Shown here one piece after another: positions 1 to 64,000 of a DNA stretch of 64,000 bases (positions are counted from its first letter, which is position 1; every line of letters starts with the position of its first letter). The position numbers and the translations under genes are program-made. Under the pieces are notes generated by a model. That model saw only the letters and a list, made by a program, of their open reading frames with translations. It was not told where the DNA came from and ran no database searches. Origin of the DNA: Ligilactobacillus ceti DSM 22408 (lineage in GTDB: Bacteria; Bacillota; Bacilli; Lactobacillales; Lactobacillaceae); assembly GCF_000423245.1 (NCBI RefSeq), contig NZ_AUHP01000012.1:1-64000 (forward strand), read 5' to 3'.

Positions 1-2408
1 TTAACTGGTAAGTTTGTAAAACTATATTTCCACTTATCTTTAGCTGTTACTGTAATATGTTTTACTTCACCGTCACCATCATACAAGCGAATTGTAATTG
101 ATTCTGGACGTAGTCCATCTTGGTTATTATTATCATTCCAAGTCTTTTGGCCTTTAATTTCCGTTTTTTCAACTTGATGCGTATTAATTAAATCCAATCC
201 TTTTTCTGTGACTTGGTATCCTTGAGGCACATCGATTTCTTTGACACTATATTTAACTTTTGAGCCTTGGTAATGTGTTGGTAACTCACCAAAACTGTAA
301 TGCCATATATTATCTCGAACATTGATTGGCTTGAATTCTTGGGTTTTACTTAATTCAGAAATTTCTTTCCCTTTAACTTTCGCAATCAATTTCACTTTGA
401 TACTTATTGGACGTAGTCCATCGCGATTATTATCATCTTTCCAAGTCTTCTGGCCTTTAATTTCTGTTTTTTCAACTTGATGCGTGTTGATTAAATTAAA
501 ACCTTTTTTAGTGTTAATCACACTAGCTTGATAATCTTTAACTGGTTCTTCTTCAATACTATATTGAATTAATTTGCCGTCTTCATACATATTTAAATTA
601 ACAAATTCAGCTTCCCAATTTGTTTGATTATTTAAAACTTTAAATTTTTTGGTTCTTTGACCATTTTTCAATAACCAAACTTTAATTTGGTTCGGGCGGA
701 TTTGTTCCAAATTATTTTCATCTTGCCAGACTTTTTTCACATAGACCGCTGTCTTTTTAACTTGATGGGTATTAATGATATTAAAACCATTTATCTGACT
801 CGTATAATGTTTATTAACGTTAATTTCTTTCAAACTATAGTCAATTTTTTGCCCATGATCATAAACTGGTAAATCTTTAAATTCATAAGACCATTTATTG
901 TTGGCAAAATCTTTTGGTTTGACAGTTTGCGTTTGATTATATTTAGGAAATTCAACACCATTAACTTTAGCGATCAATTTCACGTCTATCGATTTTGGTC
1001 GCAAACCATCTTCATTATTATTATCACGCCAGATTTTTTCACCTTTAATAGTATTTTTTAAATTCGTATAATGATTAGTAATTGTCCATTGATGTTGTGC
1101 AGCATCATGTTGAATTGTTTTAGAATAATCTGTTGGAACAGACACTTCATCTACACGATAATTAATCACATTCCCTTTTAAATCTTTACGAAACTCTTTC
1201 CAAGTATATGTCCAATTATTCGTATCATCTAATTTAACAACTGGCCCAACTTTTTGTTGATCACCATATAATTGTACAAAAATACTTTTTGGACGTTTAC
1301 CATCTCGATTACTATCATCATCCCAAAGTTTTTTCACATGCAATTCTATGGTCGCATATGCTAATTTCTTACCGTTATAAAACCACATATGCCCTTCAGC
1401 ATTAGTATGCATAGATTTTGCGATAATCGTTCCGTTATAATTACCACCATGAATATCGACTTTAGCATCTGGTGCCACAATATGCCCCGTCACTTCACCT
1501 TGACGAGTCACTGTTTTCGCATTCGGTAAAGCATATACAATCGCTAATCCTTCTTTATTATCTTCAATACTTTTTGGATATTGACCATTAATTAATAAAT
1601 CGGGTAATTGGATATTTTCACCCATACTACAAATAATCGTATCATCAGTTGTAGAATGACCTAAAACATCAAACATAATATGTGGAAATACATTTTCATC
1701 CACAGTCACTGAACATCCAGCTTGGAGTTTAGCCATTTGTTTTTGATTATAGCCAGCGGTAATTTTACATTTTGTTTCATCAGAACTAATAACTCTTTTA
1801 TTTTTAGCATCCCATGATAAATGAACATTAGATGTATGATTTAAAGCAATAGCTTCATTTTTTAATTTTTGCCATTGAGAAAAATCTACATAATGATCGG
1901 TATAACGTATTTGATTATTAGCAAAGTAACTACGATATTCCGCACGGTTAATATAGTATGTATTTCCTTGATTAACCGTCCCTAAATATAACGGAACATC
2001 CGAATAAATATTAAAAGTAAGATTATTGGCCACTTTACCGCCAATAAATGACGGCACTTTATGCGGGTAACCATTTGGTTTATTCCCCACCGTTAAACCA
2101 CCTAAATATTTTTCAAAAGATCCACCTACTACCACGGGACCTACCACATGCGTCCCTTGATAATCATCTTGTAAAAACAAATTATAATTTTTTAAAATAT
2201 ATGAAAGTGTATATTTTCCTCCATCAGAAACGAATGTTGGTTCATTTGGTTTTGACGCTATTTTTTGTTGAGCTGAAGTGGCAGGTGAATTGTTACTAAT
2301 ATCAGTAGCTCTCACTGATTGCCAAACAGCACTCATACTATTCAAGAGAATATTAAACATTACTAAAAAAACTAAAAACAGACTTACTTTCCTCGGTGTT
2401 GTGTCCAT
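1..2408 (-). CDS. Large surface adhesin, choice-of-anchor A domain plus Cna-B repeats (3' end outside window)
   Basis: The frame is open from an ATG at 2408 to the window edge (802 codons seen, C-terminus missing). An AGGAGG site lies 6 bases before the ATG. The product begins with a hydrophobic signal peptide, likely cut after SVRA near residue 34. Residues about 60-350 resemble the choice-of-anchor A domain: note GHIVAPDAKVDIHGGNYNGT followed by an AKS-NAEGH segment. From residue about 352 there are four full Cna-B repeats and the start of a fifth. Each opens with a K-x-W-x-D-(D/N/E)-N pattern and the full ones close with (I/L)xN(T)H, which supply the Lys and Asn typical of internal isopeptide bonds. 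The protein is presumably cell-wall anchored, and the window encodes a sortase, but the anchor itself is not visible. Repeats 4 and 5 are nearly identical at DNA level. Its ligand is unknown. Confidence 0.85.
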   Translation of the reverse strand, partial: MDTTPRKVSLFLVFLVMFNILLNSMSAVWQSVRATDISNNSPATSAQQKIASKPNEPTFVSDGGKYTLSYILKNYNLFLQDDYQGTHVVGPVVVGGSFEKYLGGLTVGNKPNGYPHKVPSFIGGKVANNLTFNIYSDVPLYLGTVNQGNTYYINRAEYRSYFANNQIRYTDHYVDFSQWQKLKNEAIALNHTSNVHLSWDAKNKRVISSDETKCKITAGYNQKQMAKLQAGCSVTVDENVFPHIMFDVLGHSTTDDTIICSMGENIQLPDLLINGQYPKSIEDNKEGLAIVYALPNAKTVTRQGEVTGHIVAPDAKVDIHGGNYNGTIIAKSMHTNAEGHMWFYNGKKLAYATIELHVKKLWDDDSNRDGKRPKSIFVQLYGDQQKVGPVVKLDDTNNWTYTWKEFRKDLKGNVINYRVDEVSVPTDYSKTIQHDAAQHQWTITNHYTNLKNTIKGEKIWRDNNNEDGLRPKSIDVKLIAKVNGVEFPKYNQTQTVKPKDFANNKWSYEFKDLPVYDHGQKIDYSLKEINVNKHYTSQINGFNIINTHQVKKTAVYVKKVWQDENNLEQIRPNQIKVWLLKNGQRTKKFKVLNNQTNWEAEFVNLNMYEDGKLIQYSIEEEPVKDYQASVINTKKGFNLINTHQVEKTEIKGQKTWKDDNNRDGLRPISIKVKLIAKVKGKEISELSKTQEFKPINVRDNIWHYSFGELPTHYQGSKVKYSVKEIDVPQGYQVTEKGLDLINTHQVEKTEIKGQKTWNDNNNQDGLRPESITIRLYDGDGEVKHITVTAKDKWKYSFTNLPV

Positions 2409-2555
2409 TTCCAACCTCCTATTTTGACTAATATAATTTATAAAATGTATGACAACAAAAAAGCCCAAAGACTAACTTTCATCAACAAGCTGCCAACTAG
2501 ATTTACTAGTTTCATCCACTTTTTGATAAGTTAACCTTCGAGCTTGTTAATTTAT
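2409..2555 (-). other. Leader/intergenic region upstream of the adhesin
   Basis: This gap separates nagB from the adhesin. It holds two nested inverted repeats: AACAAGCT at 2484-2491 with AGCTTGTT at 2541-2548, and AACTAG at 2495-2500 with CTAGTT at 2506-2511. A T-rich stretch follows in the minus direction, but the paired arms are not directly followed by a T-run. It could be a poor terminator for nagB or a structured adhesin leader. I could not assign a promoter with confidence. Confidence 0.3.
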
Positions 2556-3266
2556 TTATTTATTTTTTAATAATTTTGCAGCCGCTTCATCAATAATCAA
2601 AGTTACATCAGGGTGTGTTTGCAAAATACTTGCAGGACACTCTTCGCTGACCGGACCTTGAACAGTTGCTGCAATTGCTTCAGCTTTATTTTCGCCATAA
2701 GCTTCCAAAAGAATTTTTTTGGCTTGCATAATTGAGCCAATCCCCATTGAATATGCATAATGAGGTACTTGAGTTTCATCTTCGAAATAACGTGCATTAG
2801 CTGCAATCGTTGAATCGGTTAATTTAACTTTATGTGTTTGGCCTTTAAAATCAGAACCTGGTTCATTGAAACCAATATGACCATTTGTTCCGATACCTAA
2901 TAATTGTAAGTCGATTGGATTATCTTGAATTGTTTGGTCGTAAGCTTTTAACTCAGCATTTTCATCAGTTGCTTGACCATCAGGTAAATATGATTTTTTA
3001 AATGGTTTATTTTCAAATAAATGTTCTTGCATGTAGTGATGATAACTCTGAGGATCTGTTGCTGATAAGCCAACATATTCATCTAAATTAATTGAAGTAC
3101 ATTTAGAAAAATCTAAATCACTTTTAACAATTTCTTGATATGTTGTTTCTGGAGTTCCACCTGTCGCTAAACCAAAGACTGTTGCACCTTCTTCGATTGC
3201 ATTTGCGAACACTTCATAACCAGCTTTTCCACCAGCGTTTTGATCTTTAACAATAATTACCTTCAT
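2556..3266 (-). CDS. nagB: Glucosamine-6-phosphate deaminase
   Basis: This enzyme converts glucosamine 6-phosphate to fructose 6-phosphate and ammonia, feeding amino sugars into glycolysis and opposing wall-precursor synthesis. The 236-residue length is normal for the short NagB of Firmicutes. Family motifs are clear: LATGGTPE near residue 35, the active-site stretch [16 protein letters not shown] near 128, and the start [14 protein letters not shown] chose the ATG at 3266 because AGGAGG sits 6 bases before it. An in-frame TTG at 3359 would lie inside the promoter. Transcribed alone from its own promoter with GntR-type operator sites. Confidence 0.95.
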
Positions 3267-3301
3267 CGTTATCCTCCTAGTAATACTCTCTCTTAATTCG
3301 T

Positions 3302-3359
3302 ATTGGTATAGCCCAATGCGGTATAGTCCAATTATAAGAGCTTTTTTTAATTTTTTCAA
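3302..3359 (-). promoter_or_regulatory. nagB promoter with NagR/YvoA-like operators
   Basis: On the minus strand, TTGAAA (3359-3354), a 17-base spacer and TATAAT (3336-3331) form a near-consensus promoter. Immediately downstream lie two copies, on the plus strand, of GGTATAG(C/T)CCAAT (3305-3317 and 3320-3332). The first extends to the palindrome ATTGGTATAGCCCAAT, close to the known GntR-family NagR/YvoA operator. The second overlaps the -10 box. Derepression by amino sugars is inferred. No nagR gene is in the window. Confidence 0.7.
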
Positions 3360-3424
3360 GTGATTTTTTTAATTTTTTATGACTCTGACGTATTCTTTTA
3401 TTTACAATATTTTTAAAAAGTATA

Positions 3425-3504
3425 AAAAAACACAACGATTTAAAGACAAGCATCAAGTCTTAATAAAAATATGATACTCCACGTCTTTCATCCGTCGTGT
3501 TAAT
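3425..3504 (-). terminator. Possible terminator after the ABC-F gene
   Basis: In the minus direction AACACGACGG and AAAGAC pair with GTCTTT and CGTTGTGTT, with a long loop, followed by TTTTTTTATA. The large loop makes this a modest call. Confidence 0.4.
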
Positions 3505-3516
3505 TATTATTTATTA

Positions 3517-5139
3517 TTAATAAAGTTCAGCTACACGTTTTTGAACATCAGCATGGTCAAGATATTCATCGTATGTTGTTTCTGCTAAATCAACTGCACC
3601 CTTATTAGATACTTCGACAATATGATCAGCCACAGTTTGAATAAATTCATGGTCATGAGATGTGAAAATAATTGAACCTTTAAAATCGATCATTGCATCA
3701 TTTAAAGCTGTAATAGATTCTAAGTCTAAGTGGTTGGTTGGATCATCCATAATGAGAACATTAGCTTTTTCTAACATTGTCTTAGATAATAAACAACGAA
3801 CTTTTTCTCCCCCGGATAAGACATTGATTTCTTTTTCGATATCATCACCAGAGAATAACATTTTACCTAAGAAACCACGTAAGAATGTATTATCGTCTTC
3901 TTCTTTAGATGCATATTGACGTAACCAATCAAGAATTTGCATTTGATCATTTTCAAATGACTCGTTCAAATCTTTAGCCATATAGCTTCGTTTAGTTGTT
4001 TGACCCCAGATAACTTCACCACTATCAGGTTCAATTTCACCGGCAATAATACGCATTAATGTTGTTGTCGCAACATCACTACGAGAAATTAAAGCTGTTT
4101 TTTCACCTGGTCGTAAAATAAAGCTGACATTATCAAGAATTTTCACGCCATCGATTGTTTTAGAAACATTTTCAACGCGTAATAAATCTTTTCCTAATTC
4201 ACGTTCCATTTCAAATTTAATAAATGGATATTTACGTGAAGATGGACGAATATCATCCAAAGTAATTTTTTCTAATTGTTTTTTACGTGATGTTGCTTGT
4301 TTAGATTTAGAAGCATTAGCTGAGAAACGCGCGATAAAGTCTTGCAGTTCCTTCATTTTTTCTTCTTTTTTAGCATTGGCATTAGCTTGTAATTTAGCAG
4401 CTAATTGACTTGATTCTAACCAAAAATCATAGTTTCCGACATAAAGTTTAATCTTACCAAAATCGACATCACACATCATTGTACATACTTGGTTTAAGAA
4501 GTGACGGTCGTGAGAAACAACGATTACGATATTAGGATAATCAGCTAAAAAGTTTTCTAACCAATCGATTGTATGCACATCTAAACCGTTCGTAGGTTCG
4601 TCTAAAAGCAAAATATCTGGTTGGCCAAATAAAGCTTGTGCTAATAAGACTTTAACTTTTTCACTTTCAGTTAATTCACTCATCTTTAAGTAGTGCATAT
4701 CTTCTTTGATACCTAATGATTGTAATAATTGAGCAGCATCGGCTTCAGCATTCCAACCATCCATTTCAGCAAACTCGCCTTCTAATTCAGCAGCTTTAAT
4801 TCCATCTTCTTCTGTGAAATCTTCCTTAGCATATAAAGCGTCTTTTGCTTGCATGATTTCATATAATTTCTTATGACCTTGAATAACTGTATCCATAACT
4901 GTGAACTTTTCAAAACCAAAGTGATCCTGGTTCAAACTAGATAAACGTTCATTCGCACCAATTGAAATATTCCCAGAAGTTGCTTGCATTTCACCTGAAA
5001 GTAATTTTAAGAATGTTGATTTACCGGCACCATTCGCACCAATCACGCCGTAGCAGTTTCCTGGTGTGAATTTGAGGTTAACTTCATCATATAAGACACG
5101 TCCGGAAAGTGTTAAATTTAAATCTGTAACTGTTATCAA
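3517..5139 (-). CDS. ABC-F family ATPase (YkpA/YbiT type)
   Basis: The 540-residue protein has two ATP-binding cassettes and no membrane segments, so it is an ABC-F protein, a family that acts on ribosomes. The first Walker A is GANGAGKS at 34-41 and the first Walker B region is ILLLDEPTNGLD near 190. The linker is Lys-rich (residues about 240-310). The second cassette has a degenerate P-loop (SRSDVATT, without GKS), LSGGEKVRC and the DDPTNHLD Walker B, as I recall from the YkpA/YbiT branch. I chose the TTG at 5139 because GAGGC sits 7 bases upstream and the family starts with ITVTDLNL. The ATG at 5193 has no ribosome site. Probably a translation factor rather than an antibiotic-resistance factor, but that is inference. 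Confidence 0.85.
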   Translation of the reverse strand: MITVTDLNLTLSGRVLYDEVNLKFTPGNCYGVIGANGAGKSTFLKLLSGEMQATSGNISIGANERLSSLNQDHFGFEKFTVMDTVIQGHKKLYEIMQAKDALYAKEDFTEEDGIKAAELEGEFAEMDGWNAEADAAQLLQSLGIKEDMHYLKMSELTESEKVKVLLAQALFGQPDILLLDEPTNGLDVHTIDWLENFLADYPNIVIVVSHDRHFLNQVCTMMCDVDFGKIKLYVGNYDFWLESSQLAAKLQANANAKKEEKMKELQDFIARFSANASKSKQATSRKKQLEKITLDDIRPSSRKYPFIKFEMERELGKDLLRVENVSKTIDGVKILDNVSFILRPGEKTALISRSDVATTTLMRIIAGEIEPDSGEVIWGQTTKRSYMAKDLNESFENDQMQILDWLRQYASKEEDDNTFLRGFLGKMLFSGDDIEKEINVLSGGEKVRCLLSKTMLEKANVLIMDDPTNHLDLESITALNDAMIDFKGSIIFTSHDHEFIQTVADHIVEVSNKGAVDLAETTYDEYLDHADVQKRVAELY

Positions 5140-5280
5140 TTTTTTGCCTCGCTTTTTCTTTTCATTTCCTTTAAATGTATCATATCGCTTCATATAAAAG
5201 CAATAGCCGACAAGGGCGTTTAGTTCAATTCACCGCCTAAAAGTGATAAACTAAAGTTAATAAATCAATGAGGTGATTAT

Positions 5281-5520
5281 ATGTCTGAAAATGTCTTTTT
5301 TAATCCTGGTAATTCAATCGCAAGTGATTATGATTATCAAAAAGCTTATATCTCAGCGCAAGTTTATCACAAAAAAGCGCAACAACCCGTCCTAATTGTC
5401 CAAGAAAAAGATGGTCATCCTTATATTGTTTTTGATGAAAAAACAGCTCTCAAACAAGAAGAACAAGTCGCTACTCGTTATCAAAATATTGCCCGTGTGG
5501 ATCATCACAATGATCTTTAA
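5281..5520 (+). CDS. Small conserved-looking protein of unknown function
   Basis: This is a 79-residue soluble protein preceded by ATGAGGTGATTAT, which gives a good ribosome site 6 bases before the ATG. It is transcribed divergently from the ABC-F gene and followed at once by a strong terminator, so it is a complete single-gene unit. There is no signal peptide or membrane segment. The sequence has alternating hydrophobic strands (AYISAQVYH, QPVLIVQEKDGHPYIVF) suggesting a small beta-rich fold, then a charged C-terminus ending VDHHNDL. I do not recognise the family and assign no function. Confidence 0.65.
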   Translation: MSENVFFNPGNSIASDYDYQKAYISAQVYHKKAQQPVLIVQEKDGHPYIVFDEKTALKQEEQVATRYQNIARVDHHNDL

Positions 5521-5530
5521 ATATTAATAA

Positions 5531-5570
5531 AAAAACTAGCCAATCTCTTTAAAAGAGATTGGCTAGTTTT
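5531..5570. terminator. Bidirectional terminator between the 79-aa gene and prs
   Basis: A long perfect hairpin (CTAGCCAATCTCTTT pairing with AAAGAGATTGGCTAG) is flanked by A-runs on the left and T-runs on the right, so it can serve the converging genes on both strands. Confidence 0.9.
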
Positions 5571-5582
5571 TTAACGTGCTTT

Positions 5583-6554
5583 TTAATTCCGGAAACGATT
5601 GCTAAATAATGGACTAACAGGTTCATTATTATGAATACATTGAATTGCAGCCCCGATTAATGGACCAACGGAAATTTGTGTTAATTTGTCGATTTGTTTT
5701 TCTTCAGGTAATTGAATTGAGTCTGTCACAACTAAACTCTTAATTGGTGATTTTTCAATTCTTTCAATCGCAGGACCTGATAAAACAGGATGTGTCGCAC
5801 AAGCATAAACTTCAGTTGCACCAGCATCTTTTAATGCTTGAGCAGCTAATGTAATTGTACCAGCTGTATCAATCATATCATCAATTAAGATACAACGTTT
5901 GCCGTCAACAGAACCAATGATATTCATAACTTCTGCAACGTTTGCTTTTGGACGACGTTTATCGATAATCGCAATTGGAGCCTTTAAAAATTCTGCCAAC
6001 TTACGAGCACGTGTTACCCCACCGTGGTCAGGTGAAACAACTACAACATCTTTATCAAGATTATTCTTCAAGAAGTAATCAGCTAATAAAGGTGCACCCA
6101 TTAAGTGGTCAACTGGAATATCAAAGAAACCTTGAATTTGTGCAGCGTGTAAATCTAAAGCAACTACACGATCTGCGCCAGCTTTTTCTAACATATCAGA
6201 AACTAACTTAGCTGTAATTGGTTCACGTGAACGAACTTTACGATCTTGACGTGCATAACCATAATATGGCATTACAACGTTAATAGTTGCTGCACTAGCA
6301 CGACGTAAAGCGTCAACCATAATTAACAATTCCATCAAATTGTCATTTACAGGAGCAGAAGTTGATTGCACGATAAATACTTCAGCACCACGGACACTTT
6401 CTTCAATGTTAATTCTGATTTCTCCGTCACTAAAACGGTCAACCGAAATCTTCCCTAAAGGAATACCTGTAGCTTCAGAAATCTTTTGAGCTAAAGGTTT
6501 GTTTGAATTTAACGAAAAAATCTTAAGCTTTGGATCATTATAATGTTCCGACAT
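5583..6554 (-). CDS. prs: Ribose-phosphate pyrophosphokinase
   Basis: This enzyme makes PRPP from ribose 5-phosphate and ATP for purine, pyrimidine, NAD, His and Trp synthesis. The 323-residue length is normal. Visible motifs are [11 protein letters not shown] at the N-terminus, the metal and ATP region [17 protein letters not shown] near residue 130 and the PRPP loop [12 protein letters not shown] near 220. The start is the ATG at 6554, with GGAGG five bases upstream; an in-frame TTG at 6566 lies inside that ribosome site. It follows glmU in the same direction, the conserved glmU-prs pairing of Firmicutes, but a separate promoter-like sequence lies in the 105-base gap. Confidence 0.96.
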
Positions 6555-6606
6555 AGCAGCCTCCAATAATATACTGTTTTATACAAATTTACATACTTTA
6601 AATATA

Positions 6607-6636
6607 ATATTAAAGCATTTCATACGTTAAAATCAA
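6607..6636 (-). promoter_or_regulatory. Probable prs promoter
   Basis: On the minus strand TTGATT (6636-6631), an 18-base spacer and TAATAT (6612-6607) lie about 50 bases before the prs start. Confidence 0.45.
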
Positions 6637-6659
6637 CCCGTTATCAAAAAAATGTTGAG

Positions 6660-8063
6660 TTATTTTTGTTTATTTTCGTTTTCTGCAGCAGCTTGGGCCA
6701 CTGGGTAACGATCAAAGTAACCTTTTTTGTTAACTTGACGGCCACGAGCAATCGCCATATCACGTGATTCGACATCTTGATTAATCGTCGAACCCGCTGC
6801 AATATACGCATGATCCCCAATTTCTAAAGGTCCAATTAAATTAGAACCACTACCAATAAAACTATAATCACCAACATTAGTATGATGTTTATTAACACCA
6901 TCATAATTTACAAAGACTGTTCCACAACCAACATTAATATCATGACCTAATGTTGCATCACCAACATATGTTAAATGACCAACTTTAGTATTTTCACCAA
7001 TGTCAGCTTTTTTAATTTCAACAAAATTACCGATATGAGCATTTTTACCAATATGAGCTAAAGGTCGTAAATGGCTATATGGTCCAATATCAGAACCTTC
7101 TTCCATGACAGAATCTTCAATTGTTGAAGCTGTAACTGTCACATGGTCAGCTAAACGACTGTTGATAATTTCAGAATGAGCACCAATTTTACATTCTTTA
7201 CCAATCACAGTCTGACCTTTAAGTTGTACACCGGGTTCAATCACAGTATCATTACCAATTTCAATATCAACATCAATATAAGTGCTAGCAGGATCAACAA
7301 TTGTTACACCATTTTGCATATGTTGTTTATTAATCCGAGCACGCATTGTTTCGCTAGCTTTCGCTAAAGCAATTCGATCATTAACACCTAATGATTCTGC
7401 AAAATCATGCATTCGATACGCCGCAATAACTTTGCCTTCTTTTTTGAAAATTTCAATTACATCTGGTAAATAGTATTCACCTTGAGAATTATCATTTTTA
7501 ACTTTATGTAAAGCTTTAAATAATTCGCGGTTATCAAAACAATAGACACCTGTATTAATTTCTTGAATTTCTGCTTCAGTTGGTGTGGCATCTTTTTGTT
7601 CCACAATTTTTTCAACGATTCCAATATCATTACGAATAATTCGACCATAACCAAATGGGTTGTCAGCTTGTGCTGTTAAAATCGTTGCCACCGCATCTTT
7701 AGAACGATGATATTCAAATAATTCGGCAAATGTTTGCGCTGTAAATAATGGTGTATCGCCACATGCGATAATTGTCATCCCATCTTTATCAGCTAATAAA
7801 TCTTCCGCTTGTAAAACGGCGTGACCTGTTCCTAATTGTTCTGCTTGTAAAGCATATTTTGTACGATCACCTAAAACTTCTTTAACTTCTTCAGCACCAT
7901 GACCAACAATTGTCACAATTTCATCCATATCATTTTTTTCAATTTGTGTTAAAACATGATCCACCATTGTTTTACCACATACTGGATGTAAAACTTTATA
8001 TAATTTAGATTTCATTCTAGTTCCTTGACCAGCAGCTAGAATTACGGCATATTTCGCTGTCAT
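6660..8063 (-). CDS. glmU: Bifunctional GlmU: glucosamine-1-phosphate acetyltransferase / N-acetylglucosamine-1-phosphate uridylyltransferase
   Basis: GlmU makes UDP-GlcNAc, the precursor for peptidoglycan and teichoic acids. The 467-residue product has the N-terminal nucleotidyltransferase signature [22 protein letters not shown] (residues 10-31). From about residue 250 it has a left-handed beta-helix with hexapeptide repeats ([22 protein letters not shown]) and the acetyltransferase region near [16 protein letters not shown] lies 7 bases before the ATG. A clear upstream promoter shows transcription starts here. It works opposite nagB at the amino-sugar branch point. Confidence 0.96.
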
Positions 8064-8122
8064 AAGCTTCCCTCGATTTTATTTTTATTTTATTTTTATA
8101 TTTAAATTACCTTATCCTATTA

Positions 8123-8151
8123 ATAATATCGTAGACCCTTATTTTTCGCAA
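8123..8151 (-). promoter_or_regulatory. glmU promoter
   Basis: On the minus strand TTGCGA (8151-8146), a 17-base spacer and TATTAT (8128-8123) lie about 60 bases before the glmU start. Confidence 0.65.
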
Positions 8152-8197
8152 GCTATCAACCTTTTTCAACCTTTTCAAAAAAAATAATCACAATTAG

Positions 8198-8256
8198 TTG
8201 ACACTGTGTCACCTAAGGTTTATATTTATCTTATTCAAAAAGTGACACCGTGTCAC
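8198..8256 (+). promoter_or_regulatory. TetR-operon promoter with two palindromic operators
   Basis: TTGACA (8198-8203), a 17-base spacer and TATATT (8221-8226) form a strong promoter. Two near-identical palindromes flank it: TGACACTGTGTCA (8199-8211) over the -35, and GTGACACCGTGTCAC (8242-8256) just past the expected start site. Their centres are 44 bases apart. The layout is that of an autorepressed TetR promoter. Confidence 0.85.
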
Positions 8257-8285
8257 CTGTGTTTACAGAAAGGATGTTCTTTACT

Positions 8286-8816
8286 ATGCCGAGCCAAACA
8301 TTTTTAAATCTACCAACTGAAAAACAACAAAAAATAACTTTAGCTCTTTTACACGAGTTTGCTAATTACCCCTTAGCCCAGGCCCAAGTTTCCCGAATTG
8401 TAAAAGAAGCGCAAATTGCTCGTGGTGCTTTTTATAAATATTTCACTGATTTAAACGATGCTTATCTTTATTTATACAAAGTAGCTATGCAAGAAATTCA
8501 TACCAACTTAAAACACGCACCAAAAGATTCTAATTCTCCTGCTGCGTTATCAAAATTTTATTTATCTGAAATCAAAAACTTTTTAAATGAATCACAAACT
8601 AGTTCTTACGCTGATTTTATTAAAATGCATTTATTAGAAAATGAAATTAGTCTCCGTTCACTACAGGCACCCGAACCTGAAACTGACGCCATCAAATGGA
8701 GTATCGCTGTTTTAAGCCACCAAACAATTCGCGATTGTTATCGTTATCCCGCACAACAAGAAGTAATTTTAGCGCGGGTCTCACCTATTATTCAAGCTAT
8801 CTTACAACAAGCTTAA
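8286..8816 (+). CDS. TetR/AcrR-family transcriptional regulator
   Basis: The N-terminal half is a TetR-type helix-turn-helix: QQKITLALLHEFANYPLAQAQVSRIVKEAQIARGAFYKYF, with the typical recognition helix and following YF. (Key residues R-G-A-F-Y-K-Y-F near 47-54.) The C-terminal ligand domain is not assignable. The ATG at 8286 gives 176 residues and has AAAGGA upstream; an earlier GTG at 8250 would fall inside the operator, so it is rejected. It heads an operon with an FtsX-like permease and an ATPase, and very likely represses itself and them through the flanking palindromes. The inducer is unknown; a membrane-active compound or toxic solute would be typical. Confidence 0.88.
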   Translation: MPSQTFLNLPTEKQQKITLALLHEFANYPLAQAQVSRIVKEAQIARGAFYKYFTDLNDAYLYLYKVAMQEIHTNLKHAPKDSNSPAALSKFYLSEIKNFLNESQTSSYADFIKMHLLENEISLRSLQAPEPETDAIKWSIAVLSHQTIRDCYRYPAQQEVILARVSPIIQAILQQA

Positions 8817-8837
8817 GCAAAAGAGAGGAAGAGTTCG

Positions 8838-9902
8838 ATGTTTTTAGCTTTGAAAGAAATTAAATATGAAAAATTACGTTATGGTTTAATTATTGCCATG
8901 ATTGTTTTAGTTAGTTACTTAATCTTTATTTTATCTAGTTTATCCTTAGGTCTTTCCAAAGAAAATACCGCTGCCATCGAATCATGGGATATGAAATCGA
9001 TTGTTTTAAATAAAGATGCCGACTTAAGTTTACGACAATCTTTAATTACCAAGGAACAAGCTCATGATTTAAATCTTGGGAACAAACAAGCTTTACTAGG
9101 GCAAGCTGGAATTGTCGTTAAAGGCCGAAATCACGAAAAAGTCGCTAGTCAATTTCTCGGAATTGAGTCCGATAGTTTTTTAGCTCATGATTTAACATTA
9201 ACTAGCGGTCATAAACCTACCAACAAACATGAAATCGTCATGGATACAGCATTCCAAGATCAATATCATTACAAACTTGGCCAATCAGTAAAACTCAACT
9301 CCTTAACTACACCATATAAAATTGTTGGTTTTACTAAAAATGCCAAAATCAATATTGCCCCAGCTATTTATGGGAAATTAAGCGCTTGGTCTGATTTAAA
9401 AAATACTAATTCCCAATTCGTAGCGAGTGCTATTGTTTCACAAACCAAAGATTTTAATCCCCATGTGGATAACCTTAAAAGCTATGCTACTAAAAAATTT
9501 GTGGATAAACTTCCTGGTTATGCCGCTCAAAATGCTACTTTTGAAATGATGATTGGCTTTTTAATGGTAATTTCTTTAATCGTCATCGCTGTGTTCCTAT
9601 ATATTATTACCATTCAAAAACTACCAAATTATGCAGTCTTACGCGTGCAAGGAATCCCTGCCAGTTTTCTAGTCAAAGCTACCATCGCCCAATCTAGCAT
9701 TCTCGTGTTAAGCGGCTTAATCATCGGTGCACTGCTAACAACTATCACAGCGTTCATTATCCCTAAAGCTGTTCCCATGGCCTTTAATTTGCCTTTACTA
9801 ACAGCCGTTGGTGGTGGTTTATTAGTGATTTCGATTCTTGGTTCTTTAATACCGGTGAAAACTATTCTCAAAGTTGACCCGGTTTCAGTCATTGGAGGTT
9901 AG
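8838..9902 (+). CDS. ABC transporter permease, FtsX/MacB type
   Basis: This 354-residue membrane protein has one N-terminal transmembrane helix (about 14-38), a large extracytoplasmic domain (about 45-225) and three C-terminal helices (about 232-255, 280-305, 320-342). That is the FtsX/MacB topology used by mechanotransmission ABC exporters. The ribosome site is AGAGGAAGAG before the ATG. It starts 21 bases after the TetR gene and ends 4 bases before the ATPase start. The product probably extrudes or detaches a hydrophobic compound or peptide; the substrate cannot be read from the sequence. Confidence 0.88.
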   Translation: MFLALKEIKYEKLRYGLIIAMIVLVSYLIFILSSLSLGLSKENTAAIESWDMKSIVLNKDADLSLRQSLITKEQAHDLNLGNKQALLGQAGIVVKGRNHEKVASQFLGIESDSFLAHDLTLTSGHKPTNKHEIVMDTAFQDQYHYKLGQSVKLNSLTTPYKIVGFTKNAKINIAPAIYGKLSAWSDLKNTNSQFVASAIVSQTKDFNPHVDNLKSYATKKFVDKLPGYAAQNATFEMMIGFLMVISLIVIAVFLYIITIQKLPNYAVLRVQGIPASFLVKATIAQSSILVLSGLIIGALLTTITAFIIPKAVPMAFNLPLLTAVGGGLLVISILGSLIPVKTILKVDPVSVIGG

Positions 9903-9906
9903 TCAA

Positions 9907-10581
9907 ATGCCAGCAATTGAATTAAAAAATGTGAATAAATATTATGGAAGTGGTTCTGCACGAGTACACGTTTTAAAAGATGTGAATTTTTCCGCTGAAC
10001 TTGGTGAAGTCGTTTTAATTTTAGGTCCCTCTGGCGCTGGTAAAAGTACCTTTTTAACCATCGCTGGTGGATTACTCACTGCGACAAATGGACAAGTAGC
10101 GATTAATGATATCAATGTCAGTCAACTTTCTAAAAAAGAACAAAACAATTTACGTCTGAATGAAATTGGGTTTATTTTACAATCATATAATTTAGTCCCT
10201 TTTTTAACAGTTAATGAACAATTTAAATTAGTTGATAAAGTTAAAAAATCCGGCAATCTATCATCTGCAGCTATGCATCAATTGGCCGAAAAACTCGACA
10301 TTGTCAATCTCCAACACAAATACCCCAGTGAATTATCTGGTGGACAAAAACAACGTGTTGCTTTACAACGCGCTCTCTATACCGACCCTACGATCGTTTT
10401 AGCTGATGAGCCAACTGCCGCTTTAGATTCACAACGTGTGACAGAAGTTGGACAACTTTTAAAAGATTTAGCCAAATCGCAAAATAAAGCTGTCATTGTC
10501 GTGACACATGATTTACGTTTAACCGATCATGCGGATAAAATTTATGATTTAAATGATGGTCAATTAACTTTAAGATCTTAA
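9907..10581 (+). CDS. ABC transporter ATP-binding protein, MacB/LolD type
   Basis: The 224-residue ATPase partners the preceding permease. Motifs are Walker A GPSGAGKST (near residue 40), Q-loop LQSYNLVPFL, signature LSGGQKQR, Walker B VLADEPTAALD and the switch His in VVTHD. The size and the SYNLVPF loop match the MacB/LolD branch that pairs with FtsX-like permeases. I chose the ATG at 9907: GGAGG overlaps the end of the permease gene and lies 9 bases upstream. A strong bidirectional terminator follows, ending the three-gene operon. Confidence 0.92.
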   Translation: MPAIELKNVNKYYGSGSARVHVLKDVNFSAELGEVVLILGPSGAGKSTFLTIAGGLLTATNGQVAINDINVSQLSKKEQNNLRLNEIGFILQSYNLVPFLTVNEQFKLVDKVKKSGNLSSAAMHQLAEKLDIVNLQHKYPSELSGGQKQRVALQRALYTDPTIVLADEPTAALDSQRVTEVGQLLKDLAKSQNKAVIVVTHDLRLTDHADKIYDLNDGQLTLRS

Positions 10582-10590
10582 ATAAATCAA

Positions 10591-10625
10591 AAGGAGCAAC
10601 GTTATCTTAAATAACGTTGCTCCTT
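10591..10625. terminator. Bidirectional terminator between ABC operon and purR
   Basis: AAGGAGCAACGTTAT pairs perfectly with ATAACGTTGCTCCTT around a 5-base loop, and ATTTTTTA follows on the plus strand. It separates converging genes. Confidence 0.9.
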
Positions 10626-10630
10626 ATTTT

Positions 10631-11464
10631 TTAATCGTTTTTAAATACTTTATCTAAATAGTTCCCTGGGCTCACACTAATTGTTTTATCAATTGTATTT
10701 ACTTGGTCAACTTTCAATAATGATGTATATTCATCAATTACACGACGACCACTAAATGCAGCTTCTGCAAAAACAGTAATTCCGACTAATTTAGAATCAA
10801 ATTCTTCAATCATGCTCTTCATACCATTCACAGTTCCGCCGCCTTTCATGAAATCATCAACGACTAAAACATTACTTCCACGTGGAAGACTCCGTTTAGA
10901 TAATTCCATTTTTTCAATACGTTCACTGGATCCAGAAACATAGTTCACAGAAACAGTGGAACCTTCTGTAATTTTAGAATCACGACGAACAATTACAAAA
11001 GGTACGTTCAAATAACTAGATACACTTTGTGCAATCGGAACACCTTTTGTCGCTACTGTCATAACAGCATCGATTTGTTGATCAACATATTCACGGGCAA
11101 TTACACGGCCTACTTGGCGTAAAACATCTGGACGACCTAACAAATCAGAAAGATACACATATCCACCTGGTAAGAGGCGGTCTTCTTGTGATAATTCATT
11201 TGTCATATCTTCAATAAATGCACGTGCTTCTTGTTCCGAAATAGAAGGAATAAATTGCGCTCCTCCCGCAGCACCCGGAATTGTTTCTAAAATCCCAATT
11301 CCACGATATTTAAATGTTCTTTTAATAATGGCTAAATCTTCACTAATTGATGACTTTGCTGATTCATAACGTTCTGCAAAAAAAGTTAAAGAAATCAAAG
11401 TATGCGGACGTTCTAACAAATAACGTGTCATATCAATTAAACGATCACTTCTTCTTACTTTCAC
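10631..11464 (-). CDS. purR: Purine operon repressor PurR
   Basis: This is a Firmicutes PurR: an N-terminal winged helix (residues 1-75, MKVRRSDRLIDMTRYLLERP) followed by a phosphoribosyltransferase-like domain that binds PRPP. The PRPP loop is VLVVDDFMKGGGTVNGM near 205. The 277-residue length is typical. Translation starts at a GTG at 11464, with AAAGGGG about 6 bases upstream. In B. subtilis purR lies between ispE and glmU, as here. PRPP, its effector, is made by the nearby prs product. Possible self-binding boxes are described for the upstream gap. Confidence 0.95.
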   Translation of the reverse strand: MKVRRSDRLIDMTRYLLERPHTLISLTFFAERYESAKSSISEDLAIIKRTFKYRGIGILETIPGAAGGAQFIPSISEQEARAFIEDMTNELSQEDRLLPGGYVYLSDLLGRPDVLRQVGRVIAREYVDQQIDAVMTVATKGVPIAQSVSSYLNVPFVIVRRDSKITEGSTVSVNYVSGSSERIEKMELSKRSLPRGSNVLVVDDFMKGGGTVNGMKSMIEEFDSKLVGITVFAEAAFSGRRVIDEYTSLLKVDQVNTIDKTISVSPGNYLDKVFKND

Positions 11465-11785
11465 TTTAACACCCCTTTTAATTGACTTTATTTCTCTTTT
11501 TTATCTTCGTGTTACTCGGCGTTCTTCTTACGTATTTATACCATATTACACCTTTAAAAAACATAAATAATTCGGTTTTTATTCAAAAACAAAGGTTTTT
11601 ACAGTTATTTATCTCAAAATATTCTGTTTTTGTATAATGTTCGCCTTTTAAACACAGCCCTTTTAAATTATCATTTCACTTCATGATTGTCAACTGATTT
11701 GTTAAGCGTTTCTCCAAAAGTAGTTGCTTAATTTTTTCAGAGTTGCTATCGTGAAGATAATAAATTATTTAAAGTGGTGATTAAG
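11465..11785. other. Divergent intergenic region purR / glycerate kinase
   Basis: This 321-base gap carries the promoters for two diverging genes. Two PurBox-like pieces are visible: ATTCGGTTTTT near 11570-11580 and AATGTTCGCCTTTT near 11636-11649 (compare the inverse PurBox with core GTTCGG). They point the same way and are about 68 bases apart, unlike classic paired boxes, so autoregulation by PurR is only a possibility. No coding frame or clear hairpin was found. Confidence 0.3.
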
Positions 11786-12934
11786 ATGAAAATTGTAATT
11801 GCTCCGGATTCTTTTAAAGGAAGTTTATCTGCACAACAAGCCGCCGCAATTATCCAAAAAGCTTTTCAAAATCATTTTACAAAAGCAGAAATACTAACCG
11901 TTCCCTTAGCTGACGGTGGTGAAGGAACAGCCCAAGCTCTAGTAGCAGCGACTCATGGTTCTTTTTATGAAGTCGAAGTTTTAGATGCGTATCACAGACC
12001 GACTAAAGCTCAATTCGGTCTCTTAGGCGATCAAAAAACCGCGATTATTGAAATGGCTACTGCTAGTGGTATCCAATTCAAACCACAGCCTACCCAATCT
12101 ATTTTAGATGCGACAACTTACGGAACAGGCCAACTCGTCACAGCTGCCTTAGACTTAGGTGTCAAACATTTAATTATCGGCCTAGGTGGTTCTGCTACAA
12201 ATGATGGTGGCGCTGGTATGGCGCAAGCTCTGGGAATTCGTTTTTTAGATGCTAATCAACAAGAACTTCCTTTCGGTGGCGGTTATCTCACCGATTTAAC
12301 TACCATTGATTGTACTCACTTAGATCCACGTTTAAAAGATACAACAATCACATTAGCTTGTGATGTAACTAATCCTTTATTAGGTTCTCAAGGTGCAACC
12401 CAAGTTTTCAGCTCACAAAAAGGAGCCAATACTCAACAACAATTAATTTTAGAACAAAGCTTATCAAATTACGCTACAATTATTGCTCGTCAATTCCACA
12501 AAAATATTAATATTCCAGGAGCCGGAGCCGCTGGTGGTTTAGCGGCTGGTTTTTTAGCGTTTACACCGGCTAAAATAGCTTCCGGCATTGAAACCGTGAT
12601 TGCTGCGACCGATTTAAAACAACACCTAAAACAAGCTGATTTAGTCATTACCGGGGAAGGCAGTATCGATTATCAAACGCAATTCGGTAAAACACCATTT
12701 GGAGTCTTAAAAGCTACTCAAGAAGTCGCACCTAACTCCCCTGTCATCGGTTTAGCTGGGCGCTTAGGTTCTGATCTCGATACTTTATACGACTTAGGTT
12801 TCACCGCTTTTTTCAGTATTACTCCACAAGCAATGCCTTTATCAGAAGCTTTAGCAACAGCTCCCAAAAATTTACAACAAACAGCTGATAACTTAGCCCG
12901 ACTCATAAAATCGCAGCAAAAACCGCCTCTCTAA
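11786..12934 (+). CDS. Glycerate kinase, GarK/GlxK family
   Basis: The 382-residue protein begins MKIVIAPDSFKGSLSAQQAA, the hallmark of type I glycerate kinases, with LADGGEGTAQAL near residue 45, LGGSATNDGGAGMAQALG near 130 and GEGSIDYQTQFGKTP near 285. It phosphorylates glycerate for entry into glycolysis. The ATG at 11786 follows AGTGGTGA. The gene stands alone between purR and ispE, facing the other way from purR. B. subtilis lacks a gene here, so it looks inserted. Whether the product is 2- or 3-phosphoglycerate cannot be told. Confidence 0.9.
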   Translation: MKIVIAPDSFKGSLSAQQAAAIIQKAFQNHFTKAEILTVPLADGGEGTAQALVAATHGSFYEVEVLDAYHRPTKAQFGLLGDQKTAIIEMATASGIQFKPQPTQSILDATTYGTGQLVTAALDLGVKHLIIGLGGSATNDGGAGMAQALGIRFLDANQQELPFGGGYLTDLTTIDCTHLDPRLKDTTITLACDVTNPLLGSQGATQVFSSQKGANTQQQLILEQSLSNYATIIARQFHKNINIPGAGAAGGLAAGFLAFTPAKIASGIETVIAATDLKQHLKQADLVITGEGSIDYQTQFGKTPFGVLKATQEVAPNSPVIGLAGRLGSDLDTLYDLGFTAFFSITPQAMPLSEALATAPKNLQQTADNLARLIKSQQKPPL

Positions 12935-13009
12935 GAGGTCTTCCTTTGCAAACGTGTCAGTTATCAGTATAATTAAATTAATTCAATTTACTCAGAAAGG
13001 GGGAACGTC

Positions 13010-13885
13010 ATGGAAATCACAGAAAAAGCTCCAGCTAAACTTAACCTCTGTCTTGATACACCATTCCGCCATTCCGATGGTTCTCCAGAATGGTCAATGG
13101 TAATGACAGCTGTTGATCTCGCTGATTATGTGCAAATCACAACACATACTGATTCTTTAGCAATTTGTGTCGAAACAAATTCTGGATTCTTACCGTGTGA
13201 TCAACGTAATCTCGCCTATCAAGCAGCTAAATTACTCCAACGTAAATACAAGATTCAAGAAGGCGTCTCAATCAAGATCCAAAAAAACATCCCAGTTGCG
13301 GCTGGAATGGGTGGTGGATCTGCTGATGCCGCTGCTGTTTTACGTGGTTTAAATAAGATTTGGGAGCTCGGTCTCTCAAAAGCTGAATTAGCTAAACTTG
13401 CTTTGAGTATTGATTCAGACGTACCTTTTTGTGTTTATAGCACACCAGCTCACGTCACAGGAAAAGGTGAAATTATCACACCGCTACCCAAACTACCTCA
13501 AATGTGGATTGTAATCGCTAAAATGAAAACAAGTGTCTCGACACCCAAAATTTTACGCAGTATTGATTATGATACATTACCACATCAAAATGTTGATGCT
13601 GTTGTTCAAGCCATCAAAAATAATGATCCACAAAATTTATGCCAACATATGGGGAATAGTTTAGAAGCTGTGACATCTCAACGTCACCCTAATATCTTAG
13701 TTTTAAAAGAAAAAATGTTAAAATTTGGTGCTGATGCAGCTGTTATGAGTGGGTCCGGCCCGACGGTTTTTGGTATTTGTAAAAAACATTCTCGAGCCCA
13801 ACATCTCTACAATAGTCTCAAAGGCTTTTGCCAAAATGTTTATCTTGTACGACCAATTGATTTACAACAATCAGAAGAACATTAA
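13010..13885 (+). CDS. ispE: 4-diphosphocytidyl-2-C-methyl-D-erythritol kinase (IspE)
   Basis: This is a GHMP kinase of 291 residues. It opens EKAPAKLNLCLD, has the ATP-binding motif PVAAGMGGGSADAAAVLRGL near residue 93 and ends with the MSGSGPTVFG motif near 243. AAGGGGG precedes the ATG. IspE catalyses a step of the MEP isoprenoid pathway. Yet this genome encodes HMG-CoA reductase at 24.5 kb, pointing to the mevalonate pathway. A lone ispE kept beside veg, ksgA and purR is known in lactobacilli and may serve another purpose. Compared with B. subtilis the gene is inverted relative to veg and purR. Confidence 0.92.
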   Translation: MEITEKAPAKLNLCLDTPFRHSDGSPEWSMVMTAVDLADYVQITTHTDSLAICVETNSGFLPCDQRNLAYQAAKLLQRKYKIQEGVSIKIQKNIPVAAGMGGGSADAAAVLRGLNKIWELGLSKAELAKLALSIDSDVPFCVYSTPAHVTGKGEIITPLPKLPQMWIVIAKMKTSVSTPKILRSIDYDTLPHQNVDAVVQAIKNNDPQNLCQHMGNSLEAVTSQRHPNILVLKEKMLKFGADAAVMSGSGPTVFGICKKHSRAQHLYNSLKGFCQNVYLVRPIDLQQSEEH

Positions 13886-13921
13886 AAAGCTGTCGGAAAT
13901 ATAATTTCCGACAGCTTTTTT
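13885..13921 (+). terminator. Terminator of ispE
   Basis: AAAAGCTGTCGGAAAT pairs with ATTTCCGACAGCTTTT and is followed by TTT. It begins at the last base of the ispE stop codon. Confidence 0.92.
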
Positions 13922-13992
13922 AATGGCAAAGAAAAAAGCCCTATAAATAATTTACAAGACTCTGTTTTTCTTATTTATTGCTTTGGCATAGT

Positions 13993-14241
13993 TTATAAAG
14001 ACTCATCTTTATCGAAACTTAGTTCAATGCTCTTAGTTAAAACATCAGTATAACTATATGAAACTCTATCAATCGCATTTTCATCTTCATTGAGTTCAAC
14101 AATGAAAACAGCTGGGAAAGTTTCACGTAATATTCCACGACGAGTTGTAACTTTTTTACGACTTGCTTGTGATGTTACTGTTAATGGTTCACCAATGCAA
14201 TCATCAAGTTCTCTTTTAATTTTTGCTAATGTTCCGGGCAT
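13993..14241 (-). CDS. veg: Veg protein
   Basis: The 82-residue product, starting MPGTLAKIKRELDDCIGEPL with a basic centre (SRKKVTTRRGILRET), matches Veg, a small conserved Firmicutes protein linked to biofilm gene expression in B. subtilis. The fold is probably a small Sm-like beta barrel. It lies downstream of ksgA in the same direction, the conserved gene order. AGAGGTGAAAG upstream gives the ribosome site. A clear terminator after it was not seen. Confidence 0.9.
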   Translation of the reverse strand: MPGTLAKIKRELDDCIGEPLTVTSQASRKKVTTRRGILRETFPAVFIVELNEDENAIDRVSYSYTDVLTKSIELSFDKDESL

Positions 14242-14341
14242 TTACTTTCACCTCTTCTATAAAGAAAAGTATAACATACTTACGAAAAAATAGCAATTAT
14301 ACCATAAACAAAGGACTCTGTTCAATCTTTTTTTACTGTTT

Positions 14342-15223
14342 TTATAAATTTTCTGCCATTAAAGCATCCGATAAATCGATCAATTTAGCAATGCTTAATT
14401 TTTCAGCACGAACACCTGGTTCAATCTCTGCTTGAGCTAAAGCCGCTGTTAATTTTTCTTTTGTTTCAGGCTTTTTACCATACATACTTAATAAGTTATT
14501 CCATAAACTTTTACGACGATGCATGAAAATCCCTTTAATCATTCTTTGGAAATAATCTTCATCTTGTGCTACTAAAGTTTTATGTTTTTTCTTACGTAAT
14601 ACAACAATACATGAATCAACTTGTGGTTGCGGTACAAAGGCTGTTTTAGGCACAATAAACGCGATTTCCGTGTCCATTTCATATTGAACGGCAACTGCTA
14701 AGGACCCATATGATTTCGACCCTGGTTGCGCTGTTAAACGATCAGCCACTTCCTTTTGCATCATGACAGCCATTAATTCAACATCAATTTTTTCAGCTAA
14801 TAAATGCATAATAATTGGTGTAGTAATGTAATATGGTAAATTCGCAACCAATTTTAAATTCTTTTGTTCTGAAAAATTATCAGCTAACAATTTATTCAAA
14901 TCAGCTTTTAAAACATCTTGATGAACCACTTTAACATTAGAATAATCAGCTAATGTTTCATCAAGTACTGGTAATAAACGTTGATCAATTTCTAACGCTA
15001 AAACTTGATTAGCATTTAAGGCAATTTGTTCTGTTAAAGCCCCAATCCCAGGTCCAATTTCTAAAACGTTATCGTCTTTCGTAACATCAGCAGCTGCCAC
15101 GATTTTCTTTAAAATATTTAAATCTGTTAAAAAATTTTGTCCTAAACTCTTTTTAAAAGCCAGGCCATATGTTTCCATGATCGCCCGCGTTCTTGTTGGT
15201 GATCCAATTTCTGGTTTGTTCAT
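14342..15223 (-). CDS. rsmA: 16S rRNA dimethyladenosine transferase (KsgA)
   Basis: This enzyme dimethylates the two adjacent adenines near the 3' end of 16S rRNA during 30S maturation, using S-adenosylmethionine. The 293-residue protein shows KKSLGQNFL at about 24-32, the SAM-binding motif VLEIGPGIGALTEQI near 55 and the catalytic NLPYYITTPI near 130. AAGGAGAATAAG precedes the ATG. In B. subtilis ksgA directly follows rnmV (with only yabE-like or yabG genes nearby); here a giant surface-protein gene separates the two. Confidence 0.96.
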   Translation of the reverse strand: MNKPEIGSPTRTRAIMETYGLAFKKSLGQNFLTDLNILKKIVAAADVTKDDNVLEIGPGIGALTEQIALNANQVLALEIDQRLLPVLDETLADYSNVKVVHQDVLKADLNKLLADNFSEQKNLKLVANLPYYITTPIIMHLLAEKIDVELMAVMMQKEVADRLTAQPGSKSYGSLAVAVQYEMDTEIAFIVPKTAFVPQPQVDSCIVVLRKKKHKTLVAQDEDYFQRMIKGIFMHRRKSLWNNLLSMYGKKPETKEKLTAALAQAEIEPGVRAEKLSIAKLIDLSDALMAENL

Positions 15224-15288
15224 CTTATTCTCCTTAATTCTTCCAATCCGCTCTGAAAATTAGCGCTTTGTTTTGATTTTATCACAAA

Positions 15289-15324
15289 AAAGACTTACAT
15301 GATATTCCTACCATGTAAGTCTTT
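15289..15324 (-). terminator. Terminator of the SEC10/PgrA surface-protein gene
   Basis: AAAGACTTACATG pairs perfectly with CATGTAAGTCTTT around a 10-base loop; TTTTTTGTG follows in the minus direction. Confidence 0.9.
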
Positions 15325-15335
15325 CATTTTAAATC

Positions 15336-18300
15336 TTAGCTATCTTGACGTTTTTTACGTGTTCCAAATAATGTTGTTAATCCAAATAAACTTAATAAAG
15401 CTACTCCCCAACCGGCTTTAGCTGGTGTCTGAACTTCACCTGTTTTTGGTAATGTTTTACCTTTTTGATCAACTTTATTTAACGCATCATTCATTGCTTG
15501 ACGTTTTTGGAAAGCTTTTAAATGTTCTCTAGCCACTGCAAGTGCTTTTTTAGCGGCATCTAATTTTTCATTAGCTTCATCAAGAGCTTTTTGTGTTGTT
15601 TGAGCTGCGGCTTGTTTTTGTTTAACATCTTCTTTGGCATCTTGAACAGCTTGTTCTTTAGCTTTCACATCATCTTGAGCTTGTTTCAAAATTTTATCAG
15701 CATTTTTCAAGTTTTTCACTCTTAATTGCATTGCTGCTAAAGTTGTTTCTTCTTCTTGCAAATGAGTTTGAGCTTGAGTTGCAGCCTGTGCTGTTTGTTC
15801 TTCTTTTTGAGTTGCATCATCAACTTTTTGTTGATCTTGTTGTTGTGTTTGTTGTTCTGCTGTTAATGTTTGTTGTTCTTGTTGTAATTGTTGTTCAAGT
15901 TTTTGTTTTTGTTGTTTCGCATCATCGACAGCTTGTTGGGCCGCTACTTGTTTGTTTCTTGCTTCATCTACTTGTTTTTGAACTTTTTGAACTTGATCTG
16001 TTGCTTGTTGAGCTGCACTTTGAGCTTGTTGTAATTGTTGTTGCACATCAGTCATACGTTGTTGTGCTTTTTGTACGTCTGCTTGCGCTTGTTGTAAATC
16101 TATTTTGTCTTGTTTTAAGATATCTTGTTTTTGTTGAGCATCTGCTTGGGCTGCTTGTAATTCAGCTTGAGCATCTTTAACTTTTTGTTGGGCTGCAGCT
16201 AAAGCAGCTGCTTTACCAGGTGCATCTTTTTTCACATTATTTAAAGTTTTTTCTGCTTGATCTTTAACTTTTTGCGCTTCATCCACAGCTGTTTGCGCAC
16301 TATCCACATTAGCTTGAGCTTGAGTTTGATCTTTTTGCGCTTGAGTTGCTTGGGCTTGTTTTGTTTGTAAGTCTTGTTCTGCAGCTTGTTGTGCTTGGGC
16401 TGCTTGATCAGCTTTATTTTTACTTGTTTGTGCTTGAGTTTGTAAAGTATTCACTTGTTTTTCAAGAGCTGCTTGAGCTTGTTTTGCTTTTTCAAGAGCT
16501 GCTTTTAATTCAGTTGCATCTTTTCCACCAGGATTTGGATTAGTACCTAATTCACGTGTTCCCGGAATACTTGGTGCAGCTGCATAACTCGTCATTCCTG
16601 TAGCTGGTGCACCTGGGTTATTCAAATTATTCATATCAGGGAATGTCGCAAAATTAAAGTGAATCCAACCGAATTTATCAATGGCAACACCTACATATTG
16701 TTGAACTGGCATACCTTGAGCATCTTTCACAAAAAGATTTGTTAATGCGTGCCCCCAATTAGAATGAGCATCAGCAAAAGTCATCCCTGCTAAAGCATGG
16801 AAAATACTTGCTTTAATATTTGCTAAATTCGTACTTGTTAATTTAAGTTGTCTAAAGACTGTAGATCCTGCATTTTCAGCATAAGAACTAACACCAAACT
16901 CTTTAGAAACTTCTTCGATAGCAGTGATATCATGACCTTCATATGCATCCATATCATAATCATCAGAATTATACATATCAGAAATTGCTTTTGAGTAAGC
17001 TACTGATCCAGTAGTTGCTTTTAACATATCAGTTAAACCACATTGACGACGCATATTATTTAACACATTCATTGTAAAGACTGTAATTTCTTCACGTGTT
17101 TTTTGATCTAAATTGTGAATATCTTTAATCTTTGTATTCTTATCAGCTTCAGTTGCTTTATAACCATCTTGGAATACAATTTCACTATTACTAATTGCTA
17201 TTTTTTGGTTAAAGTGAGCTGAACCAATTTTGGTTAACTGGTTACTAATCGTTGCAGATTTATTACCACCATATTCTTTAATTAATTTAATATATTCAGC
17301 TGGTAATTTAATTTCATTTTGAACTGCACCTTGACTCACAGCATCTAAGGCTGCTTGGGCTTTTTTCACTTGATCTTGAGCTGTTTGTAATTTACCTTGA
17401 GCTGCTTTAAGATCTTTTTCAACAGCTTGATAATCTTGTTGAGCTTGTTGGGCAGCTTGTGTTGTTGTTGTTACTTGATCTTGAGCTGTTTTAACAGCTT
17501 GATCAGCAGCCTTCTTATCAGCTACAGCTTGCGTTGCTTTATTTTTAGCCGTTGCTAAAGCTGTTTGTTTTTTAACTAAATCGGCTTGAGCTTGATCTAA
17601 AGCTTTTTGCGCCTCAGGAATTGTTGTGCCAGCTGCTGCTTGGGCTGCTTGTTCTTCAGCTTTTGCTTGGTCTAATTTAGCTTGCGCTGCTTTCACAACT
17701 TTTTCTTGAGCTGTCACAGCTACTTGCGCACTATCCACATTAGCTTGAGCTTGCGTTACTTGCAAACCTGTTGCACGTAAATCATCTTGAGCACGACCAA
17801 GTTCTTCTTGCATTAATTTTTGTTTTTTAGCTGCCTGTGTGGCATTATCTTTAGCTGTTGCCAAAGCTTGTTCTTGGGCTTTTTGTTGCGCTGTAGCTGT
17901 TTGTAAATCTTTTTCTAAACCTGGTAAATTCAAAGCATCAATAGCTGCTTGTGTTTTTTCTGTAGCAGCTTGGGCCGCTTGAACTTTTTGTTTTTGTGTA
18001 GCTAAAGCTTCTTTAGCTGCTTGTAAATCTTTTTGAGCTTGTGCATGATCTGCTTTTGGTTGTTTTGTTTGCTCTTTAGCTTGCGCCACAACTTTTTCTT
18101 GAGCTGCAATTTCAGCTTCTGTCGCAGCAATCTTTTCAGGTGTTGCTTCTTTTTTCAATTCTTGGGCTTTTTGTTCAGCTTCTTTAGCCGCTTGTAAATC
18201 TTTTTGTTTTTGCGTTAATTGTTGTTCACTTGTTTTTAATTCAGAATCTGCTTTTTGATGAGCATTTTGAGCATTCTTTTGATCTTGTTCAGCTGTCTTA

Positions 18301-18488
18301 AATGCAGCTTGTGTTTGGTTAACTGCTGTTTGAGCTTGTTCCATTGTTGTTGGTACAGTTGTTTTTTGTGATTGAGCTGGTTGATTTGGTGCCTTTGGTT
18401 GGACTTGATCAGCAGCAATCAAATGGCTCCCTGTCACTAATGCAGCCCCTGCTAAAGCTGTTGTTGTAATTGCAGTTTTTTTATTCAT
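15336..18488 (-). CDS. LPXTG-anchored SEC10/PgrA surface-exclusion-domain protein with long coiled coils
   Basis: The 1050-residue product has a signal peptide (hydrophobic TTTALAGAALVTGSHLIAA), a Gln/Ala-rich coiled coil (about 45-385), a globular domain (about 386-645), a second coiled coil (about 650-1000) and a sorting signal: LPKTGE near 1012, a hydrophobic helix and a RKKRQDS tail. The globular part resembles the CAP-like domain of the SEC10/PgrA surface exclusion family, with TMNVLNNMRRQCG, HALAGMTFADAHSNWGHAL and YVGVAID. PrgA/Sea1 of Enterococcus conjugative plasmids block mating between donor cells; here the gene is chromosomal with no transfer genes near. AAAGGAGAG precedes the ATG. 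Sortase A at 58 kb is the likely anchor enzyme. Alternative roles are adhesion or aggregation. Confidence 0.88.
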   Translation of the reverse strand: MNKKTAITTTALAGAALVTGSHLIAADQVQPKAPNQPAQSQKTTVPTTMEQAQTAVNQTQAAFKTAEQDQKNAQNAHQKADSELKTSEQQLTQKQKDLQAAKEAEQKAQELKKEATPEKIAATEAEIAAQEKVVAQAKEQTKQPKADHAQAQKDLQAAKEALATQKQKVQAAQAATEKTQAAIDALNLPGLEKDLQTATAQQKAQEQALATAKDNATQAAKKQKLMQEELGRAQDDLRATGLQVTQAQANVDSAQVAVTAQEKVVKAAQAKLDQAKAEEQAAQAAAGTTIPEAQKALDQAQADLVKKQTALATAKNKATQAVADKKAADQAVKTAQDQVTTTTQAAQQAQQDYQAVEKDLKAAQGKLQTAQDQVKKAQAALDAVSQGAVQNEIKLPAEYIKLIKEYGGNKSATISNQLTKIGSAHFNQKIAISNSEIVFQDGYKATEADKNTKIKDIHNLDQKTREEITVFTMNVLNNMRRQCGLTDMLKATTGSVAYSKAISDMYNSDDYDMDAYEGHDITAIEEVSKEFGVSSYAENAGSTVFRQLKLTSTNLANIKASIFHALAGMTFADAHSNWGHALTNLFVKDAQGMPVQQYVGVAIDKFGWIHFNFATFPDMNNLNNPGAPATGMTSYAAAPSIPGTRELGTNPNPGGKDATELKAALEKAKQAQAALEKQVNTLQTQAQTSKNKADQAAQAQQAAEQDLQTKQAQATQAQKDQTQAQANVDSAQTAVDEAQKVKDQAEKTLNNVKKDAPGKAAALAAAQQKVKDAQAELQAAQADAQQKQDILKQDKIDLQQAQADVQKAQQRMTDVQQQLQQAQSAAQQATDQVQKVQKQVDEARNKQVAAQQAVDDAKQQKQKLEQQLQQEQQTLTAEQQTQQQDQQKVDDATQKEEQTAQAATQAQTHLQEEETTLAAMQLRVKNLKNADKILKQAQDDVKAKEQAVQDAKEDVKQKQAAAQTTQKALDEANEKLDAAKKALAVAREHLKAFQKRQAMNDALNKVDQKGKTLPKTGEVQTPAKAGWGVALLSLFGLTTLFGTRKKRQDS

Positions 18489-18601
18489 ATTTATATGCTC
18501 TCCTTTAGATTCTTTTTCTCATATGCTTTATGTAATTTGGCGATTAGAAAATATAATATATCCCTTATAAGTTAACCATCTTATGATATAAAAAAGCAAA
18601 C

Positions 18602-18637
18602 AAAAAGCCTTAGAAGCTTTAGCTTCTAAGGCTTTTT
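18602..18637 (-). terminator. Terminator after rnmV
   Basis: AAAAAGCCTTAGAAGCT pairs with AGCTTCTAAGGCTTTTT. It lies 13 bases past the rnmV stop and separates it from the downstream surface-protein gene, which must therefore have its own promoter in the roughly 110 bases that follow. Confidence 0.92.
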
Positions 18638-18649
18638 TATAAAGTTTAT

Positions 18650-19210
18650 TTATTTAAATTCTTCTTTAGAATTAACTTCATCTAAAGCCTTTTTAAATTC
18701 CTCAGGAGTAATTTGAAATAATTTCAATCTTTTATACAATTGTTTACCATTTGTATAGCCAATTTGTAAAATTTCACCTAACAAAGCACGTTTTTGTTTA
18801 GCATTTTTACCCATAGTTAAACCTGCAATTTGCAAATCTTCTTTCGTAATTAATGCTTCTTCTTCGGGCGCTTCTGTATATAGATGACTTAAAGCTGCTT
18901 GAATAGCTTCTACACTAGCATGTTCTACACCTAAACTCCCTTTAGCGTTCGGTGCCGCTTGTGCTTTAGTCAAAAAGGCATGCTTAACACCTGGAACAGC
19001 TTGCGCAATAATTTTACGGATCTTTTCACCAGAAAAATCAGGATCAGTAAAGACAATTACACCCCGTTTGTCGTGTAATTCTTCAATTTGAGCTAAGGTC
19101 TCATCACTAATAGCCGATCCTCTAGTTTCAATTGTATCGGCATTCACTGCCATTTTAATCCGTTTGGTATCATCTTTTCCTTCAACAACAATAACTTCTT
19201 GGATTTTCAT
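18650..19210 (-). CDS. rnmV: Ribonuclease M5
   Basis: RNase M5 matures 5S rRNA. The product has a TOPRIM domain: VIVVEGKDD at the N-terminus (the catalytic Glu) and VFTDPDFSGEKIRK near residue 55 (DxD-type metal site). A C-terminal domain follows with LGEILQIGYTNGKQLYKRL. I take MKIQEV at 19210 as the start (186 residues). An ATG at 19222 overlapping the tatD stop is possible. The gene is translationally linked to tatD, as in many Firmicutes. Confidence 0.95.
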   Translation of the reverse strand: MKIQEVIVVEGKDDTKRIKMAVNADTIETRGSAISDETLAQIEELHDKRGVIVFTDPDFSGEKIRKIIAQAVPGVKHAFLTKAQAAPNAKGSLGVEHASVEAIQAALSHLYTEAPEEEALITKEDLQIAGLTMGKNAKQKRALLGEILQIGYTNGKQLYKRLKLFQITPEEFKKALDEVNSKEEFK

Positions 19211-19211
19211 T

Positions 19212-19985
19212 TTATTTTCCATCGATTTGTAAAACTCTTTCTGTATTTCTTTTTGTAATAGCGGCTAATTCTTCTGCACTCACACCTTTTAACTCAGCTA
19301 AATATTCTAAAGTATACCGCGTTAAGCCGGGTTCGTTTTTCTCACCACGAAATGGCATCGGTGCTAAATAAGGAGCATCGGTTTCAACTAATAAATGTTC
19401 TAGCGGTGTAGCTAATGCAGCGGCTTGTACATCTTGGGCATTATGGAATGTAACCACTCCACTATAAGACAATTCCATGCCTAAATCTAAAAACTTCTCA
19501 GCCCAAGCTGCATCACCATTAAAACTATGCATAATACCGCCATATTGACCAATCTTCATATTCTTTAAAATAGCATACGTATCAGCAAAAGCATCCCGAT
19601 TATGCACACTAATTGGCATTTTCAACTCTTGAGCTAAAGCAATTTGTCGTTCAAAAACTGCATGTTGCACTTGATGATCTACATCATAGTAATAATCTAA
19701 TCCAATTTCTCCTACGGCCACATATTGTTTTTGTTGTAAAATTTGACGTAATTCCTGTTCTAATTCGGATGAATAATTCAATGCATCTTCCGGATGACAA
19801 CCAACTGCACCGTATAAATTAGGATATTGCTCAATCAAAGCCTGAAGACGTTGACGACTTGGTGCATCATAACCAATAACTAACATTTGAGTCACATCTA
19901 AAGCTTTTGCTCGTTGAATAACATCAGGTAAATCATCCTGAAAAACACTCGCATTAATATGCGTATGCGAATCAAAAATTTCCAT
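19212..19985 (-). CDS. tatD: TatD-family metal-dependent deoxyribonuclease
   Basis: The 257-residue TIM-barrel hydrolase shows metal ligands in order: DSHTHIN near residue 4, GEIGLDYYY near 93, VHNRDA near 127, MHSFNG near 152 and ETDAPYLAP near 202. TatD enzymes are 3'-5' exonucleases and DNA repair or turnover enzymes. AAGGAGAGTAGC precedes the ATG. It is followed by rnmV with a shared junction (its stop lies just before the rnmV ATG), and it is separated from upstream metG by a terminator-like hairpin. Confidence 0.95.
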   Translation of the reverse strand: MEIFDSHTHINASVFQDDLPDVIQRAKALDVTQMLVIGYDAPSRQRLQALIEQYPNLYGAVGCHPEDALNYSSELEQELRQILQQKQYVAVGEIGLDYYYDVDHQVQHAVFERQIALAQELKMPISVHNRDAFADTYAILKNMKIGQYGGIMHSFNGDAAWAEKFLDLGMELSYSGVVTFHNAQDVQAAALATPLEHLLVETDAPYLAPMPFRGEKNEPGLTRYTLEYLAELKGVSAEELAAITKRNTERVLQIDGK

Positions 19986-20011
19986 GCTACTCTCCTTTTT
20001 ATTTTTGGCAA

Positions 20012-20047
20012 AAAAGAGGTCGATTCATAACTGAAACAACCTCTTTT
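20012..20047 (-). terminator. Terminator of metG
   Basis: AAAAGAGGT pairs with ACCTCTTTT across an 18-base loop and is followed by a T-run in the minus direction, 11 bases past the metG stop. Confidence 0.7.
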
Positions 20048-20057
20048 GTTAATTTAA

Positions 20058-22118
<2,061 letters not shown>

Positions 22119-22238
22119 TTATTTGTTTGATTTTTTAATTTTTTAGCGATTTTTAGTAATTATTTTTTAATTATAGCATAGTTTAACTTGGCTTTTTAGG
22201 TTTTATCTGGTTCTTTTCAGAGGAATCCCCAATGAAAA

Positions 22239-22270
22239 AAGCAAGCTGATCTTAAACATTCAGCTTGCTT
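22239..22270 (-). terminator. Terminator of the HdeD-like gene
   Basis: AAGCAAGCTGA pairs with TCAGCTTGCTT and is followed by TTTTTT in the minus direction. Confidence 0.9.
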
Positions 22271-22282
22271 CACTTTTAACTT

Positions 22283-22792
22283 TTAAAATGCTTGAATAAT
22301 TTTAACAATCCCGATTGTCATTAAAATCGTAATAATCATTATATAAATCATCGTTAAAGAAATAATTGGGTAAAATAATAAAATCACACCACAAATCATC
22401 ATTAAAATATTAACAACTACAATAAAACCATAATATCCACGTTCTAATTCACGATAAAAACTAGCTAATTTAATTTCAGTAAACGAGGTCATAATAATCC
22501 AAAAAGCTAAACAATACGATAACAAAGCTAATCCAAATTGTGTCGAAACACAACTCGCAATCCCGATCACAAGATCAAAAACACCTAAAAACAACATCCA
22601 CGAATGGTGTTGTCCCGTAATTGGACCACGACTCAAAAACAATTCGTAGAGCCCTTTGAAAATAATACCCACACATACTAAGATAGGAAATAATACAAGT
22701 GCTTTTTCTGGTTGCCGAAGATAATAAATACTTAAACCCACAAAAAAGACACCTAAAATCAAGTTACCTAAATTAAAACGAGTCCGTGTCAT
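22283..22792 (-). CDS. HdeD/DUF308-like membrane protein
   Basis: The 169-residue protein consists of about six transmembrane helices in hairpin pairs (LGNLILGVFFVGLSIYYL, ALVLFPILVCVGIIFKGLYEL and others), the pattern of the HdeD/DUF308 family. Members are small integral proteins of unclear role, linked to acid stress in enterobacteria. I chose the ATG at 22792 because AAAAGG lies 12 bases upstream; the ATG at 22801 is only 3 bases from it. It is a single-gene unit with its own terminator. Function in this organism is unknown. Confidence 0.7.
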   Translation of the reverse strand: MTRTRFNLGNLILGVFFVGLSIYYLRQPEKALVLFPILVCVGIIFKGLYELFLSRGPITGQHHSWMLFLGVFDLVIGIASCVSTQFGLALLSYCLAFWIIMTSFTEIKLASFYRELERGYYGFIVVVNILMMICGVILLFYPIISLTMIYIMIITILMTIGIVKIIQAF

Positions 22793-22865
22793 ATTAATCA
22801 TCAACCTTTTCTGATATATTTCACTTTTATTATAATACTTTCAATAAAAAACTCTACTTTTCCGC

Positions 22866-23567
22866 TTAAATATCAACTTGTTCAAAAGCTTGCACTGCAT
22901 CACCTTGAATCATTAAGCTTCCTGCTGGCAAACTAATTGGTTCACGGTTCACGGCCACAATTTTTGCTTTCGGATTCCGATATTGAATCAAGCCCGCAAA
23001 CGGATAAACTACAAATGAAGTTCCCACAATAACAATTAAATCAGCGTTTTGTAATGCTTGAATCGATTGTTCAACATTATTTTGATCAATACCTTCTTCA
23101 TATAAAACAACATCACAACGTAATTCACCACCACAACCTTGATGATGTAAATCTTTTAAATATTCTTGATAAGGCACGTTTTGATGACATTTTTGACAAT
23201 AAACATGATACAAATTCCCATGGAACTCAACTACTTTTGACTCTTGGGCTCCTGCTTTAACATGTAAACCATCAATATTTTGGGTAATAATCGTAGCTTT
23301 TCCTTGGTTGACCAAAGCTGCCATTTTCTGATGAATGACATTCGGTTGAGCATCTGGATAATATAAATTATTCGTCACATATTGATAAAACACGTCTGGT
23401 TCACGTACCAAACAAGTATGACTTAATAAATACTCTGGTTGTTTACCAGCTGAATATAACCCATTTTTAGAACGATAATCAGGTATTCCCGAAGCAGTCG
23501 ACACTCCTGCTCCCGTCAGAAAAACAATTTTATGTGCTGCTTGAATTAAATCATTTAATTCTGTCAT
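22866..23567 (-). CDS. NAD-dependent protein deacylase, sirtuin family
   Basis: The 233-residue protein has every Sir2 signature: GAGVSTASGIPDYRS (NAD-binding loop), TQNIDGLH, the catalytic His in VVEFHGN, two pairs of zinc Cys (CQKCHQ and CGGELRC) and GTSFVVYPFAG. It would remove acyl groups from lysines using NAD. The ATG at 23567 follows AAAGGGTGTTGAGG; a GTG at 23576 is possible. It lies 15 bases after the IpaB/EvcA-type gene in the same direction, probably in one transcript with mvaA. Confidence 0.93.
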   Translation of the reverse strand: MTELNDLIQAAHKIVFLTGAGVSTASGIPDYRSKNGLYSAGKQPEYLLSHTCLVREPDVFYQYVTNNLYYPDAQPNVIHQKMAALVNQGKATIITQNIDGLHVKAGAQESKVVEFHGNLYHVYCQKCHQNVPYQEYLKDLHHQGCGGELRCDVVLYEEGIDQNNVEQSIQALQNADLIVIVGTSFVVYPFAGLIQYRNPKAKIVAVNREPISLPAGSLMIQGDAVQAFEQVDI

Positions 23568-23582
23568 CCTCAACACCCTTTC

Positions 23583-24545
23583 TTAATCTTTGGTCCGAAC
23601 GAAATATTCACAACCTTGTTGCCGTAAAAAGACCGCAACTGGCATCTCATATAAATTTTTAAAATATTCTTGTTCTGCTTGTTCGGGAGCATTTATTACA
23701 AAAGCATTTTGCTGATCAGTTTTTAAACGACCAATATATGCGGATTTAAATTGTAAATTATCTTGCCATTCTGTGTGATAAATTTCAAACAAGTTTTTCA
23801 TTTTTGTCATTGTTTGATTTTCTGTTAATACTAAACTAACAGTCACAAACTCGCTTAAACGTAGCGGCTGCAATTGTAAATCACGTAAACATTTATCAAA
23901 CATCCGATACAAACGTACAATACCACGTCGAATTTGAATTGGTGTTGTAACTGGTTTTTGTTGTAACATTTGATACATTAATTCAGCTTGCTCAAATGCT
24001 TGAGGATATAATTCTTGGAATTTAGACATAACAGCTGGTTCTTCATCTTTAAAAAAGACCAATGCATCTAATAATGTTGCCATACGTAAACTAGCTAGCT
24101 GATTACCTTGTTCTGATTCAGGTGGTAATTGAGCTAATACACCTTTAAAATAAGCTTCTTTAATTTCTTCCGTCAAGATACCTAAATCAGCTTGTTGTTG
24201 ATAGATGGTAGTATTTAAAACGGTTTGATATAACGCCATGCCACTTGCCATTAATTTAGCATCTAATTGTAAATCGTTCGTTGTTAAATTAAAACTAATT
24301 TGAGGAACTTGTTTTTCTAACAACATTAAATAATTTAATAATTGATGTGACAAAGTAAAATCAGGTGCTGTTAAGTCACTAATATCAAAACACCAACCCC
24401 CACCACTTAAATACTGTTGTCCTTGATCAGGTAAGATATACCCCACTTTTTGATCTCGATAAATAACTTCCAGCGGTGTGGGACTTAACTGCCGTGCCCG
24501 GTTTAAAAGTTCAAGCGTTGCTGCTTGTAAGTTTGGTTCTCCCAT
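23583..24545 (-). CDS. IpaB/EvcA-family-like protein of unknown function
   Basis: The 320-residue soluble protein begins one base after mvaA ends, so the two are tightly coupled. The N-terminal motif (MGEPNLQAATLELLNRAR, then DISDLTAPDFTLSHQLLNYLMLL) recalls the lactobacillar family that databases label IpaB/EvcA; that assignment is from memory. The name is historical and does not imply a virulence role. The TLSHQLLNYLM helix sits where a metal-protease HExxH could be expected, but it reads H-Q-L-L-N, so activity is doubtful. No signal peptide or membrane helix is present. Its link to isoprenoid metabolism is by position only. Confidence 0.6.
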   Translation of the reverse strand: MGEPNLQAATLELLNRARQLSPTPLEVIYRDQKVGYILPDQGQQYLSGGGWCFDISDLTAPDFTLSHQLLNYLMLLEKQVPQISFNLTTNDLQLDAKLMASGMALYQTVLNTTIYQQQADLGILTEEIKEAYFKGVLAQLPPESEQGNQLASLRMATLLDALVFFKDEEPAVMSKFQELYPQAFEQAELMYQMLQQKPVTTPIQIRRGIVRLYRMFDKCLRDLQLQPLRLSEFVTVSLVLTENQTMTKMKNLFEIYHTEWQDNLQFKSAYIGRLKTDQQNAFVINAPEQAEQEYFKNLYEMPVAVFLRQQGCEYFVRTKD

Positions 24546-24546
24546 T

Positions 24547-25812
24547 TTATAAATCCCCTTTGCGTAACTTAGTTAAAATATCTTGTGCACTTTGAAAATC
24601 GCGTTTCTGATTGGCACTTAATTGTGCCACAACATAAGGCGTTTCTTGGGCTGTTGCCCCCGCACGATGAGCTAACGTTTTTAATTGTAACTGCATATGA
24701 CCTTTTTGAATTCCATCGGTCACCAGTGCTTTTAACGCCGCTAAATTCTGCGCCAATCCTACAGATACGACAACTTGGGCTAATTCATTCGCATTTTCAA
24801 TTTGTAATAATTTTTGATTGATTTTCGCTAATGGTAAAACTGAAATCGCACCACCTACAAAACCTAAAGGCATTGGTAAAGTTAACGATCCAGATAATTT
24901 ATTATCTTTTAAATCCCATTTTGTTAAGCCGCGATATTGACCATGACGACTAGCATAGGCATGCGCACCACTTTCAATAGCTCGCCAATCATTCCCACTC
25001 GCAATGACAGCTGCATCGATGCCATTCATAATTCCTTTATTATGTGTTGTTGCTCGATAAGGATCTAATTGTGCCACCCGATTAGCCTGTACAATTTTCT
25101 GTGCTACTAATTCACCTGGAACTGCATCTGTTTGCAATAATTCAACTGGAATTTCACACTGCGCCGTTACAAGACATTCAGTCGCATAATTACTTAAAAT
25201 ACTCATTAAAACATTAATTTTAAGTTCTGTTTTTAAAAATTGTGCCACAGCTTCTAACATTGTATTTAACATATTGGCACCCATCGCTTCTTGAACATCA
25301 ACAGCTAAATCAAGTGATAACATATCTTGAGATAAAGTTCGAATCCGAATCCAACGAGCTCCACCCCCACGTTTCACAATCGATGGATGAGCTTGGTTTG
25401 CAAGTGTAATAATTTCTGTTTCATAAGCTTTCAAAGTTGTTTTTAAACGCACGGCATCACGAACATCTTCAAAAATAATTTGCCCTAACATGAGACGTGG
25501 TTGTTGAATTGTCTGAAAACCACCAGCTTGCTTTACAATTTTGGCACCATAACTACTAGCTGCAATCACAGATGGTTCTTCTGTCACCATAGGGACTAAA
25601 TATTCTTTATCATTCACCACGTAATTCAAAGCTAAACCTTCTGGTAAAGTATAGCCTGTAATCTGATTTTCAATTAAAGTTTCCCGAATTTCTGGTTTTA
25701 ATTCTGCTGTTTTTAATATCTCCAACTCATCAGCAGTTAATTCGGTTGCTGTTTTTAAAATAGCTAAACGTTCATCCCAATCTTTTTGATAATATTTCTC
25801 AAAACCTTGCAT
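24547..25812 (-). CDS. mvaA: Hydroxymethylglutaryl-CoA reductase, class II
   Basis: This enzyme reduces HMG-CoA to mevalonate, the committed step of the mevalonate isoprenoid route. The 421-residue length and motifs fit bacterial class II: ENQITGYTLPEGLALNY (residues about 48-64), TEEPSVIAASSYGAK, EAMGANMLNTMLE near 180, ATTHNKGIMNGIDA near 265, and catalytic His in QKGHMQLQ near 380. I chose the ATG at 25812 with AAGGA upstream; an in-frame GTG three codons earlier is too near that site. It leads a probable operon with the IpaB/EvcA-like and sirtuin genes. Confidence 0.95.
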   Translation of the reverse strand: MQGFEKYYQKDWDERLAILKTATELTADELEILKTAELKPEIRETLIENQITGYTLPEGLALNYVVNDKEYLVPMVTEEPSVIAASSYGAKIVKQAGGFQTIQQPRLMLGQIIFEDVRDAVRLKTTLKAYETEIITLANQAHPSIVKRGGGARWIRIRTLSQDMLSLDLAVDVQEAMGANMLNTMLEAVAQFLKTELKINVLMSILSNYATECLVTAQCEIPVELLQTDAVPGELVAQKIVQANRVAQLDPYRATTHNKGIMNGIDAAVIASGNDWRAIESGAHAYASRHGQYRGLTKWDLKDNKLSGSLTLPMPLGFVGGAISVLPLAKINQKLLQIENANELAQVVVSVGLAQNLAALKALVTDGIQKGHMQLQLKTLAHRAGATAQETPYVVAQLSANQKRDFQSAQDILTKLRKGDL

Positions 25813-25859
25813 TTTTTTCACTTCCTTATTTTCCCTGCTTTGTTGTTAATTATACTACA

Positions 25860-25887
25860 AAAGCATAGATCAAAAGACCTATGCTTT
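25860..25887 (-). terminator. Possible terminator after ppx/gppA gene
   Basis: AAAGCATAG pairs with CTATGCTTT around a 10-base loop; the T-run is short (TTTTG). It lies just past the stop of the upstream gene. Confidence 0.65.
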
Positions 25888-25893
25888 CCTAAT

Positions 25894-26850
25894 TTAACGA
25901 CTAAAAGCCACTGGACTTAAGCCAGCTGTTTTTAACATTTCAAAAATTACGCCTTCACGAACACCACTTTCTGAAAAAACAATTTCTGGTAAAGCGAGTG
26001 TTTGAACTAATTGAACTACTGGAGTTAATCCCCCAATAATAATATCCGCCCGATCAGCTTCTTCTTTTAACACTTGTTGTCGTTCTTGACATGTCATTGC
26101 CAACCATTCACCATAAATATCCGCGAACTCGGAACCTTTTAAAGTTAATCCATGTAAATCGGTTAATTTTTTCGCATTTCGTTTACATAATTCGTAACGC
26201 GCGACCGTCCGATTAGCCCCACCTAATAAGACCAATGGTAAACCATAGCCTTCTCTTAACCAAGGCAACGAATCAAATTGCACTTGGATAAAACGTTGCA
26301 TTCTAAATAAATCTCCGGCTGTAATTTGATCTTGTGCTTTAAATTTCTCACTTAAACTCACAGCTCCATAGGGAATGCTGACTAAGTTTTTAGCTTGGCC
26401 GTCACGAACTAAAATCAATTCAAAACTTCCGCCGCCCATATCAATAATCAAACAATCTTGTGTCCCTAACAAATTCACAACACCTAAATAATCATAGTAT
26501 GCTTCTGAATCACCAGATAACACTTCAATCTCAATACCTATTAACTCTTTGACCGCACGCAAGAAATCATTACTGTTTTTCGCTGTACGCACAGCAGCCG
26601 TCGCAATTCCTTTTAATTGAATATTTTCATATTGTTCATATTCAGCTTTAAACTCTGCTAAAGCTGCTAAAGTTCTTTTAATCGCAGCTGGTCGCAAAAT
26701 TTTTTCTTCAGCATCTTGGCCCATACCTTCCGCTAAACGTGATTGAATTTTACGCCGTTGTACTTCTTTAATTGTACCATCCGGATATACTTCACTAATT
26801 GATAAACGAACCGAATTCGATCCCAAATCAATAATGACTAAATTTTCCAT
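25894..26850 (-). CDS. Exopolyphosphatase / guanosine pentaphosphate phosphatase (Ppx/GppA) family
   Basis: The 318-residue protein is an actin-fold phosphatase. Phosphate-binding motifs are IDLGSNSVRLSI at residues 7-18 and IDMGGGSFELILV near 135; the catalytic Glu lies in the SGDSEAYYDY segment near 118. Length matches the short single-domain Ppx1-like group without the C-terminal HD domain of GppA. It hydrolyses polyphosphate or pppGpp; which one cannot be told. It is a single-gene unit between terminator-like hairpins. Confidence 0.9.
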   Translation of the reverse strand: MENLVIIDLGSNSVRLSISEVYPDGTIKEVQRRKIQSRLAEGMGQDAEEKILRPAAIKRTLAALAEFKAEYEQYENIQLKGIATAAVRTAKNSNDFLRAVKELIGIEIEVLSGDSEAYYDYLGVVNLLGTQDCLIIDMGGGSFELILVRDGQAKNLVSIPYGAVSLSEKFKAQDQITAGDLFRMQRFIQVQFDSLPWLREGYGLPLVLLGGANRTVARYELCKRNAKKLTDLHGLTLKGSEFADIYGEWLAMTCQERQQVLKEEADRADIIIGGLTPVVQLVQTLALPEIVFSESGVREGVIFEMLKTAGLSPVAFSR

Positions 26851-26933
26851 TCCGGGTCCTCCGTTCTTGTAGTTATTAACATTTTAGCATATTTAACCTA
26901 TGACGCACGGCTTTTAACTTTGTGGTACAAAAA

Positions 26934-26968
26934 AAGATTAGCTATCATCCATCGAGATAACTAATCTT
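26934..26968 (-). terminator. Terminator of the EamA transporter gene
   Basis: AAGATTAGCTATC pairs with GATAACTAATCTT (one G-U in RNA) and is followed by TTTTTTTG in the minus direction. Confidence 0.85.
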
Positions 26969-26974
26969 GTTAAT

Positions 26975-27907
26975 TTATTCAATAAATAATTCCGTTTCAT
27001 CTTCAAGTGTGCGGCGCCCTTTTTGTAAAATATAAATAGCGACAATTACTAAAACTGAGCCAACAATTTCTAAGAAACTCATATGGAAACTTAAGAAAAT
27101 CACACTTAAAACAAATGTTGTCACAGGTTGCACAGCATCCATAATACTTACAACATCTGATGGAGCAAAATTCAAACTATATAATAAAATCCCAAAAGGT
27201 AAAATTGTTCCCACAATAATGACCGTTGCCATTGAAGCAATTAATGTTCCATTAATTACCGGAGGGTTAACCCAAATTGGTTGATGTAAATTAAATAAAA
27301 TACCCGAGATAAACATCCCCCAACCTAAAACAACAATCGGTGGATGCTCTTTAACAATTGGACGCGGTAAAACAACATAACCTGCAGCTGTAATCCCAGA
27401 ACCAATCCCCCATAGTAATGAAACCATTGGAATCGCCAATTGGGAAATATCTCCTTTTGTTAAAGATAATAAAATCCCAACTAATGAAACAATAAAGGCA
27501 ATTAAATCAGAGCGTAAAGGTCGTTCTTTTTTAAAGAATAAACTACCTAAAACAATAAATAACGGACTTAAATATTGTAAAATTGTAGCCGCTGCTGCAT
27601 TACCAGTTTGAATAGCCATATAAAAAGTTAATAAGTTAGCCATTAAGCCAAATAAAGCATACGCTACTAACCAACCAATCATTTTCCATGATTTAAAAAG
27701 TGAAAATGTTTTTCCACGATATAACACCAAACTAATAATTAATAAAATAACGCCCGAACCTAATGTCCGCGTTGATAAAAACCAAGATGCTGGAATAGCT
27801 TGGTTTTGGGAAATAAATTGTAAAACTGTTCCCGAACAGCCCCACATAATAGATGCTATCGCCGCTAAAATAATTCCTTTAACGACACGATTTGATTTTG
27901 TTTTCAT
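26975..27907 (-). CDS. EamA-type DMT-superfamily transporter
   Basis: This 310-residue protein has ten predicted helices arranged as two repeated EamA halves. The first half holds MWGCSGTVLQF and GNAAAATILQYLSPLFIVL; the second holds LLWGIGSGITAAGYVVLPRP and APSDVVSIMDAVQPVTTFVLSV. Such proteins move amino acids, nucleobases or other metabolites across the membrane, usually outward. The substrate cannot be predicted. It is transcribed alone, with a terminator after it. Confidence 0.88.
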   Translation of the reverse strand: MKTKSNRVVKGIILAAIASIMWGCSGTVLQFISQNQAIPASWFLSTRTLGSGVILLIISLVLYRGKTFSLFKSWKMIGWLVAYALFGLMANLLTFYMAIQTGNAAAATILQYLSPLFIVLGSLFFKKERPLRSDLIAFIVSLVGILLSLTKGDISQLAIPMVSLLWGIGSGITAAGYVVLPRPIVKEHPPIVVLGWGMFISGILFNLHQPIWVNPPVINGTLIASMATVIIVGTILPFGILLYSLNFAPSDVVSIMDAVQPVTTFVLSVIFLSFHMSFLEIVGSVLVIVAIYILQKGRRTLEDETELFIE

Positions 27908-28018
27908 AAATACTCCTCTGTTTTCATTAATTTATCTAAATTTCATTTTTAAAATCTAACTTTTTTAGTATAAATGAAAAGAGAAGCAATGTCATTAAAT
28001 CTAACATCACTTTTTAGT

Positions 28019-28954
28019 TTATTTTTTATCTTTGACTAAATAAAGTGGGCGATTTTTCACTTCCATGAAAATTTTACCAATATATTTACCAACAATACCT
28101 AAACAAAAGAGCTGAATCCCACCAACAAATAAGATAATACATACTGTAGAAGCCCAACCACTTGTCGGATCACCGCCATCTACAAAATAACGAATCACAA
28201 TAAAAAGAATCGCTAAACCAGATATCAAAGCTGAGAAAAATCCGACAAACGCTGCAATATCTAAGGGAAATTGCGAAAAGTTGACAATTCCGTCAATTGA
28301 ATATTTAAACAAACTCCAAAAACTCCAACTAGTTTCGCCAGCAACTCTTTCTTGATTTTCATACTCTAAATATTTAGTTTTAAATCCACCCCAACTAAAT
28401 AACCCTTTCGAAAAGCGATTATATTCAGGCATTTCTAAAATTGCATTAACCATTGGACGCGTCATAACACGATAATCCCGCGCGCCATCCACAATTTCTG
28501 TATCCGAAATTTTATTAATTAAGCGATAAAACATCCGTGCGAAAAACGAACGAATCCGCGGTTCACCATCACGAGAAACACGATAAGTTCCCACACAATC
28601 ATAATCAGAATTTCTTAATGTTTTAATCATTTCCGGTAACATTTCAGGCGGATCTTGCAAATCAACATCCATCACCGTTACTAAATTACCAGTTGCTTCT
28701 TGCAAACCACAATATAACGCCGCTTCTTTGCCGAAATTACGTGTAAAAGAAACATAATGAACATGTTCTGGATCAGCAGCTTGCAATTTTTGAATCGCGG
28801 CTAAAGTACCATCAGTTGAACCATCATTAATAAACCAATATTCTAATTCAATGTTTTCTAAATCTTTTTTTACATTTTCGACCGCTTGATAAAACAAAGG
28901 GACTGTTTCCTCTTCATAATAACAAGGGACAATAATCGAAAGTTTATCTGTCAT
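28019..28954 (-). CDS. Membrane-bound family 2 glycosyltransferase, DPM1/GtrB type
   Basis: The 311-residue protein has an N-terminal GT-A domain: SIIVPCYYEEETVPLF, WFINDGSTDGTL near 42 and the metal-binding MDVDLQDPPEM near 95. Two C-terminal transmembrane helices follow (about 233-258 and 268-292). This is the layout of polyprenyl-phosphate sugar transferases (GtrB, CsbB), which load a lipid carrier with glucose or GlcNAc for later transfer to wall polymers. Its ATG is 3 bases after the SGNH-hydrolase stop, so the two are coupled. No partner flippase or GT-C transferase is seen nearby. Confidence 0.9.
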   Translation of the reverse strand: MTDKLSIIVPCYYEEETVPLFYQAVENVKKDLENIELEYWFINDGSTDGTLAAIQKLQAADPEHVHYVSFTRNFGKEAALYCGLQEATGNLVTVMDVDLQDPPEMLPEMIKTLRNSDYDCVGTYRVSRDGEPRIRSFFARMFYRLINKISDTEIVDGARDYRVMTRPMVNAILEMPEYNRFSKGLFSWGGFKTKYLEYENQERVAGETSWSFWSLFKYSIDGIVNFSQFPLDIAAFVGFFSALISGLAILFIVIRYFVDGGDPTSGWASTVCIILFVGGIQLFCLGIVGKYIGKIFMEVKNRPLYLVKDKK

Positions 28955-28957
28955 TAT

Positions 28958-30145
28958 TTAACCGTTCTTTCCTAAATTTGTTTTGGCTTTAGTATAGCAC
29001 GAATTTTTTGCAGCATGTTTTAAAAGTTCTGTTAAAACTGGTTGAATAGTTTGTGCAATTAATTCTCCACCAAGCTGGGAAACATGTAAATGATCACCAA
29101 AATCAGCAACAGATAATAGACTTGTTTGCGAAACATCACTCACATTAGTTTGAATATCAACAACCCTTAATTGTCGGTCTTTTAATAATGCTTGATTAAT
29201 TTTTTGCCGTAATTTTGCCGTTGTTTGAATTTGTTCTGGTTGAATAGTCGGTTTATCTAAATAAGCAGCCACCGGTAAAATCGTTGTAAATAATGTTTCT
29301 GGAGCTCTTTGACTTAATTCTCGACAAGTTTGAACATACATATATTCTGAAATAACTTGCTGAGAGGCAGCCGATACGGAAGGTGGGAAGACTAGATCAT
29401 TCGTCCCAATCATCACTAAATTGATTTCTGGTTCCTTAGTTGCCATCATATAGTTTAAAAAACGACTTTTTAAACTCGATCCAAACGTTTGGTAAATACC
29501 GCGACCTAAAGCATCATATAAATAACGATTCCCCGATAAACCATTAATTTTCAAAACAACTTCGCCAGGTTGTTGCTTTAAATATAAATTACGTAAAGCT
29601 TGAGTAATAAATCCCATTTCAATTAATGAATCTCCCCAAACATTAACATATTGGGGTTGCTGTTCCGTTAAAATCAATACTTTACCAACAGAAAACCAAT
29701 TTTTCCGAAAATGTGAACTAACTTTTAAACTAGGATGTTTCAGACAACTTCGAACTAAAGCTGCATTCTCCCATTCACTAGCAAACGTTGAACTCACATC
29801 AGCATAACTTTGCGGCTTTTCAGCTTGCATCAAAATATAAAAATCCTCTCCACTTGTTAAAGGAAATGATATTTCATCTGTTAACAGAGAAGTACCTTTA
29901 GGAATAGTAATGGCTGTTTGTCCTTGATAAGTTAAACGTTGAGCCGCTTGAAAATCTGAATTTTTTGCAACTAAAACTGTTTGAAACGTTAAATCACTGA
30001 CACCATAATAATTCGTTAATTGTAAGCGGATTTTCTCACCGGTTAAACTACTTTTAATTTTAATAACTTGTGTTAATTCAGCAAATTTAAATGCCATTTG
30101 TCGATAATCATTACATTTTTTCTCCCAATTAACTTGCCATTGCAT
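28958..30145 (-). CDS. SGNH/GDSL-type hydrolase
   Basis: The 395-residue protein joins an N-terminal beta-rich domain (about 1-150, with KIRLQLTNYYGVSDLTFQTV) to an SGNH hydrolase domain. Catalytic blocks are VWGDSLIEMGF (nucleophile Ser, near 170), the Gly block near INGLSGNRYLYDALG, MIGTNDLVFP (Asn) and the C-terminal D-H pair in FGDHLHVSQLGG. It lacks a signal peptide, so it should act inside the cell, as an esterase or deacetylase on carbohydrates. The tight coupling to a membrane glycosyltransferase suggests a role in sugar-lipid or wall-glycan modification; this is inference from position. Confidence 0.8.
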   Translation of the reverse strand: MQWQVNWEKKCNDYRQMAFKFAELTQVIKIKSSLTGEKIRLQLTNYYGVSDLTFQTVLVAKNSDFQAAQRLTYQGQTAITIPKGTSLLTDEISFPLTSGEDFYILMQAEKPQSYADVSSTFASEWENAALVRSCLKHPSLKVSSHFRKNWFSVGKVLILTEQQPQYVNVWGDSLIEMGFITQALRNLYLKQQPGEVVLKINGLSGNRYLYDALGRGIYQTFGSSLKSRFLNYMMATKEPEINLVMIGTNDLVFPPSVSAASQQVISEYMYVQTCRELSQRAPETLFTTILPVAAYLDKPTIQPEQIQTTAKLRQKINQALLKDRQLRVVDIQTNVSDVSQTSLLSVADFGDHLHVSQLGGELIAQTIQPVLTELLKHAAKNSCYTKAKTNLGKNG

Positions 30146-30182
30146 CTACTCACCTCTTTTAATTTGTTCTCTTCTCAAATTA

Positions 30183-30218
30183 AGAAAAGATGCCATTTTT
30201 GTCAATAGCATCTTTTCT
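30183..30218 (-). terminator. Hairpin between lplA and the SGNH gene
   Basis: AGAAAAGATGC pairs with GCATCTTTTCT around a 14-base loop; the flanking T content is modest in the minus direction. It is placed to end the pdh-lplA transcript. Confidence 0.7.
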
Positions 30219-30226
30219 TTCATAAT

Positions 30227-31240
30227 TTATTCACTTAATAATTTTACAATATCTTGCGGTGGTATCTTCAAGAAATAACGCGTCAAATCAAAGCTTTGTA
30301 AAATTGTTTGGATATTTTGTGCTGTATATTTTTGCCCAATTAAAGCCGTCTCAAGATCAGTCACTGGTTGTTGTCCAAAGAAATCACCATAAATTTTAAC
30401 TTCTTTTAAATAACCTTTGTCAACTAAGTAACGCGCATCAATTGTTCCTCCTGGAAAACGTTGGCGTTTTTGAATAGTAAACTTAGGCGAACGTCCATAC
30501 ACCCAATCCCAATTACCGTATATTTCAGCCACCAATTGATCAATTGCAACTTGATCAGCTGCTGTCAAAGTAAATTCATGTTCCGTAACTTCTTCCCATG
30601 TATCCACTTGATAGATTTGTTGTAATAAAGCATGTAAAAATTCAACTGTATCTAAAGTTTGATACTTAGCATCTAAATAAGGTTTCACATTCGTCACACG
30701 CGACCGAACTGACTTAATACCTTTGGAAGCAATCTTATCAGCAGAAACAGTTAACGCTTTTTGAACATGATCTAAATCCATATCAAACATCAATGTCCCA
30801 TGTGAAAAAGTCCGACCGTTTTTTGTGTACATCGCATTGCCGGAAAATTTCTTACCATCAATTTCCAAATCATTCCGACCATTAACTTGCGCACGAGTCG
30901 CCCCCATCGCATGTAAGCCTTGAATAATAGGATCAACTAACTGTTCAAATTCACCAAATTCTTGCTTATCAGCAGGTACAATAAAACTAAAACATAAATT
31001 TCCCATATCTTGATACATTGTACCGCCACCTGAAAGACGCCGTGTAACCGTAACTTGATTTTCTTCACAAAATTTCTGATCAATTTCTTCTAAAACATTT
31101 TGATTTCGACCAACAATCACACATGGTTTTTCAATATAAAATAACATACAAGGAACGTCTAAATCTGCTTTACTCATTAAATATTGTTCCGTCGCTAAAT
31201 TCGTTCGAATATCATGCGAGGGCATAATTAAATAACGCAT
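30227..31240 (-). CDS. lplA: Lipoate-protein ligase A
   Basis: The 337-residue protein activates lipoate with ATP and attaches it to lipoyl domains. Motifs are RRLSGGGTMYQDMGNLCFSF near residue 67 and the SGNAMYTKNGRTFSHGTLM lipoyl-AMP pocket near 133; the C-terminal accessory domain is present. It follows pdhD by 17 bases in the same direction, so it belongs to the pdh operon and supplies the cofactor for the E2 subunit. Scavenging of external lipoate is implied, as no lipoate synthase is seen here. Confidence 0.95.
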   Translation of the reverse strand: MRYLIMPSHDIRTNLATEQYLMSKADLDVPCMLFYIEKPCVIVGRNQNVLEEIDQKFCEENQVTVTRRLSGGGTMYQDMGNLCFSFIVPADKQEFGEFEQLVDPIIQGLHAMGATRAQVNGRNDLEIDGKKFSGNAMYTKNGRTFSHGTLMFDMDLDHVQKALTVSADKIASKGIKSVRSRVTNVKPYLDAKYQTLDTVEFLHALLQQIYQVDTWEEVTEHEFTLTAADQVAIDQLVAEIYGNWDWVYGRSPKFTIQKRQRFPGGTIDARYLVDKGYLKEVKIYGDFFGQQPVTDLETALIGQKYTAQNIQTILQSFDLTRYFLKIPPQDIVKLLSE

Positions 31241-31257
31241 CTAATTCGCTCCTATCG

Positions 31258-32664
31258 TTAAATATTTGTTGGGAAACCTAATCCAACATCAGCAGCATCA
31301 ACAATTGCTTCACTAATACTTGGATGCGGATGGATTGTTAAAGCGACATCTTCAACTGTTGCTCCAGTTTCAATAGCTAATGTTAATTCACTAATCAAAT
31401 CACTCGCATGCGGTCCAACAATTTGTGCCCCAACTAAAATTCCACTTTCCTTCACATAAACTAATCGTGTAAATCCATTAGTTGCATCTAATGTAATGGC
31501 ACGTCCGTTTGCAGCGAATGGGAATTGCGCTTTTTCAACAACTAAGCCTTGTTCTTGTGCTTCTTTCATCGTTAACCCAGTTGTCGCAATTGATGTATCT
31601 GTATAACAAACAGCTGGCATTGCATGATAATCATTAATCGTTGGCATTCCAGAAATTGCTTCCGCAGCAACTTTTCCTTCATAGCTAGCCTTATGAGCTA
31701 ACGCTGCACCAGCTACAACATCCCCAATCGCATAAATATTCGGAATATTTGTACGACCTTGAGCATCAACTGGAATCAAATGTCTTTCATCAACTTTGAC
31801 ACCTGCTTGTTCCAAGCCCATACCACGTGTATTTGGTGTTCGTCCAACACTCACAATACAATAATCAGCAACTAATGTTTTTTCTTCGCCATTAATCATG
31901 GCAGTAATTTTAACTTGATCATCATCTTGTTCTACACTTTGCGCCATCGCATGTGTAAAAATATCTACATCTTGAGATTCAAAATGTTGTTCGACAACTT
32001 TAACTAAATCTTTTTCGTAATTACCAAGAATTCTTTCGCCGCCTTCTAAAATAGTGACATGTGATCCTAAATTAGCATATGCTGATGCTAATTCACTACC
32101 AATATAGCCACCACCCACAACGATTAATTCTTTAGGGATTTTTGGAAGACTCAACGCACCTGTTGAATCAACCACGCGTCCCTTAAATTTAAAATTAGGG
32201 ATTTCAATCGGACGACTACCTGTCGCAATAATCAAGTTTTCATAATTATATGTTTGTGCTTGATCATCTTTATCAATAACACGCAAACTATTTTCATCTT
32301 TCAAAAAGGCATCGCCAAAAATAACATCGATTTTATGTTTTTTAAATAAACCGGCCACACCACTCGTTAAACGATTAACTACATCTGCTTTCCAAGAAAG
32401 TGTTTGATCCCAATCGATTTTTGCTTTTTTAACTTCTAAGCCCATTTTTTGCGAGTTTAATGTTCTTTGATAACGGTGAGCTGCTTCAATTAACGCTTTA
32501 GAAGGAATACATCCAACATTTAAACAAGCTCCACCAATATGTTCTCTTTCAATTACAGTCACTTTTTGACCTAATTCAGCTGCATGAATTGCGGCAACAT
32601 AACCACCAGGTCCAGCACCAATGACAACTGTTTCTAAATCAATCGGAAAATCTCCTACAACCAT
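31258..32664 (-). CDS. pdhD: Dihydrolipoyl dehydrogenase (E3)
   Basis: This 468-residue flavoprotein reoxidises dihydrolipoamide and makes NADH. Visible are the FAD motif VIGAGPGGYVAAIHAAELG, the redox-active disulfide GGACLNVGCIPSK near residue 45, the NAD motif VVGGGYIGSELAS near 182, the second FAD motif NIYAIGDVV near 310 and the catalytic HPHPSISE near the C-terminus. The ribosome site GGAAGGATG overlaps the pdhC stop. It is the last core gene of the pdhABCD operon. Confidence 0.97.
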   Translation of the reverse strand: MVVGDFPIDLETVVIGAGPGGYVAAIHAAELGQKVTVIEREHIGGACLNVGCIPSKALIEAAHRYQRTLNSQKMGLEVKKAKIDWDQTLSWKADVVNRLTSGVAGLFKKHKIDVIFGDAFLKDENSLRVIDKDDQAQTYNYENLIIATGSRPIEIPNFKFKGRVVDSTGALSLPKIPKELIVVGGGYIGSELASAYANLGSHVTILEGGERILGNYEKDLVKVVEQHFESQDVDIFTHAMAQSVEQDDDQVKITAMINGEEKTLVADYCIVSVGRTPNTRGMGLEQAGVKVDERHLIPVDAQGRTNIPNIYAIGDVVAGAALAHKASYEGKVAAEAISGMPTINDYHAMPAVCYTDTSIATTGLTMKEAQEQGLVVEKAQFPFAANGRAITLDATNGFTRLVYVKESGILVGAQIVGPHASDLISELTLAIETGATVEDVALTIHPHPSISEAIVDAADVGLGFPTNI

Positions 32665-32670
32665 TGTCTA

Positions 32671-34008
32671 TCATCCTTCCATTAAAAGTAATTCGGGATC
32701 ACTAATTAATTCTTTCAAACGATTCATTGCTTTTTGCGCAGTTGCACCATCAATAATTCGATGATCAAATGAAAGTGATAATTTCAAGACACGCGCACTA
32801 ATAATTTCACCATCTTGCACAACTGGTTGTTCCATGATTTTACCCATACCAATAATCGCTACTTCAGGCCAGTTGATAATTGGTGTAAAGTAACTACCAC
32901 CAACTGATCCGATATTAGTAATTGACATACTTGTATGTTTCATTGAACTAGCAGCTAATTTACCATCACGGGCAGCTTGCGTATTTTCAGAAATTGCACG
33001 TGCAATATTAAAGAGACTTAATTGATCAGCATGTTTGACATTTGGAACAAACAAGCCATGATCTGTATCAGTTGCAATACCAACATTAATATAATCACGG
33101 TAAATGATTTCTTGATTTTCCATATCAACTTGAGCGTTAAAATCTGGAAATTCTTTCAACACAATAGCCAAAGCTTTAACCATATATGGCATAAATGTAA
33201 GATGAACTTCTTTAGCTTGAGCCACTGCTTTATATTTCTTACGATGATCCCACAATTTATCAACTACAACTTCATCAAATAAATTAACATGTGGAATTTG
33301 GCTTACTGAACGCACCATAGCTTTAGCTGTAGCTTTACGAACAGCTGACATTTTTTCACGTCTTTCTGGCCAACTATCACTATTATTAGTTGGTAAGGAG
33401 ACGGGCGCTGGTGTTGCAGCTGGTTGTACAGGAGTTGTTTCACGTGAAACTTCATTGACAACTTCTTCAAATACAACATCACCTTGACTTAAGTAATGAT
33501 CAATATCAGATTTTAGCACTTGACCATGATTTCCTGTTCCGGAAACTTTGCTGACATCCACACCTTTTTCACGAGCATAGCGGCGCACTGCTGGCATTGC
33601 TAAAACAGGTAATTTTTGTTCAGCTTCTAACATAAATTCAGCTGGTTCACTTGTTTCACGGGTAATATTAACCGGAGTGATTTTATTCACTGGTTCTGTT
33701 TTTTCAGCAACTACTTCAACTGTTTCAGTTGCAGCTGGTGCCTCATCAGTCACATTGCTGTCACTTTGAGCCACTTCTAACTCGACTAAAACATCTCCAA
33801 CTTCTGCTGTTTCACCTGCTGGCACAATAATTTTTGTGATTTTACCAGCAACTGGTGAAGGTAATTCTTCAACTGATTTATCATTTTCAATTTGAACTAA
33901 ATCAGCATCTTTTTCAATGGTATCACCGACTTGAACTAACCATTCACCGATTACACCTTCTGCCATACCTTCCCCAATATCTGGTAATTTAAATTCATAT
34001 TTACTCAT
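32671..34008 (-). CDS. pdhC: Dihydrolipoamide acetyltransferase (E2 of pyruvate dehydrogenase)
   Basis: The 445-residue E2 has one lipoyl domain (1-78) with the lipoylated Lys in [10 protein letters not shown] near residue 44, an Ala/Pro/Val-rich linker, a peripheral-subunit-binding domain ([23 protein letters not shown], near 135) and a C-terminal catalytic domain with [12 protein letters not shown] near 415. A second flexible linker near 185-210 joins them. Many relatives carry two lipoyl domains; one is also common. It forms the core of the complex and receives lipoate from LplA. Confidence 0.96.
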
Positions 34009-34026
34009 TTTGCTCCCCCTTTTACG

Positions 34027-35004
34027 TTAGAAATTCATAATTTCTTGGACTTTCGCAACGATATCTTTTTTATTTGGTAACCATAATGTTTCTGCTTCAC
34101 TAAATGGATATGGTGTATCTGGAGCATCTACTCGTCCAATTGGTGCTTGCAAATTAAGAATAGCTTTTTCAGCAATTAAAGCTGCTACTTGAGCGTTAAT
34201 CCCTGCTTGACGTTGTGCTTCTTGCACTAAAACAACTCGACCTGTTTTTTCGACTGTTTTTAAAATGGCCGCTTCATCTAATGGTGAAACACTACGTAAA
34301 TCTAAAACTTCAACATTAATACCTTGTTTTTCAAGTTCTTGAGCTGCTTTCAAACTTTCTTGAACCATATAGCCATAAGTAATAATACTAATATCTTGTC
34401 CTTCACGTTTGATAGCCGCTTGATCAAGTGGTACAGTGTATGATCCTTCAGGTACTTCTTGTTTCAATGTCCGATAAAGTTTCATATGTTCTAAGAAAAC
34501 AACTGGATCATCACTTTGAATAGCTGAAATCAATAAACCTTTTGCATCATATGGATCACTTGGAATAACTACTTTCAAACCAGGTGTTTGTGCAACTAAT
34601 CCTTCTAAACTATCAGAGTGCAATTCTGGTGTATGCACACCTCCTCCAAAAGGCGCCCGAATTGTAATTGGCATTTTACGTGTACCACCCATCCGGAAAC
34701 GTTCACGCGAAATTTGACCAGCAACTTCATCCATTGCTTCAAATAAGAAACCAAAGAATTGAATTTCTGGAACAGGACGAAAACCTTGGAAAGCTAATCC
34801 AGTTGCTAAACCAGCGATTCCTGATTCAGCTAATGGTGTATCAAATACTCTTTCTTCACCATATTTAGCTTGTAAACCTTCTGTAGCACGGAAAACCCCA
34901 CCATTTTGGCCAACATCTTCCCCAAAAATCAATACTTTTTCATCACTTTTAAGCGCTTCATCTAAAGCTGCTGTGATTGCTTTAATCATTGTTAATTTAG
35001 CCAT
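34027..35004 (-). CDS. pdhB: Pyruvate dehydrogenase E1 component, beta subunit
   Basis: The 325-residue protein is the E1-beta chain, with [18 protein letters not shown] near residue 24, the [17 protein letters not shown] segment near 55, and [22 protein letters not shown] near 110. It pairs with the alpha chain to bind thiamine diphosphate and decarboxylate pyruvate. It starts 2 bases after pdhA ends, with AAGGAGGCTG overlapping the pdhA stop, showing translational coupling. Confidence 0.97.
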
Positions 35005-35006
35005 AA

Positions 35007-36110
<1,104 letters not shown>

Positions 36111-36141
36111 TCAAAAATTAAAAGTTATACTTCAACTTCTT

Positions 36142-36168
36142 TGATAACGCTTACAATAAGTAATTATA
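36142..36168 (-). promoter_or_regulatory. pdh promoter region with CcpA-like cre site
   Basis: TATAAT on the minus strand (36168-36163) lies about 65 bases before pdhA; its -35 is weak. TGATAACGCTTACA at 36142-36155 matches the cre pattern TGWAANCGNTNWCA with one mismatch and covers the expected start site. Repression by CcpA would follow, but no data here show it. Confidence 0.55.
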
Positions 36169-36347
36169 CATCATTTTCAAGTATTATTTAAGTTAGTGAA
36201 CTGGTGCACATACTTATTTATGCATGAAAAGCAGCTAAATCACCCTTTGTATGTAAAAAACATTTTTAAAAATCATCGCATGTGAATTGGTGAGCATGGC
36301 TTTTTTCGCTACAATTTATAATTTTGCTCTTTTCTGAAGATTTATTC

Positions 36348-36377
36348 TTGTAATAGTAGTAACTTTACTTTTATAAT
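36348..36377 (+). promoter_or_regulatory. Promoter of the 111-residue membrane protein gene
   Basis: TTGTAA (36348-36353), an 18-base spacer and TATAAT (36372-36377) precede the gene by about 48 bases. The rest of the 326-base gap between pdhA and this gene (36169-36347) shows no coding frame or strong hairpin. Confidence 0.5.
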
Positions 36378-36424
36378 AAATAAACAAAAACAAATAATTA
36401 CATCCGCAGGAGGATTGGATAACT

Positions 36425-36760
36425 TTGAAAAAACTGAAAAAAAGTATGCTGATTAGCTTAATTATCTTTTCGCTCCTCTTTGCAGCAACTTTGTTTGCTT
36501 CCTTTTTTTACGTTCCTAACCACAATATCGATAACATTGATATGTTATTAGCTGTAGCAAACTATTTTTTTGGAACAGTTTGGCTTTCTTTAATTTTAGC
36601 TTTTGGCTTTTTAGCTTGGGATAAAAAAATGGAAAAACGCCGACAAAAAAAAGCAGCTCAACAACGAGCTTTAGAAAAACAAAAAGAACTAGCTGCGTTG
36701 CAAGCTCAATTAGATGAAGATCCTGAAATCAACTTGCAAACAAACGACTTAGCCGAATAA
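36425..36760 (+). CDS. Small membrane protein with cytoplasmic coiled-coil tail
   Basis: The 111-residue protein has two transmembrane helices (about 8-29 and 41-64), then a highly charged helix (KKMEKRRQKKAAQQRALEK, continuing to about 95) that should form a cytoplasmic coiled coil, and an acidic end. Translation starts at a TTG at 36425 with AGGAGG 11 bases upstream; no in-frame ATG is better placed. It is a single-gene unit with its own promoter and terminator. I do not recognise a family. The layout recalls small scaffold or division-linked proteins, but no function is assigned. Confidence 0.65.
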   Translation: MKKLKKSMLISLIIFSLLFAATLFASFFYVPNHNIDNIDMLLAVANYFFGTVWLSLILAFGFLAWDKKMEKRRQKKAAQQRALEKQKELAALQAQLDEDPEINLQTNDLAE

Positions 36761-36763
36761 TAA

Positions 36764-36794
36764 AAAACACAGCAGAATAATTCTGCTGTGTTTT
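36764..36794 (+). terminator. Terminator of the 111-aa gene (likely bidirectional)
   Basis: AAAACACAGCAGAAT pairs with ATTCTGCTGTGTTTT, followed by TTT; A-runs on the other side also allow use by the converging ABC operon. Confidence 0.9.
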
Positions 36795-36829
36795 TTTGTC
36801 TAATCTTTTTTTCTAATTAAAAGAGATTA

Positions 36830-37615
36830 TTAACGTCTTTTCACTTGTATTTTAGTTATAAAATAATGACTTAATAACATATTCACCAAAATAGAACAAA
36901 CACTGAAACTTAATAACAGTGTACTATCCCAAGATCCTTTTTCTGAATAGCCTAAAAATAATAAAATAAAATCTTGCACCCGACCATCATAATCTAATAA
37001 GAAACCTAGTAATAACAGCAAAGCTTGAAGACCGATAATCACGAAGACAGCAATTAAAACTAATTGTTTTTTTCGCGCCAACATACTAAATAAACCACCA
37101 ATCGTAAAACCAATAAAACAAAATCCCCATAAAATTAATAAAGAAAATCCAAATGATCCTAATTGTAATAAAACTTTTGATTTAACACCTGTCATATAGA
37201 AATTTTGAAAGACATTAACCAGATCATAACTGGTAATACCTAATAATCGTGAAATCTCAGTAAAACCAAGATCTAATACTTCTAAACAAAAACCAAAAAC
37301 CAAAATAACTAATGTCTTAGCTTTCCAATACGTATTACGCGATAAACTATTTTGCATAAAATATTTAAAATCACGATAATTCAAGAAAGTTAATATAAAT
37401 AACACAAACATTAACACCGAAAAATAATCTTGAATAAATAATCCTGTGAAAAATCCTCCAAAAGAAAATGGCTCATCAGTATTCACCCAAAACAATAACA
37501 TAAAAGCACTTCGTACAATTGAAAAGGCTAATAGACCAATTAAAACATTCATGAAGATTTTTAAATAACGCCGACTTAACACCTTAAAAGCATATTTTTC
37601 TTTAATTGTTAACAT
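36830..37615 (-). CDS. ABC transporter permease-like membrane protein (YtrC-like context)
   Basis: This 261-residue protein has six predicted helices (first at about 24-50, last at about 232-255) with short loops, fitting an ABC-2-type permease. I chose the ATG at 37615 because AGGAGGG lies 8 bases upstream; the start overlaps the ATPase stop by 14 bases, so translation is coupled. It is the third gene of a GntR-ATPase-permease operon, an arrangement seen for YtrA-controlled transporters that respond to wall stress or bacteriocins. The substrate is unknown. Confidence 0.8.
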   Translation of the reverse strand: MLTIKEKYAFKVLSRRYLKIFMNVLIGLLAFSIVRSAFMLLFWVNTDEPFSFGGFFTGLFIQDYFSVLMFVLFILTFLNYRDFKYFMQNSLSRNTYWKAKTLVILVFGFCLEVLDLGFTEISRLLGITSYDLVNVFQNFYMTGVKSKVLLQLGSFGFSLLILWGFCFIGFTIGGLFSMLARKKQLVLIAVFVIIGLQALLLLLGFLLDYDGRVQDFILLFLGYSEKGSWDSTLLLSFSVCSILVNMLLSHYFITKIQVKRR

Positions 37616-38486
37616 AAGCATCACCCTCCTCATCTTGAATTAAATGTACAAAAACTTGATCCAAACTTAATGTTTCAATTTGCACGGTGGTTTGTTGCGT
37701 TAATTCTGCTGGCAATTCCCCTAAAATATAATATCCATGTAAATTACCTAATTTTTCATGACCAATAACATGTAAATCATGAATATAAGGAGCTAAATCT
37801 TCTTCACTACCTAAAACTAAGTACGCTTCAGCTAACAACTCTTCAACTTCTTGATTAACTACAATTTTTCCATTTTGCATAATCAAAACACGTTGAATAA
37901 TTTGACTAATTTCATCAATTAAATGAGTCGCAATAATAAATGTCCGTGGTTTCTTTGTATAAGTATTCAATAGCTCTTGATAAAATAACTTTCTATGTTG
38001 CGAATCCAAACCTAAAACTGGTTCATCTAATAAAACATATTCGGCAGGAACACATAAAGACATAATTAATTTAAAAATCGTTTTATACCCAGTGGATAAT
38101 TTGGCATATTTTTGATCAAGATTCAATTCGAATTTTTCACTTAATTCCAATGCATATTCTTGATCAAACTCACCATAAAAACCGGCTGTATCCGCTATAA
38201 TTTTACTTAATTTCATTCCTGGATAGTACATATCATTACTATCAACTAAATAAATTTTAGCCATTAAATCGTCATATTCCCAGACAGATTGATGATCATA
38301 AAAAACTTCTCCACCATCTGTTAAAATCCGACTAGCAATAATATTTAACAAAGTACTTTTACCGGCACCATTACAACCAAACAAACCGTAAATCATTTCT
38401 GGTTGAAAAGTTAAATTGACATCAGCTAATACATTTTTATTTAGAAAACTTTTATAAATATTTTTCAACTCTAAACTAGACATCAT
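37602..38486 (-). CDS. ABC transporter ATP-binding protein (GntR-operon type)
   Basis: The 294-residue ATPase shows Walker A FGCNGAGKST near residue 38, a degenerate signature LSTGYKTIFKL near 132, Walker B YVLLDEPVLGLD near 153 and switch His in IIATHLIDE. The LSTG signature and C-terminal extension (about 210-294) are typical of YtrB/BcrA-like ATPases. The start ATG at 38486 overlaps the GntR gene end by 11 bases. It should energise the following permease. Confidence 0.9.
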   Translation of the reverse strand: MMSSLELKNIYKSFLNKNVLADVNLTFQPEMIYGLFGCNGAGKSTLLNIIASRILTDGGEVFYDHQSVWEYDDLMAKIYLVDSNDMYYPGMKLSKIIADTAGFYGEFDQEYALELSEKFELNLDQKYAKLSTGYKTIFKLIMSLCVPAEYVLLDEPVLGLDSQHRKLFYQELLNTYTKKPRTFIIATHLIDEISQIIQRVLIMQNGKIVVNQEVEELLAEAYLVLGSEEDLAPYIHDLHVIGHEKLGNLHGYYILGELPAELTQQTTVQIETLSLDQVFVHLIQDEEGDAYVNN

Positions 38487-38850
38487 CTTGCTCTCTTTCT
38501 TCTTGTTGTAACATCGCAATTAAATCAGCTTGCGTTAATTCTAAATATTCTGCTTCTTTTAATAATGGAACTAAATAATCTTGATAAAATGCAGCACGCC
38601 GTTCTAAAACAATTTGTTCACGTGCCCCTTGTTTAACAAACATTCCTAAACCACGTTTCTTTTGTAATAATCCTTTATTAACTAGCATATTCATCCCTTT
38701 TAAGACCGTAGCTGGATTAATATGAAGTTTTTGTGAATATTCTGTGGTGGATGGAATTTGTTCTTCTTCTTGATAGACTCCCGTAAAAATCGCATTTTCA
38801 ATTTGAATCGCAATTTGTTGATAAATTGGTTTTCCATTGGTAAATTCGAT
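38476..38850 (-). CDS. GntR-family (YtrA-type) regulator with apparent ATC start codon
   Basis: The frame runs from 38850 to a TAG at 38476 (124 residues): an N-terminal winged helix (EFTNGKPIYQQIAIQIENAI, TTEYSQKLHINPATVLKGMNML, KRGLGMFV) and a short C-terminal helix pair, as in YtrA. No ATG, GTG or TTG lies before the helix-turn-helix. AGGAGG sits 8 bases before an ATC at the exact place where homologues begin, and an in-frame TAG just upstream rules out an earlier start. The first Met in frame (38694) would delete the DNA-binding domain. So either ATC initiates translation or the base is an error. It likely represses its own operon through the upstream inverted repeat. Confidence 0.8.
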   Translation of the reverse strand: MEFTNGKPIYQQIAIQIENAIFTGVYQEEEQIPSTTEYSQKLHINPATVLKGMNMLVNKGLLQKKRGLGMFVKQGAREQIVLERRAAFYQDYLVPLLKEAEYLELTQADLIAMLQQEEREQDDV

Positions 38851-38871
38851 GGGGATCCCCTCCTATTACTT

Positions 38872-38925
38872 ATATACTTAATCACTAATGCAATTAAGTA
38901 TATTACACTTTATTTTTTTTCGCAA
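38872..38925 (-). promoter_or_regulatory. GntR-operon promoter and 32-bp inverted-repeat operator
   Basis: On the minus strand TTGCGA (38925-38920), a 17-base spacer and TATACT (38902-38897) form the promoter. The -10 lies inside a perfect inverted repeat: ATATACTTAAT (38872-38882), ten bases, ATTAAGTATAT (38893-38903). The arms sit where a bound GntR dimer would block RNA polymerase. Confidence 0.75.
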
Positions 38926-39008
38926 ACGCAAACTTATTCTGTTTTTTGCAGCAATTTATGGTAAACTATTCCACAGTTTTAAAATATAGAAAGGACTTTT
39001 TTATAACT

Positions 39009-39632
39009 ATGTCACAAAATAAAAAATATACTTTAACAGGTTCGCTTTTTTTAATTCTCTTTTTAATTTGGACCTTTTTAGTTAAATTTAATACCAGTTT
39101 CATTCAAAATTTCGACTTAACTTTTCAAAAAATCTTAAAAACAATTACTAACCCAACCATGACTTCCATTGTTAAAGGAATCACTTTTATCGGAAGTCCA
39201 AAAATGACAATTATCTTATGTCTAATTTTATGCGTTTATATTTACTTTAAATTCGGTCGCCAAAATACACTTTGGGCATTAATTGTTTTAGTAGGTGGTA
39301 ACTTACTTAATTTCATCGTAAAACATATGATCCAACGCGCACGTCCTATTGATAAATTGATTCCACAAAGCGGCTATAGTTATCCGAGCGGCCACACATT
39401 AGGAACAGCACTCTTAGTGTTCTTATTAGTTGTATTTTTAACATACAATATTAAAAATCAAGCATTAAAACTCTTCTTTTCATGTTTAGGCGCAGTGTGG
39501 GTTGTTATTATGGCAGCAACACGAATTTATTTACATGTTCATTATCCTTCTGATACTTTCGCCAGCATGTTATTAGCTGTGGTAATTATTTCGTTCAGTT
39601 TAAATTTAAAACATAAATATCTCCAAGATTAA
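39009..39632 (+). CDS. PAP2-family membrane phosphatase
   Basis: The 207-residue membrane protein has six helices and the three PAP2 motifs: KHMIQRARP (Lys105-Pro113), YPSGHTL (His129) and TRIYLHVHYPSD (Arg172, His178, Asp182). Such enzymes dephosphorylate undecaprenyl diphosphate or other lipid phosphates on the outer face of the membrane; a role in recycling the wall lipid carrier is plausible. I chose the ATG at 39009 with AGAAAGGA upstream. It diverges from the GntR operon and ends in a strong terminator. Confidence 0.92.
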   Translation: MSQNKKYTLTGSLFLILFLIWTFLVKFNTSFIQNFDLTFQKILKTITNPTMTSIVKGITFIGSPKMTIILCLILCVYIYFKFGRQNTLWALIVLVGGNLLNFIVKHMIQRARPIDKLIPQSGYSYPSGHTLGTALLVFLLVVFLTYNIKNQALKLFFSCLGAVWVVIMAATRIYLHVHYPSDTFASMLLAVVIISFSLNLKHKYLQD

Positions 39633-39665
39633 AAAAGCACATGACTTTAAAAGTCATGTGCTTTT
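39633..39665. terminator. Bidirectional terminator between PAP2 and ClC genes
   Basis: AAAAGCACATGACTT pairs with AAGTCATGTGCTTTT around three bases, with A-rich and T-rich flanks. Confidence 0.92.
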
Positions 39666-39667
39666 CT

Positions 39668-40930
39668 TTAGTCATTAAAGACCGATTTTCCTTTTAACCA
39701 ACTATTCACAATATAAGCAATCCAAGTCACAATTAAAATTGGCATCACATATTTAACACTACCTACAGTTTCCACTAAAAGAACAACTGCTGTAAATGGT
39801 GTTTTTAATGCAGCCCCAAAATAAGCGGCCATCGCACAAATAATAATATTTAAATAATAAATATCACTAATTAAACCAAAACGAATGACTAAAGCAGCAT
39901 ATAAAGCGCCTGTCACAGCCCCCATAACTAATATCGGCATAAATATCCCGGTTGGAGCTGTCGCATTACAAGAAATCATTGTAAAGACAAACCGCACTAA
40001 CGCAAAAACAATAATCACACCAATCATTGTGTATTTTGGATCGTTTAAAACAGAATGCATAAATTGATCGCTTGTTAAAACGGAAATAAAATCATGACTC
40101 CCACCTAAAATTTTAGGATAAATTAAACCAATTGGAATCACAAATAATAACGGTAAAATTGTATTAAATCTTTTAGGAATTGGTAAAAGTTCATATAATT
40201 TTTTAGTTTGTGTATTTGTAATTTGGAATACCCAAGCTAAAAATCCCATTAAAATTCCTAAAATTAATAATAACCAATATGATTCTAATGGTAGTGAACC
40301 ACTATAAGCTAAATATAAACATGGTTTTATACCAAAGAAAAAATATGTAACCACAACTGAACTAATCGATGTTGTCATCGATGTAATTAAGATAACTGGT
40401 GTAAATTCAAAACTAATTGCTTCTAAAATAAATAACGTTCCGGCAATCGGAGCACTAAAAGCGGCTGCTAAACCTGCCGACATCCCGCTATGTACTAAAA
40501 CTTTTAAATCTTGTTCATTATCATGAAATAAATTCACCGAACAACCTCGCGCAATATATGATCCCATTTGAATACAAGGACCTTCACGACCTGCAAATAA
40601 CCCCGGACAAATCGCTAATAACGCCCCAACAAAAGTGCGCCATAAACCGGACCACCAAGACATTTCATCTTTCTTAGCAAATGGTTTTACCACTCGTGTC
40701 AAAGCCAGCCAAACAATAACTGTCCCAATCACATAAACAATAATCATTAACGGATGCTTAACCAGATAAGGATATACCCAAAACAAACCTTTTAGGGTAT
40801 TATCAATAATTAAACGAAAAACACCAACAACAAAACCAATTAATGCCCCAATTAAAATTCCTTTGAGGATGTAACTATTATTTTTAGAAGCAAATGCAGC
40901 GTATAAATTTTTAACACGTAAATTTTGCAT
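39668..40930 (-). CDS. ClC-family anion channel/antiporter lacking the GSGIP segment
   Basis: The 420-residue protein has the ClC fold with about ten or more helices, the gating-glutamate motif GLFAGREGPCIQMG near residue 115 and TGIFMPILVMG near 340. The segment normally holding GSGIP, whose Ser coordinates chloride, is absent: RVVKPFAKKDEMSWW runs straight where relatives have about 14 more residues. The start is taken as the ATG at 40930 (AAAGGGAAGT upstream); a GTG at 40969 could add 13 residues. There is no CBS or RCK tail. The transported ion is therefore uncertain. Confidence 0.85.
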   Translation of the reverse strand: MQNLRVKNLYAAFASKNNSYILKGILIGALIGFVVGVFRLIIDNTLKGLFWVYPYLVKHPLMIIVYVIGTVIVWLALTRVVKPFAKKDEMSWWSGLWRTFVGALLAICPGLFAGREGPCIQMGSYIARGCSVNLFHDNEQDLKVLVHSGMSAGLAAAFSAPIAGTLFILEAISFEFTPVILITSMTTSISSVVVTYFFFGIKPCLYLAYSGSLPLESYWLLLILGILMGFLAWVFQITNTQTKKLYELLPIPKRFNTILPLLFVIPIGLIYPKILGGSHDFISVLTSDQFMHSVLNDPKYTMIGVIIVFALVRFVFTMISCNATAPTGIFMPILVMGAVTGALYAALVIRFGLISDIYYLNIIICAMAAYFGAALKTPFTAVVLLVETVGSVKYVMPILIVTWIAYIVNSWLKGKSVFND

Positions 40931-40986
40931 ACTTCCCTTTACTTTTTTTGAATCTATGTCCCCCACCACCTTTTGTGATTTTAAAA

Positions 40987-41032
40987 CTAAAAAAGACCAT
41001 CGAAAGCTAATTATTAGCTAGAGATAGTCTAT
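40987..41032 (-). terminator. Terminator of azlCD
   Basis: In the minus direction AGACTATC-TAGCTAA pairs with TTAGCT-GATGGTCT, an imperfect long hairpin, followed by TTTTTTAG. Confidence 0.75.
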
Positions 41033-41060
41033 ATATAATTCAATTTAGTATTTAGTATTT

Positions 41061-41393
41061 TTATACAAATACCATAGCTAATAATGTGACAGCTGCTAGT
41101 CCAAACACTACCGAAAGACCCATTGATCGGGATCGATATGCGACTGCAATAACAATTAGCGAGGCAATGATTTTAGCCACATTATGAAATCCTACGAATA
41201 CGTAATGTTGTGTATCCATAAATATATCTTTGACAACAAGTGCTGTAAATAGTGAAACAGGCACATACTTCATCCATTCATTAAACCATTGTGGAATTTC
41301 TCTTGTTGAGAAAATACGTAACGGAATAAAACGCGGAATAAATGCCACTACCATTGATAAGATAACTAAAATGAAATGATCCATATTTGTCAT
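41061..41393 (-). CDS. azlD: AzlD-family branched-chain amino acid exporter subunit
   Basis: The 110-residue protein has four helices and the AzlD signature region VAFIPRFIPLRIF near residue 16 with PVSLFTALVVKDIF. AzlD is the small partner of AzlC; together they export branched-chain amino acids and analogues. Its ATG lies 5 bases after the AzlC stop, so the two are coupled. Confidence 0.92.
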   Translation of the reverse strand: MTNMDHFILVILSMVVAFIPRFIPLRIFSTREIPQWFNEWMKYVPVSLFTALVVKDIFMDTQHYVFVGFHNVAKIIASLIVIAVAYRSRSMGLSVVFGLAAVTLLAMVFV

Positions 41394-41398
41394 AATTA

Positions 41399-42166
41399 CT
41401 ATTCCCCTGACTTACTAATTACTTTCCGACTAGCTTTAGGTTTTATGACTTTCAACCAAAATCCTTTGGCCTTGCCATGTTTTACCAAATAGTCTTCAAT
41501 TGCAAATCCAACAAAGGAAGCAATTAAAGTAGCTACAACCAGACCCATCGTACTCTTAAAGATTGACATTGCAATTACAGCAAAGATTGCTGCTAAGAAA
41601 CTAATTAAGATTGTTAATTTGTTCTTGAATTGCATTACAACCATGTATAAGAACAATGCTGTAAGGGCAAAATCAACAATTTCTAAGTTGATTGTAATTA
41701 AATTACCAATTAAACCACCGACAATATTGGCCAATGTCCAAAATAGGAGAGAATAATGCTCTACCATCAAGGCATCTTTAGGTGACCATTCTTTATCAGT
41801 AGCAAATTTCAAATAGTTAACGGCATAGTTTTCATCGTTCATTGAAATGGCGAAGATGTAAAGAAACTTCTTGCTTGTTCCTTTTAAATATTGGGATAAA
41901 CTTGAACCTAATAATGCATATCTTAATTCTAAGAAGAATAACATTACTAAAATTGTATGAATAGGTGCATGTGATGTTAACATTGATGCGATCATAAACT
42001 GACCACCACCAGAGAAAACAAGCAATGATACTAAACCTGTCATCCATGTATTAAAACCTGATGCATTCAACAAAATCCCACAAGCTAAACCAATTGGAAC
42101 ATAGCTTAAACATAACGGAAGAGATACTTTTAAAACTTCTAACCAACGCGGTTCTTCTTTTTTCAC
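41399..42166 (-). CDS. azlC: AzlC-family branched-chain amino acid permease
   Basis: The 255-residue membrane protein carries the AzlC motifs SYVPIGLACGILLNASGF, VFSGGGQFMIASML near residue 60 and FFLELRYALLGSSL near 85. GTG at 42166 is taken as start because GGAGG lies 8 bases upstream; the TTG at 42181 would start inside it. TGTTATAAT at 42205-42210 (minus strand) is an extended -10 promoter element. The C-terminal tail is Lys-rich. Confidence 0.93.
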   Translation of the reverse strand: MKKEEPRWLEVLKVSLPLCLSYVPIGLACGILLNASGFNTWMTGLVSLLVFSGGGQFMIASMLTSHAPIHTILVMLFFLELRYALLGSSLSQYLKGTSKKFLYIFAISMNDENYAVNYLKFATDKEWSPKDALMVEHYSLLFWTLANIVGGLIGNLITINLEIVDFALTALFLYMVVMQFKNKLTILISFLAAIFAVIAMSIFKSTMGLVVATLIASFVGFAIEDYLVKHGKAKGFWLKVIKPKASRKVISKSGE

Positions 42167-42309
42167 AAATAGTTCCTCCAAAATAGAAATGTCCTCGCAA
42201 AAAAATTATAACATAGATTCCTTAAATAATAGATGTTTTTGCCTAATTTCTAGGAAAAAAATTCACTATTTTTAGTAATCTTGTCACTACTATTTATAAT
42301 TCTTCTTAT

Positions 42310-43038
42310 TTAAACTTTGTTTTTCGCATAGTTTTTTGGTGCAGTAATAAACAATGGAATTAAAATAATAATTTCTGTTAATGTCACTAATAACATAATT
42401 CCACTCACATCCACATGAGCAACTAACCCTGCAATTAAAAGAAAATCATATAACCAGTGGAAAATCATTAATGGTGTTAAATTGTTTAATTTAATTTTTA
42501 AACCAGCAAAAGCTAAACCATTAATAAACGTCATCATAACTTGTGTTACTACTTCAGAATATGGTGAACCACCCAAAACATTTACTGCATGTAATAAAGC
42601 AAAGCAGAGCGCACTAAAAAATATTCCTTGATAAACATGACCTGATTTTAGAAATGAACCTAAAACAATCCCACGAAACATTAATTCTTCTGAAATACCA
42701 ACAAATAATGTTGTAATAGCAACAATTACTACTAATTTAGGATTAGCTGTGAAATCACCTTTCGTAAAAAACATCCAAACGGAAACTAAAATCAAAATAG
42801 CTAGTACTAAGTAACCAAAACTAAAACGAACTTTACCAAAACCTGTTCCTTTTAAATTTTTACGATAAAAGTACACGCCAACTAAAGTCATCACAATTTC
42901 AAAACCTAATAAAATTTTTGTCATAGCAGGTTGATCATAACTATAACCAAAAATACTGTGCATTGTGTACATACCCACAGCCATAATTCCAATATAAATA
43001 GCCGCAGCTAAAAAACTTGTTTTTTCTAATTTACTCAT
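42310..43038 (-). CDS. CPBP-family intramembrane glutamic endopeptidase
   Basis: The 242-residue protein has about seven to eight helices and the three CPBP (Abi) motifs: ISEELMFRGIVLG near residue 115, FALLHAVN near 148 and FHWLYDFLL near 195. These residues form the active site of Rce1-type proteases. In lactic acid bacteria members often give immunity to, or process, bacteriocins, but no bacteriocin gene is seen within several kilobases. Role therefore open. Confidence 0.9.
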   Translation of the reverse strand: MSKLEKTSFLAAAIYIGIMAVGMYTMHSIFGYSYDQPAMTKILLGFEIVMTLVGVYFYRKNLKGTGFGKVRFSFGYLVLAILILVSVWMFFTKGDFTANPKLVVIVAITTLFVGISEELMFRGIVLGSFLKSGHVYQGIFFSALCFALLHAVNVLGGSPYSEVVTQVMMTFINGLAFAGLKIKLNNLTPLMIFHWLYDFLLIAGLVAHVDVSGIMLLVTLTEIIILIPLFITAPKNYAKNKV

Positions 43039-43130
43039 AAATCCTCCAAAATCACTTTTTAATTTGAGTCTTAAGTCTAAAGTATTTTTACCTTCTTTTC
43101 AAATTCAGATTAAATTTCGCTTATAAAAAA

Positions 43131-43160
43131 AACACTAACTATCCTGAGATTGTTAGTGTT
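43131..43160 (-). terminator. Terminator after the DUF2187-like gene
   Basis: AACACTAAC pairs with GTTAGTGTT around a 12-base loop; TTTTTTTTATA follows in the minus direction. Confidence 0.9.
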
Positions 43161-43173
43161 CCAACTTCAATTA

Positions 43174-43452
43174 TTATTCACTTTTTGCTAAATCTGTATA
43201 ACTAATCACAATTTTTTGTTTCAAATCTTGTGCTAATTCTGATTCTTGTGAAGCACCACTAAAATCAATAATAGCAGCATTTTTCAATTGTTTTTGTACA
43301 ACACCTTGATATGTCTGCTTTTGAAATTCAAAAACAACGGGTGTTCCAACTTCAAATTCCTGACCATATTTATTTGGTTCTACTTTCTTCAAATCAGGAC
43401 GTAATTGTTTATTAATGGTCGTACCGTTTTGCTTGGTTTGTTTCTCTGTCAT
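43174..43452 (-). CDS. Small SH3-like protein, DUF2187-like
   Basis: The 92-residue soluble protein has a basic, disordered N-terminus (about 1-30) and a compact beta-rich part: EFEVGTPVVFEFQKQTYQGVVQKQ followed by NAAIIDFSG and KIVISYTDL. The pattern of G-x-x-V-x-F-x-x-x-x-x-G-x-V resembles the DUF2187/YkvS-type small barrel. GGGGAGG lies 7 bases before the ATG. A single-gene unit. Possibly binds nucleic acid, but nothing proves it. Confidence 0.6.
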   Translation of the reverse strand: MTEKQTKQNGTTINKQLRPDLKKVEPNKYGQEFEVGTPVVFEFQKQTYQGVVQKQLKNAAIIDFSGASQESELAQDLKQKIVISYTDLAKSE

Positions 43453-43536
43453 TTAAAATTCCTCCCCAAATCACCACAACGACTAACATCTCACTTTTCA
43501 TTATAACGCAAAAACTATACCAATGTACAAAACAAA

Positions 43537-43576
43537 AAAACTGTTGTAATTGGATGATACCAATTACAACAGTTTT
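43537..43576 (-). terminator. Terminator of the YhgE/Pip gene
   Basis: AAAACTGTTGTAATTGG pairs perfectly with CCAATTACAACAGTTTT around six bases, with T-runs in the minus direction. Confidence 0.93.
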
Positions 43577-43586
43577 TTAATTAATT

Positions 43587-46500
43587 TTATTCATCTTCTA
43601 AAGCAGCATCTGCTTCACGAGTTCTGAAATCTTCCATATATGTTACTTTACCGCTCCGGCGTAAGTATAACATTGCAATCCAGATTAAAATCAAGAGAAC
43701 AACGATATAGCCTAATTGCACGGCATATGTTTGCATCATTTGACTTGAACCAAGACCAGATGTTAAAGCTTGACGGAATCCGTAAACTGAATATGTCATT
43801 GGTAAGTATGGATTAATTGCTTCGAATAAACCATTCATACCTTTAGTAATTTCAATTGGGAATGAACCACCACATGAACCTAATTGGATAATTAACAAGA
43901 TCATCGCAATAAAGCGTCCTGGGTTTTCAAATGCAATTGAGAAGAACATAACTGTAAATGTCGCAGTCATTGAGAACGCTACAGCATTCATCAAGAAACT
44001 ACCAACATGTTCTGGATGTAATCCACATAACATCATTAAGCCTGTTTCAGCTAAACCAGCTAAGACAGCAAATGTTGTTCCAATCAAGACTTTACTAAAG
44101 AACCATGATGTTGCAGAGCCATCAGGAGTTGATAGACGACGAATTGGGTAAATAAAGTTAAATACTAATGCACCAACATATAATGCCACAGAGAGCATAT
44201 ATGGAGCTAAGGCGTAACCATAGTTAGGAACTTCACTATAATGACTTTCTTTTAACTTAGTTGGGTTCGCAAGCATTTCTGCTGTACGTTTGGTTAATTC
44301 AATTTCACCTAATTTATCTGCACCAGCTTGAAGTTTTGTAGCAAGTTCATTATTACCTGCTGCCAATTTGTTTGTACCAGCTTTTAATTCTGGTGTTTTA
44401 GAAACAAGTTTTTGGCCACCTTCAGCTAATTTATTAACACCAGCTGCTAACATAGGTACTTTATCATGTAATTGATTTAAACCTTCGTTTAATGCATGTT
44501 GACCACCAGCAACTTGTTGAGATCCAGCATTTAACATTTCAATAGCATTAACTAATACAGGAACACCTGCATTTAATTTTTGACCACCAGCGTTTAATTG
44601 ACTAACACCGGCTACTAAAGCTGGCATACTTGCTTTTAGCTTTTGACCACCAGCGTTTAATTGACTAACACCGGCTACTAAAGCTGGAACATTATTATTT
44701 AATGTTGCAATCCCATCAGCAATTTTTGCTGAACCAGCTTTTAAGGCTGGAGCTTTATCATTTAAAGCTTTAGCACCTGCAGCAACTTTAGTTGTACCTT
44801 CTGCTAATTTACCAACATTTTCATCGATCTTAGCAACACCATCATAAAGCTTGCTTGTACCTGCATATAATTCAGTACCTTTAGTTGATAATGTTTGTAA
44901 ACCTTGGTTAATCTTAGCAATACTTCCTGCTAAAAGTTTTGTACTTGGAACTAATAATTTTGTTCCTAAAGCTAATTTCATACTACCAACACGAGCTTTA
45001 GCAACACCTTGAGTATATTGATTAATACCTTGATCTAAAGCTGTGGCACCTGCATTTAAATTATTAACAGCTGGTTCTAAAGATGCTGCTAATTGTGTAG
45101 ATGCTTCATTAGCTTGTTTAGCTAAGACTTTTAATGCTTTATTATCTTGTGGTTTTGTAGCAGCTACTTTTGTATAAACATCATTTAAAACTTTTAATGT
45201 AGCAACTGTCTTAGTTGTATCAACCACACCTGCACCATCATTTGCGGCAATTGTTTGTTTATTTTTAGCAACAATGGCTTGAATAGCCGCTTTAGCAGCA
45301 GGATCTGTTTGTGCTTGAGCTAATTCATCTAATTTAACATTAGATGCTTTTAAATCATTATTAGTTTGTGTTAAACGTTTTTGTACTGCAATTAATTCTG
45401 TTAAAGTTGCTTGTACAGCTTGAATTTCAGCTTGAGTAGGCATTCCTGTTGGCATTTTATCAGCTGCTGGTTTTGGATTATCAACAACTGCTTTTAATGT
45501 CTTGTTTAAAGCCCGAACACGTTTAGCAACAGCTACTAATTGTTTCATATCAGCTGTTCCTTTAGTTAACTTCTTGCTACCAGCTTCAATTTGTGAAGAT
45601 GTACCATTTAAAGTTTTCAAACCTTTATTTAATTCTTGCATACCTTCATTAAGTTTTTGCATTTTACCAACTAAATCGCCAGTATTAACACTTAAATCAA
45701 GAGCACCCATTCCAACTGCAATTGCTTTAACTCCAGCTGTATATTTGAAAGCACCTGTTTTTAATTCGGAAGCGCCTGCTTTGGCTTTTTCAGTACCATC
45801 AGCTTTAAGTTTAGTTAAATTATCAGCTACTTTTTGAATTCCACTATATACTTGGTAAACACCTGTTGTATATTTAATAATTGCTTCGTTATAATCATGA
45901 GACCCTTTTTGTAATTGAGCCACACCAGCTGCTAATGCACCTGTTTTACCATTTAAGGTATTTAATCCATCAGCTAATTTATTAGCACCATCGGCTAATT
46001 GACCTGTTTTATCATTTAAAGTATTTAAACCTTCAGATAATTGTTTTGCACCAGCTGCTAAAGTTCCTGTTTTGGCATTAACTTGACTTAAACCATCAGC
46101 TACTTTATCAGAACCGATAACTAATTTGTTAGATCCTTCAACTAATTTATCGACACCTTCTGTTAAAGGTCCAATTTTTGTTTGTAATGTCATCAAGCCA
46201 TCGCCAACTTGAGCTACACCAGCTGTATATTTATTAATACCGTCACTTAATTTAACAGTACCATCAGCTAATTGTTTTGCACCGTTAGCTGCTTGTGTCA
46301 TTTTGCCACCAATTTTGTCAATTTCTTTGAAAATAGCTGTGGCATATTCTTTCGAAACATTATCACGAATCACATCGTTAACTTGTTTCGCACCTTGTTC
46401 ACTAATAACTTTCCCTAAATAGTTTAAAGAATCATTTGTACGATACTTAATTTCCATTTTCTTAGGTTGGTTATCCAAAATTGTTGATGCATTATGTGAA

Positions 46501-46835
46501 AAGTTTTTCGGAATTGTTAAAACCATATAGTATTTTTTATGACGTAATCCATATTCAGCATCTTTTGCTGATAAGAAATGCCAATCTAAATCATGGTTTT
46601 TCTTCAACTCACTAACGAACTGATCACCAACATCGATTGTTTTACCTCGAAACTTTACACTTTTATCTTCATTAACGACCGCTACTGGCAAGTGTTTTAC
46701 ATTACCATAAGGATCCCAAACAGATTTTAAGAAGAAGACTGAATATAAAAATGGAATAATCATAATAACTGTAATTGATACTAATAAAATTTTATGATTC
46801 AACAAATTTTTAAATTCTTCTTTGATCATCTTCAA
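43587..46835 (-). CDS. YhgE/Pip-family membrane protein with very long repeat domain
   Basis: The product (1082 residues) has one N-terminal helix (about 17-38), a huge external region and five to six C-terminal helices (about 890-1060), the YhgE/Pip plan (Pip is the phage infection protein of Lactococcus). The external part is built from about 10- to 21-residue repeats such as KQLADGT, KLVEGSNKL, GAKQLSEGLNTL and AGVSQLNAGGQKL. A 47-base DNA stretch is perfectly repeated (44578-44624 and 44641-44687), 21 codons apart. Start: TTG at 46835, 8 bases after AAGGGGG; ATG at 46829 or 46853 are alternatives. Likely a phage or substrate receptor, or an export-type transporter. Function uncertain. Confidence 0.88.
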   Translation of the reverse strand: MKMIKEEFKNLLNHKILLVSITVIMIIPFLYSVFFLKSVWDPYGNVKHLPVAVVNEDKSVKFRGKTIDVGDQFVSELKKNHDLDWHFLSAKDAEYGLRHKKYYMVLTIPKNFSHNASTILDNQPKKMEIKYRTNDSLNYLGKVISEQGAKQVNDVIRDNVSKEYATAIFKEIDKIGGKMTQAANGAKQLADGTVKLSDGINKYTAGVAQVGDGLMTLQTKIGPLTEGVDKLVEGSNKLVIGSDKVADGLSQVNAKTGTLAAGAKQLSEGLNTLNDKTGQLADGANKLADGLNTLNGKTGALAAGVAQLQKGSHDYNEAIIKYTTGVYQVYSGIQKVADNLTKLKADGTEKAKAGASELKTGAFKYTAGVKAIAVGMGALDLSVNTGDLVGKMQKLNEGMQELNKGLKTLNGTSSQIEAGSKKLTKGTADMKQLVAVAKRVRALNKTLKAVVDNPKPAADKMPTGMPTQAEIQAVQATLTELIAVQKRLTQTNNDLKASNVKLDELAQAQTDPAAKAAIQAIVAKNKQTIAANDGAGVVDTTKTVATLKVLNDVYTKVAATKPQDNKALKVLAKQANEASTQLAASLEPAVNNLNAGATALDQGINQYTQGVAKARVGSMKLALGTKLLVPSTKLLAGSIAKINQGLQTLSTKGTELYAGTSKLYDGVAKIDENVGKLAEGTTKVAAGAKALNDKAPALKAGSAKIADGIATLNNNVPALVAGVSQLNAGGQKLKASMPALVAGVSQLNAGGQKLNAGVPVLVNAIEMLNAGSQQVAGGQHALNEGLNQLHDKVPMLAAGVNKLAEGGQKLVSKTPELKAGTNKLAAGNNELATKLQAGADKLGEIELTKRTAEMLANPTKLKESHYSEVPNYGYALAPYMLSVALYVGALVFNFIYPIRRLSTPDGSATSWFFSKVLIGTTFAVLAGLAETGLMMLCGLHPEHVGSFLMNAVAFSMTATFTVMFFSIAFENPGRFIAMILLIIQLGSCGGSFPIEITKGMNGLFEAINPYLPMTYSVYGFRQALTSGLGSSQMMQTYAVQLGYIVVLLILIWIAMLYLRRSGKVTYMEDFRTREADAALEDE
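44578..44687 (-). repeat. Tandem 63-bp repeat inside the YhgE/Pip gene
   Basis: Forty-seven bases are identical in two copies with a 63-base period (44578-44624 and 44641-44687). Each copy codes for PALVAGVSQLNAGGQKL. The period is a multiple of three, so copy number can change without frameshift. Confidence 0.9.
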
Positions 46836-46900
46836 ATCATCCGCCCCCTTCATTTATTTATATTTAAAAACTGATACAGTTTAATACCAATCTTATTCAT

Positions 46901-46965
46901 ATTGAATAGTGTACACACAATGTCTATGACTTACAATAAACGAATTTCGCAAAGTGTCGCACTTT
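46901..46965 (-). promoter_or_regulatory. Palindromes and possible promoter upstream of YhgE/Pip
   Basis: AAAGTGTCGCACTTT (46951-46965) is a perfect palindrome with a 3-base centre. GTGTACAC (46909-46916) is a second, overlapping a TACACT -10-like hexamer preceded by TTGTAA at 17 bases on the minus strand. The remaining gap to the next gene (46966-47014) shows nothing else. Confidence 0.35.
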
Positions 46966-47014
46966 AATCGTTCTCCAAAAACAATCTGAATTATCTTGAT
47001 TTAAAGGGGCTTAA

Positions 47015-47176
47015 TTAAAAAATCCACGCTTCAATTCCACCAAGTACAAGTAAAATTGTGACACCTAAATACCATTTAGCACCAATTTTACCTTCTTGTT
47101 TTCTTTTACGTGAATAATAAAATGTATAACTAGCTAATGCCCAACATACAATCATTTGTACCATATTGCTTAACAT
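47015..47176 (-). CDS. 53-residue small membrane protein
   Basis: This short frame starts at an ATG (47176) with GGAGAG 7 bases before it and ends with TAA at 47015-47017. The product has two hydrophobic helices, MVQMIVCWALASYTFYY and WYLGVTILLVLGGIEAWIF, joined by the basic loop SRKRKQEGKIGAK. Two helices with a positive loop predict both ends outside and the loop inside. It lies between dacA and YhgE/Pip in the same direction, with a terminator upstream of it belonging to dacA. I do not recognise the family. The good ribosome site and clean topology make it a real gene. Confidence 0.65.
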   Translation of the reverse strand: MLSNMVQMIVCWALASYTFYYSRKRKQEGKIGAKWYLGVTILLVLGGIEAWIF

Positions 47177-47241
47177 GTCTAAACTCTCCTTTTTCTTATT
47201 AATTAATCTCCGTTTTATTTTAACATTATTTTACATCAAAA

Positions 47242-47276
47242 AAAGCGAACCTAGTCGATTAAACTAAGTTCACTTT
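47242..47276 (-). terminator. Terminator of dacA
   Basis: AAAGCGAACCTAGT pairs with ACTAAGTTCACTTT (two G-U pairs in RNA) and TTTTTTTGA follows in the minus direction. Confidence 0.85.
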
Positions 47277-47292
47277 GAATTTCTAATCTTTT

Positions 47293-48606
47293 TTAGAAAA
47301 TATTTGTAATTCCGCGCCACATACGTACGAAAATATTTGCTTTTTTAATATCTTCTTTCGCAACAGCTTTAACTTGAACACCTTTAGCACCATTGATGTT
47401 TTTATTATCTTGGCCCTTAACTTTAATTGTCATAGTACCAACTTTTTCGCCTTCATCCACAGGTGCTTGTAATTTATGATCAACAACTAAATCTTTACTA
47501 ATTTTTGTTGTTGCTTGATATTTAGGTGTTAAATCATTTCGAACCCAAATATGTGTTTTTTTACCAGTTACAATCGGAGCTGTTTCTTCTTTACCGGTTT
47601 CCACTTTAACAGCTGCACCTTTAATTTTTGTGCCTTTTTTAATTGTTTTATATGTGAAACTATTATAAACATATGACATTAATTTTTGTGTTTCCACAAA
47701 ACGTGATAAGTCTGTTTGACTCTTATGGCTTGCACCCATTACAACAGTAATAATACGGTGACCATCTTTTTTAACAGTACCTGTAAAACATGCTTTAGCT
47801 TTATCAGATGTACCTGTTTTTAAACCATCAACTGGCAATGCTGTATAAGCTTTAACTAACCCTGGTAACATCCAATTCCAGTTATTCATAACTGTATATG
47901 AAGTCCCGTTATTAAATTTTTTATGTTGAATTTTAGTTGTTTTTAACACTTCTGGATAATCTTTAAGTAATCTTGTTGCCATAATTGCCATATCACGTGC
48001 AGAAAATTCATTTTCTGCATCAGCTGGAATCCCTGGATAAGCACCTTTACCTAATAACCCATTAGGAAGACCATTACATGTATAAATTTTGGCATCTTTA
48101 ATACCAAATGAACGAGCTTTTTTACGCATCATATTCACGAAATTCTTTTGAGATCCAGCAATTGCATCACCTAAGGCCATAATAGCACCATTAGCTGAAT
48201 AAATTAATGTTGCTTGATATAAAGAACGAACTGTATATTCATGATCTGATTTTAAAGGAACATTAGATAAACTTGTATCTTGGCTCACTTTTTGTGCTGC
48301 AGAACGCACTGGAATTTTTTGATTCCATTTCAATTTACCATTATGTACAGCTTCTAAAACTAAATAGGCTGATAAAATTTTTGTCATTGAAGCAGCTGCT
48401 AAAGGCTCATTTTCATTTTGACCATAAATAATTTGGCCTGTTTCAGCATCAACCGCAATCGCTGATTTAGCTTTAATATTAATTGAACTTTCATCAATAT
48501 TTGTATCAGCTGATACTTTAACTCCTCCCATTACAACAGGTGTTAAAGCCATTAAACAAGTCATTGCTACTATGGCTGTTTTTTGAAGTACTTTTCTTAA
48601 TTGCAT
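47293..48606 (-). CDS. dacA: D-alanyl-D-alanine carboxypeptidase (PBP5 family)
   Basis: This penicillin-binding protein trims the terminal D-Ala from peptidoglycan stem peptides. The 437-residue product has a signal peptide (cleavage likely after VSA near residue 33) and the three active-site motifs: Ser73-x-x-Lys76 in AASMTKILSA, SAN at 137-139, and KTG at 263-265. The C-terminal PBP5 domain and an amphipathic anchor (FVRMWRGITNIF) complete it. It follows a VanRS-like kinase and regulator in the same direction and has its own promoter containing a box shared with the regulator's promoter. Confidence 0.96.
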   Translation of the reverse strand: MQLRKVLQKTAIVAMTCLMALTPVVMGGVKVSADTNIDESSINIKAKSAIAVDAETGQIIYGQNENEPLAAASMTKILSAYLVLEAVHNGKLKWNQKIPVRSAAQKVSQDTSLSNVPLKSDHEYTVRSLYQATLIYSANGAIMALGDAIAGSQKNFVNMMRKKARSFGIKDAKIYTCNGLPNGLLGKGAYPGIPADAENEFSARDMAIMATRLLKDYPEVLKTTKIQHKKFNNGTSYTVMNNWNWMLPGLVKAYTALPVDGLKTGTSDKAKACFTGTVKKDGHRIITVVMGASHKSQTDLSRFVETQKLMSYVYNSFTYKTIKKGTKIKGAAVKVETGKEETAPIVTGKKTHIWVRNDLTPKYQATTKISKDLVVDHKLQAPVDEGEKVGTMTIKVKGQDNKNINGAKGVQVKAVAKEDIKKANIFVRMWRGITNIF

Positions 48607-48642
48607 CCTATTTTATTTCCTCTCGTTTTATATTTCCTTCTT

Positions 48643-48671
48643 ATTATAAGCATTCTAAACTTAATAGTCAC
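48643..48671 (-). promoter_or_regulatory. dacA promoter with box shared with the regulator promoter
   Basis: On the minus strand GTGACT (48671-48666), a 17-base spacer and TATAAT (48648-48643). The 10-mer ACTATTAAGT (48668-48659) at the -35 edge recurs in the response-regulator promoter (50627-50618). Confidence 0.65.
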
Positions 48672-48697
48672 TAACTATACCTATTTTAAATCGCTTT

Positions 48698-49837
48698 TTA
48701 TTTTTCTTGATGTTTCACCGGTAAATTAATAATAAAGCTCGTTAATTTTTCATTCGATGTAACATAAATAAAACCATGATGTAATTGAACAATCCCTTGC
48801 GCAATCGCTAAACCTAACCCCGTTCCGCCCGTAGCACGTGAACGCGAACTTTCTGCTCGATAAAATCGTTCAAATACATGTTCTAAGGCTTCTTTAGGAA
48901 TCGGCTTACCATCATTAGCGACTGTAATTTTAATTTCTTCTGGGCTACTTTGACGCAATGTTAAATAAATATTTTTAGCACCAGTACCGTATTTAAAAGC
49001 ATTGGTAATCAAATTATTAAAAACACGCGCTAGTTTTTCGCCATCAGCTTCCATATAAAGCGGTTCTTTGGGAACATCTACTGTTAATTGAATCTGACGA
49101 TTTTGCGCTTCTAACTCAAATCCCGCCGCAATTTGTTCTAACATTTGACAAACATTTAACCGCGTTAACTGTAATGGTGCATCAACTTGTTGCACTTTAG
49201 TATATTCAAATAAATCATCGACTAATACTTTCATTTCACGTGATTTTAAATAAGCTGTATGAGTATATTTCAAAATATCTTCTTCACTATGATATTGTTT
49301 ATTTTCAATCAGACCCAAATATCCAATAATAGAAGTTAATGGTGTCCGAATATCATGACTAACATTAGTAATCAATTCATCTTTGGATCGTTCGATTTCT
49401 CGTTCATCTTCCATCGCTTTGATAGTACTATCAACTAAGGCATTCACACTCGAAACTACCTTTTGCATTTGGCCGGAAATTTGAAACGGAATCCGATGAT
49501 CAAAATGTCCATCAGCAATATAATGCAATTCTGCAATAATGTGACGCAACTGCATTTGACGATACCGACGAATCAAACGCCAATAAATAAAGGCTCCATC
49601 CCCAATCAAGAGAATCACACCAAATAACCAACCCCAGCTCCAAATCCGAATATTATTCGGTCCAAAAGACAATGACATTTTAATTTGAAAAATCCCATTC
49701 TCTAATTCAGGATTAGAAGCGATTAATTGATCTAAAACCACAAATGTCGCAATATTCAATAATAGTAATAAGATAATGGTGACAATCCCTTCACCAAATA
49801 ATTCACTTTTTTCACGTGCTGTGAGTTTAAATTTCAC
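48698..49837 (-). CDS. Sensor histidine kinase, VanS-like
   Basis: The 379-residue kinase has two transmembrane helices (about 18-37 and 69-87) enclosing a short external loop, a HAMP region (about 90-145), the phosphoacceptor His161 in NVSHDIRTPLTSIIGYL, and ATPase boxes N (NNLITNAFKYG), G1 (VANDGKPI), F (FERFYRAE) and G2 (GGTGLGLAIAQ). The external loop of about 30 residues suggests sensing within or at the membrane, as in VanS-like kinases. It follows its response regulator by 26 bases. Confidence 0.93.
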   Translation of the reverse strand: MKFKLTAREKSELFGEGIVTIILLLLLNIATFVVLDQLIASNPELENGIFQIKMSLSFGPNNIRIWSWGWLFGVILLIGDGAFIYWRLIRRYRQMQLRHIIAELHYIADGHFDHRIPFQISGQMQKVVSSVNALVDSTIKAMEDEREIERSKDELITNVSHDIRTPLTSIIGYLGLIENKQYHSEEDILKYTHTAYLKSREMKVLVDDLFEYTKVQQVDAPLQLTRLNVCQMLEQIAAGFELEAQNRQIQLTVDVPKEPLYMEADGEKLARVFNNLITNAFKYGTGAKNIYLTLRQSSPEEIKITVANDGKPIPKEALEHVFERFYRAESSRSRATGGTGLGLAIAQGIVQLHHGFIYVTSNEKLTSFIINLPVKHQEK

Positions 49838-49863
49838 ACTCTCCTACCTCGCTACTTCTATTA

Positions 49864-50553
49864 TTAATGCATTTCAATTTTATATCCAACACCCCAAACA
49901 GTTTGGATAACTTTTTCACCATCTGTTGCTTCTTCAATTTTATCGCGTAAATGACTTACGTGAACCATTACTGTTTTTGCAGAAATAACAGATTCTTGTT
50001 GCCAAACACGTTCAAAAATTTCATCCGCTGAAAAAACACGATTAGGATGACTTGCTAATAAATATAAAACTCCAAACTCTAAAGCTGTTAATTGAATTGG
50101 TTTTCCAGTTACAGTTTCAACTTCATGAGAATCTTTTTTAATTACAAGTGGTCCAATTTCAATTTGATCAGGTTCATTGTTCTTAACCTCATGTTGTGAA
50201 CGACGTAGTAAAGATTTCACACGCGCCATCACTTCTAACGGATTAAATGGTTTTGTAACATAATCATCAGCACCTTTAATTAATCCTTGAATTTTATCTA
50301 AATCATCTGTTTTAGCTGATAATAAAAGAATCGGAATTTGTGAATCTTTCCGCACTTCATGAATAACAGCCATGCCATCCATATTAGGCATCATAATATC
50401 TAAAATCATCAATGCAATTTCTGGATTTGTATTCAATTTCGTCAAAGCTTCTTTACCGTCATATGCTTTTTCAACATCATAACCTTCATTTTTGATATAA
50501 ATACTTAATAATTCAACAATATCTTTATCGTCATCTACTACTAAAATTTTCAT
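49864..50553 (-). CDS. Response regulator, OmpR/VanR-like
   Basis: The 229-residue protein has a receiver domain with phospho-acceptor Asp52 in ILDIMMPNMDG, the acidic pair DDD at 7-9 and Lys in VTKPFNPLEV, followed by an OmpR-type winged helix (LTALEFGVLYLLASHPNRVFS through VWGVGYKIE). AAGGAGATGATTTAG precedes the ATG. Direct repeats of TTACTTAAT in its promoter are likely its own binding sites. The neighbouring dacA is the likely target. Confidence 0.95.
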   Translation of the reverse strand: MKILVVDDDKDIVELLSIYIKNEGYDVEKAYDGKEALTKLNTNPEIALMILDIMMPNMDGMAVIHEVRKDSQIPILLLSAKTDDLDKIQGLIKGADDYVTKPFNPLEVMARVKSLLRRSQHEVKNNEPDQIEIGPLVIKKDSHEVETVTGKPIQLTALEFGVLYLLASHPNRVFSADEIFERVWQQESVISAKTVMVHVSHLRDKIEEATDGEKVIQTVWGVGYKIEMH

Positions 50554-50578
50554 CTAAATCATCTCCTTGACTACTTTT

Positions 50579-50643
50579 TTACTTAATTCTCTGTTTATAT
50601 TGTATCAAATTTAACTTACTTAATAGTTAAAGAATTACTTAAT
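50579..50643 (-). promoter_or_regulatory. Response-regulator promoter with three TTACTTAAT repeats
   Basis: TTACTTAAT occurs at 50579-50587, 50616-50624 and 50635-50643 (plus strand). The last two are 19 bases apart and lie just upstream of TACAAT (50604-50599, minus strand), where no good -35 exists. This suits an activator-type OmpR promoter. The rest of the 50644-50773 gap shows no other clear signal. Confidence 0.55.
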
Positions 50644-50773
50644 ATCGCGGACTTTATATTCAAATCATTAAATACCGAACTCTATTTTACCCCTTTGTAA
50701 ATTCGTTCGCTTTTATGTAACCGTTTGAAACTAATATCAATTAAATTTGACGCTGATTTTTTCTAAAAAACCC

Positions 50774-50802
50774 TTGACTTGCCCGTCAAAAGCCGTTATA
50801 TT
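50774..50802 (+). promoter_or_regulatory. Promoter of an orphan small RNA
   Basis: TTGACT (50774-50779), a spacer of exactly 17 bases and TATATT (50797-50802) point rightward into a region with no protein gene on that strand. Confidence 0.7.
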
Positions 50803-50808
50803 TTTAAA

Positions 50809-50916
50809 AGTAATTTCAAATACTAATTAGATAACTAAATTACGTGATATGAAATTACCGAACTTATTTATTTATCTATTCGGAGAGAGATTAGGTCCTT
50901 TCTCTGGATTTTTTTA
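50809..50916 (+). ncRNA. Candidate small regulatory RNA, about 108 nt
   Basis: From the expected start near 50809 the transcript would contain three hairpins. The first pairs GTAATTTCA (50810-50818) with TGAAATTAC (50850-50858), with an inner TAATTAG/CTAAATTA stem. The second pairs CCGAA (50858-50862) with TTCGG (50879-50883). The third pairs AGAGAGA (50884-50890) with TTTCTCT (50899-50905) and is followed closely by a run of seven T, a rho-independent terminator. A further terminator at 50921-50963 backs it up. I recognise no Rfam family. A 32-codon frame at 50849 lacks a ribosome site. Confidence 0.6.
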
Positions 50917-50920
50917 TAAC

Positions 50921-50963
50921 AAAAAGCGGACAAAACTTCCTCACTAAGTTTTGTCCGCTTTTT
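50921..50963. terminator. Bidirectional terminator after guaB and the small RNA
   Basis: AAAAAGCGGACAAAACTT pairs perfectly with AAGTTTTGTCCGCTTTTT around seven bases. Confidence 0.93.
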
Positions 50964-50968
50964 ATTTT

Positions 50969-52474
<1,506 letters not shown>

Positions 52475-52659
52475 TTATTTTCGATAAAAACTAACATTAA
52501 CTCCACTTGCATCTTATATAGTTCGTGTTTATTATTAAAAATAACATTATATTAATTTTTATATACGTTTTTTACATTGTAGCATACTTCACACTTGAAA
52601 AAAACCTCTTTTCAGCTTAGTTATTTAACTAAAATTATTTCACTATTTTATATTAAAAA

Positions 52660-52686
52660 ACGCCAGGAGCATTTAACTCCTGACGT
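52660..52686 (-). terminator. Terminator of the CNNM/CBS gene
   Basis: ACGCCAGGAG pairs with CTCCTGACGT (one G-U), with TTTTTTAATA after it in the minus direction. Confidence 0.9.
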
Positions 52687-52693
52687 CCATTTT

Positions 52694-54058
52694 TTATTCT
52701 TCTGTTGTACTTGCTTCTGATGATTCTGGCGTTAATTGATCTTCCGAAAGACGTTTAACTTCCATCCATTCAATATAACTCCGATTAAATTCAGTCACTT
52801 TAATTTCAAAAGGTCCAACTTGAACAACTGAACCTAATTTAATTTTATAGTTTTCTAATAAATAACCAGCCATTGTAACACTTTCTGATTCTTGAAAATC
52901 TTTATTCCGATATTTAAAATACCGTTCAAAATCATATAATGTTGTTTTACCAGAAATTTTATATGTTCCATCAGCGTTTTTAATAATATCTTCGCCTGAA
53001 ACATCATCAACTTCGTCTTTAACAACCCCAAACAATTCTTCATAAATATCTTTATCAGTTACAATCCCGCTTGTACCACCGTATTCATCTACAACAACCA
53101 CAATTGGTGTTTGTTCTTGAATCATTTTTTTCAATAATGTTTGAATTGGTGTTACTTCCGGAACAGAAATAATTGTTCGTAATAACTTACTAATTTTCAC
53201 ACTATCATCAACTTGTGCTTGGCGAATCATATCATAAATATAAACATAACCTAAAATATTATCTTTATCATTATTGGCTACTACCGGAAAACGTGTGAAT
53301 TTTTCTGCAACGTATTTATTAATAACATCTTTAACAGTGGCTGTAATATCAACAACTTCCAAACTAGTCCGATCAACCATAATATCTTTAGCGATTTTAT
53401 CATTGAATTCAAAGGCCCGTTGCATATATAAATAATCAGCTTTATCAATTGCCCCACCATGAACTGCGTTCCGAGAAACACTTAAAATTTCATTTTGTGA
53501 CATGACATCATCATTTTCACCAGCAGGTTGTAAGCCAAACATTTTTACTAAACCATTTGCAGAACTATTTAATAACCAAACAAATGGGTAAAAAAGCGTA
53601 TGGAAATAATGCAGTGGTATAACAACTAACATTAAAACTTTCAAAGGCATATCAATACTAATGTTTTTAGGGACAATTTCAGTTAACACAACTTCTAAAT
53701 AAGTTAAAATAACAACCCCTAAAACCGCACTAATCGCTACAGCTGTCGTATGATTAAATGAAGTTAAATCAAAAATATCTGTCAATAATTTAGCTAATGT
53801 ATCAGCACCAATCCAACCTAAAATGATACCTGTTAAAGTAATCCCTACTTGTGTCGTAGATAAATACTCATTCATTTTATTAACCATCTTCAATGATAGT
53901 TTTAGTTTTCTATGGTTACCTTCTTCATTTTCTAACATTGTTTCAATTGCGCTTTTCCGAACGGAAACAATCGCAAATTCGGCAGCTACGAAAAACGCCG
54001 CTAAAATTAATGCTCCCAAGACTATTAATAGGTTTGTAAGCACCTGACCTGTAGACAA
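52694..54058 (-). CDS. CNNM/CBS-domain transporter (HlyC/CorC family, MpfA/YhdP-like)
   Basis: The 454-residue protein has an N-terminal CNNM membrane domain (about 1-200, three to four helices, with LAAFFVAAEFAIVSVRKSAIE), a CBS pair (about 215-340, including RFPVVANNDKDNILGYVYIYD and PIVVVVDEYGGTSGIVTDKDI) and a C-terminal CorC_HlyC domain (about 360-435). Members such as MpfA export Mg2+. The label hemolysin in databases is historical. Translation starts at a TTG at 54058 with GAGG 8 bases upstream. It ends in a strong terminator. Confidence 0.92.
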   Translation of the reverse strand: MSTGQVLTNLLIVLGALILAAFFVAAEFAIVSVRKSAIETMLENEEGNHRKLKLSLKMVNKMNEYLSTTQVGITLTGIILGWIGADTLAKLLTDIFDLTSFNHTTAVAISAVLGVVILTYLEVVLTEIVPKNISIDMPLKVLMLVVIPLHYFHTLFYPFVWLLNSSANGLVKMFGLQPAGENDDVMSQNEILSVSRNAVHGGAIDKADYLYMQRAFEFNDKIAKDIMVDRTSLEVVDITATVKDVINKYVAEKFTRFPVVANNDKDNILGYVYIYDMIRQAQVDDSVKISKLLRTIISVPEVTPIQTLLKKMIQEQTPIVVVVDEYGGTSGIVTDKDIYEELFGVVKDEVDDVSGEDIIKNADGTYKISGKTTLYDFERYFKYRNKDFQESESVTMAGYLLENYKIKLGSVVQVGPFEIKVTEFNRSYIEWMEVKRLSEDQLTPESSEASTTEE

Positions 54059-54208
54059 AAATCATTCCTCATTTCTTTTTTATCACTTTTCACTTGAGTT
54101 TAATTCTCTTCAAACTCTTATATTACAATAATAACATGTTTAATACAAATTACTATCGAAAAGCTAATACCTTTCACGACAAAACTCCACTAATTTAAAA
54201 ATAAAAAC

Positions 54209-54231
54209 CACTTAACTTTCATAGTTAAGTG
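54209..54231 (-). terminator. Terminator of the DUF1149-type gene
   Basis: CACTTAAC pairs with GTTAAGTG around seven bases; TTTTTATTTTT follows in the minus direction. Confidence 0.85.
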
Positions 54232-54241
54232 ATTTCATTTT

Positions 54242-54733
54242 TTAAACTTCAACTTTTTCAACAACACTCGCATTTTCTTCAATAGCTTGTAACGATTTTT
54301 GTGTAATTTCCATCATATTGGACACAATTTGCGTGGCTTGTTTGGGATATTCATTCACTGCAGCTAATGTATCAATATGCAATCCCGATGCATTTAATGT
54401 TTCAGCTTCAATAATTAAATTGATTTGTAATGGAACATTTTGCGTTAACTCTTCAAAGAAATTATCAACAACTTTCGTATTAGCATATGGTAAATTAATA
54501 ACACCACTTTCTAAAACGATTTTTGTTAAAACTTCACTATCATCAACAACTAATTCTAAATGAATTAAATTGTGTTCTTGAACTTGAACCATAAACCGAC
54601 TTAAAAACTGTTCCAACGTGGCTTGAATTGTTTCTGGTTTTAAATCAGCTAATTTAATCATTAAAACTTCAGTTGCATAATTTTCTTCTTGAATTTCATC
54701 GATAAATTCTTGAACTTTAATTTCTCCGTTCAC
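54242..54733 (-). CDS. DUF1149-family protein
   Basis: The 163-residue soluble protein matches the lactobacillar and streptococcal DUF1149 family in size and pattern (QEENYATEVLMIKLADLKP, FLSRFMVQVQEHNL, GVINLPYANTKVVDNFFEEL). The fold may resemble SecB-like chaperones, which also have such beta-strand ladders, but that is inference. GTG at 54733 is the start, with GAGGTG five bases upstream. It is a single-gene unit. Confidence 0.75.
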   Translation of the reverse strand: MNGEIKVQEFIDEIQEENYATEVLMIKLADLKPETIQATLEQFLSRFMVQVQEHNLIHLELVVDDSEVLTKIVLESGVINLPYANTKVVDNFFEELTQNVPLQINLIIEAETLNASGLHIDTLAAVNEYPKQATQIVSNMMEITQKSLQAIEENASVVEKVEV

Positions 54734-54879
54734 TGTGACACCTCACATTTTAATTTCTAGGCACCATTCTACACGAAACTTTTCCAAAACTCAAAATTAA
54801 TCACCCAAAGAATCATTTGACAATTTCAATTTAGGTTTTATTATGATAGTTGAACAGCTTAATTTGAGGAGAATATTTT

Positions 54880-55515
54880 ATGAAAAAAAGATCTAGAACG
54901 TCAATCTTATTAATTAGTCTAGTAACTCTTGTTATTTTATTTTTCGCTTACCAACATTTACATAAAGGATCTCATACCAATCAAACTCAGTCTACTCCAT
55001 CGGAAATCAAAAAAGAACCAACCACACCAAATATGCGTGTACCAATTGATTATCAAAAATCTTCACAAACTATCCCTTACCCCAATATCGCTAACACACC
55101 TGATGTATGGGTGAAAGTTAGAATAAAAAAGAACCGCGTTTATATTATGTCTGGCCAAAAAGTTATTTATACTATGTATACTTCAGCTGGACGCCTACAA
55201 AAAAATCAAAAAACTGGCAAAGTAACTAGTCTCACACCAACCGGTACATTTTATCTCGAACCAGAAAAGGGATTACATTTTTATAATCCGCGCTTTAAAG
55301 ATGGCGCTAAGTTTTATTCTTCATTTAAAGATCATGGTGTTTATTTGTTCCATACCGTTCCTACGGATATCAATGGTGATTATATTATTAAAGAAGCCCA
55401 AAAACTCGGTAAAGAACCTGCTTCCGCCGGCTGTGTTCGTCTATCCATTCCAGATGCAAAATGGTTCTATCACAACATGCCTGTCGGAACAAAAGTCGTA
55501 ATTACATTAAACTAA
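54880..55515 (+). CDS. L,D-transpeptidase (YkuD family), membrane anchored
   Basis: The 211-residue protein has an N-terminal membrane anchor (about 8-24), a Thr/Pro-rich linker (to about 70) and a YkuD catalytic domain. The active site comprises His158 (YLFHTVPTD) and Cys185 in ASAGCVRLSIPDAKW. It would link or edit peptidoglycan through L,D-bonds, or attach proteins to it. GAGGAG precedes the ATG. Notably it acts on tetrapeptide stems, the product of the DacA carboxypeptidase encoded 6 kb away. Confidence 0.94.
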   Translation: MKKRSRTSILLISLVTLVILFFAYQHLHKGSHTNQTQSTPSEIKKEPTTPNMRVPIDYQKSSQTIPYPNIANTPDVWVKVRIKKNRVYIMSGQKVIYTMYTSAGRLQKNQKTGKVTSLTPTGTFYLEPEKGLHFYNPRFKDGAKFYSSFKDHGVYLFHTVPTDINGDYIIKEAQKLGKEPASAGCVRLSIPDAKWFYHNMPVGTKVVITLN

Positions 55516-55517
55516 CA

Positions 55518-55548
55518 AAAAAGGATTCCATTTGATGGAATCCTTTTT
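55518..55548 (+). terminator. Terminator of the L,D-transpeptidase gene
   Basis: AAAAAGGATTCCAT pairs with ATGGAATCCTTTTT around three bases. Confidence 0.93.
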
Positions 55549-55562
55549 TAGATAAAAATAAA

Positions 55563-55594
55563 TCCACACGAAATTTCAACAAACTTCATGTGGA
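55563..55594 (-). terminator. Terminator of the 46-residue protein gene
   Basis: TCCACACGAA pairs with TTCATGTGGA (one G-U) and TTTATTTTTATC follows in the minus direction. The 64 bases between it and the gene show nothing else. Confidence 0.75.
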
Positions 55595-55658
55595 ACTATT
55601 TATTATTTCATTTAATTCAAGTGTCTCCAAATAAATTGGATAACGCTTCATCATTTGA

Positions 55659-55799
55659 TTAAGCTTCAGCTTTGTCAGCTTCTTCACGTTCTTTAAGGAA
55701 TGTAAGAACTGATTCATGTTGAGCGCGACGTTTTTTAGTGTTTGTGTGGTTTACTGGACGACGATCTTGGCCGACACCAACGTGTGCGTTGTATGACAT
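55659..55799 (-). CDS. 46-residue charged protein, probably highly expressed
   Basis: A short frame with an excellent ribosome site (GGGAGG, 8 bases before the ATG at 55799) codes for MSYNAHVGVGQDRRPVNHTN, then the basic KKRRAQHESVLTFLKER and an acidic Ala-rich end. Codons such as CGT, GGT and GTT are those of strongly expressed genes here, unlike the AT-biased codons of its neighbours. It has its own terminator. The basic, small character recalls ribosome- or nucleic-acid-associated proteins. I do not recognise the family; confidence that it is a gene is good, function unknown. Confidence 0.75.
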   Translation of the reverse strand: MSYNAHVGVGQDRRPVNHTNTKKRRAQHESVLTFLKEREEADKAEA

Positions 55800-55884
55800 G
55801 TAAAAAACCTCCCTTCACGGTTCATGCATCTATTCATTTTATACTGAAACATCTTTTTTTTCAAGGTTTCTAAGCAGTAAAATC

Positions 55885-56823
55885 TTAAATATGCCGTAAA
55901 ATATCAGCTAAAAGAATAATTAAAGGTAAAGTAATGACAGAAAGTACCGTTGAAAGGCACATTAATTTCGTCGGAAACTCTAATTCGAACTCATTCAACA
56001 AACTAAATAAGACAACCATTCCCGCAACCGGACAACTAATCATAATCAAAGTTGTCATCATAGCAGTCACATTCATTGGTAACCAAATTAAAATTAATAA
56101 CATAATTAAAGGTACCACCAAATTTCGAACAGCTACACCTTTCCAAACTAATCGATCATTACCTAGTTGGCTCCATTTAACAACACCTAAATTAGCCCCA
56201 ATTACAATCATACTTAAAGGTGTATTTAAATTGGTCATATGATGTAGCGCTGTTCCTAATAAGCGTGGCATCGGAATTTGTAACACAAAAATCATTAATC
56301 CCACTACCGAAGCAATACTATTCGGATTTAAAATAGCAGATTTAATATTATATTTTAAGGATTTAGGACGTTTAAATAACCCAACCCCTTGTGTCCACAT
56401 AAACATATTGAAAACTACTAAATACGGTACCGCAAAAAATACACCTAAGTTGCCTAAAATAGCTTGAACTAATGGAATCCCCATAAAACCAGCATTCGAA
56501 TAAGATGTACTATAACGTAAAACTGTTAATTTTTGCGGATCGGTAACATTTTTTTGCGTAAAAAATATTTTACCCAACATAATAGCAATCACAAACAAAA
56601 CAATAACGGTAACAAAAACAATAAAAAAGTATTTCAAACGCATCCAAGTGAATTTTTGTAAAAAAGCATTCACAATTAAGCACGGTGAAATAACATACAA
56701 TAACAAACTCGTCAGATCTTTTGTAGTATCACGACTTAAAATTTTTAGGTGACTACATAAATAGCCCACACCCATTAATAAAAACATAATAACTACTTGT
56801 TCAATCGATATTATAAAAGTCAA
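55885..56823 (-). CDS. AEC-family transporter (first of two tandem copies)
   Basis: This 312-residue membrane protein has about ten helices in two inverted halves, with YSNAGFMGIPLVQAILG near residue 107 and LNTPLSMIVIGANLG near 207, motifs of the auxin efflux carrier family. In lactic acid bacteria these carriers often move malate or other organic acids. I chose the TTG at 56823, which aligns with the paralogue's start and gives the same length; a GTG at 56835 is possible. It lies about 110 bases after its paralogue with a hairpin between. Confidence 0.88.
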   Translation of the reverse strand: MTFIISIEQVVIMFLLMGVGYLCSHLKILSRDTTKDLTSLLLYVISPCLIVNAFLQKFTWMRLKYFFIVFVTVIVLFVIAIMLGKIFFTQKNVTDPQKLTVLRYSTSYSNAGFMGIPLVQAILGNLGVFFAVPYLVVFNMFMWTQGVGLFKRPKSLKYNIKSAILNPNSIASVVGLMIFVLQIPMPRLLGTALHHMTNLNTPLSMIVIGANLGVVKWSQLGNDRLVWKGVAVRNLVVPLIMLLILIWLPMNVTAMMTTLIMISCPVAGMVVLFSLLNEFELEFPTKLMCLSTVLSVITLPLIILLADILRHI

Positions 56824-56850
56824 TTTTTCCAACACTCTTTCTAAAATAAA

Positions 56851-56890
56851 AATAGCAAAACGCTAAATTAAAATTTAACATTTCGCTATT
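56851..56890 (-). terminator. Hairpin between the two AEC genes
   Basis: AATAGC-AAA-CG pairs with CG-TTT-GCTATT, with AAATT/AATTT inside, and TTTTTATTTTAG follows in the minus direction. Confidence 0.75.
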
Positions 56891-56934
56891 CTAGCATAGA
56901 CTTTCCAATTATTTAAGTGTTTTTCATTAAAAAT

Positions 56935-57873
56935 TTAAATTTGCAGCAATAAATCAGCACATAATATCAATAATGGTAAACTCGCAATAGAAAACACGGT
57001 CGATAAACACATTAATTTCGTGGGAAATTCTAAATCATAATCATTCAATAAACTAAATAATACTGCTGTACCCGACACTGGACAACTAACCATAATTAAC
57101 GTTGCCATCAAAGCAGGCGTGTTCAAAGGCAACCAAATTAACACTAACAAAACGATCCCCGGAACTAAAATATTCCGGACAAATACCCCTTGCCAAATAA
57201 AACGATCGTTGGCTAATTGTTTCCATTTCACAGCACCTAAATTAGTCCCAATAATAATCATACTTAATGGTGTATTTAAATTAACCACCTGATGAATAGT
57301 AGTCACTAAAATATCTGGTAAATGAATTTGAGTAATAAATAACAACAATCCCACTAAAGATGCAATCACATTCGGATTCAATAATGCTTCTTTTAAATTT
57401 TGCCGGATATCTTTGGTTTTTTTAAATAAACCAACACCATGTGTCCACATAAAAATGTTATAAACTACCAAATATGGTACCGCAAAAAAAACTGCTGTTT
57501 TGCCTAAAATTGCTTGTACTAAAGGCGCTCCCATAAAACCAGCATTCGAATATGGAGCTCCATAACGTAAAACTGCTCTTTTTTGTACATCAGCGACTCT
57601 TTTATCAGTAAATACTAACTTTCCAATTAAAATCGCTAATAAAAAGACACCAATAACAGTCGCAAAAACAATAAAAAATAATTCTAAACGTCGCCATGAA
57701 AATTTTTGTAAAAAAGCATTCACAATTAAACATGGTGAAACTATGTATAATAAAACATTCGTCATATCTTTAGTTGTTTGTTCACTAATTAAATTAATAT
57801 GACGACAAAAATATCCAATCCCCATCAATAAAAACATGATGACAACTTGTTGGACAGAAATAAAAAAGGTCAT
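56935..57873 (-). CDS. AEC-family transporter (second tandem copy)
   Basis: The 312-residue carrier is closely similar to its downstream neighbour over the whole length: shared stretches include QQVVIMFLLMG-GY, LLYIVSPCLIVNAFLQKF, YSNAGFMGAPLVQAILG and DLEFPTKLMCLSTVFS. The two arose by tandem duplication. The ATG at 57873 gives the natural start. Substrate not predictable; organic-acid exchange is the usual role in this group. Confidence 0.9.
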   Translation of the reverse strand: MTFFISVQQVVIMFLLMGIGYFCRHINLISEQTTKDMTNVLLYIVSPCLIVNAFLQKFSWRRLELFFIVFATVIGVFLLAILIGKLVFTDKRVADVQKRAVLRYGAPYSNAGFMGAPLVQAILGKTAVFFAVPYLVVYNIFMWTHGVGLFKKTKDIRQNLKEALLNPNVIASLVGLLLFITQIHLPDILVTTIHQVVNLNTPLSMIIIGTNLGAVKWKQLANDRFIWQGVFVRNILVPGIVLLVLIWLPLNTPALMATLIMVSCPVSGTAVLFSLLNDYDLEFPTKLMCLSTVFSIASLPLLILCADLLLQI

Positions 57874-57914
57874 CGCTTTGCTCGCTTTCTATAATTTTTA
57901 TCTTCCTAATAAAA

Positions 57915-57941
57915 AAACTGTCAATTTAAAATTGACAGTTT
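57915..57941 (-). terminator. Terminator of the sortase gene
   Basis: AAACTGTCAATTT pairs with AAATTGACAGTTT; TTTTATTAGG follows in the minus direction. Confidence 0.85.
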
Positions 57942-57995
57942 TAATAACATGTTATTTTAACATAATTCTCGAAACGTTTTAGAATTATTTTAAAT

Positions 57996-58670
57996 TTAAA
58001 CAAACATTTTTAGTTTTTTATCAGTTGCTTGTGTTACTTTAGTTAATTCACCACGCACAATAACCCGATCTGGTTCACCCACGTGACCAGAAGCACATGT
58101 AACTAACGTGATTAATTTCCGACCAGGAACTTGATCAACCCATTGCACCTGCGTTTCATCAACAGTCACACGTTGCGTAATTGTATATGTGTAAATTTTC
58201 TTACCATCTGTTAAATAAATTTTTTGGCCTTTTTTAGCTTTATCTAAAGGTCCAAAAACAATATCAGGATCTAACATATGGTGACCAGCTAAACAATAAT
58301 TACCTTCACCCATTTTTTGATTAGGATGCATTGTTCCGGCCCCGTGCATTAAAGCTTGATTATTTAATCCATAAAAGATTGGTAATTTAATGTTCAAAGC
58401 AGGTATCGCCATTTTACCAATAACATTTTGTTTATCAAACATTGCTTGTAATACTTTTTTATTATCAACTGCTTCGACTTTACTAAAATCAAAGTTCGCA
58501 TCTTGATCTTTTTTCGGATTAATTTTTGCATTTAAATCAGTTTGAATTAAATGATTCACGACAAAATTTTTAATTGGCTGATTAAAGACTAAAGCTAAAC
58601 CAACAATTAATAAAATCCCCGTTAAAATTCGTAACCAAATTTTTTTTGCATTTTTTTGTTTTTCTGCCAT
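57996..58670 (-). CDS. srtA: Class A sortase
   Basis: This transpeptidase cuts LPXTG signals and links proteins to the cell wall. The 224-residue protein has an N-terminal membrane anchor (about 12-29) and a sortase barrel with His130 in CLAGHHM, Cys192 in ITLVTCASG and Arg202 in DRVIVRGE. Two substrates are in the window: the SEC10/PgrA protein (LPKTGE) and probably the Cna-B adhesin. It is transcribed alone as a housekeeping sortase would be. Confidence 0.94.
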   Translation of the reverse strand: MAEKQKNAKKIWLRILTGILLIVGLALVFNQPIKNFVVNHLIQTDLNAKINPKKDQDANFDFSKVEAVDNKKVLQAMFDKQNVIGKMAIPALNIKLPIFYGLNNQALMHGAGTMHPNQKMGEGNYCLAGHHMLDPDIVFGPLDKAKKGQKIYLTDGKKIYTYTITQRVTVDETQVQWVDQVPGRKLITLVTCASGHVGEPDRVIVRGELTKVTQATDKKLKMFV

Positions 58671-58729
58671 TTATTTCACCTCATAAGCAAATTGTTCTTT
58701 CTGCATGTCATATTGTAACATGTTTTAAA

Positions 58730-61700
58730 TTAATTTAATTCAACTAAAGCACCAACTTCAACTAAATATAAATATTTATGTGTGATTTCGCGTTTTAAAA
58801 TACGCTCCAAAGCAATGGCATATAAATCTAATTGACCTTGATAACGTTCCTTTAATTGTTGAATCGATTCTTCTTTAGTTTGAAACTGGTCATCACGAAC
58901 ATAATTAGTTTTATAATCAAATAAAATAACTTTATCATCTAATACTAAATAACCATCAATCACACCATGAACTAAAATGGGAGCTGTTTGTTGGGCAGAA
59001 ACCCCGGCAAATAATTTATGTGCGGGATAAAGTAACGAAAACGGAACTTCACGATAAACATGGTCAGCATGTGCTTGAATTTCGCGACCAAAATCACTCG
59101 CAAAAAAGTCAACTACTGCTTGGCAATCAACTTTTTGCGCTACTTCTGACGTAATAAATCCTTTGTGAACTTCACTCGTTAATAAATCTTGTACTACATC
59201 TAAAGTTATAGGTTGATTTAAAGGAACTTTTTGGAATAACAAGTGCATTGCCGAACCAACTTGTGCTGCTGAAACAGTCGTAGTAGTTGTCATAAATTTT
59301 GGCAGACCCAAATCTTCTTTAACATAACGATTTACGGCTTGTAACTGATCGGCTTGATATTGCAACTCAATTTGCGGTAATTGTGTTATATCAGGATCAG
59401 TCATTAATTGACTAATTTCAGAAACAGCTTGATATGCCGTTGTTTTAGTTAAGGCTGCTTGCGGATATTGTGCATGCAACATCCGATCAACATAATTTTT
59501 AGCTTCAGCAGATAGTTTCTCTGTTGTTTCGGACTGAGATTTAACTAAGTTTTTAATTTTTTCTTTTTGTTCCTTTAACCAAGTTTGAATATCTAAAGGT
59601 TGTTTCGTTTCTAAAGTAGCTAAAGTGTCTGGTGTACTCAAAACCACTTTAAAATCAGCTTGATTTTCTTTTAAATAAGCCGGTTGATAATAATCACTCG
59701 TCCGCTGAATCCCACTTTGATCAAATTGTGAACTACGGATTAAACTCATCCCAATCCAACTCATTAAATTTTTAGCATTTTTTCTTAAACTAGCGTTATA
59801 CACTAAAGTTTGATCATTAGCGCTTTTTTCCCATTCAGCTAACATTGCTTCTTGACTATCATACGCCCCAACAATTAATAATCTTTGCTCAGCACGCGTC
59901 AAAGCTACATACAATTTACGCATTTCTTCTGCAGCATTTTTTTGCCGCGTCCGTTCTAAAATCACATCATATAACAATGTTTTACGTTTAATTCTTTGTT
60001 GTAAATTCAAAAGGTTAATCCCAACACCATATTTATTATCTAAAACAAGCGGTCCTTTCAAATCTTGTTTATTAAATCCACTTGTTGTGTCTAATAAAAA
60101 CACCACCGGAAATTCAAGCCCTTTACTACCATGAATTGTCATAACTTGCACAGCATTATTTTGAGCATTAATTTTTGCTGCGGAAAGATCTTCTTTTCCT
60201 TCTAAATTCGCAATAAACTTCACAAACTGGAATAGTCCTTTAAAACTGGTTTTTTCATAAACAGTTGCTCGTTCATACAATGCATGTAAATTAGCTTGCC
60301 GTTGTTTACCACCAGGCATTCCACCAACATAATCTAACAAACCAGTTTGATTATATATTTCCCAAATTAAGGTCGCTAATTTATTTTGCCGCGCAATCGT
60401 TCGGAAGCGATCTAATTCAGCTAAAAAATTGGTGATTTTTGGATATAATTTTTGGGCTAAAACGCTCGCTTTATTTTCTTGATATTCATTCACAAACGCT
60501 TGTAAAGCTTGATAATAATCACCCATCTGATCATTAATTCTCAAATAAGCTAATTCATTTTCTTTTAATCCAACAATTGGTGAACGTAAAACTGCGACTA
60601 ATGGAATATCTTGATAAGGATTATCAATAATCTTCAAATAAGAAACCATCATTTGTAATTCAGTTGTTTGAAAATAATTATCTGTATCATTCACATCTAA
60701 AGGAATCCCAAATTGTTGAAACTTATCTGTTAATAATAAGTTATTCTTTTTCGCAGCAACTAAAATAACAATATCGCGATATTCAATAGGACGCATAATT
60801 TTTTGTTCACGATCATAAATCATTTCTTGATTAGCAATCATTTGTTTAATCCGTTGCGCAACCGTTAAAACTTGGCCTTCAATTTTACTTTGAACACTAA
60901 AATTAGCATTAAAAGGTTCTTTGAAATCCCCAGGAAGCGTATTATCAGTTGTCCGTTCTGCTTTATTGTCCAAATAAATTAAAACTTCTGTGGGTTGTTG
61001 TGTTTCTTCAGGATAATATTTCGCACCAAAAGCTAAGCGCGCCACTTCATCATAAACCATTTCACCAACTTGCGAATTCATAATTTGTGAAAAAATCAAA
61101 TTCGTAAATTCAGTCACATTTTGAACAGAGCGAAAATTCTCTGCTAAAATAATTCGTTCATCAGGTTGATCAGGTTCAGCATATTTTTGATATTTACCTA
61201 AGAATAAAGTCGGATCTGCTAAACGGAAACCATAAATTGATTGTTTAACATCACCAACCATAAAAACATTCCCTGGATTTTTTTTCGCTAAAGCCATTAA
61301 AATAGCTTCTTGTAAAGCGTTCGTATCTTGATATTCATCAATCATAATTTCTTGATAATTATCTTGTAACACTTGTTGAATTTGTTGTGCTTGATCATTA
61401 TTTGTTGTTAAAATTTCTAAACTTAAACGTTCTAAATCATTAAAATCCAACATATGTCGTTGTTGTTTTTCATTTGCATATGCACGCGCAAAATTTTGCA
61501 CTACTTCACTTAATTTTTGTACAATCGGATGCGCTGCTTGTAAAGTCGTTTTGATTTGTTCTTCATCCAACAAAAACCAACTTTCAGATAATTTTTTCAA
61601 TTGATCTTTAACACCAGCAACTAAACCGTTAATTTGTTTTTTCACAATTTCATCTTCAGGTGTTAAATCAGCTTTCTTGGGATACCCTGATAAAGTCACG

Positions 61701-62542
61701 AATTTAACTTGCAACGCTTGGCGAATTCCATCCCATGAACCACCTAATTGATTACGACAAGCTGTAATTAACTCAAGATCTTTTTCAATCTTAGCGGCAA
61801 CTTTGTCAAAACCATAAGAAAAAGCTTGTTGATAAGCTTGTTGTAAATTTTCTTGAGCTAAAAGAAGTTCATTTTTTAAAATTGGTAAAATATTCTCAGT
61901 AAATAATGGTGTTTTAGTCAAACTTTCTTCACTAACAGCATAAACTGAACTTAATTGTTCTAACCAAGCATTTTCATCTGGCTGCACACGTGAATAATTA
62001 AACGTTTTAAAAACAATCTCTGTTAAAGCTTCATCATCACGATCACTAGCAAAATTTAAAGTTAAAGCTTCAAACTCCTGATCATTTTGTGCATAATAAC
62101 TTTCACGAACTTCTTCCCAAACTTTTTCACGTAATAATTGTTGTTCCATCGAATCAGTAATCATACGAAAATTAGGATCTAAATCAATAACATAATAATA
62201 ACGTTTAATTAAATATGAACAAAAAGAATCAATAGTACTAATATTAGCAACATTCAAAGCTAGCAATTGTTCTTGATAATAACGTTTTTGATTTTGATCA
62301 TTAGTCAACTTCAATTCTTGCCGCAACTCGGCTTGAATTCTTTCTTTCATTTCTCGGGCAGCTGCATCTGTAAAAGTTACAACTAATAAATCATTTAAAC
62401 TAATCCCACTTTTAATTTTTTCAATTACACGTTGTACCAAAACACGTGTTTTTCCAGAACCAGCTGAAGCTGCAACTAAAATATTTTTCCCACTATCATA
62501 CACAGCTTGTTCTTGTGCTGGTGTTAAAGTGATTTTCGCCAT
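58730..62542 (-). CDS. addA: ATP-dependent helicase/nuclease subunit A (AddA/RexA)
   Basis: The 1270-residue protein is a UvrD-like helicase with a C-terminal RecB-type nuclease domain. Motifs are Walker A AASAGSGKTRVLV near residue 25, the DEYQDTNALQ motif II near 405, AENFRS near 475, MTIHGSKGLEFPVV near 805 and VALTRAEQRLL near 890; the nuclease shows VILFDYKTNYV near 1215 and QLDLYAIAL. It repairs double-strand breaks with RexB. Its ATG overlaps the rexB stop by one base (TAATG). Confidence 0.97.
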   Translation of the reverse strand: MAKITLTPAQEQAVYDSGKNILVAASAGSGKTRVLVQRVIEKIKSGISLNDLLVVTFTDAAAREMKERIQAELRQELKLTNDQNQKRYYQEQLLALNVANISTIDSFCSYLIKRYYYVIDLDPNFRMITDSMEQQLLREKVWEEVRESYYAQNDQEFEALTLNFASDRDDEALTEIVFKTFNYSRVQPDENAWLEQLSSVYAVSEESLTKTPLFTENILPILKNELLLAQENLQQAYQQAFSYGFDKVAAKIEKDLELITACRNQLGGSWDGIRQALQVKFVTLSGYPKKADLTPEDEIVKKQINGLVAGVKDQLKKLSESWFLLDEEQIKTTLQAAHPIVQKLSEVVQNFARAYANEKQQRHMLDFNDLERLSLEILTTNNDQAQQIQQVLQDNYQEIMIDEYQDTNALQEAILMALAKKNPGNVFMVGDVKQSIYGFRLADPTLFLGKYQKYAEPDQPDERIILAENFRSVQNVTEFTNLIFSQIMNSQVGEMVYDEVARLAFGAKYYPEETQQPTEVLIYLDNKAERTTDNTLPGDFKEPFNANFSVQSKIEGQVLTVAQRIKQMIANQEMIYDREQKIMRPIEYRDIVILVAAKKNNLLLTDKFQQFGIPLDVNDTDNYFQTTELQMMVSYLKIIDNPYQDIPLVAVLRSPIVGLKENELAYLRINDQMGDYYQALQAFVNEYQENKASVLAQKLYPKITNFLAELDRFRTIARQNKLATLIWEIYNQTGLLDYVGGMPGGKQRQANLHALYERATVYEKTSFKGLFQFVKFIANLEGKEDLSAAKINAQNNAVQVMTIHGSKGLEFPVVFLLDTTSGFNKQDLKGPLVLDNKYGVGINLLNLQQRIKRKTLLYDVILERTRQKNAAEEMRKLYVALTRAEQRLLIVGAYDSQEAMLAEWEKSANDQTLVYNASLRKNAKNLMSWIGMSLIRSSQFDQSGIQRTSDYYQPAYLKENQADFKVVLSTPDTLATLETKQPLDIQTWLKEQKEKIKNLVKSQSETTEKLSAEAKNYVDRMLHAQYPQAALTKTTAYQAVSEISQLMTDPDITQLPQIELQYQADQLQAVNRYVKEDLGLPKFMTTTTTVSAAQVGSAMHLLFQKVPLNQPITLDVVQDLLTSEVHKGFITSEVAQKVDCQAVVDFFASDFGREIQAHADHVYREVPFSLLYPAHKLFAGVSAQQTAPILVHGVIDGYLVLDDKVILFDYKTNYVRDDQFQTKEESIQQLKERYQGQLDLYAIALERILKREITHKYLYLVEVGALVELN

Positions 62543-64000
62543 TATTCTCCCTCCTCTTGCTCGACTGAAATTGCTTTTAAAATTTCCGACTTAGCTAACT
62601 TTTCAACATCACGATAGTGATTATCAGGTAGCAATTCATCAAATTGCATAATTGCTTTATATTCAGAATATTGCAAAGCTGTTTCTTGATCAGAATAGCG
62701 AATTGGATTCAAAGCATTTTCACCGGCAAAAATCGCTTCCCCAGCTGCTTTAATTAATTGTTCATTATGATATAGCAATAATTCTAATTCTTCTTGAGTA
62801 ATTAAATTGGTTAAATTTTTATTGTATTGATCTTTTTTAGTTAAACCAACTTGATAAATATCAGAACTCGCTCCCGGCTCTAATTGATCATCTAAATTAG
62901 CTAAAAGTTCCCGATCATCCAGTAAAATCCCTTTTAATTTATGTTCTTTAAATAAAATTTGTGCCGCTTGGCTTAAATCACCTTTCAAATCTTTATAATT
63001 TAAAACAGGATCGACAATCTGCATATATAATGCTCCAGCCGGTAAAATTTCCTTCTTGGTTGCTGGCTGTTTAATTAATTTATTAGCATTATTCAATAAA
63101 GCTTGTAAATAAGTTAACATCTGCATACTTGTGCCATAATAAGCTTTTAAATATTCAAATTTTTTAGCACTCGATTTATAATCTACTAAGCCAATATATG
63201 TTTTATCCGGTAAACTAATTTGATCAACCCGGTCAATAATTCCCCGAACTGCAATTTTATTTTTCGAACCAATAGGATACACTAACGGAGCTAATCCTTC
63301 TTTGCTGCCGTGATGTCCAAATAAAACTTCTGTTCCAATAGTTTTTAAATTTTTAGAAACTTGCCGTTGGCGGTGCATTACCCAACCCATATGTTGAATG
63401 GTTGCTTGTAATTGCCGACTAATAAATTTCATACGCGCTGTAGATTGTAAAATTTGGAATTGTGGTTCTTGTAAAATCTCAGTCATAACTTGATTCAAAT
63501 ATTGTAAATATTCTTTTTCAGTAACATTTTTAATATCTTGATTACTTTGGGCTAATTTATTAAATAATTGTTCAAATGCTAAATGGAATAACGATCCTTT
63601 ATCGGCATTCGTAAGTTCAAATACATCTCGCTCTTGCAACTTCAAACCATATTTCAAAAAATAAGCATATTGATTATTATAAAATTCTTCTAATTTCGAA
63701 ATTGACGTATTCAACGTATCACCATATAACAACTTAACACTCGTCTCTGTTAAAGGTTCGGGTTGATTAGTATATTGTAAACTAGCTAATAATTTATTCA
63801 TTAAATCAGCTTCTGCAGGAGTCGCGTCAGCTTGTAATTGTGCATAGACATATTGCCAAATAATCGGTAACGGCAAACCTTGTTCTTGATAATCACGCAT
63901 TGTCTGAATTAAATTACTTAATGTAGTTCTTTTCGTAGTAATTAATGTTCTAACATCACCAGCTTCTTGGATTTCTTGCGACACAATTTTAATATCAATT
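62542..64000 (-). CDS. addB: ATP-dependent nuclease subunit B (AddB/RexB), C-terminal part; 5' end outside window
   Basis: The frame is open to the right edge, so only about the last 486 residues are seen; the full protein is normally over 1100. The nuclease motif is clear: GIIDRVDQI, IGLVDYKSSAKKFEY and the Q-x-x-x-Y helix TSMQMLTYLQAL. The region equal to the iron-sulfur Cys cluster of B. subtilis AddB reads TALQYSEYKAIMQFD, with no Cys at all, as in the lactococcal/streptococcal RexB branch. It precedes rexA with overlapping stop and start. Confidence 0.93.
   Translation of the reverse strand, partial: IDIKIVSQEIQEAGDVRTLITTKRTTLSNLIQTMRDYQEQGLPLPIIWQYVYAQLQADATPAEADLMNKLLASLQYTNQPEPLTETSVKLLYGDTLNTSISKLEEFYNNQYAYFLKYGLKLQERDVFELTNADKGSLFHLAFEQLFNKLAQSNQDIKNVTEKEYLQYLNQVMTEILQEPQFQILQSTARMKFISRQLQATIQHMGWVMHRQRQVSKNLKTIGTEVLFGHHGSKEGLAPLVYPIGSKNKIAVRGIIDRVDQISLPDKTYIGLVDYKSSAKKFEYLKAYYGTSMQMLTYLQALLNNANKLIKQPATKKEILPAGALYMQIVDPVLNYKDLKGDLSQAAQILFKEHKLKGILLDDRELLANLDDQLEPGASSDIYQVGLTKKDQYNKNLTNLITQEELELLLYHNEQLIKAAGEAIFAGENALNPIRYSDQETALQYSEYKAIMQFDELLPDNHYRDVEKLAKSEILKAISVEQEEGE

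Follow-up and report, generated by a model that had tools for sequence, protein, structure and literature searches.

The window, a stretch of 64,000 nucleotides from Ligilactobacillus ceti DSM 22408, carries on its minus strand an open frame for a GntR-type (YtrA-like) regulator of 124 codons, counted from a proposed ATC start, and a TAG stop codon (38476..38850). The protein belongs to the GntR superfamily by its match to PF00392, the GntR winged helix-turn-helix (HTH) domain, over residues 10–72 (38.7 bits, cut-off 27). Members of the YtrA subfamily have about 120 residues and no large effector domain, and their genes lie beside that of an ABC transporter ATPase. The L. ceti protein has 124 residues, about 50 of which follow the HTH, and its gene adjoins an ABC transporter ATPase gene. 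No YtrA-specific model was found among its Pfam and NCBIfam hits, and the PmtR model (NF047563) scored 41.9 bits, below its curated cut-off of 200. The ATPase gene (37602..38486, minus strand) encodes 294 residues from ATG 38486-38484 and overlaps the end of the regulator gene by 11 nt. It is followed by a gene for a 267-residue protein (36830..37633, minus strand), a likely permease without a Pfam or NCBIfam match. Among the 59 closer homologous loci, to which the ATPase count and the operator matrix refer (distant L020-L030 and L043-L048 were left out), all 59 contain a relative of the ATPase, and 15 contain weak matches to the 267-residue protein, many loci ending inside that gene.

Upstream of the regulator gene we predict an operator, TTAATTGCATTAGTGATTAAG (38877..38897, minus strand), from a matrix built on 21 distinct homologue operators. 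It directly follows the -10 hexamer TATACT of a predicted sigma-70-type promoter (TTGCGA, 17 nt, TATACT; 38897..38925, minus strand), with which it shares one base. The promoter is a consensus match, of which the region holds three where 1.8 are expected. Operator-like sites of the type TTAGTTACATAAGTAATTAAC occur in 34 of the 59 homologous loci and are absent from the other 25; those shown lie upstream of the regulator and directly after a TATA(G/C)T-like -10 box. The predicted L. ceti operator is the top match to the matrix in 455 kb of the genome (score 17.0, next 13.9) and scores below every homologue site (lowest 22.4).

The start region of the regulator reads ...TAATAGGAGGGGATCCCCATCGAATTTACC... 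on the minus strand. An 18-nt site looked for elsewhere in the 64-kb window did not recur there. In the frame of the regulator, TAG 38865-38863 is followed by GAG, GGG, ATC 38856-38854, CCC and ATC 38850-38848, after which the codons GAA TTT ACC AAT GGA AAA CCA ATT TAT lead into a frame that stays open to TAG 38478-38476. As the original prediction held, the in-frame TAG (38863..38865, minus strand) excludes an earlier start, and a consensus AGGAGG (38864-38859, minus strand) lies 8 bases ahead of ATC 38850-38848. It had also described the regulator as fully open with no ATG, GTG or TTG before its DNA-binding domain, and we found none in frame between the upstream TAG and Met53, the first canonical start (ATG 38694), which falls within the HTH match. 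A list of open reading frames with ATG, GTG or TTG starts accordingly retains a remnant of 72 residues from Met53. Like genes with AUN starts, the regulator offers no ATG, GTG or TTG able to start its conserved frame.

Two in-frame ATC codons lie between the upstream stop and the conserved part of the frame, and they differ in their distance from the Shine-Dalgarno (SD) sequence. Among 79 GGAGG-preceded frames of the source genome, drawn like the comparison sites for SD energy and accessibility from uncurated open frames that exceed 100 or 150 codons and have a plausible start, the spacer between GGAGG and the start is 7 or 8 nt long in 36 and 2 nt long in a single frame. ATC 38856-38854 (minus strand) stands only 2 nt after AGGAGG, inside the SD duplex, so ATC 38850-38848 (minus strand), with its 8-nt spacer, is the likelier start; we rejected the upstream ATC on this spacing.

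The SD sequence of the regulator is extended, AGGAGG-G-GATCC (38853..38864, minus strand), and is complementary to the 16S rRNA tail ..GGATCACCTCCTTTCT at all but one position. A search for the 16S gene of the source genome did not find it, so the tail was taken from two congeners. GGAGG-G-GATCC pairs with TGGATCACCTCCTTTCT of that tail, the single mismatch lying opposite the A of CACC. The predicted duplex energy of -18.6 kcal/mol ranks third of 415 sites in the genome sample, with a stronger duplex at 2 of the 414 others. All five letters of GATCC are present after GGAGG-N at the regulator, while the 83 GGAGG-preceded frames have none of them in 72 cases, one in 7, two in 3, three in 1 and more than three in 0. 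The site thus has the features of AUN-start genes in S. aureus: an SD placed at a usable distance, here 8 nt, and pairing with the 16S tail that extends beyond the core, here at -18.6 kcal/mol. Two or more extension letters are present at 3/3 non-canonical sites and 4/83 of these frames (Fisher p 3.4e-4), a comparison that we do not rely on since the sites were chosen after inspection. In the initiation complex of S. aureus, A1546 is flipped out and the AU after the SD pairs with A1543 and U1544 (PMC13009471); in our reading, the mismatched and extended positions of the L. ceti SD correspond to these three nucleotides.

The extended SD overlaps a palindrome, GGGGATCCCC (38860-38851), which had been proposed to hide the ribosome site in part. 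A 5-pair hairpin at the palindrome (-4.8 kcal/mol) does overlap the SD. The mean unpaired probability of this SD is 0.25, compared with a median of 0.42 for the 83 GGAGG-preceded frames, which lends the proposal weak support. However, 17 of the 83 frames are even less accessible, and the leader folds no better than its shuffled versions (z -0.58, with 52 of 200 shuffles equal or better). We therefore discarded the palindrome as a strong cover of the ribosome-binding site. Complementarity to the 16S tail is a better explanation of GGATCC than hiding of the ribosome site, and the palindrome can be read mainly as a part of the extended SD.

We compared the start region with those of homologues gathered from the genomes of relatives, among them Paucilactobacillus, Apilactobacillus and Lentilactobacillus, and from 60 further stretches. 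The comparison comprised 136 loci, 125 homologues passing an E-value of 1e-12 and 109 distinct start regions, and it represents a part of all homologues, as one search alone matched 209 of 397 genomes. Plasmid relatives (84 records, none with an identity of 60% or more) were left out of the start counts. A canonical start lies nine codons before a conserved Pro in 102 of the 109 regions (ATG 83, TTG 13, GTG 6) and nearby in the remaining 7. Homologues had been expected to begin at ATC 38850-38848; this was incorrect, since in the protein alignment the start column of the 102 regions falls two codons upstream, on ATC 38856-38854. None of the 109 distinct regions has a non-canonical start, so the AUC trait is not conserved, and the putative ATC start is so far unique to the L. 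ceti genome among the homologous regions compared. The closest homologue of the regulator is about 61% identical. Relative to the homologous locus L055, the operator lies at the same distance from AGGAGG (12 nt in both), whereas AGGAGG and the conserved -6 codon are 11 nt apart in L. ceti and 16 nt apart in L055. We infer that the start region was shortened relative to its orthologues, removing the aligned start codon.

The homologues also relate SD strength to the start codon. In a set of 95 distinct homologous sites whose start lies at -9, GTG and TTG starts have a median SD energy of -15.6 kcal/mol against -12.0 kcal/mol for ATG (p 2.6e-4, kinship uncorrected), and GATC follows the SD at 6 of 19 GTG or TTG sites against 4 of 76 ATG sites (p 0.004, kinship likewise uncorrected). 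Thus, in this regulator gene strong SDs accompany weak starts. The L. ceti site, which combines the weakest codon with a strong SD, falls on the trend, although an SD stronger than -18.6 kcal/mol is present at no fewer than 6 of the 95 sites.

The conservation of the protein was assessed in an alignment of 55 of 66 rows, 11 distant ones having been removed. Conservation of at least 90% among the 54 other homologues marks 40 columns, and the L. ceti regulator keeps 36 of them. Its four departures are the start column (-7, the ATC itself) and three positions in the C-terminal tail, none being in the HTH. It is also the most deviant of the 55 sequences (0–3 departures in the others) and has the lowest mean identity (0.496). 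The retention of the HTH, the predicted operator and the ATPase argues either for an autoregulated operon that still works or for a loss of recent date.

A codon-usage survey of 455,296 bp (33% of the genome) with 360 coding-like frames listed 12 frames with coding signal ahead of the first canonical start. Five of these arise from masked N runs, three are short (67–88 codons) and look antisense, and two have a canonical start at codon 20–23. The two clear cases are the GntR regulator and jag/khpB.

The jag/khpB gene lies on the same contig, outside the window, from position 147676 onward on the plus strand (G000:C2; L113:3676-4458), and has an apparent ACG start (GGGAGGGGATTACA-ACG). Its product contains Jag_N, KH and R3H domains, and the next canonical start, at +49, is reached only where the Jag_N domain ends. 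The start column is readable in 25 of 26 genus genomes and holds ACG in 8, ATG in 12, GTG in 4 and TTG in 1. Five of the genomes with ACG, the source genome (G000), G007, G008, G017 and G020, lack any canonical in-frame start between the upstream stop and +14; in G018 the sole upstream canonical start is at -14, and in G005 and G012 an ATG lies one or two codons earlier. As the ACG recurs across genomes, it is not a base error in one assembly.

The infC gene of the source genome (L108, near 161150 of G000:C1) was compared with infC loci L159-L187. The start column holds ATA in 19 of 19 genus genomes, counted by eye, after TGGAGGTGA. In 17 of the 19 no canonical start lies between the upstream stop and ATA, while L167 and L168 carry TTG and GTG in frame inside the SD. 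Over 30 loci the column holds ATA in 26, ATT in 1 and ATC in 1, with ATA one codon earlier in 2; the ATT (L173) and ATC (L163) are from relatives in the same order, several of which have an in-frame ATG two codons ahead of ATA. In Escherichia coli, infC starts with AUU. The regulator resembles infC in an AUN start not ending in G, of the kind discriminated by IF3, and differs from it in that infC probably regulates itself in a loop that runs through its own product IF3, whereas gntR would only follow the IF3 level. A lineage with relaxed start selection resting on strong SD pairing, encompassing infC AUA, jag/khpB ACG and the AUC of the GntR regulator, is a tentative idea that we hold to be possible rather than probable.

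Non-AUG starts with an extended SD are already known as a kind. S. aureus uses AUA to start infC, ccpN and citZ and AUU to start cvfC1, and extended SDs accompany the infC, ccpN and cvfC1 starts; in reporter assays, ccpN, cvfC1 and citZ reach about 10% of the AUG level in RPMI, and ccpN up to 30% in BHI (PMC13009471). A search for AUC in the main text of that paper gave no match. The closest likeness is to ccpN of S. aureus and Bacillus subtilis, a transcriptional repressor with a non-canonical AUA start and an extended SD (PMC13009471). It differs in belonging to another regulator family and in that its AUA is conserved between both genera and was mapped in S. aureus by Ribo-Ret and reporters (PMC13009471), whereas the L. 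ceti AUC is known from the sequence of one genome. A repressor whose weak start raises the basal expression of its operon is also found in lacI, through its GTG (PMC11445065), although GTG is a canonical weak start and lacI is of another family and serves a sugar operon. From the YtrA-type GntR-ABC operons of Lactobacillaceae and relatives, with which the L. ceti locus shares the HTH core, the ATPase relative and, in 34 of 59 loci, the operator type, it differs in its start, as all 125 homologues compared begin with ATG, GTG or TTG. The suggestion that a repressor kept scarce by its start codon would be new for this family fits the 109 distinct regions, none of which is non-canonical; outside the family, repressors that begin at a non-canonical codon have been described (PMC13009471).

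A published list of bacterial initiation triplets includes AUC; the same paper calls the central U universally conserved and states that SDs that are over-extended are also discriminated against (PMC4611024). A further study concerns drop-off and reinitiation in vitro (PMC10158994). Searches of the open-access PMC literature gave, among the matches listed, no GntR/YtrA regulator with a non-canonical start and no natural AUC start with an extended SD; "AUC initiation codon" in bacteria had no match there, and no natural bacterial ACG start appeared in titles or abstract openings among the matches listed. All 64 codons were reportedly covered by Hecht in 2017. A GntR/YtrA regulator would be an addition to the known kind.

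The reading we favor, and consider probable, is that the regulator gene is alive and has a working, weak AUC start at 38850-38848. AUC is the best-supported start because the HTH residues are intact, the operator is of the family type, the SD spacing is ordinary and the extended SD is exceptional. It is further supported by the trend of strong SDs with weak starts, by infC ATA and jag ACG as other apparent near-cognate starts in the genome, and by the S. aureus precedents. Points against it are the canonical starts of all homologues compared, the deviant protein, an operator weaker than those of homologues and of a type absent from 25 of 59 loci, the somewhat low accessibility of the SD, the discrimination against over-extended SDs, and the jag sites with ACG, at which congeners show a GATCC extension that is shorter or lacking. 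The main rival, to which we give about a third of that credence, is a recent loss of the start codon by a small deletion or substitution, leaving a regulator that is no longer usefully made and an ABC operon that is constitutively open, with the SD, operator and open frame as remnants preceding decay. It would account for the sole case among the 125 homologues compared, for the shorter distance from AGGAGG to the -6 codon relative to L055, for an operator weaker than those of homologues and for a protein with the most departures and the lowest identity among the 55 aligned. Against this, 124 codons have stayed free of stops with all conserved HTH residues retained, the operator remains the best site in 455 kb, and the SD is far above the genome norm, which a dying gene had no reason to gain. 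The SD may nevertheless predate the loss, because strong SDs also occur at ordinary starts (the sites with stronger duplexes and the four ATG sites with GATC).

A base error at 38848-38850 of the assembly, hiding a canonical start in the true genome, is unlikely. In its favor, the ATC is known from one assembly and all 109 distinct homologous regions have canonical starts. Against it, a start at 38850 would still fall two codons later than in 102 of them. A G/C substitution is also atypical of short-read assembly errors. With only two clear startless frames among 360 in the surveyed third of the genome, and jag ACG recurring in congeners, start-destroying errors are not common in this genome. 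We regard as very improbable a start elsewhere, at Met53, at ATC 38856-38854 or by frameshift from an upstream frame (GTG 38885). Such codons exist mechanically, but a start at Met53 would remove most of the HTH, ATC 38856-38854 has a spacing shared by one of 79 frames and lies inside the SD duplex, and no SD was seen by eye before GTG 38885.

For an AUC start, we propose that fMet-tRNA would decode AUC in the P site while the 30S subunit is kept in place by the long SD:anti-SD duplex, and that discrimination by IF3 would keep output low. Acting at the predicted operator, the regulator probably represses the promoter of its own operon. A weak start on the first cistron would then let the autoregulated operon settle at more transporter per repressor, with a set point that would follow IF3 activity. 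By analogy with ccpN and lacI, a repressor held at low levels by its weak start is plausible.

A gene finder restricted to ATG, GTG and TTG cuts the regulator to 72 residues without most of the HTH, so that genes of this sort may go missing from annotations, be truncated or be classed as pseudogenes. If natural, an AUC start behind a strong SD offers a test of the extent to which a strong SD makes up for poor codon recognition, and the operon offers one of the shift in the ratio of repressor to transporter when the first cistron, under autoregulation, has a weak start. A conserved start codon without a central U in jag/khpB would be a bigger surprise than the AUC of the GntR regulator and, if true, would break the stated universality of the central U in bacterial start codons. 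If relaxed start selection is true of this lineage, the level of IF3 would, through weak starts, govern both an RNA-binding protein and a regulator of transport.
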